Assembly: GCF_029945535.1 (NCBI RefSeq)
Contig: NZ_JAQSCU010000006.1
Span: 124,001 to 188,000, forward strand
Length of the DNA: 64,000 bases
DNA from: Methylotenera sp.
Lineage (GTDB): Bacteria > Pseudomonadota > Gammaproteobacteria > Burkholderiales > Methylophilaceae
Direction: 5' to 3'
Of this stretch, positions 1 through 64,000 are shown one piece after another (position 1 is the first letter of the stretch; the number at the start of each line of letters is the position of its first letter). The notes under the pieces were generated by a model. That model was not told the origin of the DNA. It was given only the letters and a program-made list of their open reading frames with translations, and made no database searches. The translations under genes were made by a program, and so were the position numbers.

Positions 1-1
1 T

Positions 2-2596
2 TATAGAAATAAGGGTAATGTATCAAGCTACACAAACAATCTAACACCAGCAATGATTGATGGTTTTCCTGTGATTACAGCATGGAACGACCCAATAAAA
101 TACTCATGCCAAGCCAATTTTATTATTGGTATTGGTGATACCAACTCTTGGAATGATGCAAATTTGCCAGGCAGTACATCGCGTGGAACTGCTGAACCTG
201 CTATTCCAGCAGAGGTTACCGCAGATTTAGGAAACGGCGATATGTCCGCTGCAGCAACAGCTTTAGTCAACAATCTAAATGTGGCAACAGCGACAAATAA
301 AGTAGGTGATTTGCAAGGGACACCTTCGCCTTTAAGTAACTTTAATACTGGTGCAGGCCAAGCCCGCTATTACATGGCTGGTATTGCTTATGATTTACAT
401 ACGCGTGACATTCGGCCAGACTTTAGTGGCAATCAAACTGTTACCACTTACTGGCTAGATGTATTGGAAAGTGGTTTCAGAAATGATGGTGGAAATCGGT
501 TTAATCAATTTTATTTAACAGCAAAATTCGGTGGTTTTGATGTGCCAGTTGGATTCGATCCATACAGCCCGACTGCAGTGATGCCCGCGGTTACGACATG
601 GGACAAAAATGGGGATGGAGATCCAGATAATTACTACAGAGCTAATAATCCAGCGGCTATGTTGGCAGGCTTGGATAAAGCTTTTGCAGATATTTTAAGT
701 AAAATAACAGGATCATCAAATACTTTTGCGGTCATTAGCCCTCTGGTAAGTGCGGGTAGCATGAGCTTTGCAACGGCATATAAAACAGATGCTTGGACAG
801 GCAATGTGGTGGGTAACGTAGTATCAATCGCTAATGGTGCTGCGGTAGAAACCAAAGCATGGGATGCCTCGGCAAAATTAGATGCGCAAGTTGCAGGTAG
901 TGGATGGGATACAGCAAGAAAAATAGCTACATCAACTTGTACGGTTGGCACTGATGATACACAGAATTGCGTTGGTACTCTTTTTAGACCTGCAAATTTG
1001 GTATCTTTATTGTCAAATTTCTCTGCTGTAGCTACAGATCAAGCAAATGCAGTAAATTTTTTGCGTGGGGATGCAAGCAATACAGGGTCACTAGGTACGA
1101 AAAGTTTTAGAACTCGCACTAGTGTATTAGGAGACATTGTAAACTCTAAAGTAATTGCTGTAGGTCCACCACGTGCTCAATTTACTGATGAATTTACTCC
1201 TGGCTACGCAGCATTTAAAGCTACCTACGCCAATCGATCTACTGTTGCGTATGTTGGTGCCAATGATGGAATGCTACACGCATTTAATGGTGTGCCTACG
1301 GGCGGCAACGAGCTGTTTGCCTACGTGCCTAATGCAGTTATTAAAGGCCCAACCAATACTCCTTATGATAATGGTATTGGTTTTCTCGCAAATCCTTCAT
1401 ATGCACATAGATATTATGTAGATGCCACTCCAGTAAAATATGATGTGGATTTTGGTACTGGTACCGCTGACTGGCACACAATTTTAATTGGAGGTTTAGG
1501 TAAAGGTGGTAAGGCATATTACGCTTTAGACATAACTAACCCTGCAGGAATTACTAGCGAGGCCAGCTTAAGTAGTAAGGTTTTGTGGGAGTTCACCCAT
1601 AAAAATATGGGGTATTCATACGGCAAAGCGATAGTTGCGAAAACTGCAAAGTATGGCTGGACCGTAATAATTACCTCTGGATATAACAACGCTGATGGTA
1701 AAGGTTACTTTTTCTTAATTAATCCAAAAACAGGTGCTTTATTTGAACCCCCAATTTCAACAGGTGTAGGTGACACTACGAATGACGCAGGTTTAGCTCA
1801 TCTTGGCGCTTATATGGCAGATGTTAGAAATCCAATCATAGATGCAGTTTATGCTGGAGATAACTTAGGTAATGTGTGGCGCTTAGACCTTGCTAGCAAT
1901 ACAACCATATCAGCACCAACCAGAATAGCAGCTTTTGGTGCCAATCAGCCAATTACGACACCGCCCTTAATTGAGGTTGATAAGAAAACTTCGAAACGTT
2001 ATGTTTTTGTGGGAACTGGCCGTATTCTGGCAGATAGTGATATTAATAGTACCCAAACACAAACTTTTTATGCGCTATTAGATGGCAACAAATATCAACC
2101 ATTTAGTGCTAGCACATTACCATCAGGTGGTTCATATCCTGTTTCACGTGGGCTACTGGTTGATAATACCAACACACTGGCTACTACAGGTGTGGTTGTG
2201 GATGCTACTAAGCCAATGGGCTACTATATTGATTTAGGTAGCAGTGGAAGCTCACCAAATAGACTCAATGTTGATATTATAAGCTCCGCGGGTGTAGTTT
2301 CATTTGTCGCAAACTCGTTAGCTGGTGACGCATGTAATCCTTCAGGGAACTATCAAAAGTTTGCAGTTACTTATGGTAATGGTAAATCTAGACTTAGTGT
2401 TGGTGGTTCTGTAGTCGGATTTATTGCCGGTTCAGGCATGGCTACCTCAAATGACTTTTTCTCGTTAGACGGAGGTAAGACAGCACAATCTGGAGTTAGT
2501 CGTTCAGATGGTCAGCGAGATACAACAATCGTTGATCTCGGTGGCGCCTCACCATTCACTCAATTAAATTGGCGTGAGCTTCCTACCTCAGATTAG
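2..2596 (+). CDS. pilY1: PilY1-type type IV pilus tip/assembly protein (5' truncated by window)
   Basis: The reading frame is open from base 2, so the N-terminal part (where PilY1 proteins carry a von Willebrand A-like domain) lies outside the window. The visible part carries the conserved C-terminal beta-propeller: GANDGMLHAFNG near base 1252, an RYYVDATP-like strand near 1408, YAGDNLGNVWRLDL near 1849 and FVGTGRILADSD near 2005. An EF-hand-like loop, DKNGDGDPD (602-628), is a likely calcium site; in Pseudomonas PilY1, calcium binding controls pilus extension and retraction. The protein is expected at the cell surface or pilus tip, where it assists pilus biogenesis and adhesion. The assembly genes pilMNOPQ are in the same window but about 50 kb away. 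Family assignment is firm; the role in this organism is inferred. Confidence 0.9.
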   Translation, partial: YRNKGNVSSYTNNLTPAMIDGFPVITAWNDPIKYSCQANFIIGIGDTNSWNDANLPGSTSRGTAEPAIPAEVTADLGNGDMSAAATALVNNLNVATATNKVGDLQGTPSPLSNFNTGAGQARYYMAGIAYDLHTRDIRPDFSGNQTVTTYWLDVLESGFRNDGGNRFNQFYLTAKFGGFDVPVGFDPYSPTAVMPAVTTWDKNGDGDPDNYYRANNPAAMLAGLDKAFADILSKITGSSNTFAVISPLVSAGSMSFATAYKTDAWTGNVVGNVVSIANGAAVETKAWDASAKLDAQVAGSGWDTARKIATSTCTVGTDDTQNCVGTLFRPANLVSLLSNFSAVATDQANAVNFLRGDASNTGSLGTKSFRTRTSVLGDIVNSKVIAVGPPRAQFTDEFTPGYAAFKATYANRSTVAYVGANDGMLHAFNGVPTGGNELFAYVPNAVIKGPTNTPYDNGIGFLANPSYAHRYYVDATPVKYDVDFGTGTADWHTILIGGLGKGGKAYYALDITNPAGITSEASLSSKVLWEFTHKNMGYSYGKAIVAKTAKYGWTVIITSGYNNADGKGYFFLINPKTGALFEPPISTGVGDTTNDAGLAHLGAYMADVRNPIIDAVYAGDNLGNVWRLDLASNTTISAPTRIAAFGANQPITTPPLIEVDKKTSKRYVFVGTGRILADSDINSTQTQTFYALLDGNKYQPFSASTLPSGGSYPVSRGLLVDNTNTLATTGVVVDATKPMGYYIDLGSSGSSPNRLNVDIISSAGVVSFVANSLAGDACNPSGNYQKFAVTYGNGKSRLSVGGSVVGFIAGSGMATSNDFFSLDGGKTAQSGVSRSDGQRDTTIVDLGGASPFTQLNWRELPTSD

Positions 2597-2624
2597 TTTA
2601 TTGTCTGATTAGATCAAGATATAG

Positions 2625-3236
2625 ATGAGAAATAAATTATTGACAGCATTATTGGTATCTGTATTTGCACATGTAATTTTAATATTTAATTTATCAATGG
2701 CTAAAAATTCAAATTTCTCTAAAAGAGATTTGAGAGGTAAGTTACTAATATCCAGCTTGAGCGCTCCTGCACTCCAAGTTGGGTTTTTGACTAAGCCTCT
2801 ACCCTCACAAAATAAGCAAGAGCTTAATAACAAAAGCAATATCGGTGATGATATGCATACGGGACTTAATAGCAGTCTCCCAATAAAACCGCAAGGTGAA
2901 CATACTCACCCTCTAGTGGGCTTAGCTCATAGTGATATCAGTGGAACTGAGGAGCTTAAGCAGTATTACAAAGTTAGTGAAGTTGATATGAGTGCAATTC
3001 CCCAGCACGGCATAGAGTCTCCAATAAGTGAATATAAATTATTGGAAGTGTATCAATTAGGAGTTTTTATTAATAAAAATGGCAGCGTGGACAAAGTCGT
3101 TAACTTAATTGAAGGTAAAAAACCTCAGCTTTTTTATACAAAAATTGAAGAGCAGGTCAAAAATCTTACATTTATTCCTGCAAAAAAAAATGGTATTGAG
3201 GTAGATAGTTATATTGAGATTGCATTAGAGATGTAA
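2625..3236 (+). CDS. Small membrane-anchored protein with TonB C-terminal-like domain
   Basis: A 203-residue protein starting 28 bases after the pilY1 stop. Residues 4-26 form one hydrophobic N-terminal anchor. A polar linker follows, and the last 60 residues (YQLGVFINKNGSVDKVV onward, ending in IPAKKNGIEVDSYIEIALEM) resemble the small alpha/beta C-terminal domain of TonB-family energy transducers: a GSV-type turn, a KIEEQVKNLTFIPA helix-strand and a final strand. No Pro-Lys repeat is visible and no exbB/exbD is nearby. The gene overlaps the convergent transporter gene by 12 bases at its 3' end. A periplasmic function is inferred from the anchor; a link to the pilus gene is suggested only by position. 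Confidence 0.55.
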   Translation: MRNKLLTALLVSVFAHVILIFNLSMAKNSNFSKRDLRGKLLISSLSAPALQVGFLTKPLPSQNKQELNNKSNIGDDMHTGLNSSLPIKPQGEHTHPLVGLAHSDISGTEELKQYYKVSEVDMSAIPQHGIESPISEYKLLEVYQLGVFINKNGSVDKVVNLIEGKKPQLFYTKIEEQVKNLTFIPAKKNGIEVDSYIEIALEM

Positions 3237-3752
3237 GTAATTTGTTGCTTCAATTTTAATAAGCTTTTTCGCAATGAGCCCGTTGACTAACCCAAAAAAT
3301 AAGGCCGCAGCAGCAAACATTGGTATTAAATAACTCACCCCAGCATTAGGAATCAACCATAAGCGCACAACGATTAGTTGCCCTGCAATATGCGCGAAGG
3401 CTGCAACTATACTTAAAGAAACAGGGCTGAACCATTTTTTTGGTAGGTGCATCGCTAGCCATAGAGCACATAAGCTTAGCAACGCGCCACTTAAGCTTAA
3501 TACGAATGTAGGTGATAAAAACTGCCCTAATAGCAAGCTGCTAGCAAACACTCGCAATATACTTACCCATGCGGCGGTTGCAAAGCCGTATTGGTATAGT
3601 ACATATAAGGTCACAATATTGGCGATGCCGGGTTTTACGCCTGGTAATGGTGATGGGATAACAGCTTCAACCATGTGTAATGCGATTGCAATCGCTGCAA
3701 GTTTAGCAATTCGGTGGTCGTCTTCAGTGCTTTGAATCTGCGTGATTTTCAA
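3225..3752 (-). CDS. Gx transporter family membrane protein (HepI-like)
   Basis: A 175-residue, very hydrophobic protein with about five membrane segments. The N-terminal motif (VEAVIPSPLPGVKPGIANIV, residues about 28-47) is typical of the Gx transporter family, historically annotated as heptaprenyl diphosphate synthase component I. It is the last gene of a minus-strand run gshA-gshB-apbE-NusG_II-Gx, 21 bases after the NusG_II gene. Members of this family often occur next to ApbE and NusG domain II genes, as here, in extracytoplasmic flavin-protein clusters. The substrate is unknown. The older HepI name should not be read as polyprenyl synthase activity. Confidence 0.75.
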   Translation of the reverse strand: MKITQIQSTEDDHRIAKLAAIAIALHMVEAVIPSPLPGVKPGIANIVTLYVLYQYGFATAAWVSILRVFASSLLLGQFLSPTFVLSLSGALLSLCALWLAMHLPKKWFSPVSLSIVAAFAHIAGQLIVVRLWLIPNAGVSYLIPMFAAAALFFGLVNGLIAKKLIKIEATNYLHL

Positions 3753-3773
3753 GGTATTTGCTCGGCGTCGAGG

Positions 3774-4190
3774 CTAATAATTAAGCGTATCGTAGGGTTT
3801 AGTTTCACCAAGTAGCTCCAAACTGATTTGGTTGGGTAGACAAATGGCGGCTTGCCCTGCGTGCGTTAACCAGCCTTGATGCACGCAGTATTGCGTATGA
3901 CAGGGTGATTTTGAAAACCTTGCCTTGCCTTGCGCGATGCTGATAGTAGCATCACCTAGTTTCCCATGTACATGAATCTCACGTTGTTGGTTTAGGCTGT
4001 AAGTAGCGTAAATCTTATCGCCCAGTCTGATTTGCACTTTAGCTGCGTGTTCATTAGTCCACAATGTTTGAAACAAATAAATGACACATAAGATGCTGGC
4101 TATTAGTACCAACCAGTCGCCAGCCAGAAATTCTTGAGTAAGGCTTTTAAGCTGGGCGCGTAAGTTATTGCAGTGTGGCGAATTTAACAT
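3774..4190 (-). CDS. NusG domain II-containing membrane-anchored protein
   Basis: A 138-residue protein with one membrane helix (about residues 26-45, WLVLIASILCVIYLFQTLW) followed by a periplasmic NusG_II beta domain. The domain shows the family hallmark CHTQYCVHQGWL plus a downstream AICLPN, so three Cys are conserved. Such standalone NusG_II proteins are not transcription factors; they usually sit beside ApbE and Gx transporter genes. The start overlaps the 3' end of apbE by 26 bases, indicating translational coupling. Function is unknown; a role in extracytoplasmic flavin insertion or electron transfer is inferred from context only. Confidence 0.75.
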   Translation of the reverse strand: MLNSPHCNNLRAQLKSLTQEFLAGDWLVLIASILCVIYLFQTLWTNEHAAKVQIRLGDKIYATYSLNQQREIHVHGKLGDATISIAQGKARFSKSPCHTQYCVHQGWLTHAGQAAICLPNQISLELLGETKPYDTLNY

Positions 4191-5244
4191 TGGGACTTAG
4201 CCAATTGAGTTTTTTCACCATATTTGTCGAAACAAAGATATTGGCTTGATCATCAATGACCATGAAGTTTTCTATACCTAACTCACGAGCAGCTTTACTT
4301 CTATTTTGAGGCGATTCTATAAAAATTGGTTTTGATGCTACGTCTGACAATACACCTGCTTGTGACTGATTAGCAGGTTGTGGAGCTACTAGTACGGTGA
4401 CTGATTGCGTGTGCTGAGCTGGGTAGCCTGTGCGAGGGTCGATGATATGACAGTAACGTTTACCCTTCAACATAAAGTAGCGCTGGTAATCGCCAGAAGT
4501 GCCTACCGCCCAGCCATCGGGTAAATCGACAGTGGCAATCGCTGTGGGCGCGCGCGGGTGCTGTATACCTACTCGCCAAGGCTTGTCGCCATGCTTGCCT
4601 ATCGCAATAATGTTGCCGCCTATGTTAATTAATGCATTATTCACATGCTGTTTGCGTAAATAATTAGCTGCAAGGTCTAGAGCATAGCCTTTTGCATAGC
4701 CACCTAGATCAAGTTTTACCGCAGAGTTTTTACTATATGCCGTATTATTTTCAAGCACGATGTCGTTCATACTTGGGCTAGATTTGACGAGTTTTTTGAT
4801 TTTTCTATCATTAACATCAACGGCACTAAATTCATCGCGCTGAAAGCCCCAAGTGCCGATTAAATGACCTATAGCAGGGTTAAATAGACCATGCGATTTA
4901 ACTGATAACACTTTGGCATCAACTAAAATGGCAACTAAGTCTGGACTAATATTTGTTAGCATACGGCCACGCTCGAATGTCGAATTGAGTTGGCCTAACT
5001 CGCTCGGTTTGCCTTCAGAGATTGGTTTCCATGCATGTAAGCGGTTATGCAGACTTTGGAAGTCTTGCAGTATATGGTTGGAGAGTGAACGTGCGCGCTC
5101 ATCATCTTCATCGTAAATACTAATATCGACTAAAGTGCCAAAAACATAACTTTGTGTGTGGTAAAGCGGCTCTTCGCGCGATAGCAGATAAGCGCCAAAT
5201 ACAAGGGCAGCAACTAGAGCAATGATGACGTATGGTTTGCGCAT
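4165..5244 (-). CDS. apbE: FAD:protein FMN transferase (ApbE)
   Basis: ApbE transfers FMN from FAD covalently to a Thr or Ser of extracytoplasmic flavoproteins such as NqrB/NqrC, RnfG or FMN-bind domain proteins. The 359-residue product has an N-terminal hydrophobic segment (residues 6-20) without a lipobox. It shows the family motifs FGTLVDISIYDED, LDLGGYAKGYALD, NIGGNIIAIG and HIIDPRTGYPAQHTQSVTVL. The usual ADALSTALF helix is replaced by LSDVASKPIFI, a modest deviation near the metal site. The gene starts one base after gshB ends and overlaps the NusG_II gene. No flavinylation target is visible in this window, so the substrate must lie elsewhere. Confidence 0.88.
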   Translation of the reverse strand: MRKPYVIIALVAALVFGAYLLSREEPLYHTQSYVFGTLVDISIYDEDDERARSLSNHILQDFQSLHNRLHAWKPISEGKPSELGQLNSTFERGRMLTNISPDLVAILVDAKVLSVKSHGLFNPAIGHLIGTWGFQRDEFSAVDVNDRKIKKLVKSSPSMNDIVLENNTAYSKNSAVKLDLGGYAKGYALDLAANYLRKQHVNNALINIGGNIIAIGKHGDKPWRVGIQHPRAPTAIATVDLPDGWAVGTSGDYQRYFMLKGKRYCHIIDPRTGYPAQHTQSVTVLVAPQPANQSQAGVLSDVASKPIFIESPQNRSKAARELGIENFMVIDDQANIFVSTNMVKKLNWLSPNVKFATLQ

Positions 5245-6195
5245 TTAAAATGCGGCATGCCGCTCCAGAGCATCTATCATAATGCTGGCAGGGTTGCAGG
5301 GCTGAGGTAAATGGCTGGTTTGTTTGGCGATTTCTACCATGCCTGTGGGGCTAGTGACATTGATTTCGGTTAGATGCTCACCAATCACGTCTAAGCCCAC
5401 TAGAAATAAACCTTCAGCTTTAAGTACTTTACCTACGGTTGTGGCGATTTCTAAATCACGTTCACTAAGTAATTGTGCAACACCAGTGCCACCAGCGGCC
5501 AAATTTCCACGTGTTTCACCAGCTTTAGGGATGCGTGCTAATGAGTATGGTAGAGGAACACCATCAATCACAATGATACGCTTATCGCCTTGTAAAATTG
5601 CAGGTAAATAACGCTGTGCCATAATCGTGCGTTTGCCGAAGTCAGTAATGGTTTCTAGTATCACACTGATATTGGGGTCAGTCAAACTTAGCCTGAATAT
5701 GCTACTGCCACCCATACCATCAAGCGGTTTAACGACTATATCTTGGTGAGTAATTAGAAACTCTCGGATTAAATCATTATTGGCGGTGACTAGAAACTCT
5801 GGTGCAAATTGTGGAAACCGGGTAACAGATAGCTTTTCATTCCAACTGCGGATTGCGCTAGGTTTGTTATAAACCTTTGCGCCTTGATTAGCTGCAATTT
5901 CAAGTAAATAGGTGCTGTATAGATACTCGTTATCAAATGGCGGATCTTTGCGCATGATAATGCCATCAAAGTCTGCTGGCGCGTATTCAATCGCTTCTTC
6001 TAATATGTAGCTTTGCTCAGTAAAAATGAATCTCTTTGCGCTAACTCTTGCTGTTGCGCCGCGTAAAAAAAGCTCATGCTGCATACTGACAAACAGCTCA
6101 TGTCCACGCAGGCTCGCCTCACGCATGATGGCTAAACTGGTGTCTTTGTAACTTTTGAGGTTCTCGAGTGGATCCAAAATAAAGGCTAGTTTCAT
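5245..6195 (-). CDS. gshB: Glutathione synthase
   Basis: This ATP-grasp enzyme joins gamma-glutamylcysteine and glycine to make glutathione in the cytoplasm. The 316 residues match the usual bacterial GshB length. Recognisable blocks are the N-terminal MKLAFILDPLENLKSYKDTS, MRKDPPFDNEYLYSTYLLE, VVKPLDGMGGSSIFRL (ATP-grasp glycine-rich region), RGNLAAGGTG and EINVTSPTGMVEI. It follows gshA by 11 bases and abuts apbE, so the two glutathione genes head a five-gene operon. The start has the conserved N-terminus at its first residue. Confidence 0.95.
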   Translation of the reverse strand: MKLAFILDPLENLKSYKDTSLAIMREASLRGHELFVSMQHELFLRGATARVSAKRFIFTEQSYILEEAIEYAPADFDGIIMRKDPPFDNEYLYSTYLLEIAANQGAKVYNKPSAIRSWNEKLSVTRFPQFAPEFLVTANNDLIREFLITHQDIVVKPLDGMGGSSIFRLSLTDPNISVILETITDFGKRTIMAQRYLPAILQGDKRIIVIDGVPLPYSLARIPKAGETRGNLAAGGTGVAQLLSERDLEIATTVGKVLKAEGLFLVGLDVIGEHLTEINVTSPTGMVEIAKQTSHLPQPCNPASIMIDALERHAAF

Positions 6196-6206
6196 AATGA
6201 CATGCT

Positions 6207-7502
6207 TTATTGGTTAAGCGGATCTTGTTCTTGCAACTCAATAGCTGCGGCAAGTAAAGCTAAACGCGCTACTACGCCGTAAGCATAAAAGCGATTAGGG
6301 GCTGCATCTGGCGCTCCTGCACAGTCGGGTGTAGTACATGGCTTTTCGAAAGCTAATGGCACAAATTGTGAGCCTGGCGCATTGAGGTTTTCATCTATGC
6401 CGCGACCTGTATGTACACGGTAGAAGCCACCGATTACAAAATGGTCCATCATATATACGACAGGCTCTGCAACCGCATCGTTGATACTCTCAAAGGTATA
6501 AACGCCCTCTTGAATAATCACTTCTGAGACTTGCAAACCTTCTTTTACGACAGACATTTTATTGCGTGCTTTGCGATTTAGATCGCGTACATCATCGGGT
6601 GATTTAACCGTCATAATGCCCATGCCATAAGTACCTGCATCGGCTTTTACAATGACAAATGGTTCTTGCGTTACGCCGTATTGTGCATATTTAATTTTGA
6701 TCTTTGCCAGTAACTCTTCTACTTTAAGTGCAAGGCATTCTTCGCCAGTCCGCGCGTGAAAGTCAATTTCACCGCAGGTATCAAAGTATGGGTTTAACAA
6801 CCATTCATCAATACCAAGTAGGGCAGAAAACTCACTTGCCACGCGGTTGTATGCAGCAAAATGTTGCGACTTACGGCGCGTACTCCAGCCTGCATGTAGC
6901 GGCGGGATTAAATTCTGTTCAAGATTTTCAAGTATTGCAGGAATGCCGGCAGACAGGTCATTGTTAAGCAAAATCGCACAGCTATCAAAGTCGCCAAGCT
7001 CTTCGTTGATGAGTTTAATGCGGTTGCCTACGCGCACAACAGGCTCTAATAAAAGCGTATGACCATCATGAGTTTCTAGCTTGGTAGGTTCAGTAATCTC
7101 GGGAGAAATAGAGCCAACTCTTACGTCAAGACCCGCTTGCTTCATGATATTCACAAGCTCAACCACATTGCGTAAGTAGTAAGTGTTACGTGTATGATTT
7201 TCAGGAATAATCAGCAGTCGATGCGCTTCTGGGCAGACCTTCTCAACCGCAATCATCGCGGCTTGAACACTTAAAGGTAAGAAATCAGGATTGAGGTTAT
7301 TAAAACCGCCGGGGAATAAATTAGTATCAACAGGCGCCAATTTGAAGCCAGAGTTGCGTAAATCTACGCTGGCATAAAACGGTGATGAATATTCTAGCCA
7401 TTGCGAGCGAAACCAATGTTCGATTTTCGGCATGGCATCAAGCATGCTTTTTTCTAAGCTAAGTAAAGGGCCATTGAGCGCGGTTGTTAAATGTGGAACC
7501 AT
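6207..7502 (-). CDS. gshA: Glutamate-cysteine ligase, ferrooxidans-type GshA
   Basis: This enzyme makes gamma-glutamylcysteine, the first step of glutathione synthesis. The 431-residue protein is not the E. coli GshA type. It belongs to the ATP-grasp-like family first recognised in Acidithiobacillus, with blocks such as VDTNLFPGGFNNLN, IPENHTRNTYYL, VIVKADAGTYGMGIMTVKSP and VYMMDHFVIGGFYRVHTGRG. A Cys pair (CTTPDC) lies near the C-terminus in a conserved region. It is the first gene of the gshA-gshB-apbE run and is separated from lipA by 72 bases. Confidence 0.92.
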   Translation of the reverse strand: MVPHLTTALNGPLLSLEKSMLDAMPKIEHWFRSQWLEYSSPFYASVDLRNSGFKLAPVDTNLFPGGFNNLNPDFLPLSVQAAMIAVEKVCPEAHRLLIIPENHTRNTYYLRNVVELVNIMKQAGLDVRVGSISPEITEPTKLETHDGHTLLLEPVVRVGNRIKLINEELGDFDSCAILLNNDLSAGIPAILENLEQNLIPPLHAGWSTRRKSQHFAAYNRVASEFSALLGIDEWLLNPYFDTCGEIDFHARTGEECLALKVEELLAKIKIKYAQYGVTQEPFVIVKADAGTYGMGIMTVKSPDDVRDLNRKARNKMSVVKEGLQVSEVIIQEGVYTFESINDAVAEPVVYMMDHFVIGGFYRVHTGRGIDENLNAPGSQFVPLAFEKPCTTPDCAGAPDAAPNRFYAYGVVARLALLAAAIELQEQDPLNQ

Positions 7503-7574
7503 AGAATCTCTTTTCGGTATCTAGTTTAGGCTACTCTGTCATCGCGACGTGTGCATTTTCTTTTATCTAGCTTA

Positions 7575-8537
7575 TTAAATGACTTCATGCGCTTGAACGT
7601 CAGCGTGATAGCTGCTTCTTACCATGGGGCCACTAGCCGTATTATTAAAGCCCATCGCATCAGCTTTTTCTTTTAATTTTTCAAATGATGCAGGTTCTAC
7701 ATAGCGCATAACAGGTAAGTGATGCACGCTAGGTTGTAAATATTGACCTAAGGTTAACATACTGACGTTGTGTGCACGTAAATCTGCCATGACTTCTAGA
7801 ATCTCTTCGTCAGTTTCTCCTAAGCCTAGCATTAAGCCTGACTTTGTTGGTACATCAGGATACATCTCGCCAAAGGTTTTTAATAGCTGTAATGAGTTTT
7901 GATAGTCCGAGCCTGGCCTTGCTTGCTTATACAGGCGAGGAATTGTCTCAAGATTGTGATTCATGACATCAGGCGGTGCATTGCGCAGAATTTGCATGGC
8001 AACATCTAAACGACCACGAAAATCCGGTACAAGGATTTCAATTTTAATATTGGGTGATTGCGCACGCACGGCCCGTATACAATCTACAAAGTGTTGCGCG
8101 CCACCATCTTTTAAATCATCGCGGTCTACGCTGGTAATCACAACGTACTTGAGCTTCATTTGGGCAATCGTGCGTGCTAAGTTCTCAGGTTCGTTCACAT
8201 CTGGTGGCAGTGGTTTGCCGTGCGCAACATCGCAAAATGGACAACGACGCGTGCAAATATCACCCAAAATCATAAAAGTAGCAGTGCCGCCACTAAAGCA
8301 TTCGCCGATGTTTGGGCAACTAGCTTCTTCACATACAGTATGAAGATTATTCTCCCGCAGAATTTTCTTAATCTCTTGATAGCGCGCAGAATCAGGCGCT
8401 TTCATGCGTATCCACTCAGGCTTGCGCAGCATGGGCATCGGAATGATTTTGATAGGAATGCGCGAAGTTTTCGCGCTATCAATTTCTTTTACACCAGCGA
8501 TTTTTGATGTTCTTACATCAGTCATTTGTATTTCCAT
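7575..8537 (-). CDS. lipA: Lipoyl synthase
   Basis: This radical SAM enzyme inserts two sulfurs into protein-bound octanoyl groups to form lipoate. The 320-residue protein has the auxiliary cluster cysteines [12 protein letters not shown] (C69, C74, C80) and the radical SAM motif CTRRCPFC (C95, C99, C102). It ends with the typical [13 protein letters not shown], which contains the auxiliary cluster serine ligand. It lies three bases after lipB in the same direction. An internal Met at residue 5 is an equally plausible start. Confidence 0.96.
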
Positions 8538-8540
8538 TTG

Positions 8541-9170
8541 CTAAGTTTTTTGTAAGCCAAGATTCTTCATTAGGATGTTGAGTAACAACTCCCTTATTAT
8601 TTCAAAATTGGCGTTAATGCCTAAATCTTTAGTTTGTGTGACTTTTAAGCCCACGTAGCCACATGGGTCGATGGCTTTGAACGGTGATAAGTCCATGTTT
8701 ATATTTAAACTTAAGCCATGATAACAGCAATTATTTTTGATGCGTAATCCCAGCGAGGCAATTTTAGCTTCTTCAACATATACGCCGGGAGCATCGGCTT
8801 TTGCAACAGCCTTTTTACCGAAAGTATCCAGTAGCTCTACGACGGTATTTTCTAGCAGGCTCACCAGTTTTCTAATATTGAGGTTATTCCGTTTTAGGTC
8901 AAATAGAACGTAAATAATTACCTGACCAGGTCCGTGATAAGTGATCTTCCCACCTCGGTCAGTAGGCACTAATGGAATATCATCTCGAATGGGTAAGCGC
9001 ACATTTTTGCGATTCAGCCCCAGTGTATATACAGCCGAGTGTTCAGTTAACCATAGCTCATCAGGCGTATTTTCAGTGCGCTCTGCCGTAAACTTTTGCA
9101 TCGCATGCCATGTAGTTTCAAAATCAGTAAGACCTAGCTGCCTGATTAAGAAAGGTTGCTGCACAGTCAT
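8541..9170 (-). CDS. lipB: Lipoyl(octanoyl) transferase
   Basis: LipB moves octanoyl groups from acyl carrier protein to lipoyl domains, giving the substrate of LipA. The 209 residues show [33 protein letters not shown], the catalytic Lys in [13 protein letters not shown] (K136) and the catalytic Cys in IDPCGYVG (C170). It sits between the DUF493 gene and lipA in the standard order DUF493-lipB-lipA, all on the minus strand with short gaps. Confidence 0.95.
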
Positions 9171-9215
9171 TGGTTTTAGTCTGGTGAAATTACTTTAAAA
9201 AATTAAGTGTTAGTT

Positions 9216-9497
9216 TTAAAGTGCAAATTTAACCAGTGGGTGCGCACTGATTAGGCGATAAATGTCGTCTAATTGCGCTTGTGATTCGACACGCACGGTG
9301 CAGGTGAGACTGGTATATTTGCCAGAAGAACTTATTCTGGATTCAATGTTTTCAGGGTTGAACGTCGGCACGGTTGTTTGAATAAGCAAAATCACAGTAT
9401 CGGGAAATTGGCTTTCAGTCTTCCCCATGACTTTAATAGGGAAGTCCGTTGGAAAGTCAATGAGTGGGGGGGCGGTGTGTGGTTCTATGTCAGCCAT
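9216..9497 (-). CDS. ybeD: DUF493 (YbeD-like) protein
   Basis: A 93-residue cytoplasmic protein of the DUF493/YbeD family. The motifs LIDFPTDFPIKVMGK near the N-terminus and the C-terminal LTCTVRVESQAQLDDIYRLI fit its small ferredoxin-like fold. E. coli ybeD likewise lies between dacA and lipB. A regulatory ACT-like role has been suggested for the family but is not established. The gene is 31 bases downstream of dacA. Confidence 0.88.
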   Translation of the reverse strand: MADIEPHTAPPLIDFPTDFPIKVMGKTESQFPDTVILLIQTTVPTFNPENIESRISSSGKYTSLTCTVRVESQAQLDDIYRLISAHPLVKFAL

Positions 9498-9528
9498 GAT
9501 GTTGAGCTCAGTAAATTTGCAATGATAT

Positions 9529-10701
9529 TTATTGCATTAACAGTTTAATTGAATCCCAAGCGCGCCCTAAAATACCCGCGCCATCGATAGACTTCGCGGC
9601 CACTAAGCTGCGCTCTTCTATTACTTTGCCATTGAGTGTGAATTTCACACTGCCGATTACTTGACCTTTTTTAATAGGGGCAATCAGTGGTTGAGTACTA
9701 GACATCACCGCCTTAACGTTGGCGTAGTCACCTTTTGGAATGGTGACAAATAAATCATTAGCTACAGTTGAAGCTAATTGATTTTCAGTACCTTTCCATA
9801 CTTTAAGCTGATTTATGCTTTGACCTTGTTTGTAGACTAATTTTGAATCAAAGTATTGAAAACCATAATTAAGTAGCTTTTGACTTTCGCTTGCACGTGC
9901 TGAGTCTGTTGGCGCGCCTAGCACCACAGAAATACGACGATTACCATCACGTTTTGCTGATGCAATTAAACAATAGCCTGCAGTTTCGGTATGACCAGTT
10001 TTCATGCCATCTACGTTTGGATCTGACCATAGCAAGCGATTGCGATTTGGCTGGGTGATTTTGTTGTAGGTATATTCTTTGACTGAGTATAAACGCTGAT
10101 ATTGGTCAGGGAAGTCACGTATCAATGCTGTAGCTAGCGTTGCTAAATCGTCGGCAGTAGTGAAGTGCTGAGCATCTGGCAAGCCAGTCGCATTCATATA
10201 GTGTGTATTTTTCATGCCTAATCGTGCGGCTTCCTTGTTCATCATATCTGCGAACTGTGGCTCAGTACCTGCAATACCTTCAGCCAGTGCGATAGAAGAA
10301 TCGTTGCCAGATTGAATAATCGTACCGTGTAAAAGCTCATCCACTGTTACAGGCTTATTAGGCTCAATAAACATTTTTGAGCCTTCAACTTTCCACGCCA
10401 ATTCGCTGACTGGTAGCGTTTGTGTTAGTGAGAGGTGACCATTTTTGAGTGCTTTAAAGGCCAAGTATGCAGTCATGATTTTAGTCAGTGAGGCAGGTTC
10501 AATGCGCATGCTGCTATTTTGTGATGCGATTACATAATTGCTATTAAAATCTTTAAGTAAATAGGCTTTAACCGCTAGGTTTGGCGGCGGTGCAATTTGT
10601 GCACTTTCAGCCTGCGCTGTAGACGAAATAGCCATCGCCGTTGCACTGAGCACAAAAGCGCATAAAAGATTTTTGAATGGAGTACTAGTTAGTTTTTGCA
10701 T
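9529..10701 (-). CDS. dacA: D-alanyl-D-alanine carboxypeptidase (PBP5/6 type)
   Basis: A periplasmic, inner-membrane-tethered carboxypeptidase that trims the terminal D-Ala from peptidoglycan pentapeptides. Its 390 residues start with a signal peptide ending near AQA (residue 31). The penicillin-binding motifs are SLTK (S71-K74), SGN (131-133) and KTG (234-236). A C-terminal PBP5-type beta domain and a terminal amphipathic stretch (DSIKLLMQ) fit membrane attachment. It follows rlpA and precedes DUF493, as in many proteobacterial cell-shape clusters. Confidence 0.95.
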   Translation of the reverse strand: MQKLTSTPFKNLLCAFVLSATAMAISSTAQAESAQIAPPPNLAVKAYLLKDFNSNYVIASQNSSMRIEPASLTKIMTAYLAFKALKNGHLSLTQTLPVSELAWKVEGSKMFIEPNKPVTVDELLHGTIIQSGNDSSIALAEGIAGTEPQFADMMNKEAARLGMKNTHYMNATGLPDAQHFTTADDLATLATALIRDFPDQYQRLYSVKEYTYNKITQPNRNRLLWSDPNVDGMKTGHTETAGYCLIASAKRDGNRRISVVLGAPTDSARASESQKLLNYGFQYFDSKLVYKQGQSINQLKVWKGTENQLASTVANDLFVTIPKGDYANVKAVMSSTQPLIAPIKKGQVIGSVKFTLNGKVIEERSLVAAKSIDGAGILGRAWDSIKLLMQ

Positions 10702-10725
10702 GTAATTATGTTTTGATGATGTTGA

Positions 10726-11787
10726 TTAATTGGTGACGTGTGCGGCAATGTTTAATTGTCTGCGGATATTTGCAGCTGAAACATCGGCTTCAGATCTACT
10801 TGCATATGGCCCAAGCTTTACGCGATACAGGCCACTATTATACACGTTAGCTACTCCTACATTTTCGCCCAAATCCAAACTTTGGATTTTTTTCTGTAAT
10901 AAATCGCCATTCGCTTCACTCTTAAAAGCACCCGCTTGAACATAGAATTGTGAGTTTAGTGTGCTGGTAGCAGCAGTCGTGATTGCAGGTGTTACCGTTG
11001 GTGTTGCTTCCATCGCAGTAGTCTTTGCAGCAGGCATGGTATTGCTTGGCGGTATGTTTTCAGGCAATATATTTTGAGATGTGGCAGCCGTTTGAATTGA
11101 TGAGTCAGCTGGAGCCTTTCGCAAAGCTTCTAGGCTGGTGTCTATCGTTTCTACTTCTACCAAGCCACTGCCTTGTTTAATCAAGCGCAATTGATAAGCG
11201 GCGGCATAAGATAAATCAATCAGTCGATCACGTTTAAACGGCCCTCTGTCATTAATGCGTACTATGACAGAGCGCCCATTCGCAGGGTTCGTGACTTTTG
11301 CATAGCTAGGAATCGGCAAAATGGTATGTGCGGCAGTCATGGCGTACATGTCATACACTTCACCTGTTGAGGTTTTTTTGCCATGAAAACGCTTGCCATA
11401 CCATGAGGCAACGCCTTGTTTTTTATACGGAACGTAACTAGTCATAGGCGTGTATTGCTGACCTAGTGCTGAATATGGCTTATTTGCACGCTTGTAAGGC
11501 TGTTCCGTTTTTAATGTAGCACTGGGAATGCTGTCTATATTCGCTGGTGCATTTTCACCTGGACCATCATCTAAGTAATAACCACCTGAGCCTGGTTTAG
11601 GCTCAGTTTTTGTCGTGGATTCGTTGTTAGGTGCAGTTGGGGATTGTTTTGCTGGAGCAGAAGCTGTCGGCACTTTAGGGGTAGATTTGAGTGGAGGATT
11701 TTCTCCGCAAGCCGCTAACAGTGCAGTCATTACCAGTATGAATAAGCGAGCGCGCAGCAATTGATGGTTAGTAATATTGAAATTCAT
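10726..11787 (-). CDS. rlpA: Septal ring lytic transglycosylase RlpA-like lipoprotein
   Basis: An outer-membrane lipoprotein with lipobox LLAAC (C27). A Pro/Ser/Thr-rich linker is followed by a double-psi beta-barrel domain (about 117-215) with VASWYGKRFHGKKTSTGE and RINDRGPF, then a second linker and a C-terminal SPOR domain (about 280-353) that would bind denuded septal glycan. In Pseudomonas, RlpA is a lytic transglycosylase acting on naked glycan strands. The gene overlaps the rodA stop by one base and precedes dacA. Confidence 0.92.
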   Translation of the reverse strand: MNFNITNHQLLRARLFILVMTALLAACGENPPLKSTPKVPTASAPAKQSPTAPNNESTTKTEPKPGSGGYYLDDGPGENAPANIDSIPSATLKTEQPYKRANKPYSALGQQYTPMTSYVPYKKQGVASWYGKRFHGKKTSTGEVYDMYAMTAAHTILPIPSYAKVTNPANGRSVIVRINDRGPFKRDRLIDLSYAAAYQLRLIKQGSGLVEVETIDTSLEALRKAPADSSIQTAATSQNILPENIPPSNTMPAAKTTAMEATPTVTPAITTAATSTLNSQFYVQAGAFKSEANGDLLQKKIQSLDLGENVGVANVYNSGLYRVKLGPYASRSEADVSAANIRRQLNIAAHVTN

Positions 11788-12881
11788 TAAGTGGCTACCA
11801 ATTTTTTGTGTGTATGTATGCTCATTAGAATACCTAGACTAAGGCAAAGCGTCACCATGGAAGTTCCGCCATAGCTAATTAATGGTAATGGTACACCCAC
11901 CACAGGTAAAATGCCGCTTACCATGCCCATATTCACAAATGCATAGGTGAAAAAAGTCAGCGTAATACTGCCTGCTAAGAGTCTCGCAAAAGTGCTCTGC
12001 GCCTGTGAGGCGATGACTAAGCCGCGTAAAATAATCAAAGTAAATAATAGTAGCAGCAATAAATTACCCAATAATCCGAACTCTTCACCGAAGACGGCAA
12101 AAATAAAGTCGGTCGTCCGCTCGGGTAAAAAATCTAACTGAGCTTGCGTACCATTTAACCAACCTTTACCCGCTGTGCCGCCAGAGCCAATTGCAATAAT
12201 CGCTTGTATGGTATGGTAACCAGCGCCTAGAGGGTCTTGTGTAGGGTCTAGTAAAATTTCGATACGCTTACGTTGATAGTCATGCAGCATCGACCAAAGA
12301 ATAGGCGTTGATGCGGCAAATAATACTCCGCTACCTAGCAGTAACTTCCAGCTTAAGCCGGCTAAAAATAATACGTAAAAGCCTGATGCAGTAATAAGCA
12401 ATGACGTGCCTAAGTCTGGCTGCTTCATAATCAGCGCGACGGGTACCAATAATAGTAAGCTCCCTATCGCAAAATCAGCCATCTTAGGTTTGCCTTCTTG
12501 CTTGGAAAAATACCAAGCAAGCATCATCGGCATGGCAATACGCATGATTTCAGACGGTTGAATTTTAGTAAAACCTAGGTTAAGCCAGCGCTGCGCGCCA
12601 TGACTAATCGAGCCAAATAATGCCACTGCGATTAATAATAGTACGCCAAAAATATAAAGTGGCAGAGCCGCCCGCTCAAGTTGATTGGGGGCAATATTGG
12701 CGGCCACCCACATAAAGCTTAAGGCAACTACTATGTTAATCCCTTGCCCGTATATGCGCGCAACGCTTTGCCCAGATGCGCTATAGAGCACAAACAAACC
12801 GACCATTAGGGTGAAAAATAAACACACCATCAGGAACGGATCGATGTGTTTAAAAAATTGCTTTAACAGTTGATTAATCAT
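11787..12881 (-). CDS. rodA: Rod shape-determining SEDS glycosyltransferase RodA
   Basis: RodA polymerises lipid II into glycan strands in the elongasome together with PBP2. The 364-residue protein has about ten membrane helices and the SEDS motifs: KQPDLGTSLLI containing the catalytic Asp, GYHTIQAIIAIGSGG, DFLPERTTDFIFAVFGEEFG and LPLISYGGTSM. It overlaps mrdA by 8 bases, consistent with coupled production of the pair. Confidence 0.96.
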   Translation of the reverse strand: MINQLLKQFFKHIDPFLMVCLFFTLMVGLFVLYSASGQSVARIYGQGINIVVALSFMWVAANIAPNQLERAALPLYIFGVLLLIAVALFGSISHGAQRWLNLGFTKIQPSEIMRIAMPMMLAWYFSKQEGKPKMADFAIGSLLLLVPVALIMKQPDLGTSLLITASGFYVLFLAGLSWKLLLGSGVLFAASTPILWSMLHDYQRKRIEILLDPTQDPLGAGYHTIQAIIAIGSGGTAGKGWLNGTQAQLDFLPERTTDFIFAVFGEEFGLLGNLLLLLLFTLIILRGLVIASQAQSTFARLLAGSITLTFFTYAFVNMGMVSGILPVVGVPLPLISYGGTSMVTLCLSLGILMSIHTHKKLVAT

Positions 12882-14829
12882 GCAATTCTTCTTCTGGCAC
12901 TGGTTGAGTTGCCGCTGTACCTAATGCATTATTAGGTGATTTTGACGGTACTTTTTTATCGTCCTTAGCTATTTCAGGCACAGGTACTTTGCCTAATAGA
13001 TAATAATCCATCACTTTTCTAGCGATTGGCCCAGCAGTGGTGCCGCCGTGATTACCATTTTCTACGATGACTGCTATCGCAATTGTTGGATCCTCCGCTG
13101 GGGCGTAGGCAATAAATAAGGCGTGGTCACGATGACGCTCATCAATGCTGCTAGCATTATATTTTGCATTTTGTTTGATGCCAATCACTTGAGCCGTACC
13201 TGTTTTTGCAGCAATAGAATACGGCGCATTTGCACCTACAGCAGCGGCGGTACCACCTGGTTGCGTGACCGCAATCATGCCGCGTTTAACAATATCAATA
13301 TTCTCAGGTTTTAGTGGAATGGTATCTTGCACAATCAGTGGTACCGTTTGCGTTTCATTGGTAATGGTTTTTTGAATCTTAGCGACTAAATGCGGCTTCA
13401 TTGCCACGCCATTGTTCGCTAATGTCGCTGTGGCTTGAGCTAGCTGCAGAGGCGTCACTAAAGTATAGCCTTGGCCAATGCCAACAATGACGGTTTCACC
13501 TTGATACCAAGGTTGCTTAAAGCGTCGCATTTTCCATTCTGGCGTGGGTAGTAGGCCCTCATTTTCACCTTGAATGTCTATGCCAGTTTTCCTGCCAAAA
13601 TTAAAATGACGGACAAAACTCGTCAGCTTGTCGATACCTAATTCCAGCGCCAATCCATAGAAAAACGTATCACAAGAGATGGTGATGGCGCGCTGCATAT
13701 CTACCATGCCATGACCAGATGGTTTCCAGTCTCTATACTTATGCACGCTATTGGCTAAAGTAAAATAACCAGGGTCGCTGATGCTAAAAGGTGGAACACG
13801 TTTATCATTTTCTAGCCCAGCCATTGCCACAAATGGCTTGAATGTTGAACCTGGTGGATAAATGCCGCGTATAGGTCGATTGATCAGTGGCTTATCCAGG
13901 GAATCATTGAGTAGTCGCCAATTTTCAACATCGATACCATCTACAAACATATTGGGGTCAAAAGTTGGCTGACTAACATAGCTGAGCACTTCGCCCGTTT
14001 TGGGGTTAATTGCCACTAATGCGCCACGATGTTCGCCAAAAGCGGTTTCAGCAATCTCCTGAATTTTGCTGTCAATCGTTAAAACTAGATTGCTGCCAGG
14101 TATAGGCGCTGTGCTTGATAATACGCGTACGGCTCGGCCATCGGCATCAATCTCAACTTGCTGAAAGCCGGTGGTGCCATGCAGTTGACGCTCATAAAAC
14201 TGCTCTATACCGCTCTTGCCTACATGGTCAGAACCTTTGTAATTGGACAGGTCACCATTCTTTTCAAGATTTTCTAAATCTTTATCATTGATACGTCCGA
14301 TGTATCCCACCATATGCGCGCCTAGTTTGCCTAGTGGATAGTGTCTAAATAATCGCGACTTGATTTCCACCCCTGGGAACCGGTAGTGGTTAACTGCAAA
14401 ACTTGCAGCTTCTACTTCATTTAAGTGTGTGCGAATCGGCACACTTTCAAAGTTGCGGCTTTCTTCGCGAAGTTTGTTAAAGCGTTTGCGGTCTAATGAG
14501 CTGACCTCTACTAACTTGCTGACTTCGGAAATGGTTTTTTCAAGGTCATCGACCTTGGATGGCGTAATCTCTAAGGTGTAAACGAAGAAGTTATGAGCAA
14601 GTACCACTCCATTTTTATCAAGGATCAAACCACGGTTAGGCACAATCGGCACGAGTGAAATGCGGTTGTTTTCCGCCAGCGTTTGATAGTGTTTGTACTG
14701 CTTGATTTGCAAGTATGAGAAGCGCAGCGCCAGCACACTGAATAGCGTTATCACAACAAAAGCCGTGAAGCCCAATCTCAGCTTAAAGTAATATTGCTCA
14801 TGCTGAAAGTTCTTAAGTTCAGCGCGCAT
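12874..14829 (-). CDS. mrdA: Penicillin-binding protein 2 (elongasome transpeptidase)
   Basis: A 651-residue bitopic transpeptidase for lateral wall growth. A single membrane helix lies at about residues 19-38, and the pedestal domain has PNRGLILDKNGVVLA. Catalytic motifs are STFK (S328-K331), SCD (S385) and KTGTAQV (K542). The C-terminal tail (about 615-651) is charged and disordered. It is transcribed with mreC/mreD upstream and overlaps rodA downstream, the usual mreBCD-mrdA-rodA order. Confidence 0.96.
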   Translation of the reverse strand: MRAELKNFQHEQYYFKLRLGFTAFVVITLFSVLALRFSYLQIKQYKHYQTLAENNRISLVPIVPNRGLILDKNGVVLAHNFFVYTLEITPSKVDDLEKTISEVSKLVEVSSLDRKRFNKLREESRNFESVPIRTHLNEVEAASFAVNHYRFPGVEIKSRLFRHYPLGKLGAHMVGYIGRINDKDLENLEKNGDLSNYKGSDHVGKSGIEQFYERQLHGTTGFQQVEIDADGRAVRVLSSTAPIPGSNLVLTIDSKIQEIAETAFGEHRGALVAINPKTGEVLSYVSQPTFDPNMFVDGIDVENWRLLNDSLDKPLINRPIRGIYPPGSTFKPFVAMAGLENDKRVPPFSISDPGYFTLANSVHKYRDWKPSGHGMVDMQRAITISCDTFFYGLALELGIDKLTSFVRHFNFGRKTGIDIQGENEGLLPTPEWKMRRFKQPWYQGETVIVGIGQGYTLVTPLQLAQATATLANNGVAMKPHLVAKIQKTITNETQTVPLIVQDTIPLKPENIDIVKRGMIAVTQPGGTAAAVGANAPYSIAAKTGTAQVIGIKQNAKYNASSIDERHRDHALFIAYAPAEDPTIAIAVIVENGNHGGTTAGPIARKVMDYYLLGKVPVPEIAKDDKKVPSKSPNNALGTAATQPVPEEELHD

Positions 14830-14853
14830 AATTAAATGGCAGCCATCGAAATA

Positions 14854-15333
14854 TTAAGTCCCACGCGAGCGGCCGCCAGTATTTAAGCCAAAAATGACAG
14901 CGACTCTCCATAATATAACGCCGATAATACTTGGTAAGAAATAACTCCAACCTAAAGCATCTGCACCAGAGAAGGTTTTAATGATGAGTAAAACGATTTG
15001 CGAAATCATCAGTAGCAAGAACACGTAAAATAATTGCTGAGTGTGGTTAAACAATACTAAGCGGCGCTGATAGGTCACCGCAAAAAATGCTGTAATGGTG
15101 TAAGCCAAGGCAAACTGACCAAATATTCCACCTGTGGCTAAATCTACAAAAAGCCCTAGAAACCAAGCTGTGCCTACGTTGCATAAATTTGGTGCACGTA
15201 TTAGCCAAAAAATAATGACCAGCAAGATAAAATCTGGGCGTATTTTTAGTGCAAACCCAGACCACGGCAGCAGTAAAAATACAAATGCCAAAATCAGCGA
15301 CAGATAAAGGGATTTGAGCTTACTCGGCGGCAT
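14854..15333 (-). CDS. mreD: Rod shape-determining protein MreD
   Basis: A 159-residue inner-membrane protein with about five hydrophobic segments. It partners MreC in the elongasome. RPDFILLVIIFWLIRAP and the GLFVDLATGGIFGQFALAYT block fit the MreD family. It overlaps mreC by 14 bases and is followed by mrdA after 24 bases. Confidence 0.9.
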   Translation of the reverse strand: MPPSKLKSLYLSLILAFVFLLLPWSGFALKIRPDFILLVIIFWLIRAPNLCNVGTAWFLGLFVDLATGGIFGQFALAYTITAFFAVTYQRRLVLFNHTQQLFYVFLLLMISQIVLLIIKTFSGADALGWSYFLPSIIGVILWRVAVIFGLNTGGRSRGT

Positions 15334-16405
15334 GTGGCTTGCTCGTATTGTTGGGAGGCGTGATTACTGTAGGCTTGGCCTCTGGTATTAATTTCGGCTT
15401 CCCAGTCACCGTGTTATCTGCAGCAGGTTTTGTCATTTCAGGTTGGGCTGCTACCGGTTTGGCAGCTGTGGGTTTAATTTCAGATTTTTTGATTTTTGCA
15501 TCGGGTTTAATTGCGCTAATTATTTCCGTTTCAACCGGCTCGGCTATACGCGGAATGCTGACTAAAAGCACTTGTTTATGGTTTTCTACACCGCCAGTCG
15601 GTACGCAAATAATACGTGCAAAGGGCGAATCGGGTGTAATTTCAATTTGTGAAACTGTCGCAACAGCTAGTCCTGCAGGGTAGACGCCATCTATGCCTGA
15701 TGTCACCAATTTGTCGCCACGTTGAATATCTACATTGGTCGGCAAGTACGGTAAATCCAAGGTGTTGTCGCGACCATGTCCAAATGCAATGGCACGCAGA
15801 CCGTTACGTTCGACCTGTATTGGAATGGCTAATGATTTATCAGTAATAAGTGTGACTTCGCTGCTCAGCGGATAGATACGCGTGACTTGACCAATCACAC
15901 CAGTCGAATCAACCACAGCTTCGCCGGCCACGATGTTATGTGTTGCGCCACGATTCACGATGATTTTCTTGGTAAATAAATCGCGGCCCACATGCATAAT
16001 TTCAGCCGCCACACTAGTTTCAACAATCGATTGATTAGTTCGTAATAATTGGCGAAGGTTATTGTTTTCCAGCTCAAGTGAATTGAGTTTTTGTAACTCA
16101 ACAGCTTGTTTCAGCGCATTCTTTTTTAAGCTTCTATTTTCATTAAGTAAGTACTCATGCGTTGAAAAGTACTCAGTGGTATCACGATAAAGCCGTGATG
16201 GTGCATTAGCCAGTAATTGCAAAGGGTGCAACAGCGCTTGTAGATTTTGGCGCACAGTCGTGAGATATTCTAGGCGTGAATCCGCCGCCATTAATGCCAG
16301 TGAAAGAGCAGAGAAAAAAGCCAAACGCGCAAGCGGACTTGGGCCGCGCACAAAAAATGCTGGGGCGGATTGTTGCTCGAGTTTGTGATTAAAGCGGCGT
16401 GACAT
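15320..16405 (-). CDS. mreC: Rod shape-determining protein MreC
   Basis: MreC is anchored in the inner membrane and activates PBP2-RodA. It has an N-terminal helix (about 27-42), a coiled coil (about 80-115, SLKKNALKQAVELQKLNSLE) and two periplasmic beta barrels with GEAVVDSTGVIGQVT and GDKLVTSGIDGVYPAGLAVA. The C-terminal 70 residues are a Lys/Pro/Ala-rich tail, longer than in E. coli and probably disordered. The gene is separated from mreB by 114 bases holding a strong hairpin. Confidence 0.93.
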   Translation of the reverse strand: MSRRFNHKLEQQSAPAFFVRGPSPLARLAFFSALSLALMAADSRLEYLTTVRQNLQALLHPLQLLANAPSRLYRDTTEYFSTHEYLLNENRSLKKNALKQAVELQKLNSLELENNNLRQLLRTNQSIVETSVAAEIMHVGRDLFTKKIIVNRGATHNIVAGEAVVDSTGVIGQVTRIYPLSSEVTLITDKSLAIPIQVERNGLRAIAFGHGRDNTLDLPYLPTNVDIQRGDKLVTSGIDGVYPAGLAVATVSQIEITPDSPFARIICVPTGGVENHKQVLLVSIPRIAEPVETEIISAIKPDAKIKKSEIKPTAAKPVAAQPEMTKPAADNTVTGKPKLIPEAKPTVITPPNNTSKPHAAE

Positions 16406-16460
16406 TGGTTAAGCGATATTCAATTTCTCTTTATAAGGTAGAAGTTTAACTTCTTATGTG

Positions 16461-16487
16461 ATTTAGGCCGTATAGCACGGCCTAAAT
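16461..16487 (-). terminator. Hairpin between mreB and mreC
   Basis: A perfect 11-bp inverted repeat with a 5-base loop (arms 16461-16471 and 16477-16487, ATTTAGGCCGT and its complement) lies just after the mreB stop. On the minus strand it is not followed by a clear T-run, so it may be a partial terminator or an mRNA-stabilising hairpin that sets mreB above mreC expression. Confidence 0.5.
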
Positions 16488-16519
16488 TTTACTTCATCAC
16501 GAAGGCTATTGAGCCTTTA

Positions 16520-17677
<1,158 letters not shown>

Positions 17678-17774
17678 TTAAGATGTGATTGCAACTTAAT
17701 TGTAAAGAGAAGTCATATCAAGTGACTCATTTTGAACATCAAAATGTACTAATTAAATTTCGGATTAATGAAAC

Positions 17775-18089
17775 ATGGCATTGAGCATTGAAGACATCAA
17801 AAAAGTAGCACATTTAGCACGTATTGAAGTGAGCGAAAGTGATGCTGCGGCAACACTCACTAAGTTGACAGGAATTCTTGGTTTGATTGAGCAAATGCAG
17901 GCTGTAGATACCACTGGCATTGAGCCGATGTCGCATTCTCAAGATTTAAGCCAGCGCCTGCGTGATGATATCGTCACTAAAACCAATCTGCGCGACGAGT
18001 TTCAGAAAAACGCGCCTGCACTAGGTAATGGATCAACTGAACCAGCGGTTGCAGGTGGTTTGTACCTTGTACCTAAAGTAATTGAGTAA
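17775..18089 (+). CDS. gatC: Asp-tRNA(Asn)/Glu-tRNA(Gln) amidotransferase subunit C
   Basis: The 104-residue GatC subunit stabilises the GatA-GatB interface of the tRNA-dependent amidotransferase. The N-terminal [20 protein letters not shown] and the LRDDIVT near residue 73 are family signatures. It starts the gatC-gatA-gatB operon, divergent from mreB. The gap to gatA is 23 bases. Confidence 0.94.
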
Positions 18090-18112
18090 GCACTTAAATA
18101 TAAGACCTGAAT

Positions 18113-19612
18113 ATGATGAACAGTAGCCCTATAAATTTAAGCTTAAGCCAGCTGGGCGAGATGCTCCAAGCGAAGAAGATTTCCAGTGTTGAATTAACAC
18201 AAACTTTTCTAGATAGAATTCAGCAATACAATCCTAGTATTAATGCCTATATTGCTCTAGATGAAGGTAAAACATTGGCGCAGGCCAAAGCAGCGGATGC
18301 GCGCATCGCGGCTGGTAATACCGCGCCTTTAACAGGTATTCCAATCGCGCAAAAAGACATTTTTTGTGCCAAAGGCTGGCAGACCACTTGCGGTTCTAAG
18401 ATGCTCGCCAATTTTATTGCACCTTATGATGCACATATCATTACTCAGTTTGATGCGGCAGGTGCAGTGAATTTGGGTAAAACCAATATGGATGAATTCG
18501 CGATGGGTTCATCTAACGAAACTTCATATTTCGGTGGCGTTAAAAACCCTTGGAGTTTTGACCGTGTGCCGGGCGGAAGTAGTGGCGGTAGTGCAGCGGC
18601 GGTAGCGGCAAGGCTTTGTGCGGCAGCAACGGGTACTGATACTGGCGGTTCAATTCGCCAACCAGCTTCGTTGTGCGGTTTTACAGGGTTAAAACCAACT
18701 TATGGTGCTGTGTCACGTTTCGGCATGATTGCCTTTGCATCTTCGTTAGACCAAGCAGGACCGATGGCAAAAAGCGCTGAAGACTGTGCGCTGATGATGA
18801 ACGTGATGGCAGGTTTTGACGAACGTGATTCAACCAGCTTGAATCGTGAAAAAGAAGATTACACGCGTGATTTAAACTTACCACTGCAAGGCTTAAAAGT
18901 TGGTCTGCCAAAAGAGTATTTCGCAGAAGGTTTAGATGCCAGCGTAGGTAAAGTGATTGAAGCCGCCATTGCAGAATATAAAAAGTTAGGCGCTGAAATT
19001 GTAGATATTTCATTACCAAATACGGGCTTATCGATTCCTGTTTACTATGTGTTGGCGCCAGCTGAGGCTTCAAGTAACTTGTCGCGCTACGATGGTGTGC
19101 GTTACGGACACCGTGCTGCTGAATATACAGACTTGATGGATATGTACAACAAGAGCCGCGCTGAAGGTTTTGGCGCGGAAGTAAAGCGTCGTATCTTGAT
19201 TGGTACTTATGTATTGAGCGCGGGTTATTACGATGCTTATTATCTAAAAGCCCAGCAGATTCGCCGTTTGATTGCGCAAGACTTTGTCGAAGCTTTCAAA
19301 AAATGTGATGTGATTATGGGGCCAGCAGCGCCTTCAACTGCATTTAAAGCGGGTGAAAAGGTGGATGATCCAGTTGCCATGTATCTGCAAGATATTTACA
19401 CCATCTCTACCAATTTGGCTGGCTTACCGGGCATGAGTATACCTGCCGGCTTTGCACAAAGTGATGATGGCGTGTCGTTACCAGTTGGTTTGCAAATTAT
19501 CGGTAATTATTTTGATGAAGCACGTATGTTGAATGTGGCGCATCAATATCAACAAGTGACAGATTGGCACGAAAGAATGCCAGAGCTGGTATTGCCAAAG
19601 GAAGTTAAATAA
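18113..19612 (+). CDS. gatA: Asp-tRNA(Asn)/Glu-tRNA(Gln) amidotransferase subunit A
   Basis: GatA hydrolyses glutamine and channels ammonia to GatB for amidation of misacylated tRNA. The 499-residue amidase has the Lys-cisSer-Ser triad: K81 in PIAQKDIF, S156 in [18 protein letters not shown] and S180 in [13 protein letters not shown]. It overlaps the gatB start codon by one base. Two adjacent ATGs (18113 and 18116) are possible starts. Confidence 0.97.
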
Positions 19613-21057
19613 TGGAATGGGAAGTCGTCATTGGGTTAGAAACTCACACTCAACTAAGAACAAACACTAAGATTTTTTCAGGTGCTTCTATCAAATACGG
19701 TGCTGAGCCAAATACTCAAGCCTGTGAAGTGAGCATCGCCTTGCCAGGCGTGCTGCCCGTATTGAATAAAGAGGCAGTACAGTGCGCCATTAAGTTTGGT
19801 TTGGCGATTAATGCCCATATTGCACCACGCTCTGTGTTTGCACGTAAAAACTATTTTTACCCTGACTTACCAAAAGGCTATCAAATCAGTCAGTTTGAGT
19901 TGCCAGTGGTTGGTAAAGGTGCCGTCACAATACAAGTGCCAGCGGTTGGTAAAAATTCAGCTTATGAAAAGGTTGTGAATATCACGCGCGCGCATTTGGA
20001 AGAAGATGCAGGTAAATCTGTGCATGGTGCGGTTGAAGGCATGAGCGGTATTGATTTAAACCGTGCAGGTACGCCATTATTAGAAATCGTGACTGAGCCT
20101 GATATGCGCTCAGCGGCTGAAGCTGTGGCTTATGCGAAGAAGCTTCATGAGCTAGTGCAATGGATAGGCATTTGCGATGGCAATATGCAAGAAGGTAGCT
20201 TCCGATGCGATGTTAATGTGTCTGTGCGCCCTAAAGGTACAGAAAAGTTAGGCACGCGCCGTGAGATTAAAAACCTGAACTCGTTTAAATTTATGACTCA
20301 AGCCATTGAGTATGAAACTCGCTGGCAAATCGAAACGCTAGAAGATGGCGGAACGATACAACAGGCAACGGTGTTGTTTAACCCAGATACTGGCGAAACA
20401 CGCTCTATGCGTAGCAAAGAAGAAGCGAACGATTACCGCTACTTTCCAGACCCTGATTTGTTGCCATTGGTGATTTCAGAAGCAGATAAAGATGCGGTGA
20501 GAGCCACTATGCCAGAATTGCCAGAGGCGATGAAAGCGCGCTTTGAAGCAGAATATGCATTGTCTAGCTATGATTCAAACGCGCTGACCACTTCACGAGA
20601 TTTAGCCAACTACTTTGTTGCAACCGTTGATGCTGGTGCGGATGCTAAGCAATCGGCGAACTGGGTAATGGGTATATTGGCTGCTAAATTAAATGCAGCT
20701 GATACTAGCATTATTGACTCACCCATCAATGCGCAACAGCTTGCGCAGTTGTTAAGGCGTATTGGCGACAATACGATTTCAAATAACGCCGCCAAGCAAG
20801 TGTTTGAGGCGCTGTGGAATGCTGAAGGAAGTGTTGACGATATCATCGCAGCCAAAGGCCTAAAACAAGAGTCAGACAGCGGTGCAATTGAAGCGATTAT
20901 TGACGAAGTATTAGCCGCAAATGCTGCCATGGTTGACGAATTTAAAGCAGGTAAAGAAAAAGCGTTTAATGCGTTAGTTGGTCAAGCCATGAAAGCCTCA
21001 AAAGGTAAAGCTAACCCAGCGCAAGTGAACGATATTCTGAAGAAAAAGTTAAGCTAA
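19612..21057 (+). CDS. gatB: Asp-tRNA(Asn)/Glu-tRNA(Gln) amidotransferase subunit B
   Basis: GatB binds the misacylated tRNA, phosphorylates its side chain and transfers ammonia from GatA. The 481 residues include [60 protein letters not shown] and [13 protein letters not shown]. The C-terminal YqeY-like helical domain binds tRNA. It is the last operon gene, followed by an intrinsic terminator. Confidence 0.97.
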
Positions 21058-21098
21058 GACCTCAGCTAAATTAATTTTCAGAGTCCGCAAATTAAAAC

Positions 21099-21140
21099 GC
21101 CGCCAATGCCGAGAAAGTTTCGGACTTAGGCGGCATTTTT
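21099..21140 (+). terminator. Rho-independent terminator after gatB
   Basis: GCCGCC (21099-21104) pairs with GGCGGC (21129-21134); an inner CCGA/TCGG pairing adds to the stem, and a run of six T follows. It ends gatCAB transcription. Confidence 0.8.
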
Positions 21141-21178
21141 TATGCGTTACTTGTTACATTAATATTTTTACGTGAGCT

Positions 21179-21820
21179 TTATTGTGGCTTTAGCTGAATA
21201 TACCTAGACCGATATTGACTGAAACGAGTTTTTGTTTGTGCAATACTATTTTGCACTGCAAGAATTTGGGATTTTGATTTTGTAATTTGCGTTTGATAAT
21301 TTTGAGCATCTTCAGTAGCTTGACTAGGCATTTTTCTACCAGAAAATTTTGCATAAATGCTGGCCAACATCTTTTTGTTATCTTCTTGATTCTGGCTTAA
21401 GGTGAGCAAAGCAGCTTCGTCACTCTTTAAGTTACGTTTTTCTGCCATATCAATTTCTTCTACAGACGAATAAGACGCTAACAAGGCTTTATCTTGCCTT
21501 TGTTGCTCTGCTGAAAGCTTCTCAGTTTCTTGAGAGTTATCTTTTGGATTAAAAGATTCATTCGTTTTAATCACGGTGCCTTGATTATTCAACACAGAAT
21601 TGCTGCGCCCAGATTCTTGCGCTGGCATTTTGTCGCCGTAATGGGTGACGCCATTTGCGTCTTTCCATTTAACGATTTTACTGCCATCAGCGTAGGCTAG
21701 GTGCGCATAGCAGGTGAGTATCAGTAGGCTTGAAGAAAGCAAAGCAAACAAGGCTGAACTCGAATGACCAAGCTTCGCCTTGTCAGAAAAATGTGAATTA
21801 ATCTCAGCTAAAGGTTTCAT
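21179..21820 (-). CDS. DUF4124 domain-containing envelope protein
   Basis: A 213-residue protein with an N-terminal hydrophobic export segment (about 26-43) preceded by an unusually long polar stretch. A DUF4124 module follows (IVKWKDANGVTHYGDKMPAQ, residues about 49-68), a motif common in proteobacterial exported proteins. The remainder (about 95-213) is helical and Gln/Lys/Ser-rich, likely coiled coil. It stands alone between the gatB terminator and pyrE. Function is unknown; a periplasmic location is inferred. Confidence 0.75.
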   Translation of the reverse strand: MKPLAEINSHFSDKAKLGHSSSALFALLSSSLLILTCYAHLAYADGSKIVKWKDANGVTHYGDKMPAQESGRSNSVLNNQGTVIKTNESFNPKDNSQETEKLSAEQQRQDKALLASYSSVEEIDMAEKRNLKSDEAALLTLSQNQEDNKKMLASIYAKFSGRKMPSQATEDAQNYQTQITKSKSQILAVQNSIAQTKTRFSQYRSRYIQLKPQ

Positions 21821-21893
21821 TTTAAAAACTAATACTTTTTCTTCACCATTTTTATGAATATTTCTAAGGCGCTATATTCAACCTTAAAACTAA

Positions 21894-22568
21894 TTAAATA
21901 ACGCCATACATTTGGCGATACGATTTGACTTTATCCAAAAGCAAATTTTGTGCCATACCGTTTTGGTTTTCTAGATAGGCCAATAAGTCATCCAAATTTG
22001 CGATGGCGCATACTGGTATTCCATTATTTTTAATCACTTCTTGCACGGCAGATAGCTCACCCAAACCTTTCTCCTGTCTGTCTATGGCAATAGCCACGCC
22101 ACAAGCAGTTGCGCCATTGTGGCGGATAAGCTCAACAGACTCTCTCACTGAGGTGCCTGCCGAAATCACATCATCAATGATGAGCACCCGACCTTTTAGT
22201 GGGCTACCCACAATGACACCGCCTTCGCCATGATCTTTAGCCTCTTTGCGATTGTAAGCGTAGGGCACATTGTGACCATTTTTGGCAAATGCGATGGCAA
22301 TACTTGCCGCTAGCGTAATACCTTTGTAGGCTGGGCCAAATAACATATCAAATTCTATGCCGGAGTTTTCAATGGCAGCTGCATAAAACTCGCCGAGCTT
22401 CATCAAGCTTTCGCCATCATCAAATAAACCTGCGTTAAAAAAGTAGGGGCTTAGGCGGCCTGCTTTGGTTGTAAATTCGCCAAAGCGCAAAACCTCTTTT
22501 TTAATGGCAAATGCGATAAACTCTTGTCTGAATTGCTCAGACTGCTCAATTGTGTGTTTCGTGCTCAT
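21894..22568 (-). CDS. pyrE: Orotate phosphoribosyltransferase
   Basis: PyrE converts orotate and PRPP to orotidine 5'-phosphate in pyrimidine synthesis. The 224 residues have FGEFTTKAGRLSPYFFNAGL, the KDHGEGG flexible loop and the PRPP motif VLIIDDVISAGTSVRES. It is divergent from xthA, with only 31 bases between the start codons. Confidence 0.96.
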   Translation of the reverse strand: MSTKHTIEQSEQFRQEFIAFAIKKEVLRFGEFTTKAGRLSPYFFNAGLFDDGESLMKLGEFYAAAIENSGIEFDMLFGPAYKGITLAASIAIAFAKNGHNVPYAYNRKEAKDHGEGGVIVGSPLKGRVLIIDDVISAGTSVRESVELIRHNGATACGVAIAIDRQEKGLGELSAVQEVIKNNGIPVCAIANLDDLLAYLENQNGMAQNLLLDKVKSYRQMYGVI

Positions 22569-22599
22569 GTTCTAGATCATTATATTAAGGAATTAAGTT

Positions 22600-23388
22600 T
22601 TGAAGATTATATCGCTAAACCTGAATGGCATACGCTCTGCAACAAATAAAGGTGTGCAAACTTGGCTGCAAACGCAAAATGCAGACGTAGTGTGCATGCA
22701 GGAAATTAAAGCCCAACAAGCAGACATGACGCCAGAAATGCTCAACCCAGCTGGCTACTATGGCTATTTTCATTATGCTGAAAAGAAAGGCTATAGCGGC
22801 GTAGGTATTTATTGTAAAACCAAGCCAGATGCCGTGATTGAAGGTTTAGGTGGTTCTAACGATGACGTTAAAGATATCGATAGCGAAGGACGCTATATAG
22901 AATGCCAGTTTGGTAACTTAAGTGTAATTTCACTCTACTTGCCAAGTGGCTCTAGTGGACAAGAGCGCCAAGCTTTTAAATTCAGTGTCATGACGCGCTT
23001 TATGCTGCACATGCAAGCACTGATTAAAAGTGGTCGTGAAATCATTATTTGTGGTGATTGGAATATCGCTCACAAAGAAGCTGACCTTAAAAACTATAAA
23101 GGTAATAAGAAAAACTCAGGTTTCTTGCCAGAAGAGCGCGCATGGCTGACAACATTGTTTGATGAAGTTGGCTGGGTAGATGTATACAGAACCCTACACC
23201 CTGATACCACAGATGAAAGCTATACGTGGTGGAGCAACCGTGGGCAGGCCTGGGCGAAAAACGTAGGTTGGCGTATTGACTATCAAATTGCTACGCCCGC
23301 AACGGCGGCTAAGGCTGTTTCAACTAGTGTTTATAAGGTTGAGAGATTTAGTGATCATGCGCCGCTGATTGTGGAATATTCGGATTAG
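22600..23388 (+). CDS. xthA: Exodeoxyribonuclease III family AP endonuclease
   Basis: A base-excision-repair enzyme that incises at abasic sites and trims 3' ends. The 262 residues show MKIISLNLNGIRSA, MQEIKAQ (metal ligand E35), GDWNIAHKEADLKN and the C-terminal FSDHAPL. The start is TTG at 22600, chosen because the family N-terminus begins exactly there and AAGGAA lies upstream. It is divergent from pyrE. Confidence 0.95.
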   Translation: MKIISLNLNGIRSATNKGVQTWLQTQNADVVCMQEIKAQQADMTPEMLNPAGYYGYFHYAEKKGYSGVGIYCKTKPDAVIEGLGGSNDDVKDIDSEGRYIECQFGNLSVISLYLPSGSSGQERQAFKFSVMTRFMLHMQALIKSGREIIICGDWNIAHKEADLKNYKGNKKNSGFLPEERAWLTTLFDEVGWVDVYRTLHPDTTDESYTWWSNRGQAWAKNVGWRIDYQIATPATAAKAVSTSVYKVERFSDHAPLIVEYSD

Positions 23389-23562
23389 AGATTTAAATTT
23401 ATTAACGAAAAACTTATTCAAAATAATTGAGCAAATTAGGCTAGACTAATAGTGTATTTAATTTACTGATTCATTTTTTGCATTAAATTATTAAACTACC
23501 CCAATAACCGATTTAATTTTTTTAGGTTTACTGTCTAACTTAAAATTCAGGAGTGAGTAAAA

Positions 23563-24060
23563 ATGAGAATAATTATTTTAATATTGATTGCAGTGATTTC
23601 ATTGGTGGCATCAAACCACATTCTGGCAAATGAGCTAACTCACCTTAAATGCTCTGGGGTATTATCGACTACACATTTAATTTTAGACAATAGTGAAAAG
23701 AGTCGTACAGAGAATCATGGTATTGAAGTCATCGGAATGACGATTGACGGCAATAAAATTAGGCTCTCTGGCGGTGATGCGGTTTTTTCTTTGCTTATGC
23801 CTAAAACAGAATTTTCTATATGTAAGGCTCATGAAGTCATTGAGTTTTATGCCATAAACGATCAAAACTGCAAATTAACAATCGAGAAAAAGAGTCTTGC
23901 AACACCCACAGACTTTTACTCAGGCGAATACAATCGAATATTAGACTCATTTGTTATTTCTAGGCAGCGTAATGACTTTATCCTATATAAAGACTCAGAA
24001 ATAAAAACACAAACAATTACGACAGGTGGTGAGTTTCATTGCGAAAAAGTAAAACTTTAA
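23563..24060 (+). CDS. Exported hypothetical protein
   Basis: A 165-residue protein starting with a clear signal peptide (residues 1-22, IIILILIAVISLVASNHILA). The mature part is small and mostly beta, with four Cys (CSG, CKAHE, CKLTIEK, HCEKVKL) that could form two disulfides. An AGGAG site lies just upstream of the ATG. I do not recognise a family. It is AT-rich and followed by a second unknown ORF on the same strand; the pair looks accessory. Confidence 0.6.
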   Translation: MRIIILILIAVISLVASNHILANELTHLKCSGVLSTTHLILDNSEKSRTENHGIEVIGMTIDGNKIRLSGGDAVFSLLMPKTEFSICKAHEVIEFYAINDQNCKLTIEKKSLATPTDFYSGEYNRILDSFVISRQRNDFILYKDSEIKTQTITTGGEFHCEKVKL

Positions 24061-24125
24061 CATCGTACAAGGGCTACATAGAAATGTACGAACTGTCCAC
24101 ATCACTTAAGCGTTAGCTATACCCA

Positions 24126-24704
24126 ATGAACATATGGCAAACAATTTTATTGGCTTTTGGTGGCAATGCTGCTTTACTTGCTGTACTTGGATATATTGGG
24201 AAATCGCTACTTGAAAAACTGATTGTTCGGGATACCAAATTATTTGAGTCCGACTTAAAAGCCAAAACTGACGCTGAGATTGAAAGGTTAAAAAATGAAT
24301 TAATGCACAGAGTTGAAAGCTATAAAGTACAACTCAAAAAATCTGAGTTTCTCTTCCAAAAAGAGTTTGAAGCGGCCTCGGCCTTCGCTGCGTTACTGCA
24401 GTCAATACATCCTGGATTTAACCCTATGATGGATTGGTATGAGGCATGCGACGTTATAGCGCAAGACCTTGAAAAAATTGAGACTAGGCTCAGTGATTTT
24501 CTCGCTAAATATGGTGCAGTTCTTACTGACTATGAGAAAAATATTTTAACCAGTGCTATTTCAGATGCTGGATATGGAAAGTTTGATGTCATCGATGGAG
24601 AGGTTGACTCTGATGCTAACCAAAAGGCAGGTGAGCTTTATAACAGCCTATATGAGCTTGAGAAACAACTAATTGTGCGAGTTCGTGACCAATCTAGTCT
24701 TTAA
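24126..24704 (+). CDS. Hypothetical protein with N-terminal membrane helix and coiled coil
   Basis: A 192-residue protein with one membrane segment (about 4-25). A long charged helix follows (about 33-80, with IERLKNELMHRVESYKVQLK), then a helical C-terminal half. The layout suggests an inner-membrane protein with a cytoplasmic coiled-coil domain. I do not recognise a function. The bases just before its ATG (CTTAAGCGTTAGCT, 24105-24118) resemble an integron attC 3' end, though not perfectly. Confidence 0.6.
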   Translation: MNIWQTILLAFGGNAALLAVLGYIGKSLLEKLIVRDTKLFESDLKAKTDAEIERLKNELMHRVESYKVQLKKSEFLFQKEFEAASAFAALLQSIHPGFNPMMDWYEACDVIAQDLEKIETRLSDFLAKYGAVLTDYEKNILTSAISDAGYGKFDVIDGEVDSDANQKAGELYNSLYELEKQLIVRVRDQSSL

Positions 24705-24764
24705 CTAATCCATTAATTGGATACAGTAAAGTGCGTTTCTAGAGTTCGCAGGGGTTACTCGCTT

Positions 24765-24860
24765 CCAGTACGCTGTATGTCACTTCCTTTTTCGCCTCTA
24801 GGCGAGTTACTTTCTTTTGCTTGCTCAAACAGCCGCTTGCCGACAACTCCCATCAAGCTT
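24765..24860. repeat. Degenerate dispersed repeat (copy 1)
   Basis: GAGTTACTTTCTTTTGCTTG and GCTCAAACAGCCGCTTGCCG followed by GCGCTGCTCGGC match blocks of the region 46370-46560 in the same order, with the middle of the element missing here. It is non-coding. Confidence 0.55.
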
Positions 24861-24950
24861 GCGCTGCTCGGCGCGGGTCAATGGGATATTTAAGTTCAAA
24901 CGCGTTGAGGCTTCGCGGTTGGTTGATTAATCCTAAAATCTCTCAACGCC

Positions 24951-25029
24951 CGTCATTCTGAGTGCAATGAAGAATCCAGTTTTTAGTCACGTTCAAACTG
25001 CTGGATTCTTCATTGCACTCAGAATGACG
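24951..25029. repeat. Palindromic element with perfect 29-bp arms
   Basis: The left arm 24951-24979 starts CGTCATTCTGAGTGCAATGA. The right arm 25001-25029 is its exact complement, with a 21-base loop between. The same ends (GTCATTCTGAG and GAAGAATCCAG) recur at 29433-29567, so this is a mobile palindromic family rather than a unique terminator. Confidence 0.85.
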
Positions 25030-25087
25030 GGGGTGTGTAGCTTATGCGGTGGACTTGCTTGTAGTAAGCCGTAATTCAAATTACCTT

Positions 25088-25300
25088 TTATTTTTTGTAA
25101 CTCACTTTACTAAACACCAATAGCCCACCCGCCACCATAATTAGCATGCCAAACAAACCCATCAAATATGGGATTTTATTAAAAAAGACATCGCCGATTA
25201 AGCCTGAGAATAATAGCTACGTGTATGAAAACGGCGCTAAAGTGGCGAGTGGATAGGTTTTGGTCATTGAATACTCAGCATACCAACTTAGGCTAACAAT
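25088..25300 (-). pseudogene. 3' fragment of a DMT (EamA) transporter gene
   Basis: Read on the minus strand, this stretch encodes a C-terminus ending GGLLVFSKVSYKK plus stop, nearly identical to the C-terminus of the intact transporter at 27628-28488 (GGLLVFSKVSYRK). By hand I count 41 identities in the last 50 residues. An in-frame TAG replaces a Gln 43 codons before the end, and homology fades beyond about 25270-25300, so it is a dead fragment. It has the same orientation as the intact gene, with bufABC between the two. Confidence 0.85.
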
Positions 25301-25498
25301 TTTTTTTTAATTGTTTTGTAAGGACTGATGAGTTGTTCCGACTAAATTGAGTGTGGCGCATGATGCATCTAAATTATGCAATCTCACGTAATTAAATACG
25401 CTACGTTTCTAATTGATTTTGTTAGGCCTCAATAAAATTTAGAAGCCTATTGAAACTTTAGATGGAAGCTACTTATCATCAATTTGGAAGGAATCATC

Positions 25499-25849
25499 AT
25501 GTCTATTGAAACATCTAAAGGTCGTCGAGGTGCACTATTGGCGATTGGCGCCGCAGCACTTATCTTAGCGGGTTGTGCAGCAACAGGCTCAGGCGCCAAT
25601 ATGGCTAGCAACAGCACTGTGGGTGCATGTGTAGGCGTAAACTCATGTAAGGGCACTAGTGATTGCAAAACTGCTGGCAATTCATGTAAAGGTCAAAACT
25701 CTTGTAAAACAGCAACAAATGCTTGTAAAGGCCAAGGTTCTTGCAAAAGTGCTGCAAACGCTTGTAAAGGTCAAAATGAGTGTAAAGGTCATGGTCATTT
25801 AGCTTTAACTGGTGCTGATTGTGATGCAAAAGGCGGACATTTAGTTTAA
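25499..25849 (+). CDS. bufA: Cys-rich bufferin-type (BufA2-like) RiPP precursor
   Basis: A 116-residue precursor. Residues 1-27 form an N-terminal export signal with a hydrophobic core, which ends in a possible lipobox, ILAGC. The mature part carries ten further Cys, most in CK or CKG pairs. Three 13-residue tandem units (CKTAGNSCKGQNS, CKTATNACKGQGS, CKSAANACKGQNE) follow one degenerate unit, and the tail ends DCDAKGGHLV. Bufferins are periplasmic copper-binding peptides whose Cys are oxidised, in characterised cases to thiooxazoles, by a DUF692 MNIO enzyme with a DUF2063 partner. Both genes follow immediately. The ATG at 25499 was chosen because AAGGA lies 6 bases upstream; an upstream TTG is unlikely. 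Copper binding is inferred from the family. Confidence 0.85.
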   Translation: MSIETSKGRRGALLAIGAAALILAGCAATGSGANMASNSTVGACVGVNSCKGTSDCKTAGNSCKGQNSCKTATNACKGQGSCKSAANACKGQNECKGHGHLALTGADCDAKGGHLV

Positions 25850-25866
25850 TAGTTTGTTAATTTGAG

Positions 25867-25894
25867 CATGGGTATGGTGACATGCCCATGCTGA
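25867..25894 (+). promoter_or_regulatory. Hairpin between bufA and bufB
   Basis: AGCATGGG pairs with CCCATGCT across a 12-base loop, 17 bases after the bufA stop and before the preferred bufB start. There is no strong T-run, so partial termination or RNA stabilisation, favouring precursor over enzyme, is more likely than full termination. Confidence 0.5.
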
Positions 25895-25938
25895 TTTTAA
25901 CGACTTATCAAACCTTCACGCCATTATTTGAGATTTAC

Positions 25939-26775
25939 ATGCGCAACAATCTACCGTCATTAGGTTTTGGTCTCGGTTTACGAACAGAGCACTACAACAC
26001 TATTTTAGAAACCAAGCCAAAGGTTGACTGGTTTGAAGCATTATCTGAAAACTACATGGTACCTGGTGGTTTACCACTAAATTTCTTAGACCGTATTCGT
26101 GCAGATTACCCAGTAGTCATGCATGGAGTATCTTTATCAATTGGTTCTACAGAGCCATTCGACCAAGCGTATTTAAAAGATTTAAAAAAGCTAGCCGATA
26201 GAATTCAACCCGCTTGGATTTCTGATCACCTATGCTGGACAGGCGTGCATGGTCAAAATATACACGATTTATTGCCATTGCCTTACACCGAAGAAACTGC
26301 AAAACACATAGCCGAGCGCGTGAACACTGTGCAAGATTATCTAGGCCGTCAGATTTTGCTAGAGAACGTCTCTAGTTACGCCAGTTACGTTGATTCCACT
26401 ATGACTGAGTGGGAGTTCATCTCGCTGATTTGTGAACAAACCGATTGCTTACTGCTATTAGACGTCAACAATATTTACGTCAGTAGCTATAACCACAATT
26501 TTGATGCCAAAGACTTTATTGACGGAGTGCCTCAACATCGTGTCCAGCAAATTCATTTGGCTGGGCATCAAAATAATGGTGACTACATTATTGATACACA
26601 CGATGCACCAGTGATAGACCCAGTGTGGGATTTATATAGCTATGCAATTTCCAAGCTGGGCGAGGTTTCTACCATGATAGAGCGCGACGACAACATGCCC
26701 GAGTTAGACGTGCTAGTGCAAGAGTTGCAAATCGCACGTCATCTATCAGCCAATGTACTAAAGGAGGCCGCATGA
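25939..26775 (+). CDS. bufB: DUF692 MNIO-type bufferin maturation enzyme (MbnB-like)
   Basis: A TIM-barrel multinuclear non-heme iron oxidative enzyme expected to convert precursor Cys residues. Family blocks are visible: LGFGLGLRTEHY at the N-terminus, HGVSLSIGSTEPF, ISDHLCWTG, LLENVSSYASY, LLLDVNNIYVSSYNH, IHLAGHQ, DTHDAPV and MIERDDNMPELD, which supply the His, Asp, Asn and Glu metal ligands. The frame extends up to an ATG at 25882, but that start lies inside a hairpin. The family N-terminus begins at 25939, giving 278 residues. It overlaps bufC by 4 bases (ATGA). Confidence 0.9.
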   Translation: MRNNLPSLGFGLGLRTEHYNTILETKPKVDWFEALSENYMVPGGLPLNFLDRIRADYPVVMHGVSLSIGSTEPFDQAYLKDLKKLADRIQPAWISDHLCWTGVHGQNIHDLLPLPYTEETAKHIAERVNTVQDYLGRQILLENVSSYASYVDSTMTEWEFISLICEQTDCLLLLDVNNIYVSSYNHNFDAKDFIDGVPQHRVQQIHLAGHQNNGDYIIDTHDAPVIDPVWDLYSYAISKLGEVSTMIERDDNMPELDVLVQELQIARHLSANVLKEAA

Positions 26776-27566
26776 GTCATCTAGCCAATCTGCAAGCAGA
26801 GTTCCAAGCTTACTTAATGGATGATGTTAAAGGGGCCGGCTTCATAAAGTCTGTCATCGATGACAAAAAAGTCGGTGCAAAGAAACGTTTAGGCATTTAT
26901 TTTGACGCTTATCGACTGCGCATTATTGAAGCGCTAGCCACCGCTTACCCGCAGCTAAAAGCATTATTGGGTGATGTGCTATTTAATAAAGTGGCGCGTG
27001 AATACATAGATGCATACCCATCTACCTACCTTAATTTGCGTTGGTATGGCAGTCAGATGCGTGGACATTTGCAAGAGACGTTAGCACAACACCCAATTGC
27101 GGCTGAAATGGCCAATTTTGAATGGACGCTATCATTAGCCTTTGATGCAGAAGACGTGCCTGAGTTAAGTCTGCAAGACCTCGCGACGATTCCACCAGAA
27201 AGCTGGGTTGACCTAAGTTTTGAATTTCAACCCGCCATTAAGATTATTCAAACGAGCTGGAATACCATCGCCGTATGGCAAGCCTTAGAAGCTGAAGAAA
27301 CGCCACCAAAGCCAAAGCAGGAGAGCATTTATCAATCTTGGCTAATCTGGCGAAAAAACTTCAACTCACAATTTAGGCTGATAACAGAAATGGAAGTTAC
27401 CGCCTTAAATATGGCGGTGATGGGGGCAACTTTTGGAGAAATTTGCGCAAGTTTAGAAGTTGAGATGGATGAGGAGCAAGCTATGGTAACTGCGGCACAA
27501 TACCTAGCTAGTTGGTTAGAAAATGGGCTGGTTTGTAAGGTCAGCTTAATTAAATTCGCGTCGTAG
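26772..27566 (+). CDS. bufC: DUF2063 bufferin maturation partner (MbnC-like)
   Basis: A 264-residue protein whose N-terminal DUF2063 domain (about 1-95) has KKRLGIYFDAYRLRIIEALA and YPQLKALLGDVLFNKVAREY, typical of RiPP partners that bind the precursor leader and pair with DUF692 enzymes. Database names such as DNA-binding domain protein are misleading. Its start overlaps the bufB stop, which fits a stable BufB-BufC complex. The C-terminal part (about 180-264) looks like a winged-helix-like fold. No DoxX-type gene follows, unlike in many bufferin operons. Confidence 0.88.
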   Translation: MSHLANLQAEFQAYLMDDVKGAGFIKSVIDDKKVGAKKRLGIYFDAYRLRIIEALATAYPQLKALLGDVLFNKVAREYIDAYPSTYLNLRWYGSQMRGHLQETLAQHPIAAEMANFEWTLSLAFDAEDVPELSLQDLATIPPESWVDLSFEFQPAIKIIQTSWNTIAVWQALEAEETPPKPKQESIYQSWLIWRKNFNSQFRLITEMEVTALNMAVMGATFGEICASLEVEMDEEQAMVTAAQYLASWLENGLVCKVSLIKFAS

Positions 27567-27582
27567 TTGAACGCTCAATTTG

Positions 27583-27618
27583 CTTTCGCCATGCTGACTT
27601 TCGTCAGCATGGCGAAAG
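27583..27618. terminator. Strong hairpin after bufC
   Basis: A perfect 16-bp stem (27583-27598 with 27603-27618, CTTTCGCCATGCTGAC and its complement) with a TTTC loop lies between bufC and the convergent transporter gene. A T-rich stretch follows at a short distance, so it can end transcripts from both sides. Confidence 0.7.
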
Positions 27619-27627
27619 AGTGTAACT

Positions 27628-28488
27628 TTATTTTCTGTAGCTAACTTTACTAAACACTAATAACCCACCCGCCACAATAATCAGCATGCCAACCAAACCA
27701 ATCAAGTCTGGGATTTGATTAAAAAAGACATAGCCGATTAAGCCCGCAAATAATAGTTGTGTGTATGAAAATGGCGCTAATGTCGAAGGCTTGGCGTGTT
27801 GGTAGGCTTTGGTCATCCACAGGTGGCTAACGAGGGCCGATATGCCAAGTAGTACCATTAATAAAGCAAAATGCAGAGTAGGGGTTTTCCAAAAAAATGG
27901 CAGTAACATGCTTGTTATTAGCGCACTGATGAGTCCGCTAATGAAGTTTGTGGTGCTTGAGCTATCGGTATGGTTCAGTTTGCGAGTGATGATTTGATAC
28001 ACGCTGAACGAGAGTGCCGCGCCTAAAGCCAGTAAGGCAACTGGGTGGAACATACTGCCGCCGGGGCGTACGATGAATAAAACTCCTATAAACCCAATGG
28101 CTACTGCAATCCACTGTAAACGCGCGATGCGTTCACCTAATAGCGGACCTGATAATGCGGTGACTATTAACGGGCTAAGATAAACAATGGCGGTACCTTC
28201 TGCTAGTGGAATGTAATGTAAGGCGCTGATGAACATTAAGTTTGTATTCACCATGCACAGGCCGCGAATAATTTGTAGCTTGGGATTTTGGGTAACGATT
28301 AAAGTTTTTAATGATGGCGGCCTTAATACCGCTAACATTAATGAAATATGCACAATATAGCGCACCCATAGCACCATGACGACAGGGTAAAAATTAGTGA
28401 GGTATTTAGATAGCGCATCGCTACTTGCAAAGAGAAACACTGCGGCACAAATAAATAAAATGCCTTTTTGAGGATGTTCGGTGTTCAC
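27628..28488 (-). CDS. DMT superfamily transporter (EamA domains)
   Basis: A 286-residue inner-membrane protein with about ten helices in two EamA halves. Typical features are the N-terminal KGILFICAAVFLFASSDALS, LLGERIARLQWIAVAIGFIG at the end of the first half and PFSYTQLLFAGLIGYVFF in the second. Family substrates range from amino acids to nucleotides; none can be assigned here. A decayed copy of its 3' end lies at 25088-25300 on the other side of bufABC. Confidence 0.85.
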   Translation of the reverse strand: MNTEHPQKGILFICAAVFLFASSDALSKYLTNFYPVVMVLWVRYIVHISLMLAVLRPPSLKTLIVTQNPKLQIIRGLCMVNTNLMFISALHYIPLAEGTAIVYLSPLIVTALSGPLLGERIARLQWIAVAIGFIGVLFIVRPGGSMFHPVALLALGAALSFSVYQIITRKLNHTDSSSTTNFISGLISALITSMLLPFFWKTPTLHFALLMVLLGISALVSHLWMTKAYQHAKPSTLAPFSYTQLLFAGLIGYVFFNQIPDLIGLVGMLIIVAGGLLVFSKVSYRK

Positions 28489-28589
28489 GTAACGGCGCTA
28501 TATTTAAGGGTAAAGCCATATTCTATCTTAAAATCCACATCAATTTTTGCTCACGTTAAATTTTGGTTGGCCTGTTTATCGTTTTAAGT

Positions 28590-29360
28590 TTAGCCACAAA
28601 AAGGCAAAGCTAAGCTCTGCAAAATCTCGCCATTTCTTGAATCTTGCACAAATATCACTGCGCCTGCTTGTCGGCCTTTCCACTCTGGTTTTAAAGTGAT
28701 ATTTTTTGCAAACTCATTCTTATTGCTGAGTTGATAAGCACCATAGAAATCACGCACCACGTAATCATGCTTTAGTTCGCGACCATTGTTTTCGCCTGCA
28801 TTCACTTGGCTGACTAATTTATTTTCATAAATCGCTATAAAAATATCGGCATTGTTAATATCGGCAGGGTTAATGGCTTGTGCAGTTGCTTTAAGTATGA
28901 TTTCACCATTCGCTAGTGTGATGGAGTTTAGGCTTAAATTAGCGCGTGAGGCTAACTTTTGACTAGCAGAAACTGCTTGGTTTAAGCGCGAGGTGTCTGC
29001 ACCTTTAAAGTCGCGCCCGTTTAATACGAACTGGGGCGTATAGACAAAACCAGCACCTGCGAAAGCGGCAGTTTTGCGTTGTCTGTCGCTATATTCGGCT
29101 TTAGAGAATTTGTCTTTCCAGCCGATATAGTCCCAATAATCTACGTGAAAAGCGAGTGGGATAATTTTTTTAGTGTCTGGCTTTAAATCGCTTAGCCATT
29201 TATCTGCGGGTGGGCAGCTGCTGCAACCTTCTGAAGTATATAGCTCGAGTAAAGGTACTGTCGCTGCGCCGCTTTTGGCGCTACATTCTGCGGCGATTGC
29301 GGGTTGGATAGTAAGGTTAACTAAGCTTAAAGCGAATGCTATTTTAGCAATCAGGCGCAT
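28590..29360 (-). CDS. DUF1223 secreted thioredoxin-like protein
   Basis: A 256-residue protein with a signal peptide (residues 1-23, ending AIA). The DUF1223 core has the redox-like motif LYTSEGCSSCPPADKWL near residue 40 and FHVDYWDYIGWKDKFS, a thioredoxin-fold signature. A C-terminal beta region follows. The family is widespread and uncharacterised; disulfide or metal handling in the periplasm is an inference from the CxxC motif. It is monocistronic, with a palindromic repeat upstream. Confidence 0.82.
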   Translation of the reverse strand: MRLIAKIAFALSLVNLTIQPAIAAECSAKSGAATVPLLELYTSEGCSSCPPADKWLSDLKPDTKKIIPLAFHVDYWDYIGWKDKFSKAEYSDRQRKTAAFAGAGFVYTPQFVLNGRDFKGADTSRLNQAVSASQKLASRANLSLNSITLANGEIILKATAQAINPADINNADIFIAIYENKLVSQVNAGENNGRELKHDYVVRDFYGAYQLSNKNEFAKNITLKPEWKGRQAGAVIFVQDSRNGEILQSLALPFCG

Positions 29361-29432
29361 GATTGAACTCCTTTTGTGATCATAGGAGTTAGTCGTGTGG
29401 GTTGTGGAAACCTTACAAGCGTTTCAATGCGT

Positions 29433-29567
29433 CGTCATTCTGAGCATAGCGAAGAATCCAGAACTAAATTCCTAAAAAACTAGATTCTTTCGCGCCTAAT
29501 CTTACCGCTTTAGCGATTTAGATTGGCGGAGAAGACCTTTACGGTCTCGCTACGCTCAGAATGACGG
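29433..29567. repeat. Palindromic element, GTCATTCTGAG family (copy 2)
   Basis: The ends CGTCATTCTGAGCATAGCGA (29433) and CGCTACGCTCAGAATGACG form imperfect terminal inverted repeats like those of 24951-25029. The interior here is longer and contains further nested inverted repeats (CGCCTAATCT with AGATTGGCG; GAGACC with GGTCTC). Confidence 0.75.
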
Positions 29568-29586
29568 GAATGGGAGAGTGATGTTT

Positions 29587-30855
29587 TTATCTATGCTCAC
29601 GCCAAGGCGCAACTTTTAATAAAAGCACCATGCCCGGAATGGCTAAGAACGTACAGACGTAAAAGAAATTCTCCCAGCCTAAATTTTCTACCATGCCGCC
29701 TGTAAGCGCGTTAAACACTGACCTTGGCACGGCAGATAAGCTGGTAAATAAAGCGAGTTGAGTGGCGGTGTAAATAGGGTTGGTTTCGCGCGCCATGTAG
29801 GCAACGTAGGCAGCTGTGCCAAGACCTACACCAAAGGCTTCTGCACCAATCACAATGGCTAGCATGCTGCGTTCAGCTGTACCAATGACATCAAAAGGTC
29901 CCGCATGTGCCAGCCAAGCAAAGCCTAAAATAGTGACAGCTTGGGCAATACCAAACACCCACAAGGCGCGGTTTATGCCCAATTTGAGCATCCATAAGCC
30001 GCCTACAAATGCGCCTGCAATTTGCAAGACTAAGCCGCTGCCTTTTGCAATGGCGCCAATATCACTTTTGCTAAAATGCATATCTAAATAAAAGGGCGTG
30101 GCGAGTGCGGTTGCCATGCTATCGCCAAGTTTGTAGAGCAAAATAAATACCAGTACCAATAATGCGCTTTGCCAGCCCTGTCGGCCAATAAACTCACGAA
30201 ATGGCTCAACGACAGAGGCATACAGTGTTTTAGGCGCAACGGCTTTGAGTGATTCGCGTATCAATAATGTCATGATGATGCCGGGCAGCATAAAAAGGGC
30301 AACAATCCAAAACACGGATGACCACGGCAAATGGTCTGCTAGTATTAGCCCAAGCGAGCCTGGCACCAAACCTGCGATGCGGTAAGCATTCACATGTATG
30401 CTATTGCCTAAACCTAGCTCATGGTCACTTAAAATTTCGCGGCGAAACGCATCAATGACAATATCTTGGCTGGCGGAGAAAAACGCAATCAGCGTTGAAA
30501 TAACCGCAATGGTGGTAATGTTGAGTTTTGGCTCATAAAAGCCGTAAGTAATCATGCTGGCAAAAAGCGCCACCTGCGTGATGAGCATCCAACTGCGTCT
30601 GCGTCCAAGCGGTGCGATGAGGTTGTATCTATCCATCAGTGGCGCCCATACAAACTTCCACGAATATGGCAACTGTATAAACGCAAAAGCGGCGATGGTT
30701 TTGAGGTTCATGCCTTCAGAACGTAACCATGCGGGTAACAGTTGCAAGAGCAAATACAATGGTAAACCTGAGGTAAACCCCAAGAAGACACAGATCAACA
30801 TCTTTTTACTAAGCAGCGATTGCCAGATGCTAGGCTGAGCGGGGTTTTGAAGCAC
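29587..30855 (-). CDS. ampG: AmpG-type muropeptide MFS permease
   Basis: An inner-membrane transporter that imports anhydro-muropeptides for peptidoglycan recycling. The 422-residue, 12-helix protein has the AmpG signatures FLGFTSGLPLYLLLQLLPAW, PYSWKFVWAPLMDRY, RRRSWM, SASQDIVIDAFRREIL and LYKLGDSMATALATPFYLD. It lies 2 bases after metW on the minus strand, so it may be the third gene of a metX-metW-ampG operon. Confidence 0.9.
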   Translation of the reverse strand: MLQNPAQPSIWQSLLSKKMLICVFLGFTSGLPLYLLLQLLPAWLRSEGMNLKTIAAFAFIQLPYSWKFVWAPLMDRYNLIAPLGRRRSWMLITQVALFASMITYGFYEPKLNITTIAVISTLIAFFSASQDIVIDAFRREILSDHELGLGNSIHVNAYRIAGLVPGSLGLILADHLPWSSVFWIVALFMLPGIIMTLLIRESLKAVAPKTLYASVVEPFREFIGRQGWQSALLVLVFILLYKLGDSMATALATPFYLDMHFSKSDIGAIAKGSGLVLQIAGAFVGGLWMLKLGINRALWVFGIAQAVTILGFAWLAHAGPFDVIGTAERSMLAIVIGAEAFGVGLGTAAYVAYMARETNPIYTATQLALFTSLSAVPRSVFNALTGGMVENLGWENFFYVCTFLAIPGMVLLLKVAPWREHR

Positions 30856-30857
30856 TA

Positions 30858-31493
30858 CTAATTGGCTTTCAGACGATAAATAGCCAAATTACCTAAGAAG
30901 TTAGGCATAAAATCTATTTGATTACCATCGGTAATGACTTTGCGTTCTAACACTGAAATTTTGTGATTTTTACAAAACTCGTCAAAATCATTAATGGTGC
31001 AAAGGTGTACATTCGGCGTATCAAACCATTGATAAGGCAGTATTTTAGACACAGGCATATTGCCTGAGAGAATTTGCACGCGGTTGCGCCAATAGCCAAA
31101 GTTAGGAAAAGTGACGATCACTTCACGACCAACGCGCAGCATCTCCAGCACGATTCCTTCTGTATTGTGCATGGCTTGTAGCGTTTGAGAGAGAATCACA
31201 GTGTCAAATGACTGGTCTTCAAAGCCTGATAAACCGTCTTCTAAGTCCATTTGAATCACGTTCACGCCATTGTTCATACAGGTCAACCAATTGGCATCAT
31301 CTTTTTCTACGCCGTAGCCTTTTACTTCTAAGCCACTGCGTAAGAATTGCAGCAATGCACCATCGCCGCAGCCTAAATCGAGTACTTTTGAGCCGAATTT
31401 TACCCAGCCAGAGATAATTGCAAAGTCTTGCCTGAATTCTTGTGTTGAATTTGTAATATTTACATTATTTTGCATGGTGAGTACCAACTTCAA
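30858..31493 (-). CDS. metW: Methionine biosynthesis protein MetW
   Basis: A 211-residue SAM-methyltransferase-fold protein that accompanies MetX in methionine synthesis. Visible motifs are [15 protein letters not shown] (SAM-binding motif I), [20 protein letters not shown] and [20 protein letters not shown]. It overlaps metX by 29 bases, so the two are translationally coupled. In characterised systems MetW stimulates the homoserine acyltransferase. Confidence 0.93.
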
Positions 31494-32622
31494 TACTATT
31501 TAAATAGGCGCGCAAAATGTTGTGGTAATGCGCATCAGGCATTAAGAATGCATCATGGCCATGCGCAGCAGTGACTTCTGCATAGCTAACGGTACGTTCA
31601 TTGTCGAGCAGCGCTTTTACAATTTCGCGTGAGCGTGCAGGTGAAAAGCGCCAGTCACTGGTGAAAGAAACCACTAAAAATTTCGCGGTGACTTTGTTCA
31701 AAGCGGCGCTTAAATCGCCATCGAAATTGAGTGCGGGGTCGTAATAATCCAAAGCTCGCGTCATGCGCAGATACGTATTGGCATCAAACTCGCCCGCAAA
31801 CTTATCGCCTTGATAACGCAAATAAGATTCCATTTCAAACTCAGCGTCAAAGCTATATTTAATGTCACCTTTAAGCTTACGGCCAAATTTGGCGCCCATT
31901 GCATCGTCGCTTAAATAAGTAATGTGGCCTAGCATGCGCGCAATGCGCAAGCCGCGGCGTGGCAATACTTGGTGTGCGTAATAATCGCCGCCATGAAACT
32001 CGGGATCGGTAATAATGGCTTGACGCGCTACTTCGTTAAATGCGATGTTTTGTGCGGTGAGATTAGGTGCAGATGCAATCACCAAAGCATGGCGTACGCG
32101 TTCTGGGTAAGCAATTGTCCATTGCAGTGCTTGCATGCCACCAAGGCTGCCGCCAATAACGGCAGCAAGTTGTTGGATGCCTAAATAGTCTGCCAATAAA
32201 GCCTGAGATTTAACCCAATCTTCAACCGTCACAACGGGAAACTGTGACCCCCATTGCTGATTGGTATCGGGGTTATTACTCACGGGCCCAGTGCTACCGT
32301 GACAGCCACCAAGATTGTTAAGGCCAATGACGAAGAATTTATTAGTGTCTAACGGCTTATTCGGGCCAACTAAATTGTCCCACCAGCCGGCATATTTATC
32401 ATTTTCACTGTATTTACCAGCGACGTGATGTGTGCCAGATAGCGCATGGCAGATTAAAACCGCGTTGGATTTATCTGCATTTAGTGTGCCGTAAGTTTCA
32501 TATACAAGGTCGAACTGCGGCAGTACAGCGCCGCTTTTTAGCGTGAGCGGTTTCGCGAAATGTGCAGTTTGTGGAGCAACTATGCCTACAGAGCCAGTGC
32601 CAACGGAGTTATTTTCAGTCAT
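31465..32622 (-). CDS. metX: Homoserine O-acyltransferase MetX
   Basis: An alpha/beta-hydrolase-fold enzyme that acylates homoserine for methionine synthesis. The 385 residues include [39 protein letters not shown] with the nucleophile Ser, [10 protein letters not shown] and the C-terminal HGHDAFL catalytic His. MetX enzymes paired with MetW in proteobacteria often use succinyl-CoA rather than acetyl-CoA, so the acyl donor is uncertain despite the usual acetyltransferase name. Confidence 0.94.
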
Positions 32623-32735
32623 TTTGTGATTATACTATGTGTAAATTAAATACTGCTGCTAGTAATTCTGGTTAGTGTGATTTTAACTTGAAGGTAATTC
32701 ACTTGTAAAAAACCAGCTTGTATAAAAGAGGCGTG

Positions 32736-33269
32736 ATGATGCAATTAAAAAACATTCAAACATTTCAGAACAAAACGCCACAAATAGCTGGAAGTGCTTA
32801 CGTTCACGAATCCGCCACTGTCATAGGTGAGGTGAGCATAGGCGAGAATAGCTCGGTGTGGCCTAGTGCAGTGATACGCGGCGATGTGAATTTTATCCGC
32901 ATAGGCAAAAACACTAATATTCAAGATTTAAGTATGCTGCATGTGAATCATAAATCTAGTGATGACCCGCAAGGTTCACCCTTAATTATTGGCGATAACG
33001 TCACGATAGGTCATACGGTGATTTTGCATGGCTGCACCATTGAAGATACCTGTTTGATTGGCATGGGCAGTATCGTGATGGACAAAGCTGTGGTGCAAAA
33101 GTGCGTACTGCTCGCGGCGGGTAGCCTTGTGCCAGAAGGCAAAGTGCTGGAAAGCGGTCACTTATATGTCGGCCGCCCTGCTAAGAAAATCCGCGCATTA
33201 ACGCAAGAAGAAATCGCAGGTTTAATGGATTCTGCCAATAATTATGTGCAACTGAAAAACTTATATTAA
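32736..33269 (+). CDS. Gamma-class carbonic anhydrase-like protein
   Basis: A 177-residue left-handed beta-helix protein built of hexapeptide repeats (IGEVSIGENSSVWPSAVIRG onward). The metal His are LHVNH, IGHTVILHGC and neighbours, as in gamma carbonic anhydrase (YrdA/Cam-like). It may hydrate CO2 or be a structural homologue. The ATG at 32736 was preferred to the upstream TTG at 32718 because AGAGGCG lies just before it. It is a single gene, divergent from metX. Confidence 0.88.
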   Translation: MMQLKNIQTFQNKTPQIAGSAYVHESATVIGEVSIGENSSVWPSAVIRGDVNFIRIGKNTNIQDLSMLHVNHKSSDDPQGSPLIIGDNVTIGHTVILHGCTIEDTCLIGMGSIVMDKAVVQKCVLLAAGSLVPEGKVLESGHLYVGRPAKKIRALTQEEIAGLMDSANNYVQLKNLY

Positions 33270-33293
33270 GGGGGAATAAACACGCCCTAAGTA

Positions 33294-34442
33294 TTAAGCT
33301 TTACGTTTAAATGGATAGCAAAACTGCTGCCAATAACCATTTGGCACTGGGTGTCCACCCACGCCATAGCCGCTAGGCCATTGGTTTGGCGGCATATAGT
33401 AAGTGCCAAATAGTCGATCAATCAGCGGAAAGTGAATAGAAAAATTCACGTCTATCGCTTCTTTTTCTATGCCGTGGTGCCAGTGGTGAAAGCGCGGCGT
33501 AACGATGAAGGGTTTGAGCCACTCCACATTAAAACGTACGTTGGCGTGGATAAATGTTGCATTGAGATACACCAGAAAAATGTAAATATGCAGCGCATTT
33601 TCAGCATAACCTAACGCATACATTGGAATAATCGTCATCGAACGCAAACCAATAATTTCGACGATATGCATGCGCGAGCCTGCAAGCCAATCCATATATT
33701 TAGCCGAATGATGCACCGCATGAAAGCCCCACAAAAATGGAATCTGATGGAACGCACGGTGAAACCAATATTGCACAAAATCAGTCAAAAACATGATTTC
33801 AATGACTTGTAGCCATAATGGCTGATTCGCTACCATTTGTCTAAATTCTGCCCAGTTACCTGTGTGCTGCAAGATTGCCATGGAAGGTGCAAGAGTGAGA
33901 AATGCCAAGCTTTGTACCAGCAAACTGCCTAGCAGGAAATAGAATAAATCTTCACGCCATTCGGTTCTGAAGAGCGGTTGATTAAGGCGCCCGAACACTT
34001 TTTCTAACGGTACAAAAAGTAAACCTGTGAATAAGATATTCAGTACAAACCAATCTAACCCCAGCGAGGCCAAGTGCGTTGCGTTTGGATCTGCGCTGGA
34101 TGCACCAGAACTCATTTCACCAATGATGGTGGCTAAAAACACCACGGCAATCGCGCTGAATCCTAGCACTCTGTTACGTCTCAGCATCATGTTGATGCAA
34201 GCTAAGGCATAACCAATGCCCAAAAGTACTTGTATGATTAAAGTTAAATAAGGCAGTTTGTATAAACCACCAAGCTCTTTGGTAGAGAAAAATGCCGAGT
34301 ATTGCGAACTAAGCATTAAAAATAAACCTGCAATACCAATCACTAAAGCCGCAACGCCACTTAACCAGCCAGAGCCAAATGTACGCGCTTCGGCAGGTGC
34401 TTCTAAGTCGTTACGTATGGCGAGGCGAACGTGGTTAATCAT
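33294..34442 (-). CDS. Fatty acid hydroxylase / sterol desaturase family membrane protein
   Basis: A 382-residue integral membrane di-iron protein. Several helices come first, followed by the histidine boxes HRAFH, HAVHHS and HHWHHG of the fatty acid hydroxylase superfamily, within YWFHRAFHQIPFLWGFHAVH and neighbouring blocks. The first 140 residues form an extra multi-helix N-terminal region. The substrate (lipid, hopanoid or carotenoid) cannot be told. It follows prmC by 85 bases in the same direction. Confidence 0.82.
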   Translation of the reverse strand: MINHVRLAIRNDLEAPAEARTFGSGWLSGVAALVIGIAGLFLMLSSQYSAFFSTKELGGLYKLPYLTLIIQVLLGIGYALACINMMLRRNRVLGFSAIAVVFLATIIGEMSSGASSADPNATHLASLGLDWFVLNILFTGLLFVPLEKVFGRLNQPLFRTEWREDLFYFLLGSLLVQSLAFLTLAPSMAILQHTGNWAEFRQMVANQPLWLQVIEIMFLTDFVQYWFHRAFHQIPFLWGFHAVHHSAKYMDWLAGSRMHIVEIIGLRSMTIIPMYALGYAENALHIYIFLVYLNATFIHANVRFNVEWLKPFIVTPRFHHWHHGIEKEAIDVNFSIHFPLIDRLFGTYYMPPNQWPSGYGVGGHPVPNGYWQQFCYPFKRKA

Positions 34443-34527
34443 AAAAACTTTCTATTTAAATAGGACTATAAAACTATAGGACTTAAAACTAAAGTATTAA
34501 CAATAGCGCTATTAAAGATAAAGAGGG

Positions 34528-35490
34528 TTAATCCCAATGGGTACTGACAATTAGCGGATTTTTTCCTAACGTAACACGGTCATTGTTACCTAAATCTTTA
34601 ATCGTTTCAATGTTTGTTAGCCCTGCATCCGCCATTAAATCAGCGACCTGTTCCGCTTGATTATAACCATGTTCCAGCATCAGCCAGCCTTGTGGTTTTA
34701 AGTAGATCAAGCAATCTCCAATAATTTGACGAATGTCATCCAAGCCATCCGCACCAGAGGCTAATGCACTTATAGGCTCAAAGCGTAAATCGCCTTGCGT
34801 AAGATGAGCGTCATCTTTTTCAATGTATGGTGGATTGCTGACGATGACATCAAACCGTTGATTGTTTAGATTTTCAAACCAGTTGCTCAAAACAAACTCA
34901 ACATTGTTAATCCTTAAGTGTTCAGCATTTTGTTTGGCGATTTCTAAAGCCGCTGCTGAGGCGTCAACCGCAATAATACTGGCTTGCGGGCGATTTTTTG
35001 CAATAGCCAGTGCAATTGCACCAGTGCCTGTGCCAAGGTCTAAAACTCTTAAATCGTCATTCCGACGAAAGTCGGAATCCAGTGTCTTTTTGCCATATTG
35101 CTCAACGCCACTGGATTCCGACTTTCGTCGGAATGACGAACTCGGACTACTTTCACTTGGTGGAGTCTTAGCCAAAGCCGCTTCCACCAAAGTTTCGGTA
35201 TCAGGTCGCGGAATCAATGTATCAGGCGTTACCAGCAAATTCAAACCATAGAACTCACGGCTACCTAAAATATAAGCCATAGGTTCGCCACCTAAGCGAC
35301 GTTTTAGCAGTGCCTCAAACGCCGCATGGATATCGGGCTGCAGAGCATCATTTGCATGCGCAATTAACCATGCGCGATTCACATTGAGCACATGTTGCAA
35401 CAGTAATTGCGACTCAAGTTTGGCTTCTTCCGTGCCGAGTAGCGAAGTTGATGTTTGTAATATGTATTTAATGGATTGAGTGTGGTTCAT
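34528..35490 (-). CDS. prmC: Release factor glutamine methyltransferase with in-frame repeat insertion
   Basis: PrmC methylates the GGQ Gln of release factors RF1 and RF2. The N-terminal helical domain (1-80), the SAM motif VLDLGTGTGAIALAIAKNRP and the catalytic NPPY motif (VSNPPYIEKDD) are intact. Between the domains, residues about 118-146 are encoded by an 84-base palindromic repeat (35055-35138) and read SSFRRKSESS ... DSDFRRNDD. This makes the protein 320 residues, about 40 more than typical. The insertion keeps the frame and falls in the interdomain linker, so the enzyme is probably active. Its substrate gene prfA lies upstream in the same direction. Confidence 0.92.
   Translation of the reverse strand: MNHTQSIKYILQTSTSLLGTEEAKLESQLLLQHVLNVNRAWLIAHANDALQPDIHAAFEALLKRRLGGEPMAYILGSREFYGLNLLVTPDTLIPRPDTETLVEAALAKTPPSESSPSSSFRRKSESSGVEQYGKKTLDSDFRRNDDLRVLDLGTGTGAIALAIAKNRPQASIIAVDASAAALEIAKQNAEHLRINNVEFVLSNWFENLNNQRFDVIVSNPPYIEKDDAHLTQGDLRFEPISALASGADGLDDIRQIIGDCLIYLKPQGWLMLEHGYNQAEQVADLMADAGLTNIETIKDLGNNDRVTLGKNPLIVSTHWD
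35055..35138. repeat. Palindromic repeat inside prmC (CGTCATTCCGACGAAAGTCGG family)
   Basis: Perfect 30-base arms (35055-35084 and 35109-35138) flank a 24-base loop. The whole unit is 84 bases, 28 codons, so it keeps the prmC frame. Each arm contains a nested TTCCGAC-GAAA-GTCGGAA hairpin. A half unit of the same family is at 46727-46755. Confidence 0.9.
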
Positions 35491-35500
35491 TTGTTTTTTT

Positions 35501-35582
35501 GTAGGGTGGGTAACTCGTTACCCACGCGGTGCAATGTATCAATAAAAATCTAACACGTGGGCAAACAAGTTGCCCACCCTAC
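35501..35582. repeat. Palindromic repeat, GTAGGGTGGGTAAC family (copy 1)
   Basis: GTAGGGTGGGTAACTCGTTA at the left end pairs with TTGCCCACCCTAC at the right; a second similar copy is at 46628-46703. It fills the gap between the 155-residue hypothetical gene and prmC and could affect prmC expression. Confidence 0.8.
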
Positions 35583-35590
35583 TTGGCTGC

Positions 35591-36058
35591 TTAATTGGCA
35601 AGCAGTGCTAATTCTATTGTTAACAGGAGCTGATGTGCATTATGAGCTTCATATTGTGCCACTTTCGCTTCGCCAGTATCAAAGTACGCTTTTTCATGGA
35701 CAAGCTCTTTACGAGCTCTCCTAAATCGGCTCGCGGCCTCAAGAATTGACTGATCAGTGATGTCTAATAGTTTGAGTTTTTCTTCATAAGGCTTAAAGTC
35801 AAATTCCCGAAACTTGTCTTCGTTGTAATCGCGGACAATCAATAAATGTAACAATGCCTCTAACCACATCCCCGTAAAAACAATCACTATCATTGCTTGT
35901 TTGAAGCTCATTTGGCTTGGGTCGAATTGGAGTATCCAGCCTTGAGTTTCATCGTCTTTTGGTTTATGGCCAGACTTAATGAGTGTTTGCATGGATTCAA
36001 AAGCATCAATGGCAATAGCCTTATAAGCCGAGATATTGGTGAGGATGAGTTCGCTCAT
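35591..36058 (-). CDS. Hypothetical all-helical protein, possible HEPN-like fold
   Basis: A 155-residue protein predicted by eye to be nearly all helical. A hydrophobic helix (about 52-72, SFKQAMIVIVFTGMWLEALL) is followed by a charged middle and the motif RFRRARKELVHEK near residue 115. The RKELVH within it matches the R-x4-H active-site pattern of HEPN RNases, but one motif match is weak evidence. It sits between prfA and prmC, a pair usually adjacent, and so looks like an insertion. Alternative: a structural protein of unknown role. Confidence 0.5.
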   Translation of the reverse strand: MSELILTNISAYKAIAIDAFESMQTLIKSGHKPKDDETQGWILQFDPSQMSFKQAMIVIVFTGMWLEALLHLLIVRDYNEDKFREFDFKPYEEKLKLLDITDQSILEAASRFRRARKELVHEKAYFDTGEAKVAQYEAHNAHQLLLTIELALLAN

Positions 36059-36111
36059 AGAGTTGTATAAAGTAAAATATGCATTTGATTTAATTGCATT
36101 GTCTCAAATTG

Positions 36112-37194
36112 CTAATTATCTTCACCCAAACTTGCCAACAAATCGGCCTGATGCTCAGCCGATAATGCGCCAATCAATTCATCCATATCACCTTCGGTAA
36201 TTGCATCAATTTTATATAACGTGAGGTTGATGCGATGGTCTGTGATGCGGCCTTGCGGGTAGTTGTAGGTGCGGATGCGCTCTGAACGGTCGCCTGAGCC
36301 AATCAAACTTTTACGTTCGCTGGCGATTGCGCTATTTTGCGCATCAACTTGTTTGGCTTTAATGCGTGCGGCGAGTACGGCCATGGCTTGCGCTTTGTTG
36401 GCATGCTGGCTGCGGCCTTCTTGGCATTCGACCACAATACCTGTTGGCGCGTGGGTAATACGCACGGCAGAGTCGGTTTTGTTAATGTGTTGACCACCCG
36501 CACCACTGGCGCGGTAGGTATCAATGCGAATATCGGCTGGGTTAATCACCACATCGCTCACTTCGTCCGCCTCAGCCAACACGGCCACCGTGCAAGCTGA
36601 AGTATGAATGCGGCCTTGTGTTTCGGTATCTGGCACGCGCTGTACGCGATGCACGCCACTTTCAAATTTCATTTTGGAATATGCGCCGTAGCCTTCAATT
36701 TTGGCGATAATTTCTTTGTAGCCGCCCACTTCACTTTCATTGGCGGACATAATTTCGACTTTCCACTTTTGTTTTTCGGCGTATCTTGAGTACATTCTGA
36801 ATAAATTGCCACAGAACAAGCCTGATTCATCACCGCCCGTACCTGCACGAATTTCTAAAAAGATATTTTTATCGTCATTGGGGTCTTTCGGCAACAACAA
36901 TACTTGTAAGGCTTTTTCTACCGCTTCTAGTTTAGTTTTACCGTTTTCGATTTCTTCTTGCGCAAACTCTTTCATATCAGGGTCACTCAACATCGATTGC
37001 GCTTCTTTGATGTCGGCCTCAGCCTGTTCAAACATGTGATATTGCTCAACGATAGGTGTAATTTCCGCATGCTCTTGTGTGAGTTTGCGATAGTTGTCCA
37101 TGTTGTTGGTCACACCCTCAGAACTCATCAGGCGGTTAATTTCTTCTAAACGCTCGCTTAAAGTGGCGAGTTTTCTAATCATGCTTGGTTTCAT
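36112..37194 (-). CDS. prfA: Peptide chain release factor 1
   Basis: RF1 recognises UAA and UAG stop codons and triggers peptide release. The 360 residues include [20 protein letters not shown] and the catalytic GGQ loop [19 protein letters not shown] helical N-terminal domain (about 1-105) precedes them. It follows hemA by 38 bases, in the conserved hemA-prfA-prmC order. Confidence 0.97.
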
Positions 37195-37232
37195 ACGGGT
37201 TACTCTTTAGAGAATTGCTTTAATGTTAAGAC

Positions 37233-38492
37233 TTAGCTTTTGATGTGGTAAAGCTGCTTAATCACATCTTCCAGCTTGGCATGCTCATCGCCATGCGCTT
37301 GATTCAAAGCGTGGCTTGGTGCATGCAGAAATTTATTGGTCAGTGCGTTACTAAGTGCTTCTAACACTTTTTCTGCACTTTCGCCTTTTTGAATGAGTCT
37401 GAGCGCTTTTTCTAATTCCATTTGGCGAGTGGCTTCCGCTTGGTCTCGTAGCGCTTTGATGGTGGGCACAGTGTCGCGCTTTTTCATCCACTGCATAAAG
37501 TTTTCAACACGAGCAGTCACGATTACTTCAGCATCTACGGCGGCTTCCTGACGATTAGCCATGCCATCGGTCACTACTTGCGCCAGATCATCAACCGTGT
37601 ATAAAAACACGTCATCTAGCTGCGCAACTTCAGCCTCTATATCACGAGGTACAGCCAGATCGACCATAAAAATCGGACGATGACGGCGAGCCTTAATCGC
37701 GCTCTCAAGCATACCTAAGCCTACAATCGGCAATTGGCTAGCGGTACTGGTAATCACAATATCAAATTCGGCAAAGCGATCTGGCAGGTCATTTAGCAGA
37801 ATGGCCTGTGCTTTAATGCCTTGCGAAGAAATTTTCTCTGCTAAAGCGGTGCCACGTTCCAGCGTACGGTTGGCTACCATGATACTTTTAGGTTTTTGTG
37901 CTGCAAAATGGTCTGCGCACAGTTCTATCATTTCACCAGCGCCTATAAACAACACTTTTTGCTGGCTGATGTCGCCAAAAATACGTTGAGCCAGCTTAAC
38001 TGCAGCAGCCGACATTGAAATGGAGTTTGCGCCAATGTCTGTGTTGGTACGCACTTCTTTGGCGACTTCAAAAGTGCGTTGAAAGAGCTTGTGCAATAAA
38101 GTACCTAGCGTGCCGGCATCTTGGGCGATTTTAACGGATTGCTTGAATTGCCCTAAAATCTGCGCTTCACCTAACACCATGCTATCCAAGCCAGACGCCA
38201 CCCTAAAAGCATGTTTTACCGCTTCGTCATTCGGTAAAGTGTAGATATAAGGTTGAATGCTACTAGTATCTAATTTGTGATAATGCGATAGCCATTGCAG
38301 TGGTTTCTCAGAGTTTTCGGCGCTGCAATAGAGTTCTGTGCGGTTACATGTAGATAGAATCGCCGCTTCAGTTGCATCATGTGAGGTGAGTTCGCGCAAG
38401 GCACTACCTAGATGTTCGCTGTTAAAAGCGACATTTTCTCTAATCTGAACGGGTGCGGTCGTGTGATTGACGCCGATTACATATAGCTGCAT
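37233..38492 (-). CDS. hemA: Glutamyl-tRNA reductase
   Basis: HemA reduces glutamyl-tRNA to glutamate-1-semialdehyde, the first committed step of C5-pathway tetrapyrrole synthesis. The N-terminus [20 protein letters not shown] is the family start, so the ATG at 38492 is preferred to an upstream TTG at 38528. Catalytic Cys49 lies in [12 protein letters not shown], and the NADPH domain has [12 protein letters not shown]. The C-terminal dimerisation helices are present, giving 419 residues. hemB lies elsewhere in this window (44826). Confidence 0.96.
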
Positions 38493-38606
38493 AAGTGTAA
38501 TTTTGATGTATTGGCCTATGTTAAGCAAGGCTGATATCCAAAAAGTGTAAAATCGCGTTAAAATAACGACTTATTACTTAATTTTTTGGACTTTTGGATT
38601 TTCGTC

Positions 38607-39314
38607 ATGGATAAAACTTTTAGAATTGCCCCTAGTATTCTTTCTGCAAACTTTGCTAAATTAGGCCAAGAAATCGACGATGTCATTACGTCAGGTACAG
38701 ATTTAGTGCATTTTGATGTGATGGATAATCACTACGTGCCTAACTTGACGATCGGACCTTTAGTTTGTGAAGCGATTCGTGAAATTTCAAAAAATGCAGG
38801 TGCGTTGATTGACGTGCATTTGATGGTAAAACCAGTGGATCGTATTATTCCTGACTTTGCTAAAGCTGGCGCGAACATCATTACATTCCACCCAGAAGCT
38901 TCTGAACATATTGACCGTAGCCTTGCAATGGTGCGTGATTTGGGTTGTAAATCTGGCTTGGTATTTAACCCAGCCACCTCATTAAGCTATTTAGACCACG
39001 TGATGGACAAAGTAGATATGATTTTATTGATGTCTGTAAACCCTGGCTTTGGTGGTCAGAAATTCATTCCAGAAACTCTAGAAAAGTTGAAATTAGCGCG
39101 CGCAAGAATTGATGCTTACTACGAAAAAACAGGTCGTCAAATTTGGTTAGAAGTTGATGGTGGCGTGAATGCGCAAAATATCGCTGAAATTGCTCGCGCC
39201 GGCGCTGATACATTTGTAGCTGGTAGCGCGATTTTCACTAAAGGTAACGATGCTGATAAAAATCGTTACAACACCGTTGTTGGCGAAATGCGTGCTGCAT
39301 TAGCCACTGTTTAA
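38607..39314 (+). CDS. rpe: Ribulose-phosphate 3-epimerase
   Basis: Rpe interconverts ribulose-5-phosphate and xylulose-5-phosphate, a step that also serves the ribulose monophosphate cycle in methylotrophs. The 235-residue TIM barrel has [47 protein letters not shown] and [12 protein letters not shown]. The ATG at 38607 matches the family start better than an upstream TTG at 38586. It precedes gph by 56 bases and leads into the trp genes. Confidence 0.95.
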
Positions 39315-39370
39315 AAACTCAAATATCGATGTATTGCTGTTTGAATTTTTTGCATTTAAGTTAATTAGCC

Positions 39371-40063
39371 ATGTTTAGAGTAAAGGCCGTCATGCTGGAT
39401 CTTGACGGCACGCTAATCAACAGTGCGCCAGAAATCGCATCAGCAATCAACTTAATGCTGGCTGATTTAAATCGGCCAGTGTTGCCCGCAAAGCAAGTTG
39501 AAAGTTATATAGGTGAAGGCGCGGCGGTGCTTATTAAGCGTTGCTTGAATAGTCAGTTGGATATCAGTCGCTTGAATGATGAGCCTGATGCGATATTATT
39601 TGCGCAAGCGGAGAAGTTATTTTTCGCATATTATGCAAATAATGTAACCGATAGTAAGCCGTATGATGGCGTAGTAGAGGGCTTACAAGCCTTGCGTAAC
39701 AAAGGCTTGAAGTTGGCTTGTGTGACCAATAAACCTGAAAAATTCACCTTGTCGTTGTTACAAAAAAGCGGTTTGGCAGAGTTCTTCGAGATTGTAGTTT
39801 CTGGCGATAGTTTGCCAAAAAAGAAGCCTGACCCTATGCAATTGCAGCATATTTGTGCAAAGCTAGACGTTCATACTTTTGAGGCAATGTTAGTGGGTGA
39901 TTCAGAAACTGATATAGCGGCGGCGCATGCGGCTGGCTGCTTTATTGTTACCGTGCCTTACGGTTATAATCAGGGTCGGCCGATTGATGAATCTACGGTC
40001 GATGCAATGATTGAGGATTTAACTGAGTTGGTCTCGCAAGATTTAATTACAGTTTTACTTTAA
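39371..40063 (+). CDS. gph: Phosphoglycolate phosphatase (HAD family)
   Basis: A cytoplasmic HAD hydrolase that removes phosphate from 2-phosphoglycolate. The 230 residues have the DxDGT nucleophile motif MLDLDGTLINSAPEI, ACVTNKPEKF (motif II), KKKPDPMQL (motif III Lys) and MLVGDSETDIAAAHAAGC (motif IV). The rpe-gph-trpE order is common in betaproteobacteria and gammaproteobacteria. Confidence 0.93.
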   Translation: MFRVKAVMLDLDGTLINSAPEIASAINLMLADLNRPVLPAKQVESYIGEGAAVLIKRCLNSQLDISRLNDEPDAILFAQAEKLFFAYYANNVTDSKPYDGVVEGLQALRNKGLKLACVTNKPEKFTLSLLQKSGLAEFFEIVVSGDSLPKKKPDPMQLQHICAKLDVHTFEAMLVGDSETDIAAAHAAGCFIVTVPYGYNQGRPIDESTVDAMIEDLTELVSQDLITVLL

Positions 40064-40090
40064 TAATTTACGAGCAGAATATAAGTGAAT

Positions 40091-40144
40091 ATGATGACTT
40101 TTAATAATGACTTTCTAAGCTGGCGTGGCTCTTGGCGAAGCTGA
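40091..40144 (+). CDS. trpL: Probable trp leader peptide
   Basis: A 17-codon ORF (MMTFNNDFLSWRGSWRS, ATG 40091, TGA 40142) lies 94 bases before trpE and has two Trp codons near its end (40121 and 40133). Trp is rare by chance in so short a peptide, and the position is that expected for ribosome-mediated attenuation of trpE. A GTG at 40085 is an alternative start. The Shine-Dalgarno sequence is weak. Confidence 0.65.
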   Translation: MMTFNNDFLSWRGSWRS

Positions 40145-40201
40145 GCCGACCTTGCCAGCAACCAATAGGCGAAATGTAGCCAGTACGGCTGCATAAAGCC
40201 G
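40127..40201 (+). promoter_or_regulatory. Candidate trp attenuator region
   Basis: Competing stems follow the Trp codons. GGCTC (40127-40131) pairs with GAGCC (40143-40147). GTAGCC (40176-40181) with GGCTGC (40187-40192) and CGGCT (40186-40190) with AGCCG (40197-40201) share bases and exclude each other. No clear T-run follows, so the mode (intrinsic, Rho-dependent or translational) is unresolved. Confidence 0.45.
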
Positions 40202-40237
40202 CCAATATTAGAAAATTATTAGAAAGATTTTGACATC

Positions 40238-41782
40238 ATGTTTACCACAATCAACAAAACAGAATTCGATGCTTTAGCGGCAAAAGGATTTAACCGCATC
40301 CCGCTAGTGCTGGAAACCTTTGCTGACCTAGATACACCATTGTCGCTGTATCTAAAATTAGCCAATCAACCTTTTTCATACCTGCTTGAATCCGTGCAAG
40401 GTGGTGAGCGTTTTGGTCGCTATTCGATTATCGGCTTGCCAGCCAAAACACGCATCGTGGCGCACGATAATCAAGTACAAGTATTTGAAAATAATATCGT
40501 GGTTGAAACGGTTGAAAATACCAATCCATTAGACTTTGTCAAAAGCTATCAAGCGCGTTATAAAACGCCGCCTTATGAAGGCTTGCCACGTTTTACTGGT
40601 GGTTTGGCGGGCTACTTTGGCTATGAAACTGTACGCTATATTGAAAAACGTTTAGCTGGCGTACAAAAGCCAGATGCAATCAATGTGCCTGATGTGTTGC
40701 TGATGGTGTCTGAAGAGATTGCCGTAGTTGATAACTTAAGCAGCAAACTGTATTTCATTGTTTATGCTAATACAGACCAAGCGAATGCTTATGAAACGGC
40801 GCTAAATCGCTTGAATGATTTAGCCAAAATGTTGCGTAAAAACGTAACGATTCCAGAATCAAGTCCATCAGAAACATCAGTTGCTACTTCTGAGTTCGGT
40901 GAAGATAACTTCAAAGCCGCGGTTAAAAAAGCACAGCAATACATTTTAGATGGCGACATTATGCAGGTTGTATTGTCTCAGCGCATGTCGCAAAAATTCA
41001 CTGCGCCGCCATTGTCCTTGTATCGTGCTTTGCGTAGCTTGAACCCATCGCCTTATATGTTCTATTACGATATGGGGGACCATCATGTAGTGGGTGCCTC
41101 TCCTGAGATTTTAGTGCGCTTGGAAAATGGTACGGTGACTGCTCGTCCGATTGCAGGTACTCGCCCTCGCGGCAAAACGCGTGAGCAGGATCTGGCGCTG
41201 GCCGTAGAGTTGTTAGCCGACCCTAAAGAGCGGGCAGAGCATGTGCAACTGATGGATTTAGGCCGTAATGATGTAGGCCGTGTGGCGCAAACCGGTAGTG
41301 TAAAAGTCACAGATAACATGATGATAGAGCGCTATTCGCATGTCATGCATATCGTCAGCAATGTAGAAGGCAAGCTCAAAGCTGGCATGGATGCGATTGA
41401 TGTCATTAAAGCCACTTTTCCAGCAGGTACGGTAAGCGGTGCGCCAAAAGTACGCGCCATGGAAATCATTGATGAATTAGAGCCAAGCAAACGCGGTATC
41501 TATGCAGGTGCAGTGGGCTACTTAGGCTTCAATGGCGATATGGATGTGGCGATTGCGATTAGAACTGGCGTTATTAAAAACAATATGCTGTATGTGCAAG
41601 CTGGCGCTGGCATTGTCGCTGATTCAGTGCCGCAAAGTGAATGGGAAGAAACACAGAATAAAGCCAAAGCCGTTCTGCGTGCGGCTGAATTAGTCCAAGC
41701 CGGGTTGGATTTGAACTTGAACTTAGATTTGAACCCAGACCTGACTTCAAATACAAATTTGGCAGCGAAAGCAGGGAATTAA
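40238..41782 (+). CDS. trpE: Anthranilate synthase component I
   Basis: TrpE converts chorismate to anthranilate using ammonia from TrpG. The 514-residue protein has the Trp feedback-site [18 protein letters not shown] and the chorismate-binding core: [49 protein letters not shown] and [21 protein letters not shown] Leu/Asn/Asp-rich tail after residue 485 is unusual and probably disordered. It is preceded by a leader with Trp codons and followed directly by trpG. Confidence 0.96.
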
Positions 41783-41783
41783 T

Positions 41784-42350
41784 ATGTTACTCATGATAGA
41801 TAATTACGACTCTTTCACTTATAACTTGGTGCAGTATCTAGGCGAGCTGGGGCAAGACGTTCAGGTGTATCGCAACGATGAAATTGATTTGGCAAAGGTC
41901 GCGTCACTTAAGCCAGACCATATCGTTATTTCACCTGGCCCATGTACGCCAAATGAGGCGGGGATTAGTGTGCCACTCATTAAAGAGTTCGCAGGCAAGA
42001 TTCCATTGTTAGGTGTTTGCTTAGGCCATCAAAGTATTGGTCAGGCTTTTGGCGGACATATTATTAAAGCTAAAACTTTGATGCACGGTAAAACCTCATT
42101 GATACACCATAAAAATATTGGTGTGTTTAAAGACTTGCCTAACCCTTACACGGCAACGCGCTATCACTCACTGGTGATTGAAAAAGAAACGATACCAGGC
42201 TGTCTGGAAATCACTGCGTGGACTGATGATGGCGAGATTATGGGCGTGCGTCACAAAACCTTGCGTGTAGAGGGCGTTCAATTTCACCCAGAATCTATCC
42301 TTACAGAATATGGCCACGAGTTGCTGGATAATTTCTTGAAGGAAAAGTAA
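41784..42350 (+). CDS. trpG: Anthranilate / aminodeoxychorismate synthase glutamine amidotransferase
   Basis: A 188-residue class I glutamine amidotransferase. It has [20 protein letters not shown], the nucleophile Cys79 in [17 protein letters not shown] and the His-Glu pair in [13 protein letters not shown]. It probably also serves para-aminobenzoate synthesis (PabA role), as no second copy is in view. It starts 1 base after trpE and overlaps trpD at TAATG. Confidence 0.95.
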
Positions 42351-43408
42351 TGGCTGAAGGACAAGTAATCCTTGAGAGAGAAACAATGAAGCTATCCTTC
42401 AAAGAAGCCTTGCAGAAACTGCTGGATCGCGAAAACTTCACCCATGCGCAAATGTTGGAAATCATGCGCATGATGATGTCTGGCGAGCTGACTTCAGTGC
42501 AAATTTCCAGCTTGTTGATGGGTTTACGCATGAAAGGCGAAACGGTCGATGAAATCGCCGCCGCTGCCAAAGTTATGCGCGACCTTTCAACTAAAGTCAC
42601 CATTAACGACACAAGCCACTTGATTGATACGTGTGGCACAGGTGGCGATGGTATTCAGACATTTAATGTATCTACTGTCTGTGCTTTCGTTGCCTCAGCG
42701 GCGGGTGCAAAAGTTGCTAAACATGGTGGCCGCTCGGTGTCATCTACTTGCGGTAGTGCTGACGTGTTGGAAGCTTTAGGCGTTAACGTTAATTTGTCTC
42801 CTGAACAAGTCGCGAAATGTGTCGATAGCATCGGCATTGGTTTTATGTTTGCACCAAACCACCATAGTGCTATGAAGCATGCTGCGCCTGTACGTCGTGA
42901 GATGGGCATACGCACCCTGTTCAATTTACTCGGCCCAATGACCAACCCTGCAGGCGCTAAACGGCAAGTGATGGGCGTGTTTCATAAAGACTTAACGATT
43001 TTATTAGCGCAAGTCTTGCAGCGTTTGGGCAGCACGCACGTCATGGTTGTACATGGCGCTGATGGCATGGATGAGATTTCGTTTACGGGCGATACTTATG
43101 TTGCCGAGTTAAAAAATGGTGCAGTCACTGAATATACGCTCAACCCAAGCCAGTTTGGTATGCAAAACCATGATTTAAAAACCATACAAGTGCAAAACGC
43201 TGAAGAATCAAAAGCGATGATTTTAGATGTGCTAAGTGGTAAGAAAGGTGCGGCGCGCGACATTGTTATATTAAATGCTGGCGCGGCAATTTATGTTTCT
43301 GGTGTTGCAGATAGCCTTCAAAGTGGCATCAACCTTGCCGCGCAGGTCATAGACAATGGTACTGCCATGGCAAAACTGCAAGCACTTAAGCAAGAATCCG
43401 CAGCATGA
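42350..43408 (+). CDS. trpD: Anthranilate phosphoribosyltransferase
   Basis: TrpD joins anthranilate and PRPP. The 352-residue protein has LIDTCGTGGDGIQTFNVST (PRPP loop), AKHGGRSVSSTCGSADVLEA and LFNLLGPMTNPAGA. The ATG at 42350 overlaps the trpG stop and has AAGGA upstream; an internal ATG at 42386 is closer to the usual N-terminus, so either start is possible. It overlaps the next lipoprotein gene by 4 bases. Confidence 0.95.
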   Translation: MAEGQVILERETMKLSFKEALQKLLDRENFTHAQMLEIMRMMMSGELTSVQISSLLMGLRMKGETVDEIAAAAKVMRDLSTKVTINDTSHLIDTCGTGGDGIQTFNVSTVCAFVASAAGAKVAKHGGRSVSSTCGSADVLEALGVNVNLSPEQVAKCVDSIGIGFMFAPNHHSAMKHAAPVRREMGIRTLFNLLGPMTNPAGAKRQVMGVFHKDLTILLAQVLQRLGSTHVMVVHGADGMDEISFTGDTYVAELKNGAVTEYTLNPSQFGMQNHDLKTIQVQNAEESKAMILDVLSGKKGAARDIVILNAGAAIYVSGVADSLQSGINLAAQVIDNGTAMAKLQALKQESAA

Positions 43409-43848
43409 AGAAAAACTTATATTTAATTTTACTATTAAGTGTTTTAGGGGCGTGCAGGCAACATGAAGCTGCTACTCCGTCAGTTGCTGAGTCGCAAATT
43501 TCCACACAGGTTCAGCTTAGTAATGATGCGGTTATACAAGCTTTTCATGATAAAAAGAGCAATATTTTTGTCGAAGGCAGTGGCGTTGTGAAAAAGCTAT
43601 TGCCTGAAGACGACAACGGCTTGCGCCATCAAAAGTTTTTAGTAAGCATTTCCGATGAGCAAACATTGTTGTTTGCGCATAATATCGACTTAACTTCAGC
43701 TATACCGCTGGCTGTGGGCGATACCATTCAGTTTAGAGGTGAATATGTTTATAACCCTAAAGGTGGAATTGTGCATTGGACGCATCGCGACCCACAAGGA
43801 AAAATAGAGGGTGGTTGGATTAAACACAAGGGCACCACTTACAATTAG
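43405..43848 (+). CDS. DUF3465 lipoprotein within the trp operon
   Basis: A 147-residue protein with a lipobox (LLSVLGAC, C17). The DUF3465 domain has GSGVVKKLLPEDDNGLRHQK, LLFAHNIDLTSAIPLAVGD and a C-terminal WTHRDPQGKIEGGWIKHKG. The fold is probably a small OB-like beta barrel facing the periplasm or outer membrane. The ATGA overlap with trpD means it is co-transcribed and coupled to Trp synthesis genes, with no evident functional link. Function is unknown. Confidence 0.8.
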   Translation: MKKNLYLILLLSVLGACRQHEAATPSVAESQISTQVQLSNDAVIQAFHDKKSNIFVEGSGVVKKLLPEDDNGLRHQKFLVSISDEQTLLFAHNIDLTSAIPLAVGDTIQFRGEYVYNPKGGIVHWTHRDPQGKIEGGWIKHKGTTYN

Positions 43849-43897
43849 AAATTCAATTTTCTAACTACGAATGAAATATCATCAGGTAAATTAAATA

Positions 43898-44686
43898 ATG
43901 TCAGACATCTTAAATAAAATTTTAGCCACTAAGCGTGAAGAAGTTGAAGCTAGCAAAGGCCTCGTGAGTTTAGCTGAGTTAGAAAAACAAGCTGAAGCGC
44001 AAGGCGATCCGCGCGATTTCGTAGGTAGCATCTTTAAAAAAGTGAGTGCCAACAAACCTGCAGTGATTGCTGAAATCAAGAAAGCCAGTCCTTCTAAAGG
44101 CATCATCCGTGAAGATTTCAACCCGGCAGAAATTGCTAAAAGCTATGAAAAAGGCGGCGCGGCGTGTTTGTCAGTACTCACTGACGTTGAGTATTTTCAA
44201 GGTAGTGCAGAATATCTAAAACAAGCCCGTAAAGCTTGCAAGCTACCAGTGTTGCGTAAAGATTTCATGATAGACCCCTACCAAGTGTTTGAAGCACGTG
44301 CGATGGGCGCGGATTGTATTTTGCTGATTGTGGCCGCGCTAGAAGTGAAGCAAATGCGCGCTTTAGAGCAACTCGCGCATGACTTAGGCATGGCGGTATT
44401 GGTAGAGGTGCATGATGCTGACGAACTAGAACTTGCTATGCAATTAGATACACCGTTAATCGGCATCAATAACCGCAATCTGCGTACTTTTGATGTGACA
44501 TTGCAAACCACTTTAGATTTATTAAAAGTGCTGCCAGAAGACCGCTTTGTGATCACTGAGTCAGGTATTTTCACGCCAGAAGATGTGAAGTTAATGCGAG
44601 ACAACGATGTGCATGCGTTCTTGGTTGGTGAGGCATTTATGCGTCAGCCAGACCCCGGTGCAGAGTTGGCAAGGGTTTTTGGATAA
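43898..44686 (+). CDS. trpC: Indole-3-glycerol phosphate synthase
   Basis: TrpC closes the indole ring from CdRP. The 262-residue TIM barrel has [82 protein letters not shown] and [12 protein letters not shown]. It follows the DUF3465 gene by 49 bases. trpF, trpB and trpA are not in this window. Confidence 0.96.
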
Positions 44687-44693
44687 AAAATCA

Positions 44694-44795
44694 TTCCTTC
44701 CCCGCTTTAGGGGGAAGGCTAGGATGGGGGTGAAACATGTCAAATTTCACCAACATTACCCCCACCCCAACCCTCCCCCTTAAATGGGGAGGGAG
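44694..44795. repeat. C/G-run palindromic repeat between trpC and hemB
   Basis: The left arm (44694-44731, TTCCTTCCCCGCTTTAGGGG and on) pairs imperfectly with the right arm (44757-44795, ending CTTAAATGGGGAGGGA). Each arm also folds alone (CCTTCCCC/GGGGAAGG and CTCCCC/GGGGAG). It may terminate trpC transcripts. Confidence 0.8.
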
Positions 44796-44819
44796 TATAA
44801 CGTTATTGAGCTGAGGTAA

Positions 44820-45815
<996 letters not shown>

Positions 45816-45871
45816 CTAACTAATTATAGATTTATGTCAAATTTTAAAAAAATTACGATGAGTCCCAGCAA

Positions 45872-46327
45872 ATGAAACCACGCCGCACAAAAGAAGAGAT
45901 GTGTGTAGATGTTTACAATGTGTTAATTTCAGAACTTCATTGTGCTACAAAACATGCTGTATTCGCTGATGTTATTTGGAAATGGTCCTTGTTTGATGGT
46001 AAATATAAAGGGTGTAAATATTGGTCAGAGGATGCATTTAAAGTTCGTAAGAAAAAAGTTAAGTTTATTCATGAACATGTCGTTCCTAAGAAGCTAATTA
46101 TTGAACGCTTGATGAGCCATAAAAATCCCTCGCAAGAATCGGTAAAGCATATATTGGAAGACTATTTTATAGCTGTAGTAGTAACTGTGGATCAAGACAA
46201 AAAACTTAATAAGTTAGGGCTTCGATCAAAAATGCCAGAGGGTTGTAATATAAGTGATAATCCTTGGGCTCGGTATGATGAGGCAGGAATTAAAAAGATA
46301 GAGCCTGACTGGTCAGTTCATAGTTGA
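45872..46327 (+). CDS. Hypothetical protein with HEHVVPK motif
   Basis: A 151-residue, Lys-rich cytoplasmic protein in AT-rich DNA. The central KKVKFIHEHVVPKKLIIERL (about residues 66-85) contains HEHVVPK, which faintly recalls the first half of HNH nuclease cores, but no second His/Asn half is evident. I do not recognise a family. It lies between hemB and a repeat cluster, an accessory-looking position. Confidence 0.5.
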   Translation: MKPRRTKEEMCVDVYNVLISELHCATKHAVFADVIWKWSLFDGKYKGCKYWSEDAFKVRKKKVKFIHEHVVPKKLIIERLMSHKNPSQESVKHILEDYFIAVVVTVDQDKKLNKLGLRSKMPEGCNISDNPWARYDEAGIKKIEPDWSVHS

Positions 46328-46369
46328 ATATCTTAAAAGCATGGTGCTGTATGTAAGTGGTCGCTTTCG

Positions 46370-46560
46370 CGCGACTGACGAGTTACTTTTTCTTGCTTAG
46401 CCAAGAAAAAGTAACCAAAAAGAAGGCTACCCCCTCCCGCTTATTTCCTGCGCTGCTCAGCTTCATGGGAGGCAATCGGAAACTCACTTCGCTCAAACAG
46501 CCGCTTACCGAAATCCCCCATAAAACTGAGCAGCGAAGGCGCAGTAGCAGGGGATTGTAG
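46370..46560. repeat. Dispersed repeat (copy 2, longer)
   Basis: GAGTTACTTTTTCTTGCTTA and its complement-like AAGAAAAAGTAACC form a hairpin at the left. GCTCAAACAGCCGCTTACCG at the right matches the copy near 24830. TGCGCTGCTCAGC/GCTGAGCAGCGAAGGCGCA-type inverted blocks lie in between. Confidence 0.6.
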
Positions 46561-46627
46561 GTCAAAAGCATTTATATTTCACGTATGTTGGCTTAACGCT
46601 TAACTCTTTCAAATGCTATCAATCAAG

Positions 46628-46703
46628 GTAGGGTGGGTAACTTGTTACCCACGCGGTGAATGTTGCAAATGTCGCTACGCGTGGGTTCAAGAACCCACCC
46701 TAC
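46628..46703. repeat. Palindromic repeat, GTAGGGTGGGTAAC family (copy 2)
   Basis: GTAGGGTGGGTAACTTGTTA and TTCAAGAACCCACCCTAC are the ends, matching 35501-35582. Confidence 0.8.
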
Positions 46704-46726
46704 TGATTCTCAATTCTTACAAGAGT

Positions 46727-46755
46727 CGTCATTCCGACGAAAGTCGGAATCTAGT
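46727..46755. repeat. Half unit of the prmC-type palindromic repeat
   Basis: CGTCATTCCGACGAAAGTCG with the following GAATCTAG matches one arm of 35055-35138; the second arm is missing. Confidence 0.7.
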
Positions 46756-46839
46756 GACTTTTTATTCTTAACTCATAAAATTGTTTTAACCCCATAGGGA
46801 TAGATTGACCGTTTAACTCCCTAATGACACACTGGCTTA

Positions 46840-47460
46840 ATGAGCATCATTTTAATTACCGATGAAGATTTAATGCGCAAATTTTGCGCTGGCGACGGCA
46901 AGGCTTTTCACAATTTGTATATGCGGCATGAGAAGCCGCTTTATCGATATTTGCGGCGAGTGTTGGGGGTTGGTTTGTTGGCGCAGGTGGATGAGGTGTT
47001 TCAGGATACTTGGATGCGATTGGTTGATGCGCGTGATAGTTGGCAGCCGCGTGATGGTGTAGCGTTTAAGACTTGGCTTTATGCCTTGGCGCATCATCGT
47101 GCGGTGGATATTTTGCGTAAAAGCGGGCGTGAATTGTCAGCGGATGAAGGTTGGCTGGATGATGACAGTGAAACAGCTTGGCAGTTATGGCCAGCATCCA
47201 GTGCAGAGCAGCCTGAGCAACAGGCGTTTTGGAGAAAAGCAGGTCAGCAGCTTTTGCATTGCTTAGAGGGTTTGCCTGCAATGCAGCGCGCAGCATTTTT
47301 GTTGCACCATGATGATGGTTTGAGTTTGCATGAAATGACGCAGGTGCTAAATGCTGAGTTTGAAACGGTTAAAAGCCGCTTACGATATGCCTTGTCTAAA
47401 CTGCGTTTGTGTATGGGCGCACATTTGCAGCCTATTTTGGAAGCGGATGCGACTTCATGA
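46840..47460 (+). CDS. ECF-type RNA polymerase sigma factor
   Basis: A 206-residue sigma-70 family protein. Region 2 includes FHNLYMRHEKPLYRYLRRVL and VDEVFQDTWMRLVDARDSW, followed by FKTWLYALAHHRAVDILRK. Region 4 has AAFLLHHDDGLSLHEMTQVL and FETVKSRLRYALSKLR. An acidic linker lies between. The downstream gene overlaps by 4 bases, the usual arrangement for an ECF sigma factor and its regulator. The signal and regulon are unknown; the repeat island lies directly upstream. Confidence 0.88.
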   Translation: MSIILITDEDLMRKFCAGDGKAFHNLYMRHEKPLYRYLRRVLGVGLLAQVDEVFQDTWMRLVDARDSWQPRDGVAFKTWLYALAHHRAVDILRKSGRELSADEGWLDDDSETAWQLWPASSAEQPEQQAFWRKAGQQLLHCLEGLPAMQRAAFLLHHDDGLSLHEMTQVLNAEFETVKSRLRYALSKLRLCMGAHLQPILEADATS

Positions 47461-48410
47461 GTTTGCAAGATCAACATTTACAGCAAGCACTCAAGCATGC
47501 GCCAGATAGCGAGTTAACACCAAGTGATATCAGGCGTGCGGCGGTATTGGCTTATGCGGATAACGCCTTAAAGCAAGCCGGTGAAACGTGGCTTAGTCGC
47601 CTTTCTAACGTTTGGCGTAAATGGTTTGGTGCAAGCTGGCATATCACTGGCATTGGAAGTGCTGTGGCTACGGTGTTGGTCGTGGTGATATTTTGGCATG
47701 AGCTGCCAGATGATTCGATGCGGAAAGTGGCTGCATCAAGTGACAAAATGGAAGTAAGTGAAAGCGTGGTAGATGGCGTGACTAGTTCTGTAGATAAACG
47801 TGTTGTAACAGAGGCTAATGCTGAAAAAATCTTACAAAAGAAATCAACTCAAGTTACCGCACCTCGCAAAGAAAAATCCTCATTGTCTGTGGTTCCACAG
47901 GCGCCTGCACCAATCCTAAAAGAATCCCAGGCACCAGTCGCAGCGGCGCCTGCAGAAGCGTCAACGCCAAGTTTGCAAGATAATGCTGTGGCACAAAGCG
48001 TGCCTGCAGGAATGATTAGTCTGCCTGAAACTGCACAGCCTTTGCCAAAAGTAGCGTTAGACAAGAGCGTGACTTCTTCAACAAAACTTGATGCAAGAAT
48101 ATCTAAGCTCATCTCACCAAAAGAGGGTGTTGCTGATTTATTGGTGGGAATCAACTCTGAGGGTGGAGTTGTAACTGCAAATAAAGATATTCAGGCATTG
48201 AGGTTGCGACTACTGGCATTAGATGAGCAAAGCGTTCAGGCTAATGGCGCTTGTCCACCGCCAAGTCAGCATCCTTTTGTGATAGATACTACTACTGGAT
48301 ATAACATTGAAACACTCCGTGTGTGCAATGTTTCTACGTCATTGTCAAATGAGGTGGAAGCTTATAACCAAACAATGCGGAATTGGCATGCTAAGCATGA
48401 AAATAAATAG
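47457..48410 (+). CDS. Single-pass membrane protein paired with ECF sigma factor (candidate anti-sigma)
   Basis: A 317-residue protein (ATG 47457, overlapping the sigma stop). A cytoplasmic N-terminal part (1-60) begins MSLQDQHLQQALKHAPDSEL. One membrane helix (about 62-80) is followed by a long Ala/Pro/Ser/Lys-rich periplasmic linker and a folded C-terminal end with CPPPSQHPF and LRVCNVS Cys. The topology and overlap suggest an anti-sigma factor, but no HxxxCxxC zinc motif is present, so the assignment rests on context. An upstream in-frame start at 47409 is unlikely. Confidence 0.6.
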   Translation: MSLQDQHLQQALKHAPDSELTPSDIRRAAVLAYADNALKQAGETWLSRLSNVWRKWFGASWHITGIGSAVATVLVVVIFWHELPDDSMRKVAASSDKMEVSESVVDGVTSSVDKRVVTEANAEKILQKKSTQVTAPRKEKSSLSVVPQAPAPILKESQAPVAAAPAEASTPSLQDNAVAQSVPAGMISLPETAQPLPKVALDKSVTSSTKLDARISKLISPKEGVADLLVGINSEGGVVTANKDIQALRLRLLALDEQSVQANGACPPPSQHPFVIDTTTGYNIETLRVCNVSTSLSNEVEAYNQTMRNWHAKHENK

Positions 48411-48485
48411 CATGGCGATGAATAAGAATTTGGGAGTGGGCTGGCTAAATAAAAAAATCTGAAGAATGGATCGTCATGCTGGGGG

Positions 48486-49106
48486 TTAAGCCAATAATGC
48501 TTTCACATCTTGAATGTTAGCACGCTCTGCATTGCTTCCATCGGCGGCACGCTTGGTTGCCACTCTGATTTCATCCACTTCAAATACGCTTAATTTAATG
48601 ACGCCTGTTGACATCTCAAGTGAGAAAACAGGTACTTTTTTGCGGTGCTCACCTTTTTTATCGCGTTTACCATCGTTCATCACGCGGTAAGTTTTTTCAT
48701 TGGTTTCAAACGGAATGTCTTGGTTAAGCAGAAACATTTCTACTTCTTTTAAGCTATCTGCAAACAAATGAATATGCGTTTCTGAGCCTAATCCAGCCGT
48801 GCCATCCAAAACTGAACCCGTTAAATATGGGTTGAATTTCTCTAAAAGCTTCATAGTAAACAGCGCATTTTTACGCAATTCACGTAAGTTTTCTGGCTGT
48901 TCATCACTTAAAAAAAGTGCATTGTAGAGTTTTAACTCTTCTTCAATTTCTGCATTCGAAGGCAATACGTCGCCATCTAACGCACCAGCCTGCCTACCTG
49001 CCTTTTTCTTTGCATAGGCGTAGTCAGAAATACCATCTTCCGCCATCATTCTGGCTGCTGATTGTGCAATAAGCTGTCGTAATTGCTGAAGGTTTTCTTT
49101 GGCCAT
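48486..49106 (-). CDS. Nucleotidyltransferase-like conserved protein
   Basis: A 206-residue cytoplasmic protein with a helical N-terminal half. The segment YLTGSVLDGTAGLGSETHIH followed by LFADSLKEVEMFLLNQDIPF resembles the GS-x-DxD-like core of minimal nucleotidyltransferases, although the Asp pair appears altered to SET..H. A basic segment (KRDKKGEHRKK) and a beta C-terminus follow. It ends convergent to the ECF pair and is 30 bases downstream of the PBP1A gene in the same direction. Catalytic activity is doubtful. Confidence 0.55.
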   Translation of the reverse strand: MAKENLQQLRQLIAQSAARMMAEDGISDYAYAKKKAGRQAGALDGDVLPSNAEIEEELKLYNALFLSDEQPENLRELRKNALFTMKLLEKFNPYLTGSVLDGTAGLGSETHIHLFADSLKEVEMFLLNQDIPFETNEKTYRVMNDGKRDKKGEHRKKVPVFSLEMSTGVIKLSVFEVDEIRVATKRAADGSNAERANIQDVKALLA

Positions 49107-49136
49107 AGAAGTTAGACTAACTATTAATTTAATTGA

Positions 49137-51653
49137 TCAGTGTGTATTTAATAACCTTGCGGCATTACTTTGGGCATCAGAATGTCCACTTGAAGGCGGG
49201 GGGCTGGGGCTTGTTGGTACTGGTCTAGCAGGCAATGCTATATCAGGTTGTAATACTTGCTGCGGCTGATTCGTGAGTGGTGAGTTCCCTCCAAGCTCAT
49301 CAGGATTTTGGCTCCCATCTAATAACGGTGGTAAATCAGCTTCAACTAATGGCGGAGGGTTCTCATGATAAAAATACTCAGTTACGCCACTATCATCTCG
49401 TGTGCCGGTGGTCGGGTCTATATTCATAGCAACCACTCCATCAGGCATACGCATTGCCATTTCAGGTGACCCTTTTAATGCGGTTGCCATATATTTAATC
49501 CAAATTGGTAAAGCAGCAGCAGCGCCAGTTTCACCTCTACCTAGTGGTTTTGGTGTATCAAAACCTACCCATGCGATAGCGACTTGTTTTGGGCTATACC
49601 CTGCAAACCAAGCATCTATATGGTCGTTGGTTGTCCCTGTTTTACCCGCAATATCGCTACGACCTAGTTTTAGTGCTTTAGCAGCAGTGCCGTTGCGTAT
49701 CACGCTTTGCATCATAGAGTTCATGATGAAGGCATTGCGACTATCAATCACACGCGGCGCGCCATTGCTAGCATGGTCAAAAACCGTTCTGGAAATCACT
49801 TTGCCATGTTGATCTACAATTTTTGAAATCAAATTTGGTTTAACGCGGTAGCCACCATTGGCAAATACGGCATACGCACTTGCCATCTGCCAAGGTGTTG
49901 CTGAGCCTGCGCCTAGTGCCATGGTGAGATAGGCTGGATGTTTTTTGGCTTCAAAACCAAAGCGCGTGATGTAGCTTTGCGCATAGTCAGGGCCTATATT
50001 CTTTAATACACGAATCGCAACCGTATTAACTGAGTGTGCTAATGCCTTTCTTAAAGTGATTGGGCCTTCAAATGAGTTCTCATAGTTTTGCGGTGACCAG
50101 TCTTTATTACCTGTTTCAGCCGCTGAAAAATTTAAAGGCGCATCTTCTACAATAGTTGCTGGGGTATAGCCTTTTTCTAATGCAGCAGAATAAATAAAAG
50201 GCTTGAAGCTTGAACCTGGCTGACGCCATGCTTGCGTGACATGGTTAAACTTACTCTGATTAAAATCAAAACCGCCAACAAGCGCGCGTATCGCCCCATT
50301 TTCAGGGTCAAGCGCGATTAAGGCAGACTCAACTTGTGGAAGCTGCACAACGCGCCAAGCATCTTCGCTTTTAATAACGCGGATGACCGCGCCTTCATTC
50401 AGCAGACGTTTAGATGGGTCTTTGTCATGCAGCATTTTATCGACAAAGCTTAAGCCCTTGTCTGTAATTACAATATCTTCGCCACTTTTTGTATGTGCCT
50501 GAATAGACTTAGGTGAAACGCTGGTAATGATTGCCGGAATAAAACCGTTAAATACTTCAAAATCATCTAAAGCGATATCTAGCGCATTCTTTTTATTTTT
50601 AGTTGAGTATTCAGGTACTGGCAATGATGCAATATCTAATACCTTCTCTGGACCGCGATAGCCATGGCGTAGATCGTAATCTAAAACGCCTTCACGCACT
50701 GCTGCGTTAGCTGCCTCTTGATTTGCTTTGAGAATGGTGGTGTAAACGTTCAGACCGCTACTATAAATCTCGTCTTGATATTGCGCATAAAGCGTGTCTC
50801 TAACGCTCTCGGCTACATAGTCAGCGGATAGGTCACGAGATTGTTTTGTTATCTTAAAACGTAAAGGTTGCTTAAGTGCGGCTTGATAATCATCCTCTTT
50901 CAAAAATCCAAAGCGAAACATGTCGTGTAAAACTTCTTGTTGACGACCCATTGAACGTTTTGGATTAGTAAATGGATTGTAGTTGGATGGTGCTTTAGGC
51001 AAGCCAGCAAGTAGAGCAGTTTCCGCAAGATTTAGTTTATCAAGGGTTTTCCCATAATACACTTGCGAGGCAGCAGCAAAGCCATAGGCACGCTGACCTA
51101 AATAAATCTGATTGATATAAAGCTCAAGTATCTTATCTTTACTTAAGCTATGTTCAATTTTAATAGCCAGTAAAGCTTCGTTGATTTTGGTAATAAGCGT
51201 GCGTTTGCCGTTGGGTACCGTAAAAAAGTTTTTGGCGACTTGCATCGTGATGGTGCTGGCACCCTCATGTGATCTGCCTGACACATTATTTTTAATCGCT
51301 CTTAATATCCCAGTGGTATCAATGCCGTTGTGCTGATAAAAGCGGCGATCTTCAATCGCCAGCACTGCATCTTTAAGGTTTTGCGGAACTTGGTCGATAT
51401 TAATAAAGGCGCGACGTTCTTCACCAAACTCACCGATTAAATAGCCGTCTTCGGAGTAAACGCGTAAAGGAAGCTTAGGCTGGTAGTTAGTGAGTGCATC
51501 AAGCGAGGGGAGTGAGGGATAAATAATTGCAGCAGCAATAGCGACAAGTGCTATTACAGATAAGCCGCCAACGAATATAGCTAGTAAAACATAGTGCCAC
51601 CATTTTGTAGGAGTCATGAAGTTTACGATTTCAATGGTTAGAATCGGCACCAT
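49137..51653 (-). CDS. mrcA: Penicillin-binding protein 1A (bifunctional peptidoglycan synthase)
   Basis: An inner-membrane class A PBP with a glycosyltransferase domain (catalytic E101 in AVLAIEDRRFYQHNGID, then GASTITMQVAKNFF and KILELYINQIYLGQRAYG). An OB-like insert follows, then a transpeptidase domain with QPGSSFKPFIYSAALEKG, SVNTVA and GKTGTTNDHIDAWF. The Pro/Ser-rich C-terminal tail (about 775-838) is disordered. The 838-residue length is normal. An internal ATG at 51617 (MTPTKWWHYV) is an alternative start. It is divergent from pilM, the usual ponA-pilMNOPQ arrangement. Confidence 0.95.
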   Translation of the reverse strand: MVPILTIEIVNFMTPTKWWHYVLLAIFVGGLSVIALVAIAAAIIYPSLPSLDALTNYQPKLPLRVYSEDGYLIGEFGEERRAFINIDQVPQNLKDAVLAIEDRRFYQHNGIDTTGILRAIKNNVSGRSHEGASTITMQVAKNFFTVPNGKRTLITKINEALLAIKIEHSLSKDKILELYINQIYLGQRAYGFAAASQVYYGKTLDKLNLAETALLAGLPKAPSNYNPFTNPKRSMGRQQEVLHDMFRFGFLKEDDYQAALKQPLRFKITKQSRDLSADYVAESVRDTLYAQYQDEIYSSGLNVYTTILKANQEAANAAVREGVLDYDLRHGYRGPEKVLDIASLPVPEYSTKNKKNALDIALDDFEVFNGFIPAIITSVSPKSIQAHTKSGEDIVITDKGLSFVDKMLHDKDPSKRLLNEGAVIRVIKSEDAWRVVQLPQVESALIALDPENGAIRALVGGFDFNQSKFNHVTQAWRQPGSSFKPFIYSAALEKGYTPATIVEDAPLNFSAAETGNKDWSPQNYENSFEGPITLRKALAHSVNTVAIRVLKNIGPDYAQSYITRFGFEAKKHPAYLTMALGAGSATPWQMASAYAVFANGGYRVKPNLISKIVDQHGKVISRTVFDHASNGAPRVIDSRNAFIMNSMMQSVIRNGTAAKALKLGRSDIAGKTGTTNDHIDAWFAGYSPKQVAIAWVGFDTPKPLGRGETGAAAALPIWIKYMATALKGSPEMAMRMPDGVVAMNIDPTTGTRDDSGVTEYFYHENPPPLVEADLPPLLDGSQNPDELGGNSPLTNQPQQVLQPDIALPARPVPTSPSPPPSSGHSDAQSNAARLLNTH

Positions 51654-51837
51654 TATAAATTGCTATGATGCACCTTGCTAATAAACAATAAAATAAAGCG
51701 TTAAAAAGTGTTAATTAAATCCACAATAAATTTGACCAATAAAAAAATTGCTTTACAGGGCTTAAAGTTGTTGATAGGATTTAATGTAAATTATTAGAAA
51801 TGAACGTAACTAACGAACCCAGAAAGGGAATTTCAGT

Positions 51838-52911
51838 TTGAAATTCAACTTTTTTAAAGAAAAGACCCCGCCGCTGATTGGAATCGACATCAGTTCTACT
51901 TCTATTAAGATGGTGGAACTGTCTGATGATGGTCGTGGTGGCTATAAGCTTGAGGGATATTCTACTGCGCCCTTAGCCAAAGAGGCTATGGTTGATGGGA
52001 ATGTTGGCGACCTTGAAAAAGTGGCTGATGCTATCAAGCAAGCTTGGAAACAATTAGGATCTCGTGAAAAACGTTCGGCGCTCGCCTTGCCTGCTTCGGC
52101 TGTTATTAGTAAAAAAGTTTTGATGAGTGCAGGTCTTCGTGAGGAAGATATGGAAGCTCAAGTGGAAGCGGAAGCTAATCAGTACATCCCATTCTCTTTA
52201 GACGAAGTGAATATTGACTTTCAGGTACTTGGCGCTGCACCAAATAATCCAGATGAAGTGGAAGTATTGATTGCTGCATCACGTAAAGAAAAAATTGAAG
52301 ATCGTGTCGCCGCCGCTGAAGGTGCTGGACTTAAAGTCACGGTAATGGATGTTGAAAACTATGCAACAGAAGCTGCTTACTCATTAGTCTCGAGTCAGCT
52401 TCCTAATTCAGGTCGCGAACAAACTGTCATCATCATAGACATTGGCGCATCGATGATGCATATTAATGTGTTGCATGATAATAAGTCTGTCTATACTAGA
52501 GAACAAAGTTTTGGTGGTGGTCAACTAACGCAAGAGATTCAACGTCGTTTTGGCTTGTCACTAGAAGAGGCTGAAATTGCTAAGCGCAAAGGCGGCTTGC
52601 CTGAAAGTTATGACAGTGAAGTATTGCAGCCCTTCATGCAGTCGCTCGCGATGGAAGTCGCCAGAGCTCTGCAGTTTTTCACCAGTTCAACGCAATATAA
52701 CCGTATCGATCATATTGTACTGGCAGGAGGTTGCGCAGCGATTCCTGCAATTGATGTTGTTGTGCAAGATAGAACACAAGTAAATACGATTGTCGCTAAC
52801 CCATTCCACAGTATGGCAATTAATACTCGACTTAAACAGCAGCAGGCGGCTACCGATGCGCCTGCACTTCTCATTGCATGCGGTCTTGCAATGAGGGGGG
52901 TGACGGTATGA
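51838..52911 (+). CDS. pilM: Type IV pilus inner membrane platform protein PilM
   Basis: A cytoplasmic actin-like ATPase-fold protein that binds the PilN N-terminus in the pilus alignment complex. The 357 residues include GIDISSTSIKMVEL, VEAEANQYIPFSLDEVNIDF, IIDIGASMMHINVL and HIVLAGGCAAIP. The start is TTG with AAAGGG upstream. First gene of pilMNOPQ; it overlaps pilN at ATGA. Confidence 0.96.
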   Translation: MKFNFFKEKTPPLIGIDISSTSIKMVELSDDGRGGYKLEGYSTAPLAKEAMVDGNVGDLEKVADAIKQAWKQLGSREKRSALALPASAVISKKVLMSAGLREEDMEAQVEAEANQYIPFSLDEVNIDFQVLGAAPNNPDEVEVLIAASRKEKIEDRVAAAEGAGLKVTVMDVENYATEAAYSLVSSQLPNSGREQTVIIIDIGASMMHINVLHDNKSVYTREQSFGGGQLTQEIQRRFGLSLEEAEIAKRKGGLPESYDSEVLQPFMQSLAMEVARALQFFTSSTQYNRIDHIVLAGGCAAIPAIDVVVQDRTQVNTIVANPFHSMAINTRLKQQQAATDAPALLIACGLAMRGVTV

Positions 52912-53489
52912 TACGCGTAAATCTGTTACCACATCGCCAAGTCAAACGCGAGGCGCGTCAGCGTGAGTTTGGCTTAATGGCATTGTTTTCAGCCATTGCC
53001 GCAGCAGTGATTATCTTTTTGGGCTACACCTACATCAACGCAAAAATAGATGCGCAGAATGAGCGAAATGCCCGCTTGGATGCTGCTATTGTGAAATTAG
53101 ATAAAGAGATTGCTGATATTAAGGATCTGAAAGATCAAATCAGTACGATGCTAGAACGTAAGCAAGTAGTTGAGAACTTACAAACTAACCGCAGTCAAGC
53201 GGTAGTAGTGCTTGATGAGCTGAGCAGACAGTTGCCGGAAGGTATGTACCTTAAGAGCATCAAGCAGCAGGGCAGTGTGATTTCAATAGAAGGTATCGCC
53301 GATACCAATGCGCGCGTTGCTACTTTGGTAAGAAATCTCTCCACATCAAATTGGATGGAATCTCCTAGCTTAGTTGAAATTAAGTCTGTGGTGGTCAATA
53401 CACTCAAGCAGAATGCATTTGCACTGAATGTTAATATTAAAGTTCCTAAAGTCGAAACTGATGAAAAGCCAGTTAAAGGTGGAAATTAA
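52908..53489 (+). CDS. pilN: Type IV pilus assembly protein PilN
   Basis: A 193-residue bitopic protein with the PilM-binding motif IRVNLLPHRQ at the N-terminus. One membrane helix (about 22-42) and a periplasmic coiled coil (IDAQNERNARLDAAIVKLDK) come next, then the ferredoxin-like domain. The ATG at 52908 was chosen over an upstream ATG because it begins the conserved MIRVNLLP and overlaps the pilM stop. Confidence 0.95.
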   Translation: MIRVNLLPHRQVKREARQREFGLMALFSAIAAAVIIFLGYTYINAKIDAQNERNARLDAAIVKLDKEIADIKDLKDQISTMLERKQVVENLQTNRSQAVVVLDELSRQLPEGMYLKSIKQQGSVISIEGIADTNARVATLVRNLSTSNWMESPSLVEIKSVVVNTLKQNAFALNVNIKVPKVETDEKPVKGGN

Positions 53490-53491
53490 TC

Positions 53492-54145
53492 ATGAAGTTA
53501 GATGATTTTAATAATATAGATTTTAATAATGCTGGTAGCTTGCCAGCTGCTGTTAAAGCTGTATTACTGGCATCCATATTTGTAGTTATTTTGGCCTTGG
53601 GCTACTACTTTTTATGGACAGATGCTTTTACTTCACTTGACACCGCAAAGGCAAAAGAGGATGAGTTACGGAAAGTTTTCCTCGATAAACAAGCGCAAGC
53701 AGTTAATTTGGCGGGCTATAAGCAGCAAATGGTGGATATTGAGAAAACCTTTGGTGCGTTATTAAAGCAGTTGCCAGACAAGTCTCAAATGGATGGACTA
53801 CTCACTGATATTAATCAGGCAGGCCTAGGTCGCGGTTTAGAGGTTGAACTTTTTAAACCTGGTCAAGAAACGCAAGCAGAATTTTATGCGGAAATGCCAA
53901 TTTCTATCAAAGTACTTGGTACTTATCATGACTTAGGGGCGTTTGCTACAGACATTTCTAAATTATCACGGATTGTGACTCTGAACGACATCTCAGTTAG
54001 CACCGGTAAAGATGTTAAGTCAAATAATGCAGATGCGATATTGGTGATGGAGGCTACAGCCAGAACTTACAGGTATTTGGATGCAGATGAGATAGCAACT
54101 AAGAAAAAAAATGATGCAAAAAATAAAGCAGGTGGAAAAAGTTGA
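53492..54145 (+). CDS. pilO: Type IV pilus assembly protein PilO
   Basis: A 217-residue partner of PilN. It has an inner-membrane helix (about 21-42), a coiled coil, and a periplasmic ferredoxin-like domain with LKQLPDKSQMDGLLTDINQA and YAEMPISIKVLGTYHDLGAF. The gene is 2 bases after pilN, and its stop overlaps the pilP start. Confidence 0.95.
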   Translation: MKLDDFNNIDFNNAGSLPAAVKAVLLASIFVVILALGYYFLWTDAFTSLDTAKAKEDELRKVFLDKQAQAVNLAGYKQQMVDIEKTFGALLKQLPDKSQMDGLLTDINQAGLGRGLEVELFKPGQETQAEFYAEMPISIKVLGTYHDLGAFATDISKLSRIVTLNDISVSTGKDVKSNNADAILVMEATARTYRYLDADEIATKKKNDAKNKAGGKS

Positions 54146-54696
54146 TGAATCCAGTGAGTTTGCGATTAAAACGAAAATCCGCATATAAGATGTGGTTCAA
54201 AATCTCATCGATTTGCTTGCTGAGTATTGGCTTGGCTGCATGTGGGGGTGGTGATGGTGATGATTTGGATAGTTTTATTAAAAACTCTGCAAAGGATATG
54301 CGTCCAAAGATTAAACCTCTGCCCGAGGTAAAGCCCTATCTTGCACTACAATATAATGCAGACGGTAAGCTAAGTGATCCATTTCGCTCACGTAAAGCGT
54401 CAAATAAAACTGGCATCCTGCAGCCCAATATGAGTAGGCCTAAAGAGCCTATGGAAGCTTACCCGTTAGAAAGTATTAAATACGTTGGTCAGCTTTCAAA
54501 AGTTAAACTCACTTATGCTTTGTTATTAACGCCAGATAATGGCGTCCAACAAGTAAAAGTAGGTAATTACGTAGGTCAAAATTTTGGCATGATCACAAAA
54601 ATTACTGATAGCGAAGTTGAGCTAAAAGAAATTGTGCAAGATGAGCTTTCAGGGGATTGGATAGAGCGAGTTTCTAATTTGCCATTGCAAGAGTAA
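54145..54696 (+). CDS. pilP: Type IV pilus lipoprotein PilP
   Basis: A 183-residue lipoprotein (lipobox IGLAAC near residue 31) linking the PilNO complex to the PilQ secretin. LSDPFRSRK and the C-terminal beta domain (ESIKYVGQLSKVKLTYALLL, VKVGNYVGQNFGMITKI) are typical. The start at 54145 overlaps the pilO stop (TGATG). Confidence 0.93.
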   Translation: MNPVSLRLKRKSAYKMWFKISSICLLSIGLAACGGGDGDDLDSFIKNSAKDMRPKIKPLPEVKPYLALQYNADGKLSDPFRSRKASNKTGILQPNMSRPKEPMEAYPLESIKYVGQLSKVKLTYALLLTPDNGVQQVKVGNYVGQNFGMITKITDSEVELKEIVQDELSGDWIERVSNLPLQE

Positions 54697-54751
54697 TTAG
54701 CGATTTAATAGAGACCTCTATTTAAAGTAATTAGAAATTTAAGGTGAAACA

Positions 54752-56926
54752 ATGAAAAATAACACATGGGTAGGCAAATTTTTACAGGTTTTTTTACTGT
54801 TGGGATTAACATTAGTTTCAGGTTTATCATTAGCTGAAGAGCAGTCCACGCTTAAAAATAAAATAGAGAGTGTAGATTTTTCATCTTTACCTGGCGGTAG
54901 AGTTGCTATTCATATCAAAACTACATCACCACTTACAAATGCACCTGCTGGGTTTACATTAAATAGCCCTGCACGAATAGCCTTAGATTTCCCAGGTCTC
55001 GCTAATGGCACATCTAAAACTAGTATTCAAGCCGACCAAGGCTCACTTAAAAGTATCACTCTTGCGCAAGCTAAAGAACGTACGCGCATGGTGCTAAATC
55101 TATCTAAAAATGTAGCTTATAGTACTACTGTGAATGGCAACAATGTCACTATTATGCTGCAAGCTAGCGAAGCAAGTGCAAGTGTTGGTGTGGAGACAAA
55201 GTTTGCTGAACCTACGCTAGGTCAACAACAGTTTGCAATTAATAATGTTGATTTTGCCCGTGGTAAAAATGGTGAGGGTCGCATAATTGTGGATTTATCA
55301 TCTGCTTCAGCTGGTATTAATATCAAGCAAAAAGGTAAAACAATCGTTGTTGATTTTCTTAACACGGATGTGCCTGCCAACTTACAGCGTCGCCTAAATG
55401 TGACTAATTTTAACACCCCAGTGATCTACGTTGACACCATGAAACAAGGTAAAAATGGGCAAATGGTGATTGAGCCTAAAGGCAATTGGGAACAATCTGC
55501 GTATCAAGCCGATAAGAAATTTATTATCGACGTGCGTCAGGTCGTTGAAGATCCTAATAAATTAGTTCGAGGCACCAAACCTGGCTATGCAGGTGAGAAG
55601 CTTTCGTTAAACTTCCAAAATATTGAGGTGCGTGCAGTTTTACAGGTGATTGCAGACTTTACAGGGCTGAATATCATTACAAGTGATACGGTTACAGGAA
55701 ACTTAACTCTACGCTTAAAAGATGTTCCATGGGATCAAGCTTTGGATATTATTACTCAAAGTAAAGGTCTATCAATGCGCAAAACTGGTAACGTTATTTT
55801 GGTAGCGCCTGCTGAGGAAGTTGCAGCTAAAGAAAAACAAATGCTTGAGGCCGCACAACAAATTAATGATTTGGAGCCAGTTCGTACAGAGGTGTTTACT
55901 CTAAAATACATGAAAGCAGAGTCTTTGAAAGACATACTGAGTGATCCAAAGCAGAAGATTTTATCTAAACGAGGCAGTGCTGTGCTAGATCCGCGCACTA
56001 ACACTGTATTTGTGCAAGATACATCAAAATATTTAGAGCAAGTGCAAGCGATTATCAGTAAAGTTGATGTGGCTGTTAAGCAGGTAATGATTGAATCAAG
56101 GTTGGTGATTGCTGATGATAAATATAGCAAGGCGTTAGGTGCTAGGCTTGGTATTACCCAATCTGGAGGGTCGAATAACATAGCTAGAACTTTAAGTGGG
56201 TCGTTAGGTAATAGACCTACAGCATTCACTCCTGCAACTGCGACATCTCCTGCTACGTTCACTCAAGGTACACACAACGGTACGATTCAAACAACTACAA
56301 CATCAAATGGCACATTAACAAGTTCAGATGGCTTACCTGACCTTATGTCAAATTTGGCTGTAGCAAATGCAACTGGTTCTATAGCATATAGTATATTTAG
56401 TAGAGCTGCTGGCTTAGTGCTTAATATGGAGTTGACTGCTATGGAGTCGGATGGACATGGTAAAATTGTTTCTAGTCCTCGCGTAACAACGGCAAATCAA
56501 CACAAAGCAAAAATTGCTGCGGGTACTGAAATTCCTTATTTAGAGGCAAGTAGCAGTGGTGCAGCAACAGTATCATTTAAATCTGCAGTGTTGAGCCTAG
56601 AGGTGACACCGCAAATTACACCAGATGATAAAATCATCATGGAGCTTGATGTAAAAAAAGACAGGGTAGGACAAGTATTCAGTGGCGTTCCATCTATAGA
56701 AACGCAAAATATTAACACTCAGGTACTTGTTGGTAATGGTGAAACTGCAGTACTCGGTGGTATATTTGAACAAACAGTACGTAATGATGTGGAAAAAGTG
56801 CCATTCTTTGGAGATTTGCCTGTTTTGGGTAATCTATTCAAAAAAAGAAGTACTCAGAATGATAAGCAAGAGTTGCTTATATTCATTACTCCTAGAATTA
56901 TGGACGATAGCTTAAGCTTGCAATAA
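54752..56926 (+). CDS. pilQ: Type IV pilus secretin PilQ
   Basis: The outer-membrane secretin through which the pilus passes. The 724-residue protein has a signal peptide (to about residue 28), two AMIN domains (about 35-135 and 155-235), an STN domain with LSLNFQNIEVRAVLQVIADF and an N1 domain. The secretin domain has SPRVTTANQHKAKIAAGTEI and ends VPFFGDLPVLGNLFKKRS plus LLIFITPRIM. A Thr/Ser/Ala-rich stretch (about 487-528) in the secretin domain is longer than usual. It is followed by a terminator. Confidence 0.96.
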   Translation: MKNNTWVGKFLQVFLLLGLTLVSGLSLAEEQSTLKNKIESVDFSSLPGGRVAIHIKTTSPLTNAPAGFTLNSPARIALDFPGLANGTSKTSIQADQGSLKSITLAQAKERTRMVLNLSKNVAYSTTVNGNNVTIMLQASEASASVGVETKFAEPTLGQQQFAINNVDFARGKNGEGRIIVDLSSASAGINIKQKGKTIVVDFLNTDVPANLQRRLNVTNFNTPVIYVDTMKQGKNGQMVIEPKGNWEQSAYQADKKFIIDVRQVVEDPNKLVRGTKPGYAGEKLSLNFQNIEVRAVLQVIADFTGLNIITSDTVTGNLTLRLKDVPWDQALDIITQSKGLSMRKTGNVILVAPAEEVAAKEKQMLEAAQQINDLEPVRTEVFTLKYMKAESLKDILSDPKQKILSKRGSAVLDPRTNTVFVQDTSKYLEQVQAIISKVDVAVKQVMIESRLVIADDKYSKALGARLGITQSGGSNNIARTLSGSLGNRPTAFTPATATSPATFTQGTHNGTIQTTTTSNGTLTSSDGLPDLMSNLAVANATGSIAYSIFSRAAGLVLNMELTAMESDGHGKIVSSPRVTTANQHKAKIAAGTEIPYLEASSSGAATVSFKSAVLSLEVTPQITPDDKIIMELDVKKDRVGQVFSGVPSIETQNINTQVLVGNGETAVLGGIFEQTVRNDVEKVPFFGDLPVLGNLFKKRSTQNDKQELLIFITPRIMDDSLSLQ

Positions 56927-56997
56927 TTGGATAAACCTTGAATATTTCTGTTAAATAAACTAAGCTTAAACTGACAGATTTGTAAGATTACCTTAAA

Positions 56998-57028
56998 ATG
57001 CCCATCATACTTGTGATGGGCATTTTTT
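56998..57028 (+). terminator. Terminator between pilQ and aroK
   Basis: A perfect 10-bp stem (ATGCCCATCA at 56998-57007 with its complement at 57014-57023) is followed by six T (57023-57028). Confidence 0.85.
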
Positions 57029-57048
57029 ATGCATGATGGGTGGCGGTG

Positions 57049-57591
57049 ATGGTTGGTAAATTGAACAATATCTACTTTATAGGCTTGATGGGCGCGGGTA
57101 AAACCACAATTGGCCGTTTGATTGCTAAGCAATTGGGCATGGTTTTTTATGACTCTGACCATGAGATTGAACGTAAAACTGGCGTTAAAATTCCTCTAAT
57201 ATTTGAATTAGAGGGTGTTGATGGATTTCGCAAGCGTGAGACTGCTGCCCTTGAAGAGTTATGCCAGCTCGAAAATATAGTGATGGCTACTGGTGGAGGG
57301 GCTGTATTATTGCCTGAAAATCGCGAGCTCTTAAAAATTAACGGCAAAATTGTCTATCTACGCGCAAGTGTGCATGACTTATGGTTGCGAACGCGTAACG
57401 ATAAATCTCGTCCGTTACTACAAGGTGGCAATATCAAGCAGAAGTTAGAGCAGTTATATATCGAACGAGATCCAATATATGCTGCATTAGCAGATTGTAT
57501 AGTTGATACAGGTGCTCAGTCAGCCAATGAAATCACTAGTTATATTGAACAATTGATTAAAGAATCTAGCGATAAAGAAGAAGTGAAATAG
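57049..57591 (+). CDS. aroK: Shikimate kinase
   Basis: AroK phosphorylates shikimate at the 3-hydroxyl. The 180 residues have the Walker A loop IYFIGLMGAGKTTIGRLIA, DSDHEIERKTGVKIPLIFE, FRKRETAALEEL and the shikimate site ATGGGAVLL. The ATG at 57049 is preferred to an upstream GTG at 57040. aroB follows 53 bases downstream, the conserved pilQ-aroK-aroB order. Confidence 0.95.
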   Translation: MVGKLNNIYFIGLMGAGKTTIGRLIAKQLGMVFYDSDHEIERKTGVKIPLIFELEGVDGFRKRETAALEELCQLENIVMATGGGAVLLPENRELLKINGKIVYLRASVHDLWLRTRNDKSRPLLQGGNIKQKLEQLYIERDPIYAALADCIVDTGAQSANEITSYIEQLIKESSDKEEVK

Positions 57592-57644
57592 ACGTTAAAA
57601 ACGCAAATACCCAATTTAAATTTACCTAAATATTATAAATAAAT

Positions 57645-58718
57645 ATGCAAACACTAAAAGTCGAGCTTGCTAACAGAAGTTACCCAATACATATAGCACG
57701 CAATCTGCTGTCGGATGCAAGCTTAATATTGCCACACCTTAAGCGCAAACATATAGCCATTGTGACTAACACAACCGTTGCACCATTATATTTGGATCAA
57801 TTGAGTAAAAGTCTGCAAGCTGCAGGTGTAACAGTCATCCCCATTATATTACCCGATGGCGAAGCTTATAAAAATTCGGAAACGCTCAACGTAATTTATG
57901 ATGCGTTGCTACAAAATCGCTGTGAGCGAAGCACTACATTAATTGCACTTGGTGGTGGAGTAATTGGTGATTTAACTGGATATGCTGCAGCTACTTATCT
58001 GCGCGGTGTGCCGTTTATTCAAGTTCCTACTACATTGCTATCTCAAGTAGATTCATCTGTCGGCGGCAAAACTGGCATTAATCATCCACTGGGCAAGAAT
58101 ATGATAGGTGCCTTTTATCAGCCACAGTTAGTCTTGGCCGATATTGATACCCTGCAAACACTACCACCGAGAGAGTTTTCAGCAGGTGTCGCTGAGGTCA
58201 TTAAGTATGGATTAATTCGCGATGCTGATTTTTTTGATTGGTTAGAAGCCAATATGGCCAGCTTGATGCAGTTGGATGAGCAAGTGCTAAGCTATGCCAT
58301 TTACCACTCATGTCAAAATAAAGCGGATGTCGTCGCCAAAGATGAGCACGAGCAAGGCGAGCGTGCTTTGCTAAATTTAGGCCATACATTTGGGCATGCC
58401 ATTGAAAATGCAATGGGTTATGGTGTTTGGTTGCATGGTGAGGCTGTTGCGGCAGGTACAGTCATGGCAGCAGACCTATCAAAACGCATGGGCTGGTTAA
58501 GTGAAAGTGAAGTTGCAAGAATTAAAAATAGTTTTGAAGCCGCAAGTTTACCAATTGTTCCGCCAAGCCTAGGTGTTGAAAAATATCTAGATTTAATGTC
58601 ATTAGATAAAAAGGTGGAAGATGGCAAAATACGCCTCATCTTGCAACAGGCAATTGGTAAATCAGTCATCACCAGTGACTATGATGCAGAGAAACTAAAA
58701 GAGACATTGGCAGTATGA
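57645..58718 (+). CDS. aroB: 3-dehydroquinate synthase
   Basis: AroB cyclises DAHP to 3-dehydroquinate using NAD and a metal. The 357-residue protein has [49 protein letters not shown] and [19 protein letters not shown] containing metal His ligands. It is transcribed with aroK. Confidence 0.96.
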
Positions 58719-58820
58719 TGATATAAAAGCACTCGAGACATTAAAAGATTAGCTTCACGTGTAGGAATATCTCTCGAATATCGCGAAAATAATGTCAAAA
58801 ACTGGAAAATATTAACCATA

Positions 58821-59945
58821 ATGAACAATCTCGCACCGTACGCTGCAAATCCAGAAGAGACGATAGGGCGTCATTTTGACGAACCTGCCTCAGAAACACG
58901 GAACGCTTTTCAGCGCGACCGTGATCGCATCATTCACTCCACAGCCTTTCGTCGCCTAGAATACAAAACGCAAGTCTTTGTGAACCATGAAGGTGATTTA
59001 TTTCGCACAAGGCTAACGCATAGTTTGGAAGTTGCACAAATGGCGCGCGGAATTGCTCGCACACTCAATCTGCATGAAGACTTAACTGAAGCAATCGCGT
59101 TGGCGCATGATTTAGGTCATACGCCATTTGGACACGCAGGCCAAGATGCACTCAATGCTTGCATGCGTGATTTTGGTGGCTTTGAACATAACTTACAATC
59201 ATTAAGAGTGGTTGAAAAATTAGAACAGCGTTATGCAGATTTTGATGGTCTAAACCTTACGTTTGAAGTGCGAGAAGGCATACTCAAGCATTGCTCAATC
59301 AAAAATGCAAAACTACTAGGCGATGTTGGGCAGCGATTTTTAGATAAAACTAGCCCAAGCTTAGAAGCGCAGCTCACTAATTTTGCCGACGAAATAGCCT
59401 ATAACAACCACGATATTGATGATGGGTTGCGGTCAGGATTAATTACCGTAGATCAACTCGCAAAAGTTGAGCTGTTTGCCAATAACTTAGCAATAGTCAA
59501 AGCAAAATACCCAAAGTTAGAGCAAAAACGTCTAATACACGAAACCGTACGCCGCATGATCAACACATTGGTGGTCGATTTGTGCACGCACAGTGCTAAC
59601 AATATAGCGCAACCTCAACCTAAAAATATTAGTGACATTCGCCAGCTACCTCAATTAATTGGTTTTAGCAGTCAGATCGCAGAGCAAAATCAAAAACTCA
59701 AACAGTTTTTACGCAAAAACTTGTATCACCACTACAAAGTAAACCGTATGAGCGCAAAAGCAGCACGCATCGTGCGCGAGTTGTTCGAAGCTTTCTTTGA
59801 GAATACTGGGCTGCTACCAAATGAATTCCAAATATCCGCAGAAACAGACAAAGCGCGCGCTGTGGCAGACTATATTGCAGGTATGACCGACCGATTTGCC
59901 ATACGCGAACATCGCAAATTATTTACAGTGGAAGAATATTTGTAA
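58821..59945 (+). CDS. dgt: dGTP triphosphohydrolase-like HD-domain protein
   Basis: A 374-residue HD-superfamily enzyme that splits dNTPs to nucleosides and triphosphate. It has [37 protein letters not shown] (metal His), [20 protein letters not shown] (HD pair) and [15 protein letters not shown] (metal Asp). The length fits the shorter dGTPase-like type rather than the 505-residue E. coli Dgt. It follows aroB by about 100 bases. Confidence 0.92.
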
Positions 59946-59950
59946 CAATC

Positions 59951-59973
59951 TTTCGCGGCTTGTAGCCGCGAAA
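59951..59973. repeat. REP hairpin upstream of the RAYT gene
   Basis: Perfect 10-bp arms (TTTCGCGGCT at 59951-59960 and its complement at 59964-59973) with a TGT loop lie 5 bases after the dgt stop and 2 bases before the RAYT start. Confidence 0.8.
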
Positions 59974-59975
59974 AA

Positions 59976-60469
59976 GTGAGTGAGTATAAAATGAATTCAA
60001 TAGCAAAACCGCCGCAACTCAAACATCAAAAAGATTTGCGCAAAGGTCGCTATTCACAAACCAATCAAATTTATCACATCACAACGACCACCAAAAATCG
60101 CAGACCAATTTTTAGTGATTTTGCCTCCGCAAGAAAACTCATCGGTACTATAAGAAAGTCAGATGACTTAAACTTTACCAAAACAATTGCGTTTGTCATC
60201 ATGCCAGATCATATGCATTGGCTAATGCAGCTAGAAAATCATGCGACGCAACAACGTATTATTCGTAGCATGAAATCACAGAGTGCAAAGGCAATAGGCA
60301 TGCCAACTTGGCAAACTGGCAAACTGGCTATACTGGCTATTACGATCACGCAATTCGTAAAGATGAAGATATTCAAAATGTAGCGAGATATATAGTAGCC
60401 AATCCAATACGTACAGAATTAGTCACAAAGATAGGCGACTACCCGCATTGGGATGCAATTTGGCTATAG
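59976..60469 (+). pseudogene. REP-associated tyrosine transposase (RAYT), frameshifted
   Basis: This Y1 transposase-like gene resembles those that mobilise REP palindromes. The first frame (GTG 59976, or ATG 59991) encodes HITTTTKNRRPIFSD and the HUH-like catalytic motif VIMPDHMHWLMQLE. After MPTWQTG the frame runs into an unrelated tail and stops at 60383. The rest of the protein (GYYDHAIRKDEDIQNVARYI ... YPHWDAIWL, with the catalytic Tyr region YYDHAIR) continues in another frame to a stop at 60467. The break coincides with 8-9 base near-tandem repeats (GGCAAACT twice, GGCTATACT, GGCTATTA; 60310-60342). The gene is therefore inactive as written unless slippage restores the frame. Confidence 0.88.
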
Positions 60470-60476
60470 CAGTGTT

Positions 60477-60622
60477 TCGGGGCTGAAAGCCCCTCCTACC
60501 AATCTAGGCTTACAGCACGCAGCATTTATGTAGGAGCGTCTTGCAGCCGCGAACCAACAAAGCCACTAACACCCACATAGTGCCAATTAACCACAGTTCT
60601 CGGGGCTACAAGCCCCCCTACG
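60477..60622. repeat. Cluster of three REP-type hairpins downstream of RAYT
   Basis: GGGGCT-GAA-AGCCCC (60479-60493), GTAGGAGCGTCTTGCAGCCG (60530-60549, continuing CGAA) and GGGGCT-ACA-AGCCCC (60602-60616) each carry the flanking CTCCTAC or GTAGGAG tail. They alternate in orientation like a BIME. Confidence 0.75.
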
Positions 60623-60641
60623 AAAAACTTAATGTTGCAAA

Positions 60642-60658
60642 TTTACAACAATTGTAAA
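60642..60658. promoter_or_regulatory. Dyad site upstream of porin promoter
   Basis: TTTACAA-CAA-TTGTAAA is a perfect 7-3-7 inverted repeat about 30 bases before the predicted -35 box, a candidate regulator site. Confidence 0.4.
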
Positions 60659-60686
60659 CAAATGTGACAAAAACACCAATAATTAG

Positions 60687-60715
60687 TTGTTTCGCACCAA
60701 TGCTTTAGGCATACT
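60687..60715 (+). promoter_or_regulatory. Probable porin promoter
   Basis: TTGTTT (60687-60692) and CATACT (60710-60715), each 4 of 6 to consensus, are spaced by 17 bases and point to the porin gene. Confidence 0.4.
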
Positions 60716-60758
60716 CTCATTCACCTTCTTAATGACGATTTTAAACATAGTCCCATTG

Positions 60759-60778
60759 AGAGAGTTTGCAAACTCTCT
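60759..60778. promoter_or_regulatory. Perfect 20-bp palindrome in the porin leader
   Basis: AGAGAGTTTGCAAACTCTCT is a perfect palindrome located after the predicted start point and before the ribosome-binding site. It may be an operator or an RNA hairpin. Confidence 0.5.
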
Positions 60779-60862
60779 TGCTGTTATCACAGGTCAAAAA
60801 TGACTTGGTAATAGTGAGGTTATTTAGTAATAAAAATAGCATTACATAATTAGGAGATTCAT

Positions 60863-62086
60863 ATGAATAACACAATTAAATTAGCAGTTGCTTCAGCTCT
60901 ATTAGCTGCAGCTTCAAACGCTTCAGCTGGTATCATGATTCCAGCTGGCGATTGGACTTTAGACATCGGTGGCGTTGTAAACGCTTACTACACATCTACA
61001 CGCGTTTCAGGTAATCAAACAGTTGGCTACGGCGGTGCTTTGTTCACTGCAAATGCAGCTGGCAACAGTGCAACTTCGTCAAACATCACTACAGGTTTGT
61101 TACCAAACTACTTAACAGTTTCTGGTAAAACACGTCAAAACGATTTAGATGTTGGTTTTACAATCAGCATCAACCCAGGAGCTTCAACTACACAAGCTGG
61201 TATTCAATCGTTCAATAATGGTAACGGTGCTAGACAAGAAAACCGTCAAGCATTCTTAACATTCGGTGATGCTTCATGGGGTTCTATCAAATTAGGTAAA
61301 GATTTAGGTATCTACGCTTCAGACGCTATCTTGAACGACATGACATTGTTAGGTGTTGGTTCTGGCGCTGGTGGTTTAGCTGGTAACGACACAACTACAG
61401 GTCGTATCGGTACTGGTTATATGTACGCTGACTGGAAATCACAAATTGCTTACTCATCACCAAACTGGAATGGCTTCAGCTTTACTGCTGGTGTAACTCA
61501 AGCTTGGAATGCAATTAATGTTGGTGGTATTACAACTGCTGGCGGTACAAATACTGCCCGTGGTGGTTCAGCGCCAGCATTTGAAGGTAAAGCTTCTTAC
61601 GCTTGGGCTGGCGACTTTGCTGGTAAAGTATGGGTTTCTGGTATCACACAAAAAATGGAAGGTCTTAAAGACCGTGGTGAGTCTGCAGATATTGGCGCAA
61701 CAGTTAATGTTGCTGGCTTTGGTTTAACTGGTTACTACTACGGTGGTTCTGGTATCGGTCAAACAGTTCAATTCAACGGTGGTTTTGATGCAGCTGGTAA
61801 TGCGCGTGATTCAGAAGGTTACTACGTTCAAGCTACATACACTATTCCAGGTGTAGGTACTAAACTAGGCGCAAGCTGGGGTGAGTCTAAGTTAGATGGT
61901 AACGGCGCTGCTGATACTGTTCTAGGTTCAAATACACTTACAGATGAAATGTGGGTAATTGGTGCTTACCATCCTTTAACAAAACACTTAAATTTAGTTG
62001 CTGAATATTCAGATGTTAAATCATCATTAGCGGCTACTGAAGGTAAAGCAAAAACTGTTTCTTTAGGCGCAATCTTATTCTTCTAG
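60863..62086 (+). CDS. Outer membrane porin (gram-negative trimeric type)
   Basis: A 407-residue protein with a classic signal peptide (1-22, ending SNASA). The mature 16-stranded-barrel-like sequence starts GIMIPAGDWTLDIGGVVNAY, contains QAFLTFGDASWGSIKLGKDL and YADWKSQIAYSSPNWNGFSF, and ends with the outer-membrane signature KTVSLGAILFF. Codon use is strongly biased (abundant GCT, GGT), suggesting very high expression. An AGGAG site, a long leader and a strong terminator fit this. Substrate specificity cannot be read. Confidence 0.9.
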   Translation: MNNTIKLAVASALLAAASNASAGIMIPAGDWTLDIGGVVNAYYTSTRVSGNQTVGYGGALFTANAAGNSATSSNITTGLLPNYLTVSGKTRQNDLDVGFTISINPGASTTQAGIQSFNNGNGARQENRQAFLTFGDASWGSIKLGKDLGIYASDAILNDMTLLGVGSGAGGLAGNDTTTGRIGTGYMYADWKSQIAYSSPNWNGFSFTAGVTQAWNAINVGGITTAGGTNTARGGSAPAFEGKASYAWAGDFAGKVWVSGITQKMEGLKDRGESADIGATVNVAGFGLTGYYYGGSGIGQTVQFNGGFDAAGNARDSEGYYVQATYTIPGVGTKLGASWGESKLDGNGAADTVLGSNTLTDEMWVIGAYHPLTKHLNLVAEYSDVKSSLAATEGKAKTVSLGAILFF

Positions 62087-62147
62087 TATTACTACAGGTT
62101 AATCCTGTGTTAGTTTAGAAGCTTAATATAAGCTCAAAGTTATATAT

Positions 62148-62175
62148 AAAAACGGCAACTTTGGTTGCCGTTTTT
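62148..62175 (+). terminator. Terminator after the porin gene
   Basis: AAAAACGGCAAC (62148-62159) pairs with GTTGCCGTTTTT (62164-62175) around a TTTG loop, ending in five T. Confidence 0.9.
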
Positions 62176-62234
62176 ATTGCTCGAAACCTATCTCTCGCTT
62201 AATATGGGTACATTAATTTTTATGAGCATAAAGT

Positions 62235-62909
62235 ATGAATTTCTATCCACATACAATCGTTGAAAACTTTTATGAAAATCCAGATGCGATTAGAAAATTT
62301 GCTTTAGCGCAGGAGTATAAATTTTGCCATGAGCAAAATGAAATATCTCATGTTTACCCTGGTTGTAGAACACGCGAGTTATGTGACTTAAATAAAGCAT
62401 TATATGACAAAATTTGCTCAAAGCTGATTTCAGTCTTTCATATTCCAAATCACGATCGTATGCGATGGGAGATTAGGACTGGCTTTCAGAGTGTTTCAGC
62501 TAAGTATGGTCAAGGTGTTATCCATACAGATGGAGATACTATATTTGCAGGGGTACTCTATTTAACGCCTGATGCTCAGCTAAATTCAGGCACTTCGCTT
62601 TTTAAGAAAAATCAATCATTTAATCAAGATAACTATAAGCGTGCCCTAGATGAAAATGATGCAAAATTTAGAACAGGTGACATCAGAATGTCGACTGAAT
62701 ATCACAGTATGTTTGATGAAGTTGCCCGTTTTAGCAATCTGTACAATACATTAGTGATATACGAAGGCGATAATTTTCATGCCGCAAATAATTTTTTTGG
62801 TGAGTCATTAGACGACTCAAGACTAACGCAGGCATTTTTCATTAAGAAAATTGATGCTAACAAAGCAGACTCATTCCCGATTAATAGAATAAAATCGGTA
62901 AAAGTTTAA
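62235..62909 (+). CDS. DUF6445-like protein with 2OG-Fe(II) oxygenase-type fold
   Basis: A 224-residue cytoplasmic protein. The N-terminal NFYENPDAIRKFALA segment, the IHTDGDTIFAGVLYLTPDAQ block with an HxD pair, and the later VIYEGDNFHAANNFFG with a His and RLTQAFFIKK with an Arg fit the double-stranded beta-helix of DUF6445/2OG-Fe(II) oxygenase-like proteins, often found near tryptophan halogenase-type genes. No such partner is seen here. The substrate is unknown. It is convergent to ntrC, with a palindromic repeat between. Confidence 0.65.
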   Translation: MNFYPHTIVENFYENPDAIRKFALAQEYKFCHEQNEISHVYPGCRTRELCDLNKALYDKICSKLISVFHIPNHDRMRWEIRTGFQSVSAKYGQGVIHTDGDTIFAGVLYLTPDAQLNSGTSLFKKNQSFNQDNYKRALDENDAKFRTGDIRMSTEYHSMFDEVARFSNLYNTLVIYEGDNFHAANNFFGESLDDSRLTQAFFIKKIDANKADSFPINRIKSVKV

Positions 62910-62921
62910 TTTCTATCTTGC

Positions 62922-63009
62922 CTTAATGTAGGAGCGATATTTAGATCGCGAATGCAAGGTGACCAAGCTGATCTTGCTTTCGCGCAATAAATTGCGCTCC
63001 TACATTAAG
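62922..63009. repeat. Long REP-type palindrome between DUF6445 and ntrC
   Basis: CTTAATGTAGGAGCGATATT at the left pairs imperfectly over about 37 bases with the right end AATTGCGCTCCTACATTAAG. GTAGGAGCG links it to the RAYT-flanking REPs. It sits between two convergent genes and may act as a two-way terminator. Confidence 0.75.
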
Positions 63010-63027
63010 TCCGCCTACTAAATTACA

Positions 63028-64000
63028 TTACTCCTCTATCCCCAATTCTTGAATCTTGCGTGTGAGTGTATTTCGTCCCATGCCTAGTTGATTGGCTGCT
63101 TCAATACGGCGTCCGTGCGTATGTTCTAGCGCTTTTACAATGAGTATCCGCTCAAATATGTTGGTGCGGGTTTCTAGAATATTTTGTTCATCTCGGGTTA
63201 GCGCGTCCATTACTTCGGCGGCCAGTGCATCTTGCCATGAAAGTGCAGCGTTTGATTTGCTGCTGTCTTCTTTAAGTTCTGGCGGTAGGTCTGCAATATC
63301 AATATTCTGACCTGGTGCCATCACGGTAAGCCAGTGGCATACGTTTTCTAGCTGGCGCACATTGCCGCTCCAGTTGACTGCGCTTAAATATTTAAGTGCC
63401 GCAACGGAAGGTTGTTTTGTCTCTACGCCTAACTCTGTGGCGCTGTGCTGTAAGAAATGTTTGATGAGTAATGGTATATCTTCCCGACGCTCGCGTAGCG
63501 CAGGTAATCTTAAGCGGATTACATTTAAGCGGTGAAACAAGTCTTCACGAAATAAGCCATTCTTAACACGCTCTTCTAAGTCCTGATGGGTTGCGGCGAT
63601 GATGCGTACATTCACTTTAATGGGTTGATGACCGCCAACACGGTAGAACTGCCCATCACTCAATACGCGTAAAAGTCGAGTTTGTAGATCTGGCGGCATG
63701 TCGCCAATTTCATCTAAAAACAGTGTCCCAGTATCGGCCTGCTCGAATCTGCCACGTCTAGCGGCTTGTGCGCCTGTAAACGCACCACGTTCGTGACCAA
63801 ATAATTCAGATTCAAGCAAGTCTTTTGGAATAGCGGCAGTGTTAATAGCAATAAATGGTTTATCACCTCTTGGGCTGTGGCGATGCAAAGCGCGCGCTAC
63901 AAGCTCTTTACCACTGCCAGATTCGCCATTGATAAGTACAGTCGCATGTGATCGACTTAATCGGCCTATGGCTCTAAAAACCTCTTGCATGGCAGGTGCT
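63028..64000 (-). CDS. ntrC: Sigma-54-dependent nitrogen response regulator NtrC (5' part cut by window)
   Basis: The frame continues past the right edge (the codons before [11 protein letters not shown] read APA, the normal NtrC context), so the receiver domain is outside the window. The AAA+ domain has Walker [17 protein letters not shown], the sigma-54 contact loop ERGAFTGAQ, Walker [33 protein letters not shown] and the Arg-finger region. The C-terminal Fis-type helix-turn-helix [20 protein letters not shown] binds DNA. With NtrB it activates nitrogen-limitation genes at sigma-54 promoters. Confidence 0.93.

Follow-up and report, generated by a model that had tools for sequence, protein, structure and literature searches.

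Gene content of the buf locus

The window, by which we mean the whole stretch of DNA analysed, comprises 64,000 nt of Methylotenera sp. (assembly GCF_029945535.1, contig NZ_JAQSCU010000006.1, positions 124,001-188,000), a Methylotenera-type member of the Methylophilaceae. A preliminary description had recognised here three genes in order on one strand, encoding a Cys-rich exported precursor, an MNIO enzyme and a DUF2063 partner, and had read them as a bufferin biosynthesis operon. The ORF check confirmed the coordinates (25499-27566), the order bufA-bufB-bufC on the plus strand, and the ATGA overlap at the junction where bufC starts at 26772 and bufB ends at 26775. None of the three ORFs is interrupted or truncated, and AAGGA precedes the bufA ATG. 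Two further ORFs, of 165 and 192 aa, lie upstream of bufA. The features of the region are:

25087..25262, minus strand: partial second EamA 3' end, upstream of bufA
25317..25345, plus strand: TGTAAGG-N15-CGACTAA, predicted ECF sigma promoter, 154 nt before the bufA ATG (aligned upstream regions; scans)
25499..25849, plus strand: bufA, BufA2-type precursor, 116 aa
25664..25780, plus strand: three 39-nt (13-residue) units CKTAGNSCKGQNS / CKTATNACKGQGS / CKSAANACKGQNE in bufA
25939..26775, plus strand: bufB, MNIO bufferin maturase, 278 aa from the ATG at 25939
26772..27566, plus strand: bufC, DUF2063 partner (predicted PME-type 1), 264 aa
27628..28488, minus strand: EamA/DMT transporter gene, convergent neighbour
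28590..29360, minus strand: DUF1223 gene, coding for an exported protein of thioredoxin fold; predicted to belong to the bufA regulon
29389..29417, minus strand: second perfect TGTAAGG-N15-CGACTAA, 29 nt before the DUF1223 ATG (window and genome scans)

Profile searches for BufA2, BufB, MNIO and DUF2063 all gave matches. BufA belongs to the BufA2 (Cys-Lys) family and not to DUF2282/BufA1 (NF050166, E 2.4e-31; 107.8 bits, cut-off 60). BufB matches NF050167 (E 1.6e-117; 391.5 bits, cut-off 310) and the MNIO family PF05114 (E 1.1e-112). Its ORF opens at 25882; the BufB ORFs of the nearest two relatives (G142 and G158) are 278 aa long, a length that fits a start at the ATG at 25939. The His/Asp/Glu motifs of MNIO are conserved in the alignment with 3bww (E 8.2e-48). 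The ERDDN of BufB aligns with ERDFN of 3bww, so that Asp would occupy the FonB-Phe250 site, as placed in the motif by residue order. For this specificity site, Asp is reported in MNIOs of the Cys-Lys type and Phe in those of the Lys-Cys type (PMC13097082).

BufC matches DUF2063 (PF09836, E 1.8e-18; 67 bits, cut-off 27.2), and a sequence search of the PDB gave no match at E 0.1. Its structure model is confident (pLDDT 93.2). With this model, Foldseek retrieved NGO1945 (3dee, E 2.2e-06), TglI (8hci, E 6.5e-05) and, more weakly, RiPP leader-binding proteins such as 6jx3; the modelled fold points to a PME-type 1 partner, consisting of DUF2063 and an RRE-like domain. The NGO1945_C profile did not match BufC, and matched HvfC of a second, hvf-like cluster of the host genome.

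The curated profiles, the active-site comparison and the fold of BufC thus agree with the core of the preliminary description, and by gene content bufABC is a genuine and apparently working Buf2-type bufferin operon. Two other identities were rejected. An oxazolin/HvfA cluster does not fit, as BufA has no EGKCG repeats and the HvfB model scores 279.9 on BufB, under its cut-off of 360. For a methanobactin cluster (MbnB/MbnC), the MbnB model gives 72.4 bits against a cut-off of 325, and the partner is of the DUF2063 type.

Downstream of bufC lies the convergent EamA/DMT transporter gene (PF00892, E 2.7e-29). The partial EamA copy upstream of bufA (157 nt, 87% to 27627-27783; 62-residue match, E 1e-22) means that the operon is flanked by direct repeats. 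This copy and its left flank match, joined, the EamA end of G158 at 84%. A recent gain of the operon, family-wide, was rejected, since many genomes retain the slot xth-[buf]-[EamA]-DUF1223-MFS-metW-metX. Local movement is seen in G158, which has no buf genes in the slot and carries an intact copy elsewhere (BufB 95% identical) with the same promoter-like element.

Among 187 Methylophilaceae genomes, BufB is found above the cut-off in 35 and a BufA2 match in 38, 23 of these above the cut-off. Given this distribution and the recurrence of the order bufA-bufB-bufC in relatives, the arrangement is not due to chance. At 35 genomes of 187, BufB is not general among these methylotrophs, and the predicted regulon companions (below) point to envelope redox stress; both speak against the suggestion that a methylotroph with high metalloenzyme demand would be a fitting host.

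Cysteine expansion and lipobox of BufA

Read directly from the sequence, the N-terminus of BufA contains basic residues, then a hydrophobic stretch and a lipobox, LAGC, with Cys26. The core contains ten cysteines, eight of them Cys-Lys, as against the usual four Cys-Lys sites. In the alignment with 24 relatives, six cysteines align with those of six-Cys relatives, and the other four fall within a 26-residue insertion; it is this insertion into the usual six-Cys core that yields the ten cysteines. It was also seen as a repeat (family D2, spacing 39), the 13-residue unit being present three times in BufA and once in six-Cys relatives. The peptide is unusually long and probably membrane-anchored. 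The structure model of BufA was poor (pLDDT 46.6) and was set aside; it says nothing on the structure of the peptide.

The ten-Cys form occurs in 11 of the 136 distinct BufA2-like proteins examined. On the BufB tree, the ten-Cys rows need four label changes, and G070 clusters with Accumulibacter-type rows (98/92). A single origin of the form is not settled by this tree, on which the starred branches are compatible with one origin.

The Buf2 operon type is already known: in PMC12452194, the precursor family, the MNIO, the DUF2063 partner and the bufABC order are alike. New here is a ten-Cys, lipobox-bearing variant with a stress-type promoter-like element; these three features were absent from the preliminary description. 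The Buf2 bufferins described in the main text of that source have six or twelve core cysteines, and about 16% of Buf2 bufferins are predicted lipoproteins (PMC12452194). A subset of bufferins is also listed with lipoprotein signals in PMC12636315, which describes DybA and NedA as, similarly, MNIO-modified precursors with such a signal. However, DybA forms a macrocycle and NedA belongs to the EGKCG peptides, whereas BufA is a Cys-Lys bufferin with ten core cysteines and predicted lipidation. The step from six to ten cysteines, together with the predicted lipid anchor, provides a natural experiment on the number of thiooxazoles per maturase and on metal location.

A promoter-like element before bufA and redox genes

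The element TGTAAGG-N15-CGACTAA occurs at equal spacing in all 14 aligned Methylophilaceae bufA upstream regions (a 15th row was not found and was left out). It is perfect in 12 of them, with one mismatch in G070 and two in G178. At up to two mismatches the window contains two sites only, before bufA and before the neighbouring DUF1223 gene (PF06764, E 4.4e-62), and the same two are the only perfect sites in the host genome. Scanning of 43 Methylophilaceae stretches gave 50 sites against 0, 0, 0, 0, 0, 3 and 0 for seven control patterns, and the nearest downstream gene was DUF1223 for 22 of the 50. Beyond the Methylophilaceae, the element (up to two mismatches) was observed in 18 of 103 BufA2 upstream regions, compared with 0-2 of 103 for seven controls.

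The host genome has two perfect and six one-mismatch sites, where base composition predicts 0.026 and 1.09. These eight sites precede bufA, DUF1223, HvfX/DoxX, MsrPQ, DsbD, anti-sigma/hvf, rubredoxin and an EF-hand gene, all of them genes with redox or metal functions. With as many as two mismatches allowed, there is no enrichment in this genome (the element gives 27 sites and the backward pattern 32), and thus only sites with zero or one mismatch carry weight. Four relatives (G158, G142, G173, G148) contain 28 sites, 11 of them perfect, against 5 for the backward pattern. Of these, 24 precede bufA (in all four genomes), MsrP (4), HvfX (4), anti-sigma/hvf (4), DsbD (3), DUF1223 (2), Trx-CcdA (2) or rubredoxin (1). 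When each half was reversed as a further control, the five genomes had 14 one-mismatch sites, three of them in the host, and no perfect one. Seven of the 24 named sites fall within genes, namely in the sigma gene and near or in fxsA, 221-265 nt before DsbD. Intragenic sites, including one inside the sigma gene before anti-sigma/hvf, may reflect coding conservation. In G142 the DUF1223 gene is present without a site of zero or one mismatch before it. Overall, genes for envelope repair in other parts of the genome appear to share the bufA promoter.

This bears on the statement of the preliminary description that the operon is a minimal version lacking DoxX. Indeed, doxX is absent from the operon, and the genome has three DoxX matches, all on other contigs. 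However, one of them belongs to the HvfX family (NF050144, 119.9 bits; cut-off 80) and lies 40 nt behind a bufA-type element. The missing DoxX is thus encoded elsewhere, probably within the bufA regulon, which makes a split system more likely than a minimal one.

BufB (above the cut-off) and DUF1223 occur together in 27 of the 187 genomes, BufB being counted in 35 and DUF1223 in 54 (Fisher p 3.8e-11, kinship uncorrected). Neighbourhood alone was rejected as an argument for partnership, as DUF1223 adjoins xth also where buf is missing; the promoter-like element is a better one. Among 77 MNIO loci (blastp at 1e-5; flanks of mostly 3.5 kb, less on some short contigs), DUF1223 was found in six only, each with a Methylotenera or Methylophilaceae label, and neither Trx nor CcdA was found in any. 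The DUF1223 family, which has a thioredoxin fold (PMC3091736), gains a context from the element.

The neisserial sigma-E consensus is GTMAGBWTT at -35 and CGTCTAAH at -10, separated by 12-13 nt (PMC2893595). The GTAAGG of our element and its spacing fit this promoter, and the -10 box is one base off (CGACTAA vs CGTCTAA). In the host, the hvf-linked sigma gene is followed by that of an 86-aa anti-sigma with HLFICNAC (His-x3-Cys-x2-Cys; NF052368, 70.9 bits, cut-off 50). The sigma factor for the element is likely the product of this hvf-linked gene, which lies in the hvf operon beside the zinc-binding anti-sigma. Ten sigma-70 region-2 matches were found in the host genome, and another of these factors could act at the element. 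Sigma-factor genes are reported for Buf1 and not for Buf2 clusters in PMC12452194, which counts against the sigma reading here.

Possible role and known systems

The observations are very probably best explained, as a whole, by a working Buf2 operon that makes a ten-Cys, lipid-anchored, copper-binding peptide from an ECF-type promoter shared with redox genes. BufB with its partner BufC would oxidise the Cys-Lys cysteines of BufA to thiooxazoles in the cytoplasm, with loss of four hydrogens per cysteine. The modified peptide would be exported by Sec, and its lipobox would lead to lipidation and to anchoring in the cell envelope; there it would bind excess copper. Transcription would start at TGTAAGG-N15-CGACTAA, common to DUF1223, HvfX/DoxX, MsrPQ, DsbD and anti-sigma/hvf, and the bufferin would thus be produced alongside the proteins that repair thiols and methionine in the periplasm.

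A different role for the peptide is unlikely: BufA may be mainly an envelope thiol antioxidant or redox-repair substrate, kept reduced by DUF1223, Trx-CcdA or DsbD, with copper secondary and the cysteines perhaps only partly modified. The genes predicted to accompany bufA encode methionine sulfoxide reductase, DsbD, thioredoxin-fold proteins and rubredoxin, not copper exporters, and RpoE2 of H. influenzae ties an MNIO/DUF2063/DoxX cluster to hypochlorite stress (PMC7907618). However, BufB shows the motifs expected of an MNIO, and its specificity residue is that of Cys-Lys enzymes. An ordinary Buf2 copper-detoxification operon, controlled by a metal-sensing regulator or a housekeeping promoter, is less probable still; the element would then be something else, such as an operator, and its other sites incidental. 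Characterised bufferins do bind copper (PMC12452194), and there is a sigma-70-like match at 25450-25479. However, such matches show no excess, being fewer (3) than the shuffle mean of 5.8, whereas the element resembles a mapped ECF promoter, has fixed spacing, is oriented towards the gene and recurs before the same gene set in several genomes. A decaying or non-functional cluster kept by chance next to the duplicated EamA fragment, as the direct repeats and the absence of buf from the G158 slot and from most Methylophilaceae genomes might suggest, is highly improbable given the three intact ORFs and the intact copy of G158 with its element.

Returning to the bufferin under a shared ECF-type promoter, a wider reading can be offered tentatively, as possible rather than probable. 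Buf2 bufferins of the Methylophilaceae and part of the wider group may be sigma-E-like envelope redox-stress effectors rather than copper-regulator ones, the lipid-anchored eight-site peptide being made together with MsrPQ, DsbD, DUF1223, Trx-CcdA and HvfX/DoxX. DUF1223 and Trx-CcdA would act on its thiols, with DUF1223 as the dedicated bufferin thiol partner.

The Buf2 operons of PMC12452194 differ from the one described here, which has a stress-type promoter-like element and its HvfX/DoxX encoded elsewhere. The closest regulatory parallel is provided by the HvfABC oxazolin/captophorin systems of Haemophilus and Neisseria, where RpoE2/sigma-E defines one regulon with the sigma factor, a zinc anti-sigma, DoxX, MNIO, DUF2063 and methionine sulfoxide reductase, and a similar promoter layout (PMC7907618, PMC2893595, PMC13097082). 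There the target is an EGKCG-type cluster, whereas in our genome the element also precedes a Buf2 operon that is located apart from the sigma gene. The element before bufA in the Methylophilaceae, and in 18 of the 103 regions outside, suggests a mode of control for Buf2 operons that can be put to the test, and connects these operons with the repair of methionine and thiols. Regulation of Buf2 by an ECF factor would not in itself be new if CC2907 of Caulobacter is a Buf2 precursor, as we take it to be. Caulobacter sigma-F, an ECF factor, controls the DUF2063-encoding operons CC2907-CC2905 and CC3254-CC3257 from the promoter GTAACC-N16-CGAA (PMC3511200), as compared with TGTAAGG-N15-CGACTAA here.

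The bufferin operon and its precursor

As claimed in the preliminary description, bufA, bufB and bufC are three intact open reading frames lying in this order on the forward strand (25499-27566), and bufB and bufC overlap by ATGA. The features of the region are:

25317-25345, before bufA: promoter-like element TGTAAGG-N15-CGACTAA
25499-25849, +: bufA, precursor
25939 (probable start) to 26775, +: bufB, MNIO enzyme
26772-27566, +: bufC, DUF2063 partner
27628-28488, -: EamA/DMT transporter
28590-29360, -: DUF1223 protein

Profile searches bore out the proposed identities. BufA scored over the cut-off of the BufA2 metallophore model, BufB over that of the bufferin maturase model, and the DUF2063 domain was found in BufC. 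In an alignment with the solved MNIO 3bww (E 8.2e-48), BufB shows conservation of the His, Asp and Glu motifs, which form the metal site. The residue following ERD in BufB is Asp. At this site Cys-Lys MNIOs are described as having Asp, and Lys-Cys MNIOs Phe (PMC13097082). A sequence search of PDB retrieved no solved relative of BufC; its predicted model (mean pLDDT 93.2) matches NGO1945 (3dee, E 2.2e-06) and TglI (E 6.5e-05) in a structure search.

BufA begins with basic residues, followed by a hydrophobic stretch and then LAGC, a lipobox as judged by eye. Approximately 16% of Buf2 are predicted lipoproteins (PMC12452194). A lipobox-bearing MNIO precursor is proposed to be modified in the cytosol and then processed by Lgt, LspA and Lnt, and lipidation was demonstrated for DybA and NedA (PMC12636315).

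BufA contains ten core cysteines. Compared with six-Cys relatives it has one 26-residue insertion, which consists of two extra 13-residue units and thus raises the number of Cys-Lys sites from four to eight. Conserved cysteines in Buf2 are reported to number six in 90% and twelve in the remainder (PMC12452194). Among 136 distinct BufA2-like proteins, picked by motif from all loci collected and not a random sample, 116 have six core cysteines, 11 have ten, eight have twelve, and one, whose sequence lies at a contig end, has seven. Methylophilaceae account for ten of the 11 ten-Cys proteins, and each of these ten has a lipobox. The eleventh (G914, L243), from another family of the same class, has no lipobox and looks independent of them. 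Tandem bufA pairs were observed in four Methylophilaceae genomes (G127, G148, G163, G168; loci L122, L123, L127, L247), with the lipobox Cys in the first gene and Phe or Leu at that position in the second. Going by these residues, such a pair probably encodes one anchored and one soluble bufferin served by the same maturase.

A candidate ECF promoter shared with envelope redox genes

The upstream regions of 14 Methylophilaceae bufA genes (15 were sought) can be aligned only at TGTAAGG-N15-CGACTAA, which is perfect in 12. At up to two mismatches the 64-kb window contains two sites, both perfect, upstream of bufA and the DUF1223 gene. In the whole genome (G000; 3.0 Mb, 19 contigs) two sites are perfect and six have one mismatch; base composition predicts 0.026 and 1.09, respectively. 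Two-mismatch sites count for nothing, since at this threshold there are 27 sites versus 32 for the backward control.

One-mismatch sites in G000, by downstream gene
EF-hand gene: 67 nt upstream
DsbD: 264 nt upstream, within the neighbouring gene
HvfX/DoxX: 40 nt upstream
MsrP-MsrQ: upstream
anti-sigma and hvfABC: upstream, within the sigma gene
rubredoxin: about 50 nt upstream

Four related genomes (G158, G142, G173, G148) contain 28 sites at up to one mismatch, 11 of them perfect, versus five for the backward pattern; when each half was reversed as a second control, five genomes yielded 14 sites and no perfect one. Of these 28, 24 lie upstream of bufA (four, one per genome), MsrP (4), HvfX (4), anti-sigma/hvf (4), DsbD (3), DUF1223 (2), Trx-CcdA (2) and rubredoxin (1), and four within unrelated genes. 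Among the five genomes, the EF-hand site is found in G000 only.

We observed 50 sites in 553,782 bases of Methylophilaceae sequence, made up of 43 stretches of which some share a genome; seven control patterns gave 0, 0, 0, 0, 0, 3 and 0, and all three control hits came from the pattern with these halves spaced by N16. The nearest downstream genes are DUF1223 (22), bufA (16), Trx (2), bufB (1), unnamed (6) and none (3), counts that are not a random sample because the stretches were chosen for bufA or DUF1223. Outside Methylophilaceae, the element (CGWCTAA allowed, up to two mismatches) precedes 18 of 103 BufA2 genes; controls on the same regions gave 1, 1, 1, 1, 0, 0 and 2.

ECF control of MNIO clusters is already known. 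Promoters of neisserial sigma-E follow the consensus GTMAGBWTT, 12-13 nt, CGTCTAAH; the regulon comprises msrAB and sigma-E's own operon (PMC2893595), which includes a DoxX gene (PMC3240639). In Haemophilus influenzae exposed to hypochlorite, msrAB, a DMT transporter and a DoxX/MNIO/DUF2063 cluster are under RpoE2 (PMC7907618), and two DUF2063-encoding operons are under Caulobacter sigma-F, with the promoter GTAACC-N16-CGAA (PMC3511200). In the open-licence literature, which leaves out most subscription papers, we found no report of TGTAAGG-N15-CGACTAA before Buf2 operons.

DUF1223 has a thioredoxin fold (PMC3091736). Predicted co-expression with MsrPQ, DsbD and DUF1223 points to a response to redox and metal stress in the envelope. 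We consider the overall account to be quite probable, and each single inferred step less so.

At the EF-hand locus (L276; G000:C3:463-2847) the site is followed by genes for an exported EF-hand protein weakly similar to the lanmodulin model (49.4 bits, below the cut-off of 135), for cytochrome b561 and for an MsrP-like oxidoreductase, and by a small Lys/Met-rich ORF; another ECF-type sigma gene is close by. Genes for an exported thioredoxin and a membrane protein of CcdA/DsbD type diverge from bufA at four loci (L112, L119, L121, L123 of G158, G070, G118, G148); in G158 and G148 this pair has the element.

Locus history and distribution

Upstream of bufA the 3' end of EamA is duplicated over 157 nt, oriented like the intact EamA gene behind bufC. 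Recombination between these repeats would excise the whole of bufABC, and may have done so. In G158, sister of G000 in the BufB tree (support 99/90), the corresponding slot contains EamA without buf, and bufABC is at another place, adjoining Trx-CcdA and a second DUF1223 gene. In G142 xth is directly followed by bufABC-EamA. A near-perfect inverted repeat lies at 24946-25034, between a 192-aa ORF and bufA, with 34-nt arms 21 nt apart. It looks like a mobile hairpin element; its arm has no other copy in the window at up to three mismatches.

BufA2 matches were found in 38 of 187 Methylophilaceae genomes, 23 of them over the cut-off. BufB is over the cut-off in 35, and matches of any strength, mostly HvfB-like, occur in 113. 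Contig 12 of G000 contains a second MNIO cluster, of ECF sigma, zinc anti-sigma, an HvfA-like precursor (26.4 bits, below the cut-off of 95), an HvfB-like MNIO and a DUF2063 protein.

BufB-BufC fusions of 553 and 579 aa (PF05114 plus PF09836) are encoded in G066 (L182:10187-11845) and G076 (L183:8167-9903), preceded by a divergent BufA2-like precursor gene. Two bufA2 genes (L113 in G165:C7, L115 in G166:C21) have no adjoining bufBC; their neighbours are a DUF2282 (BufA1-type) gene and a sensor kinase/response regulator pair, and the same contig has a BufB match at a distance of approximately 18 kb.
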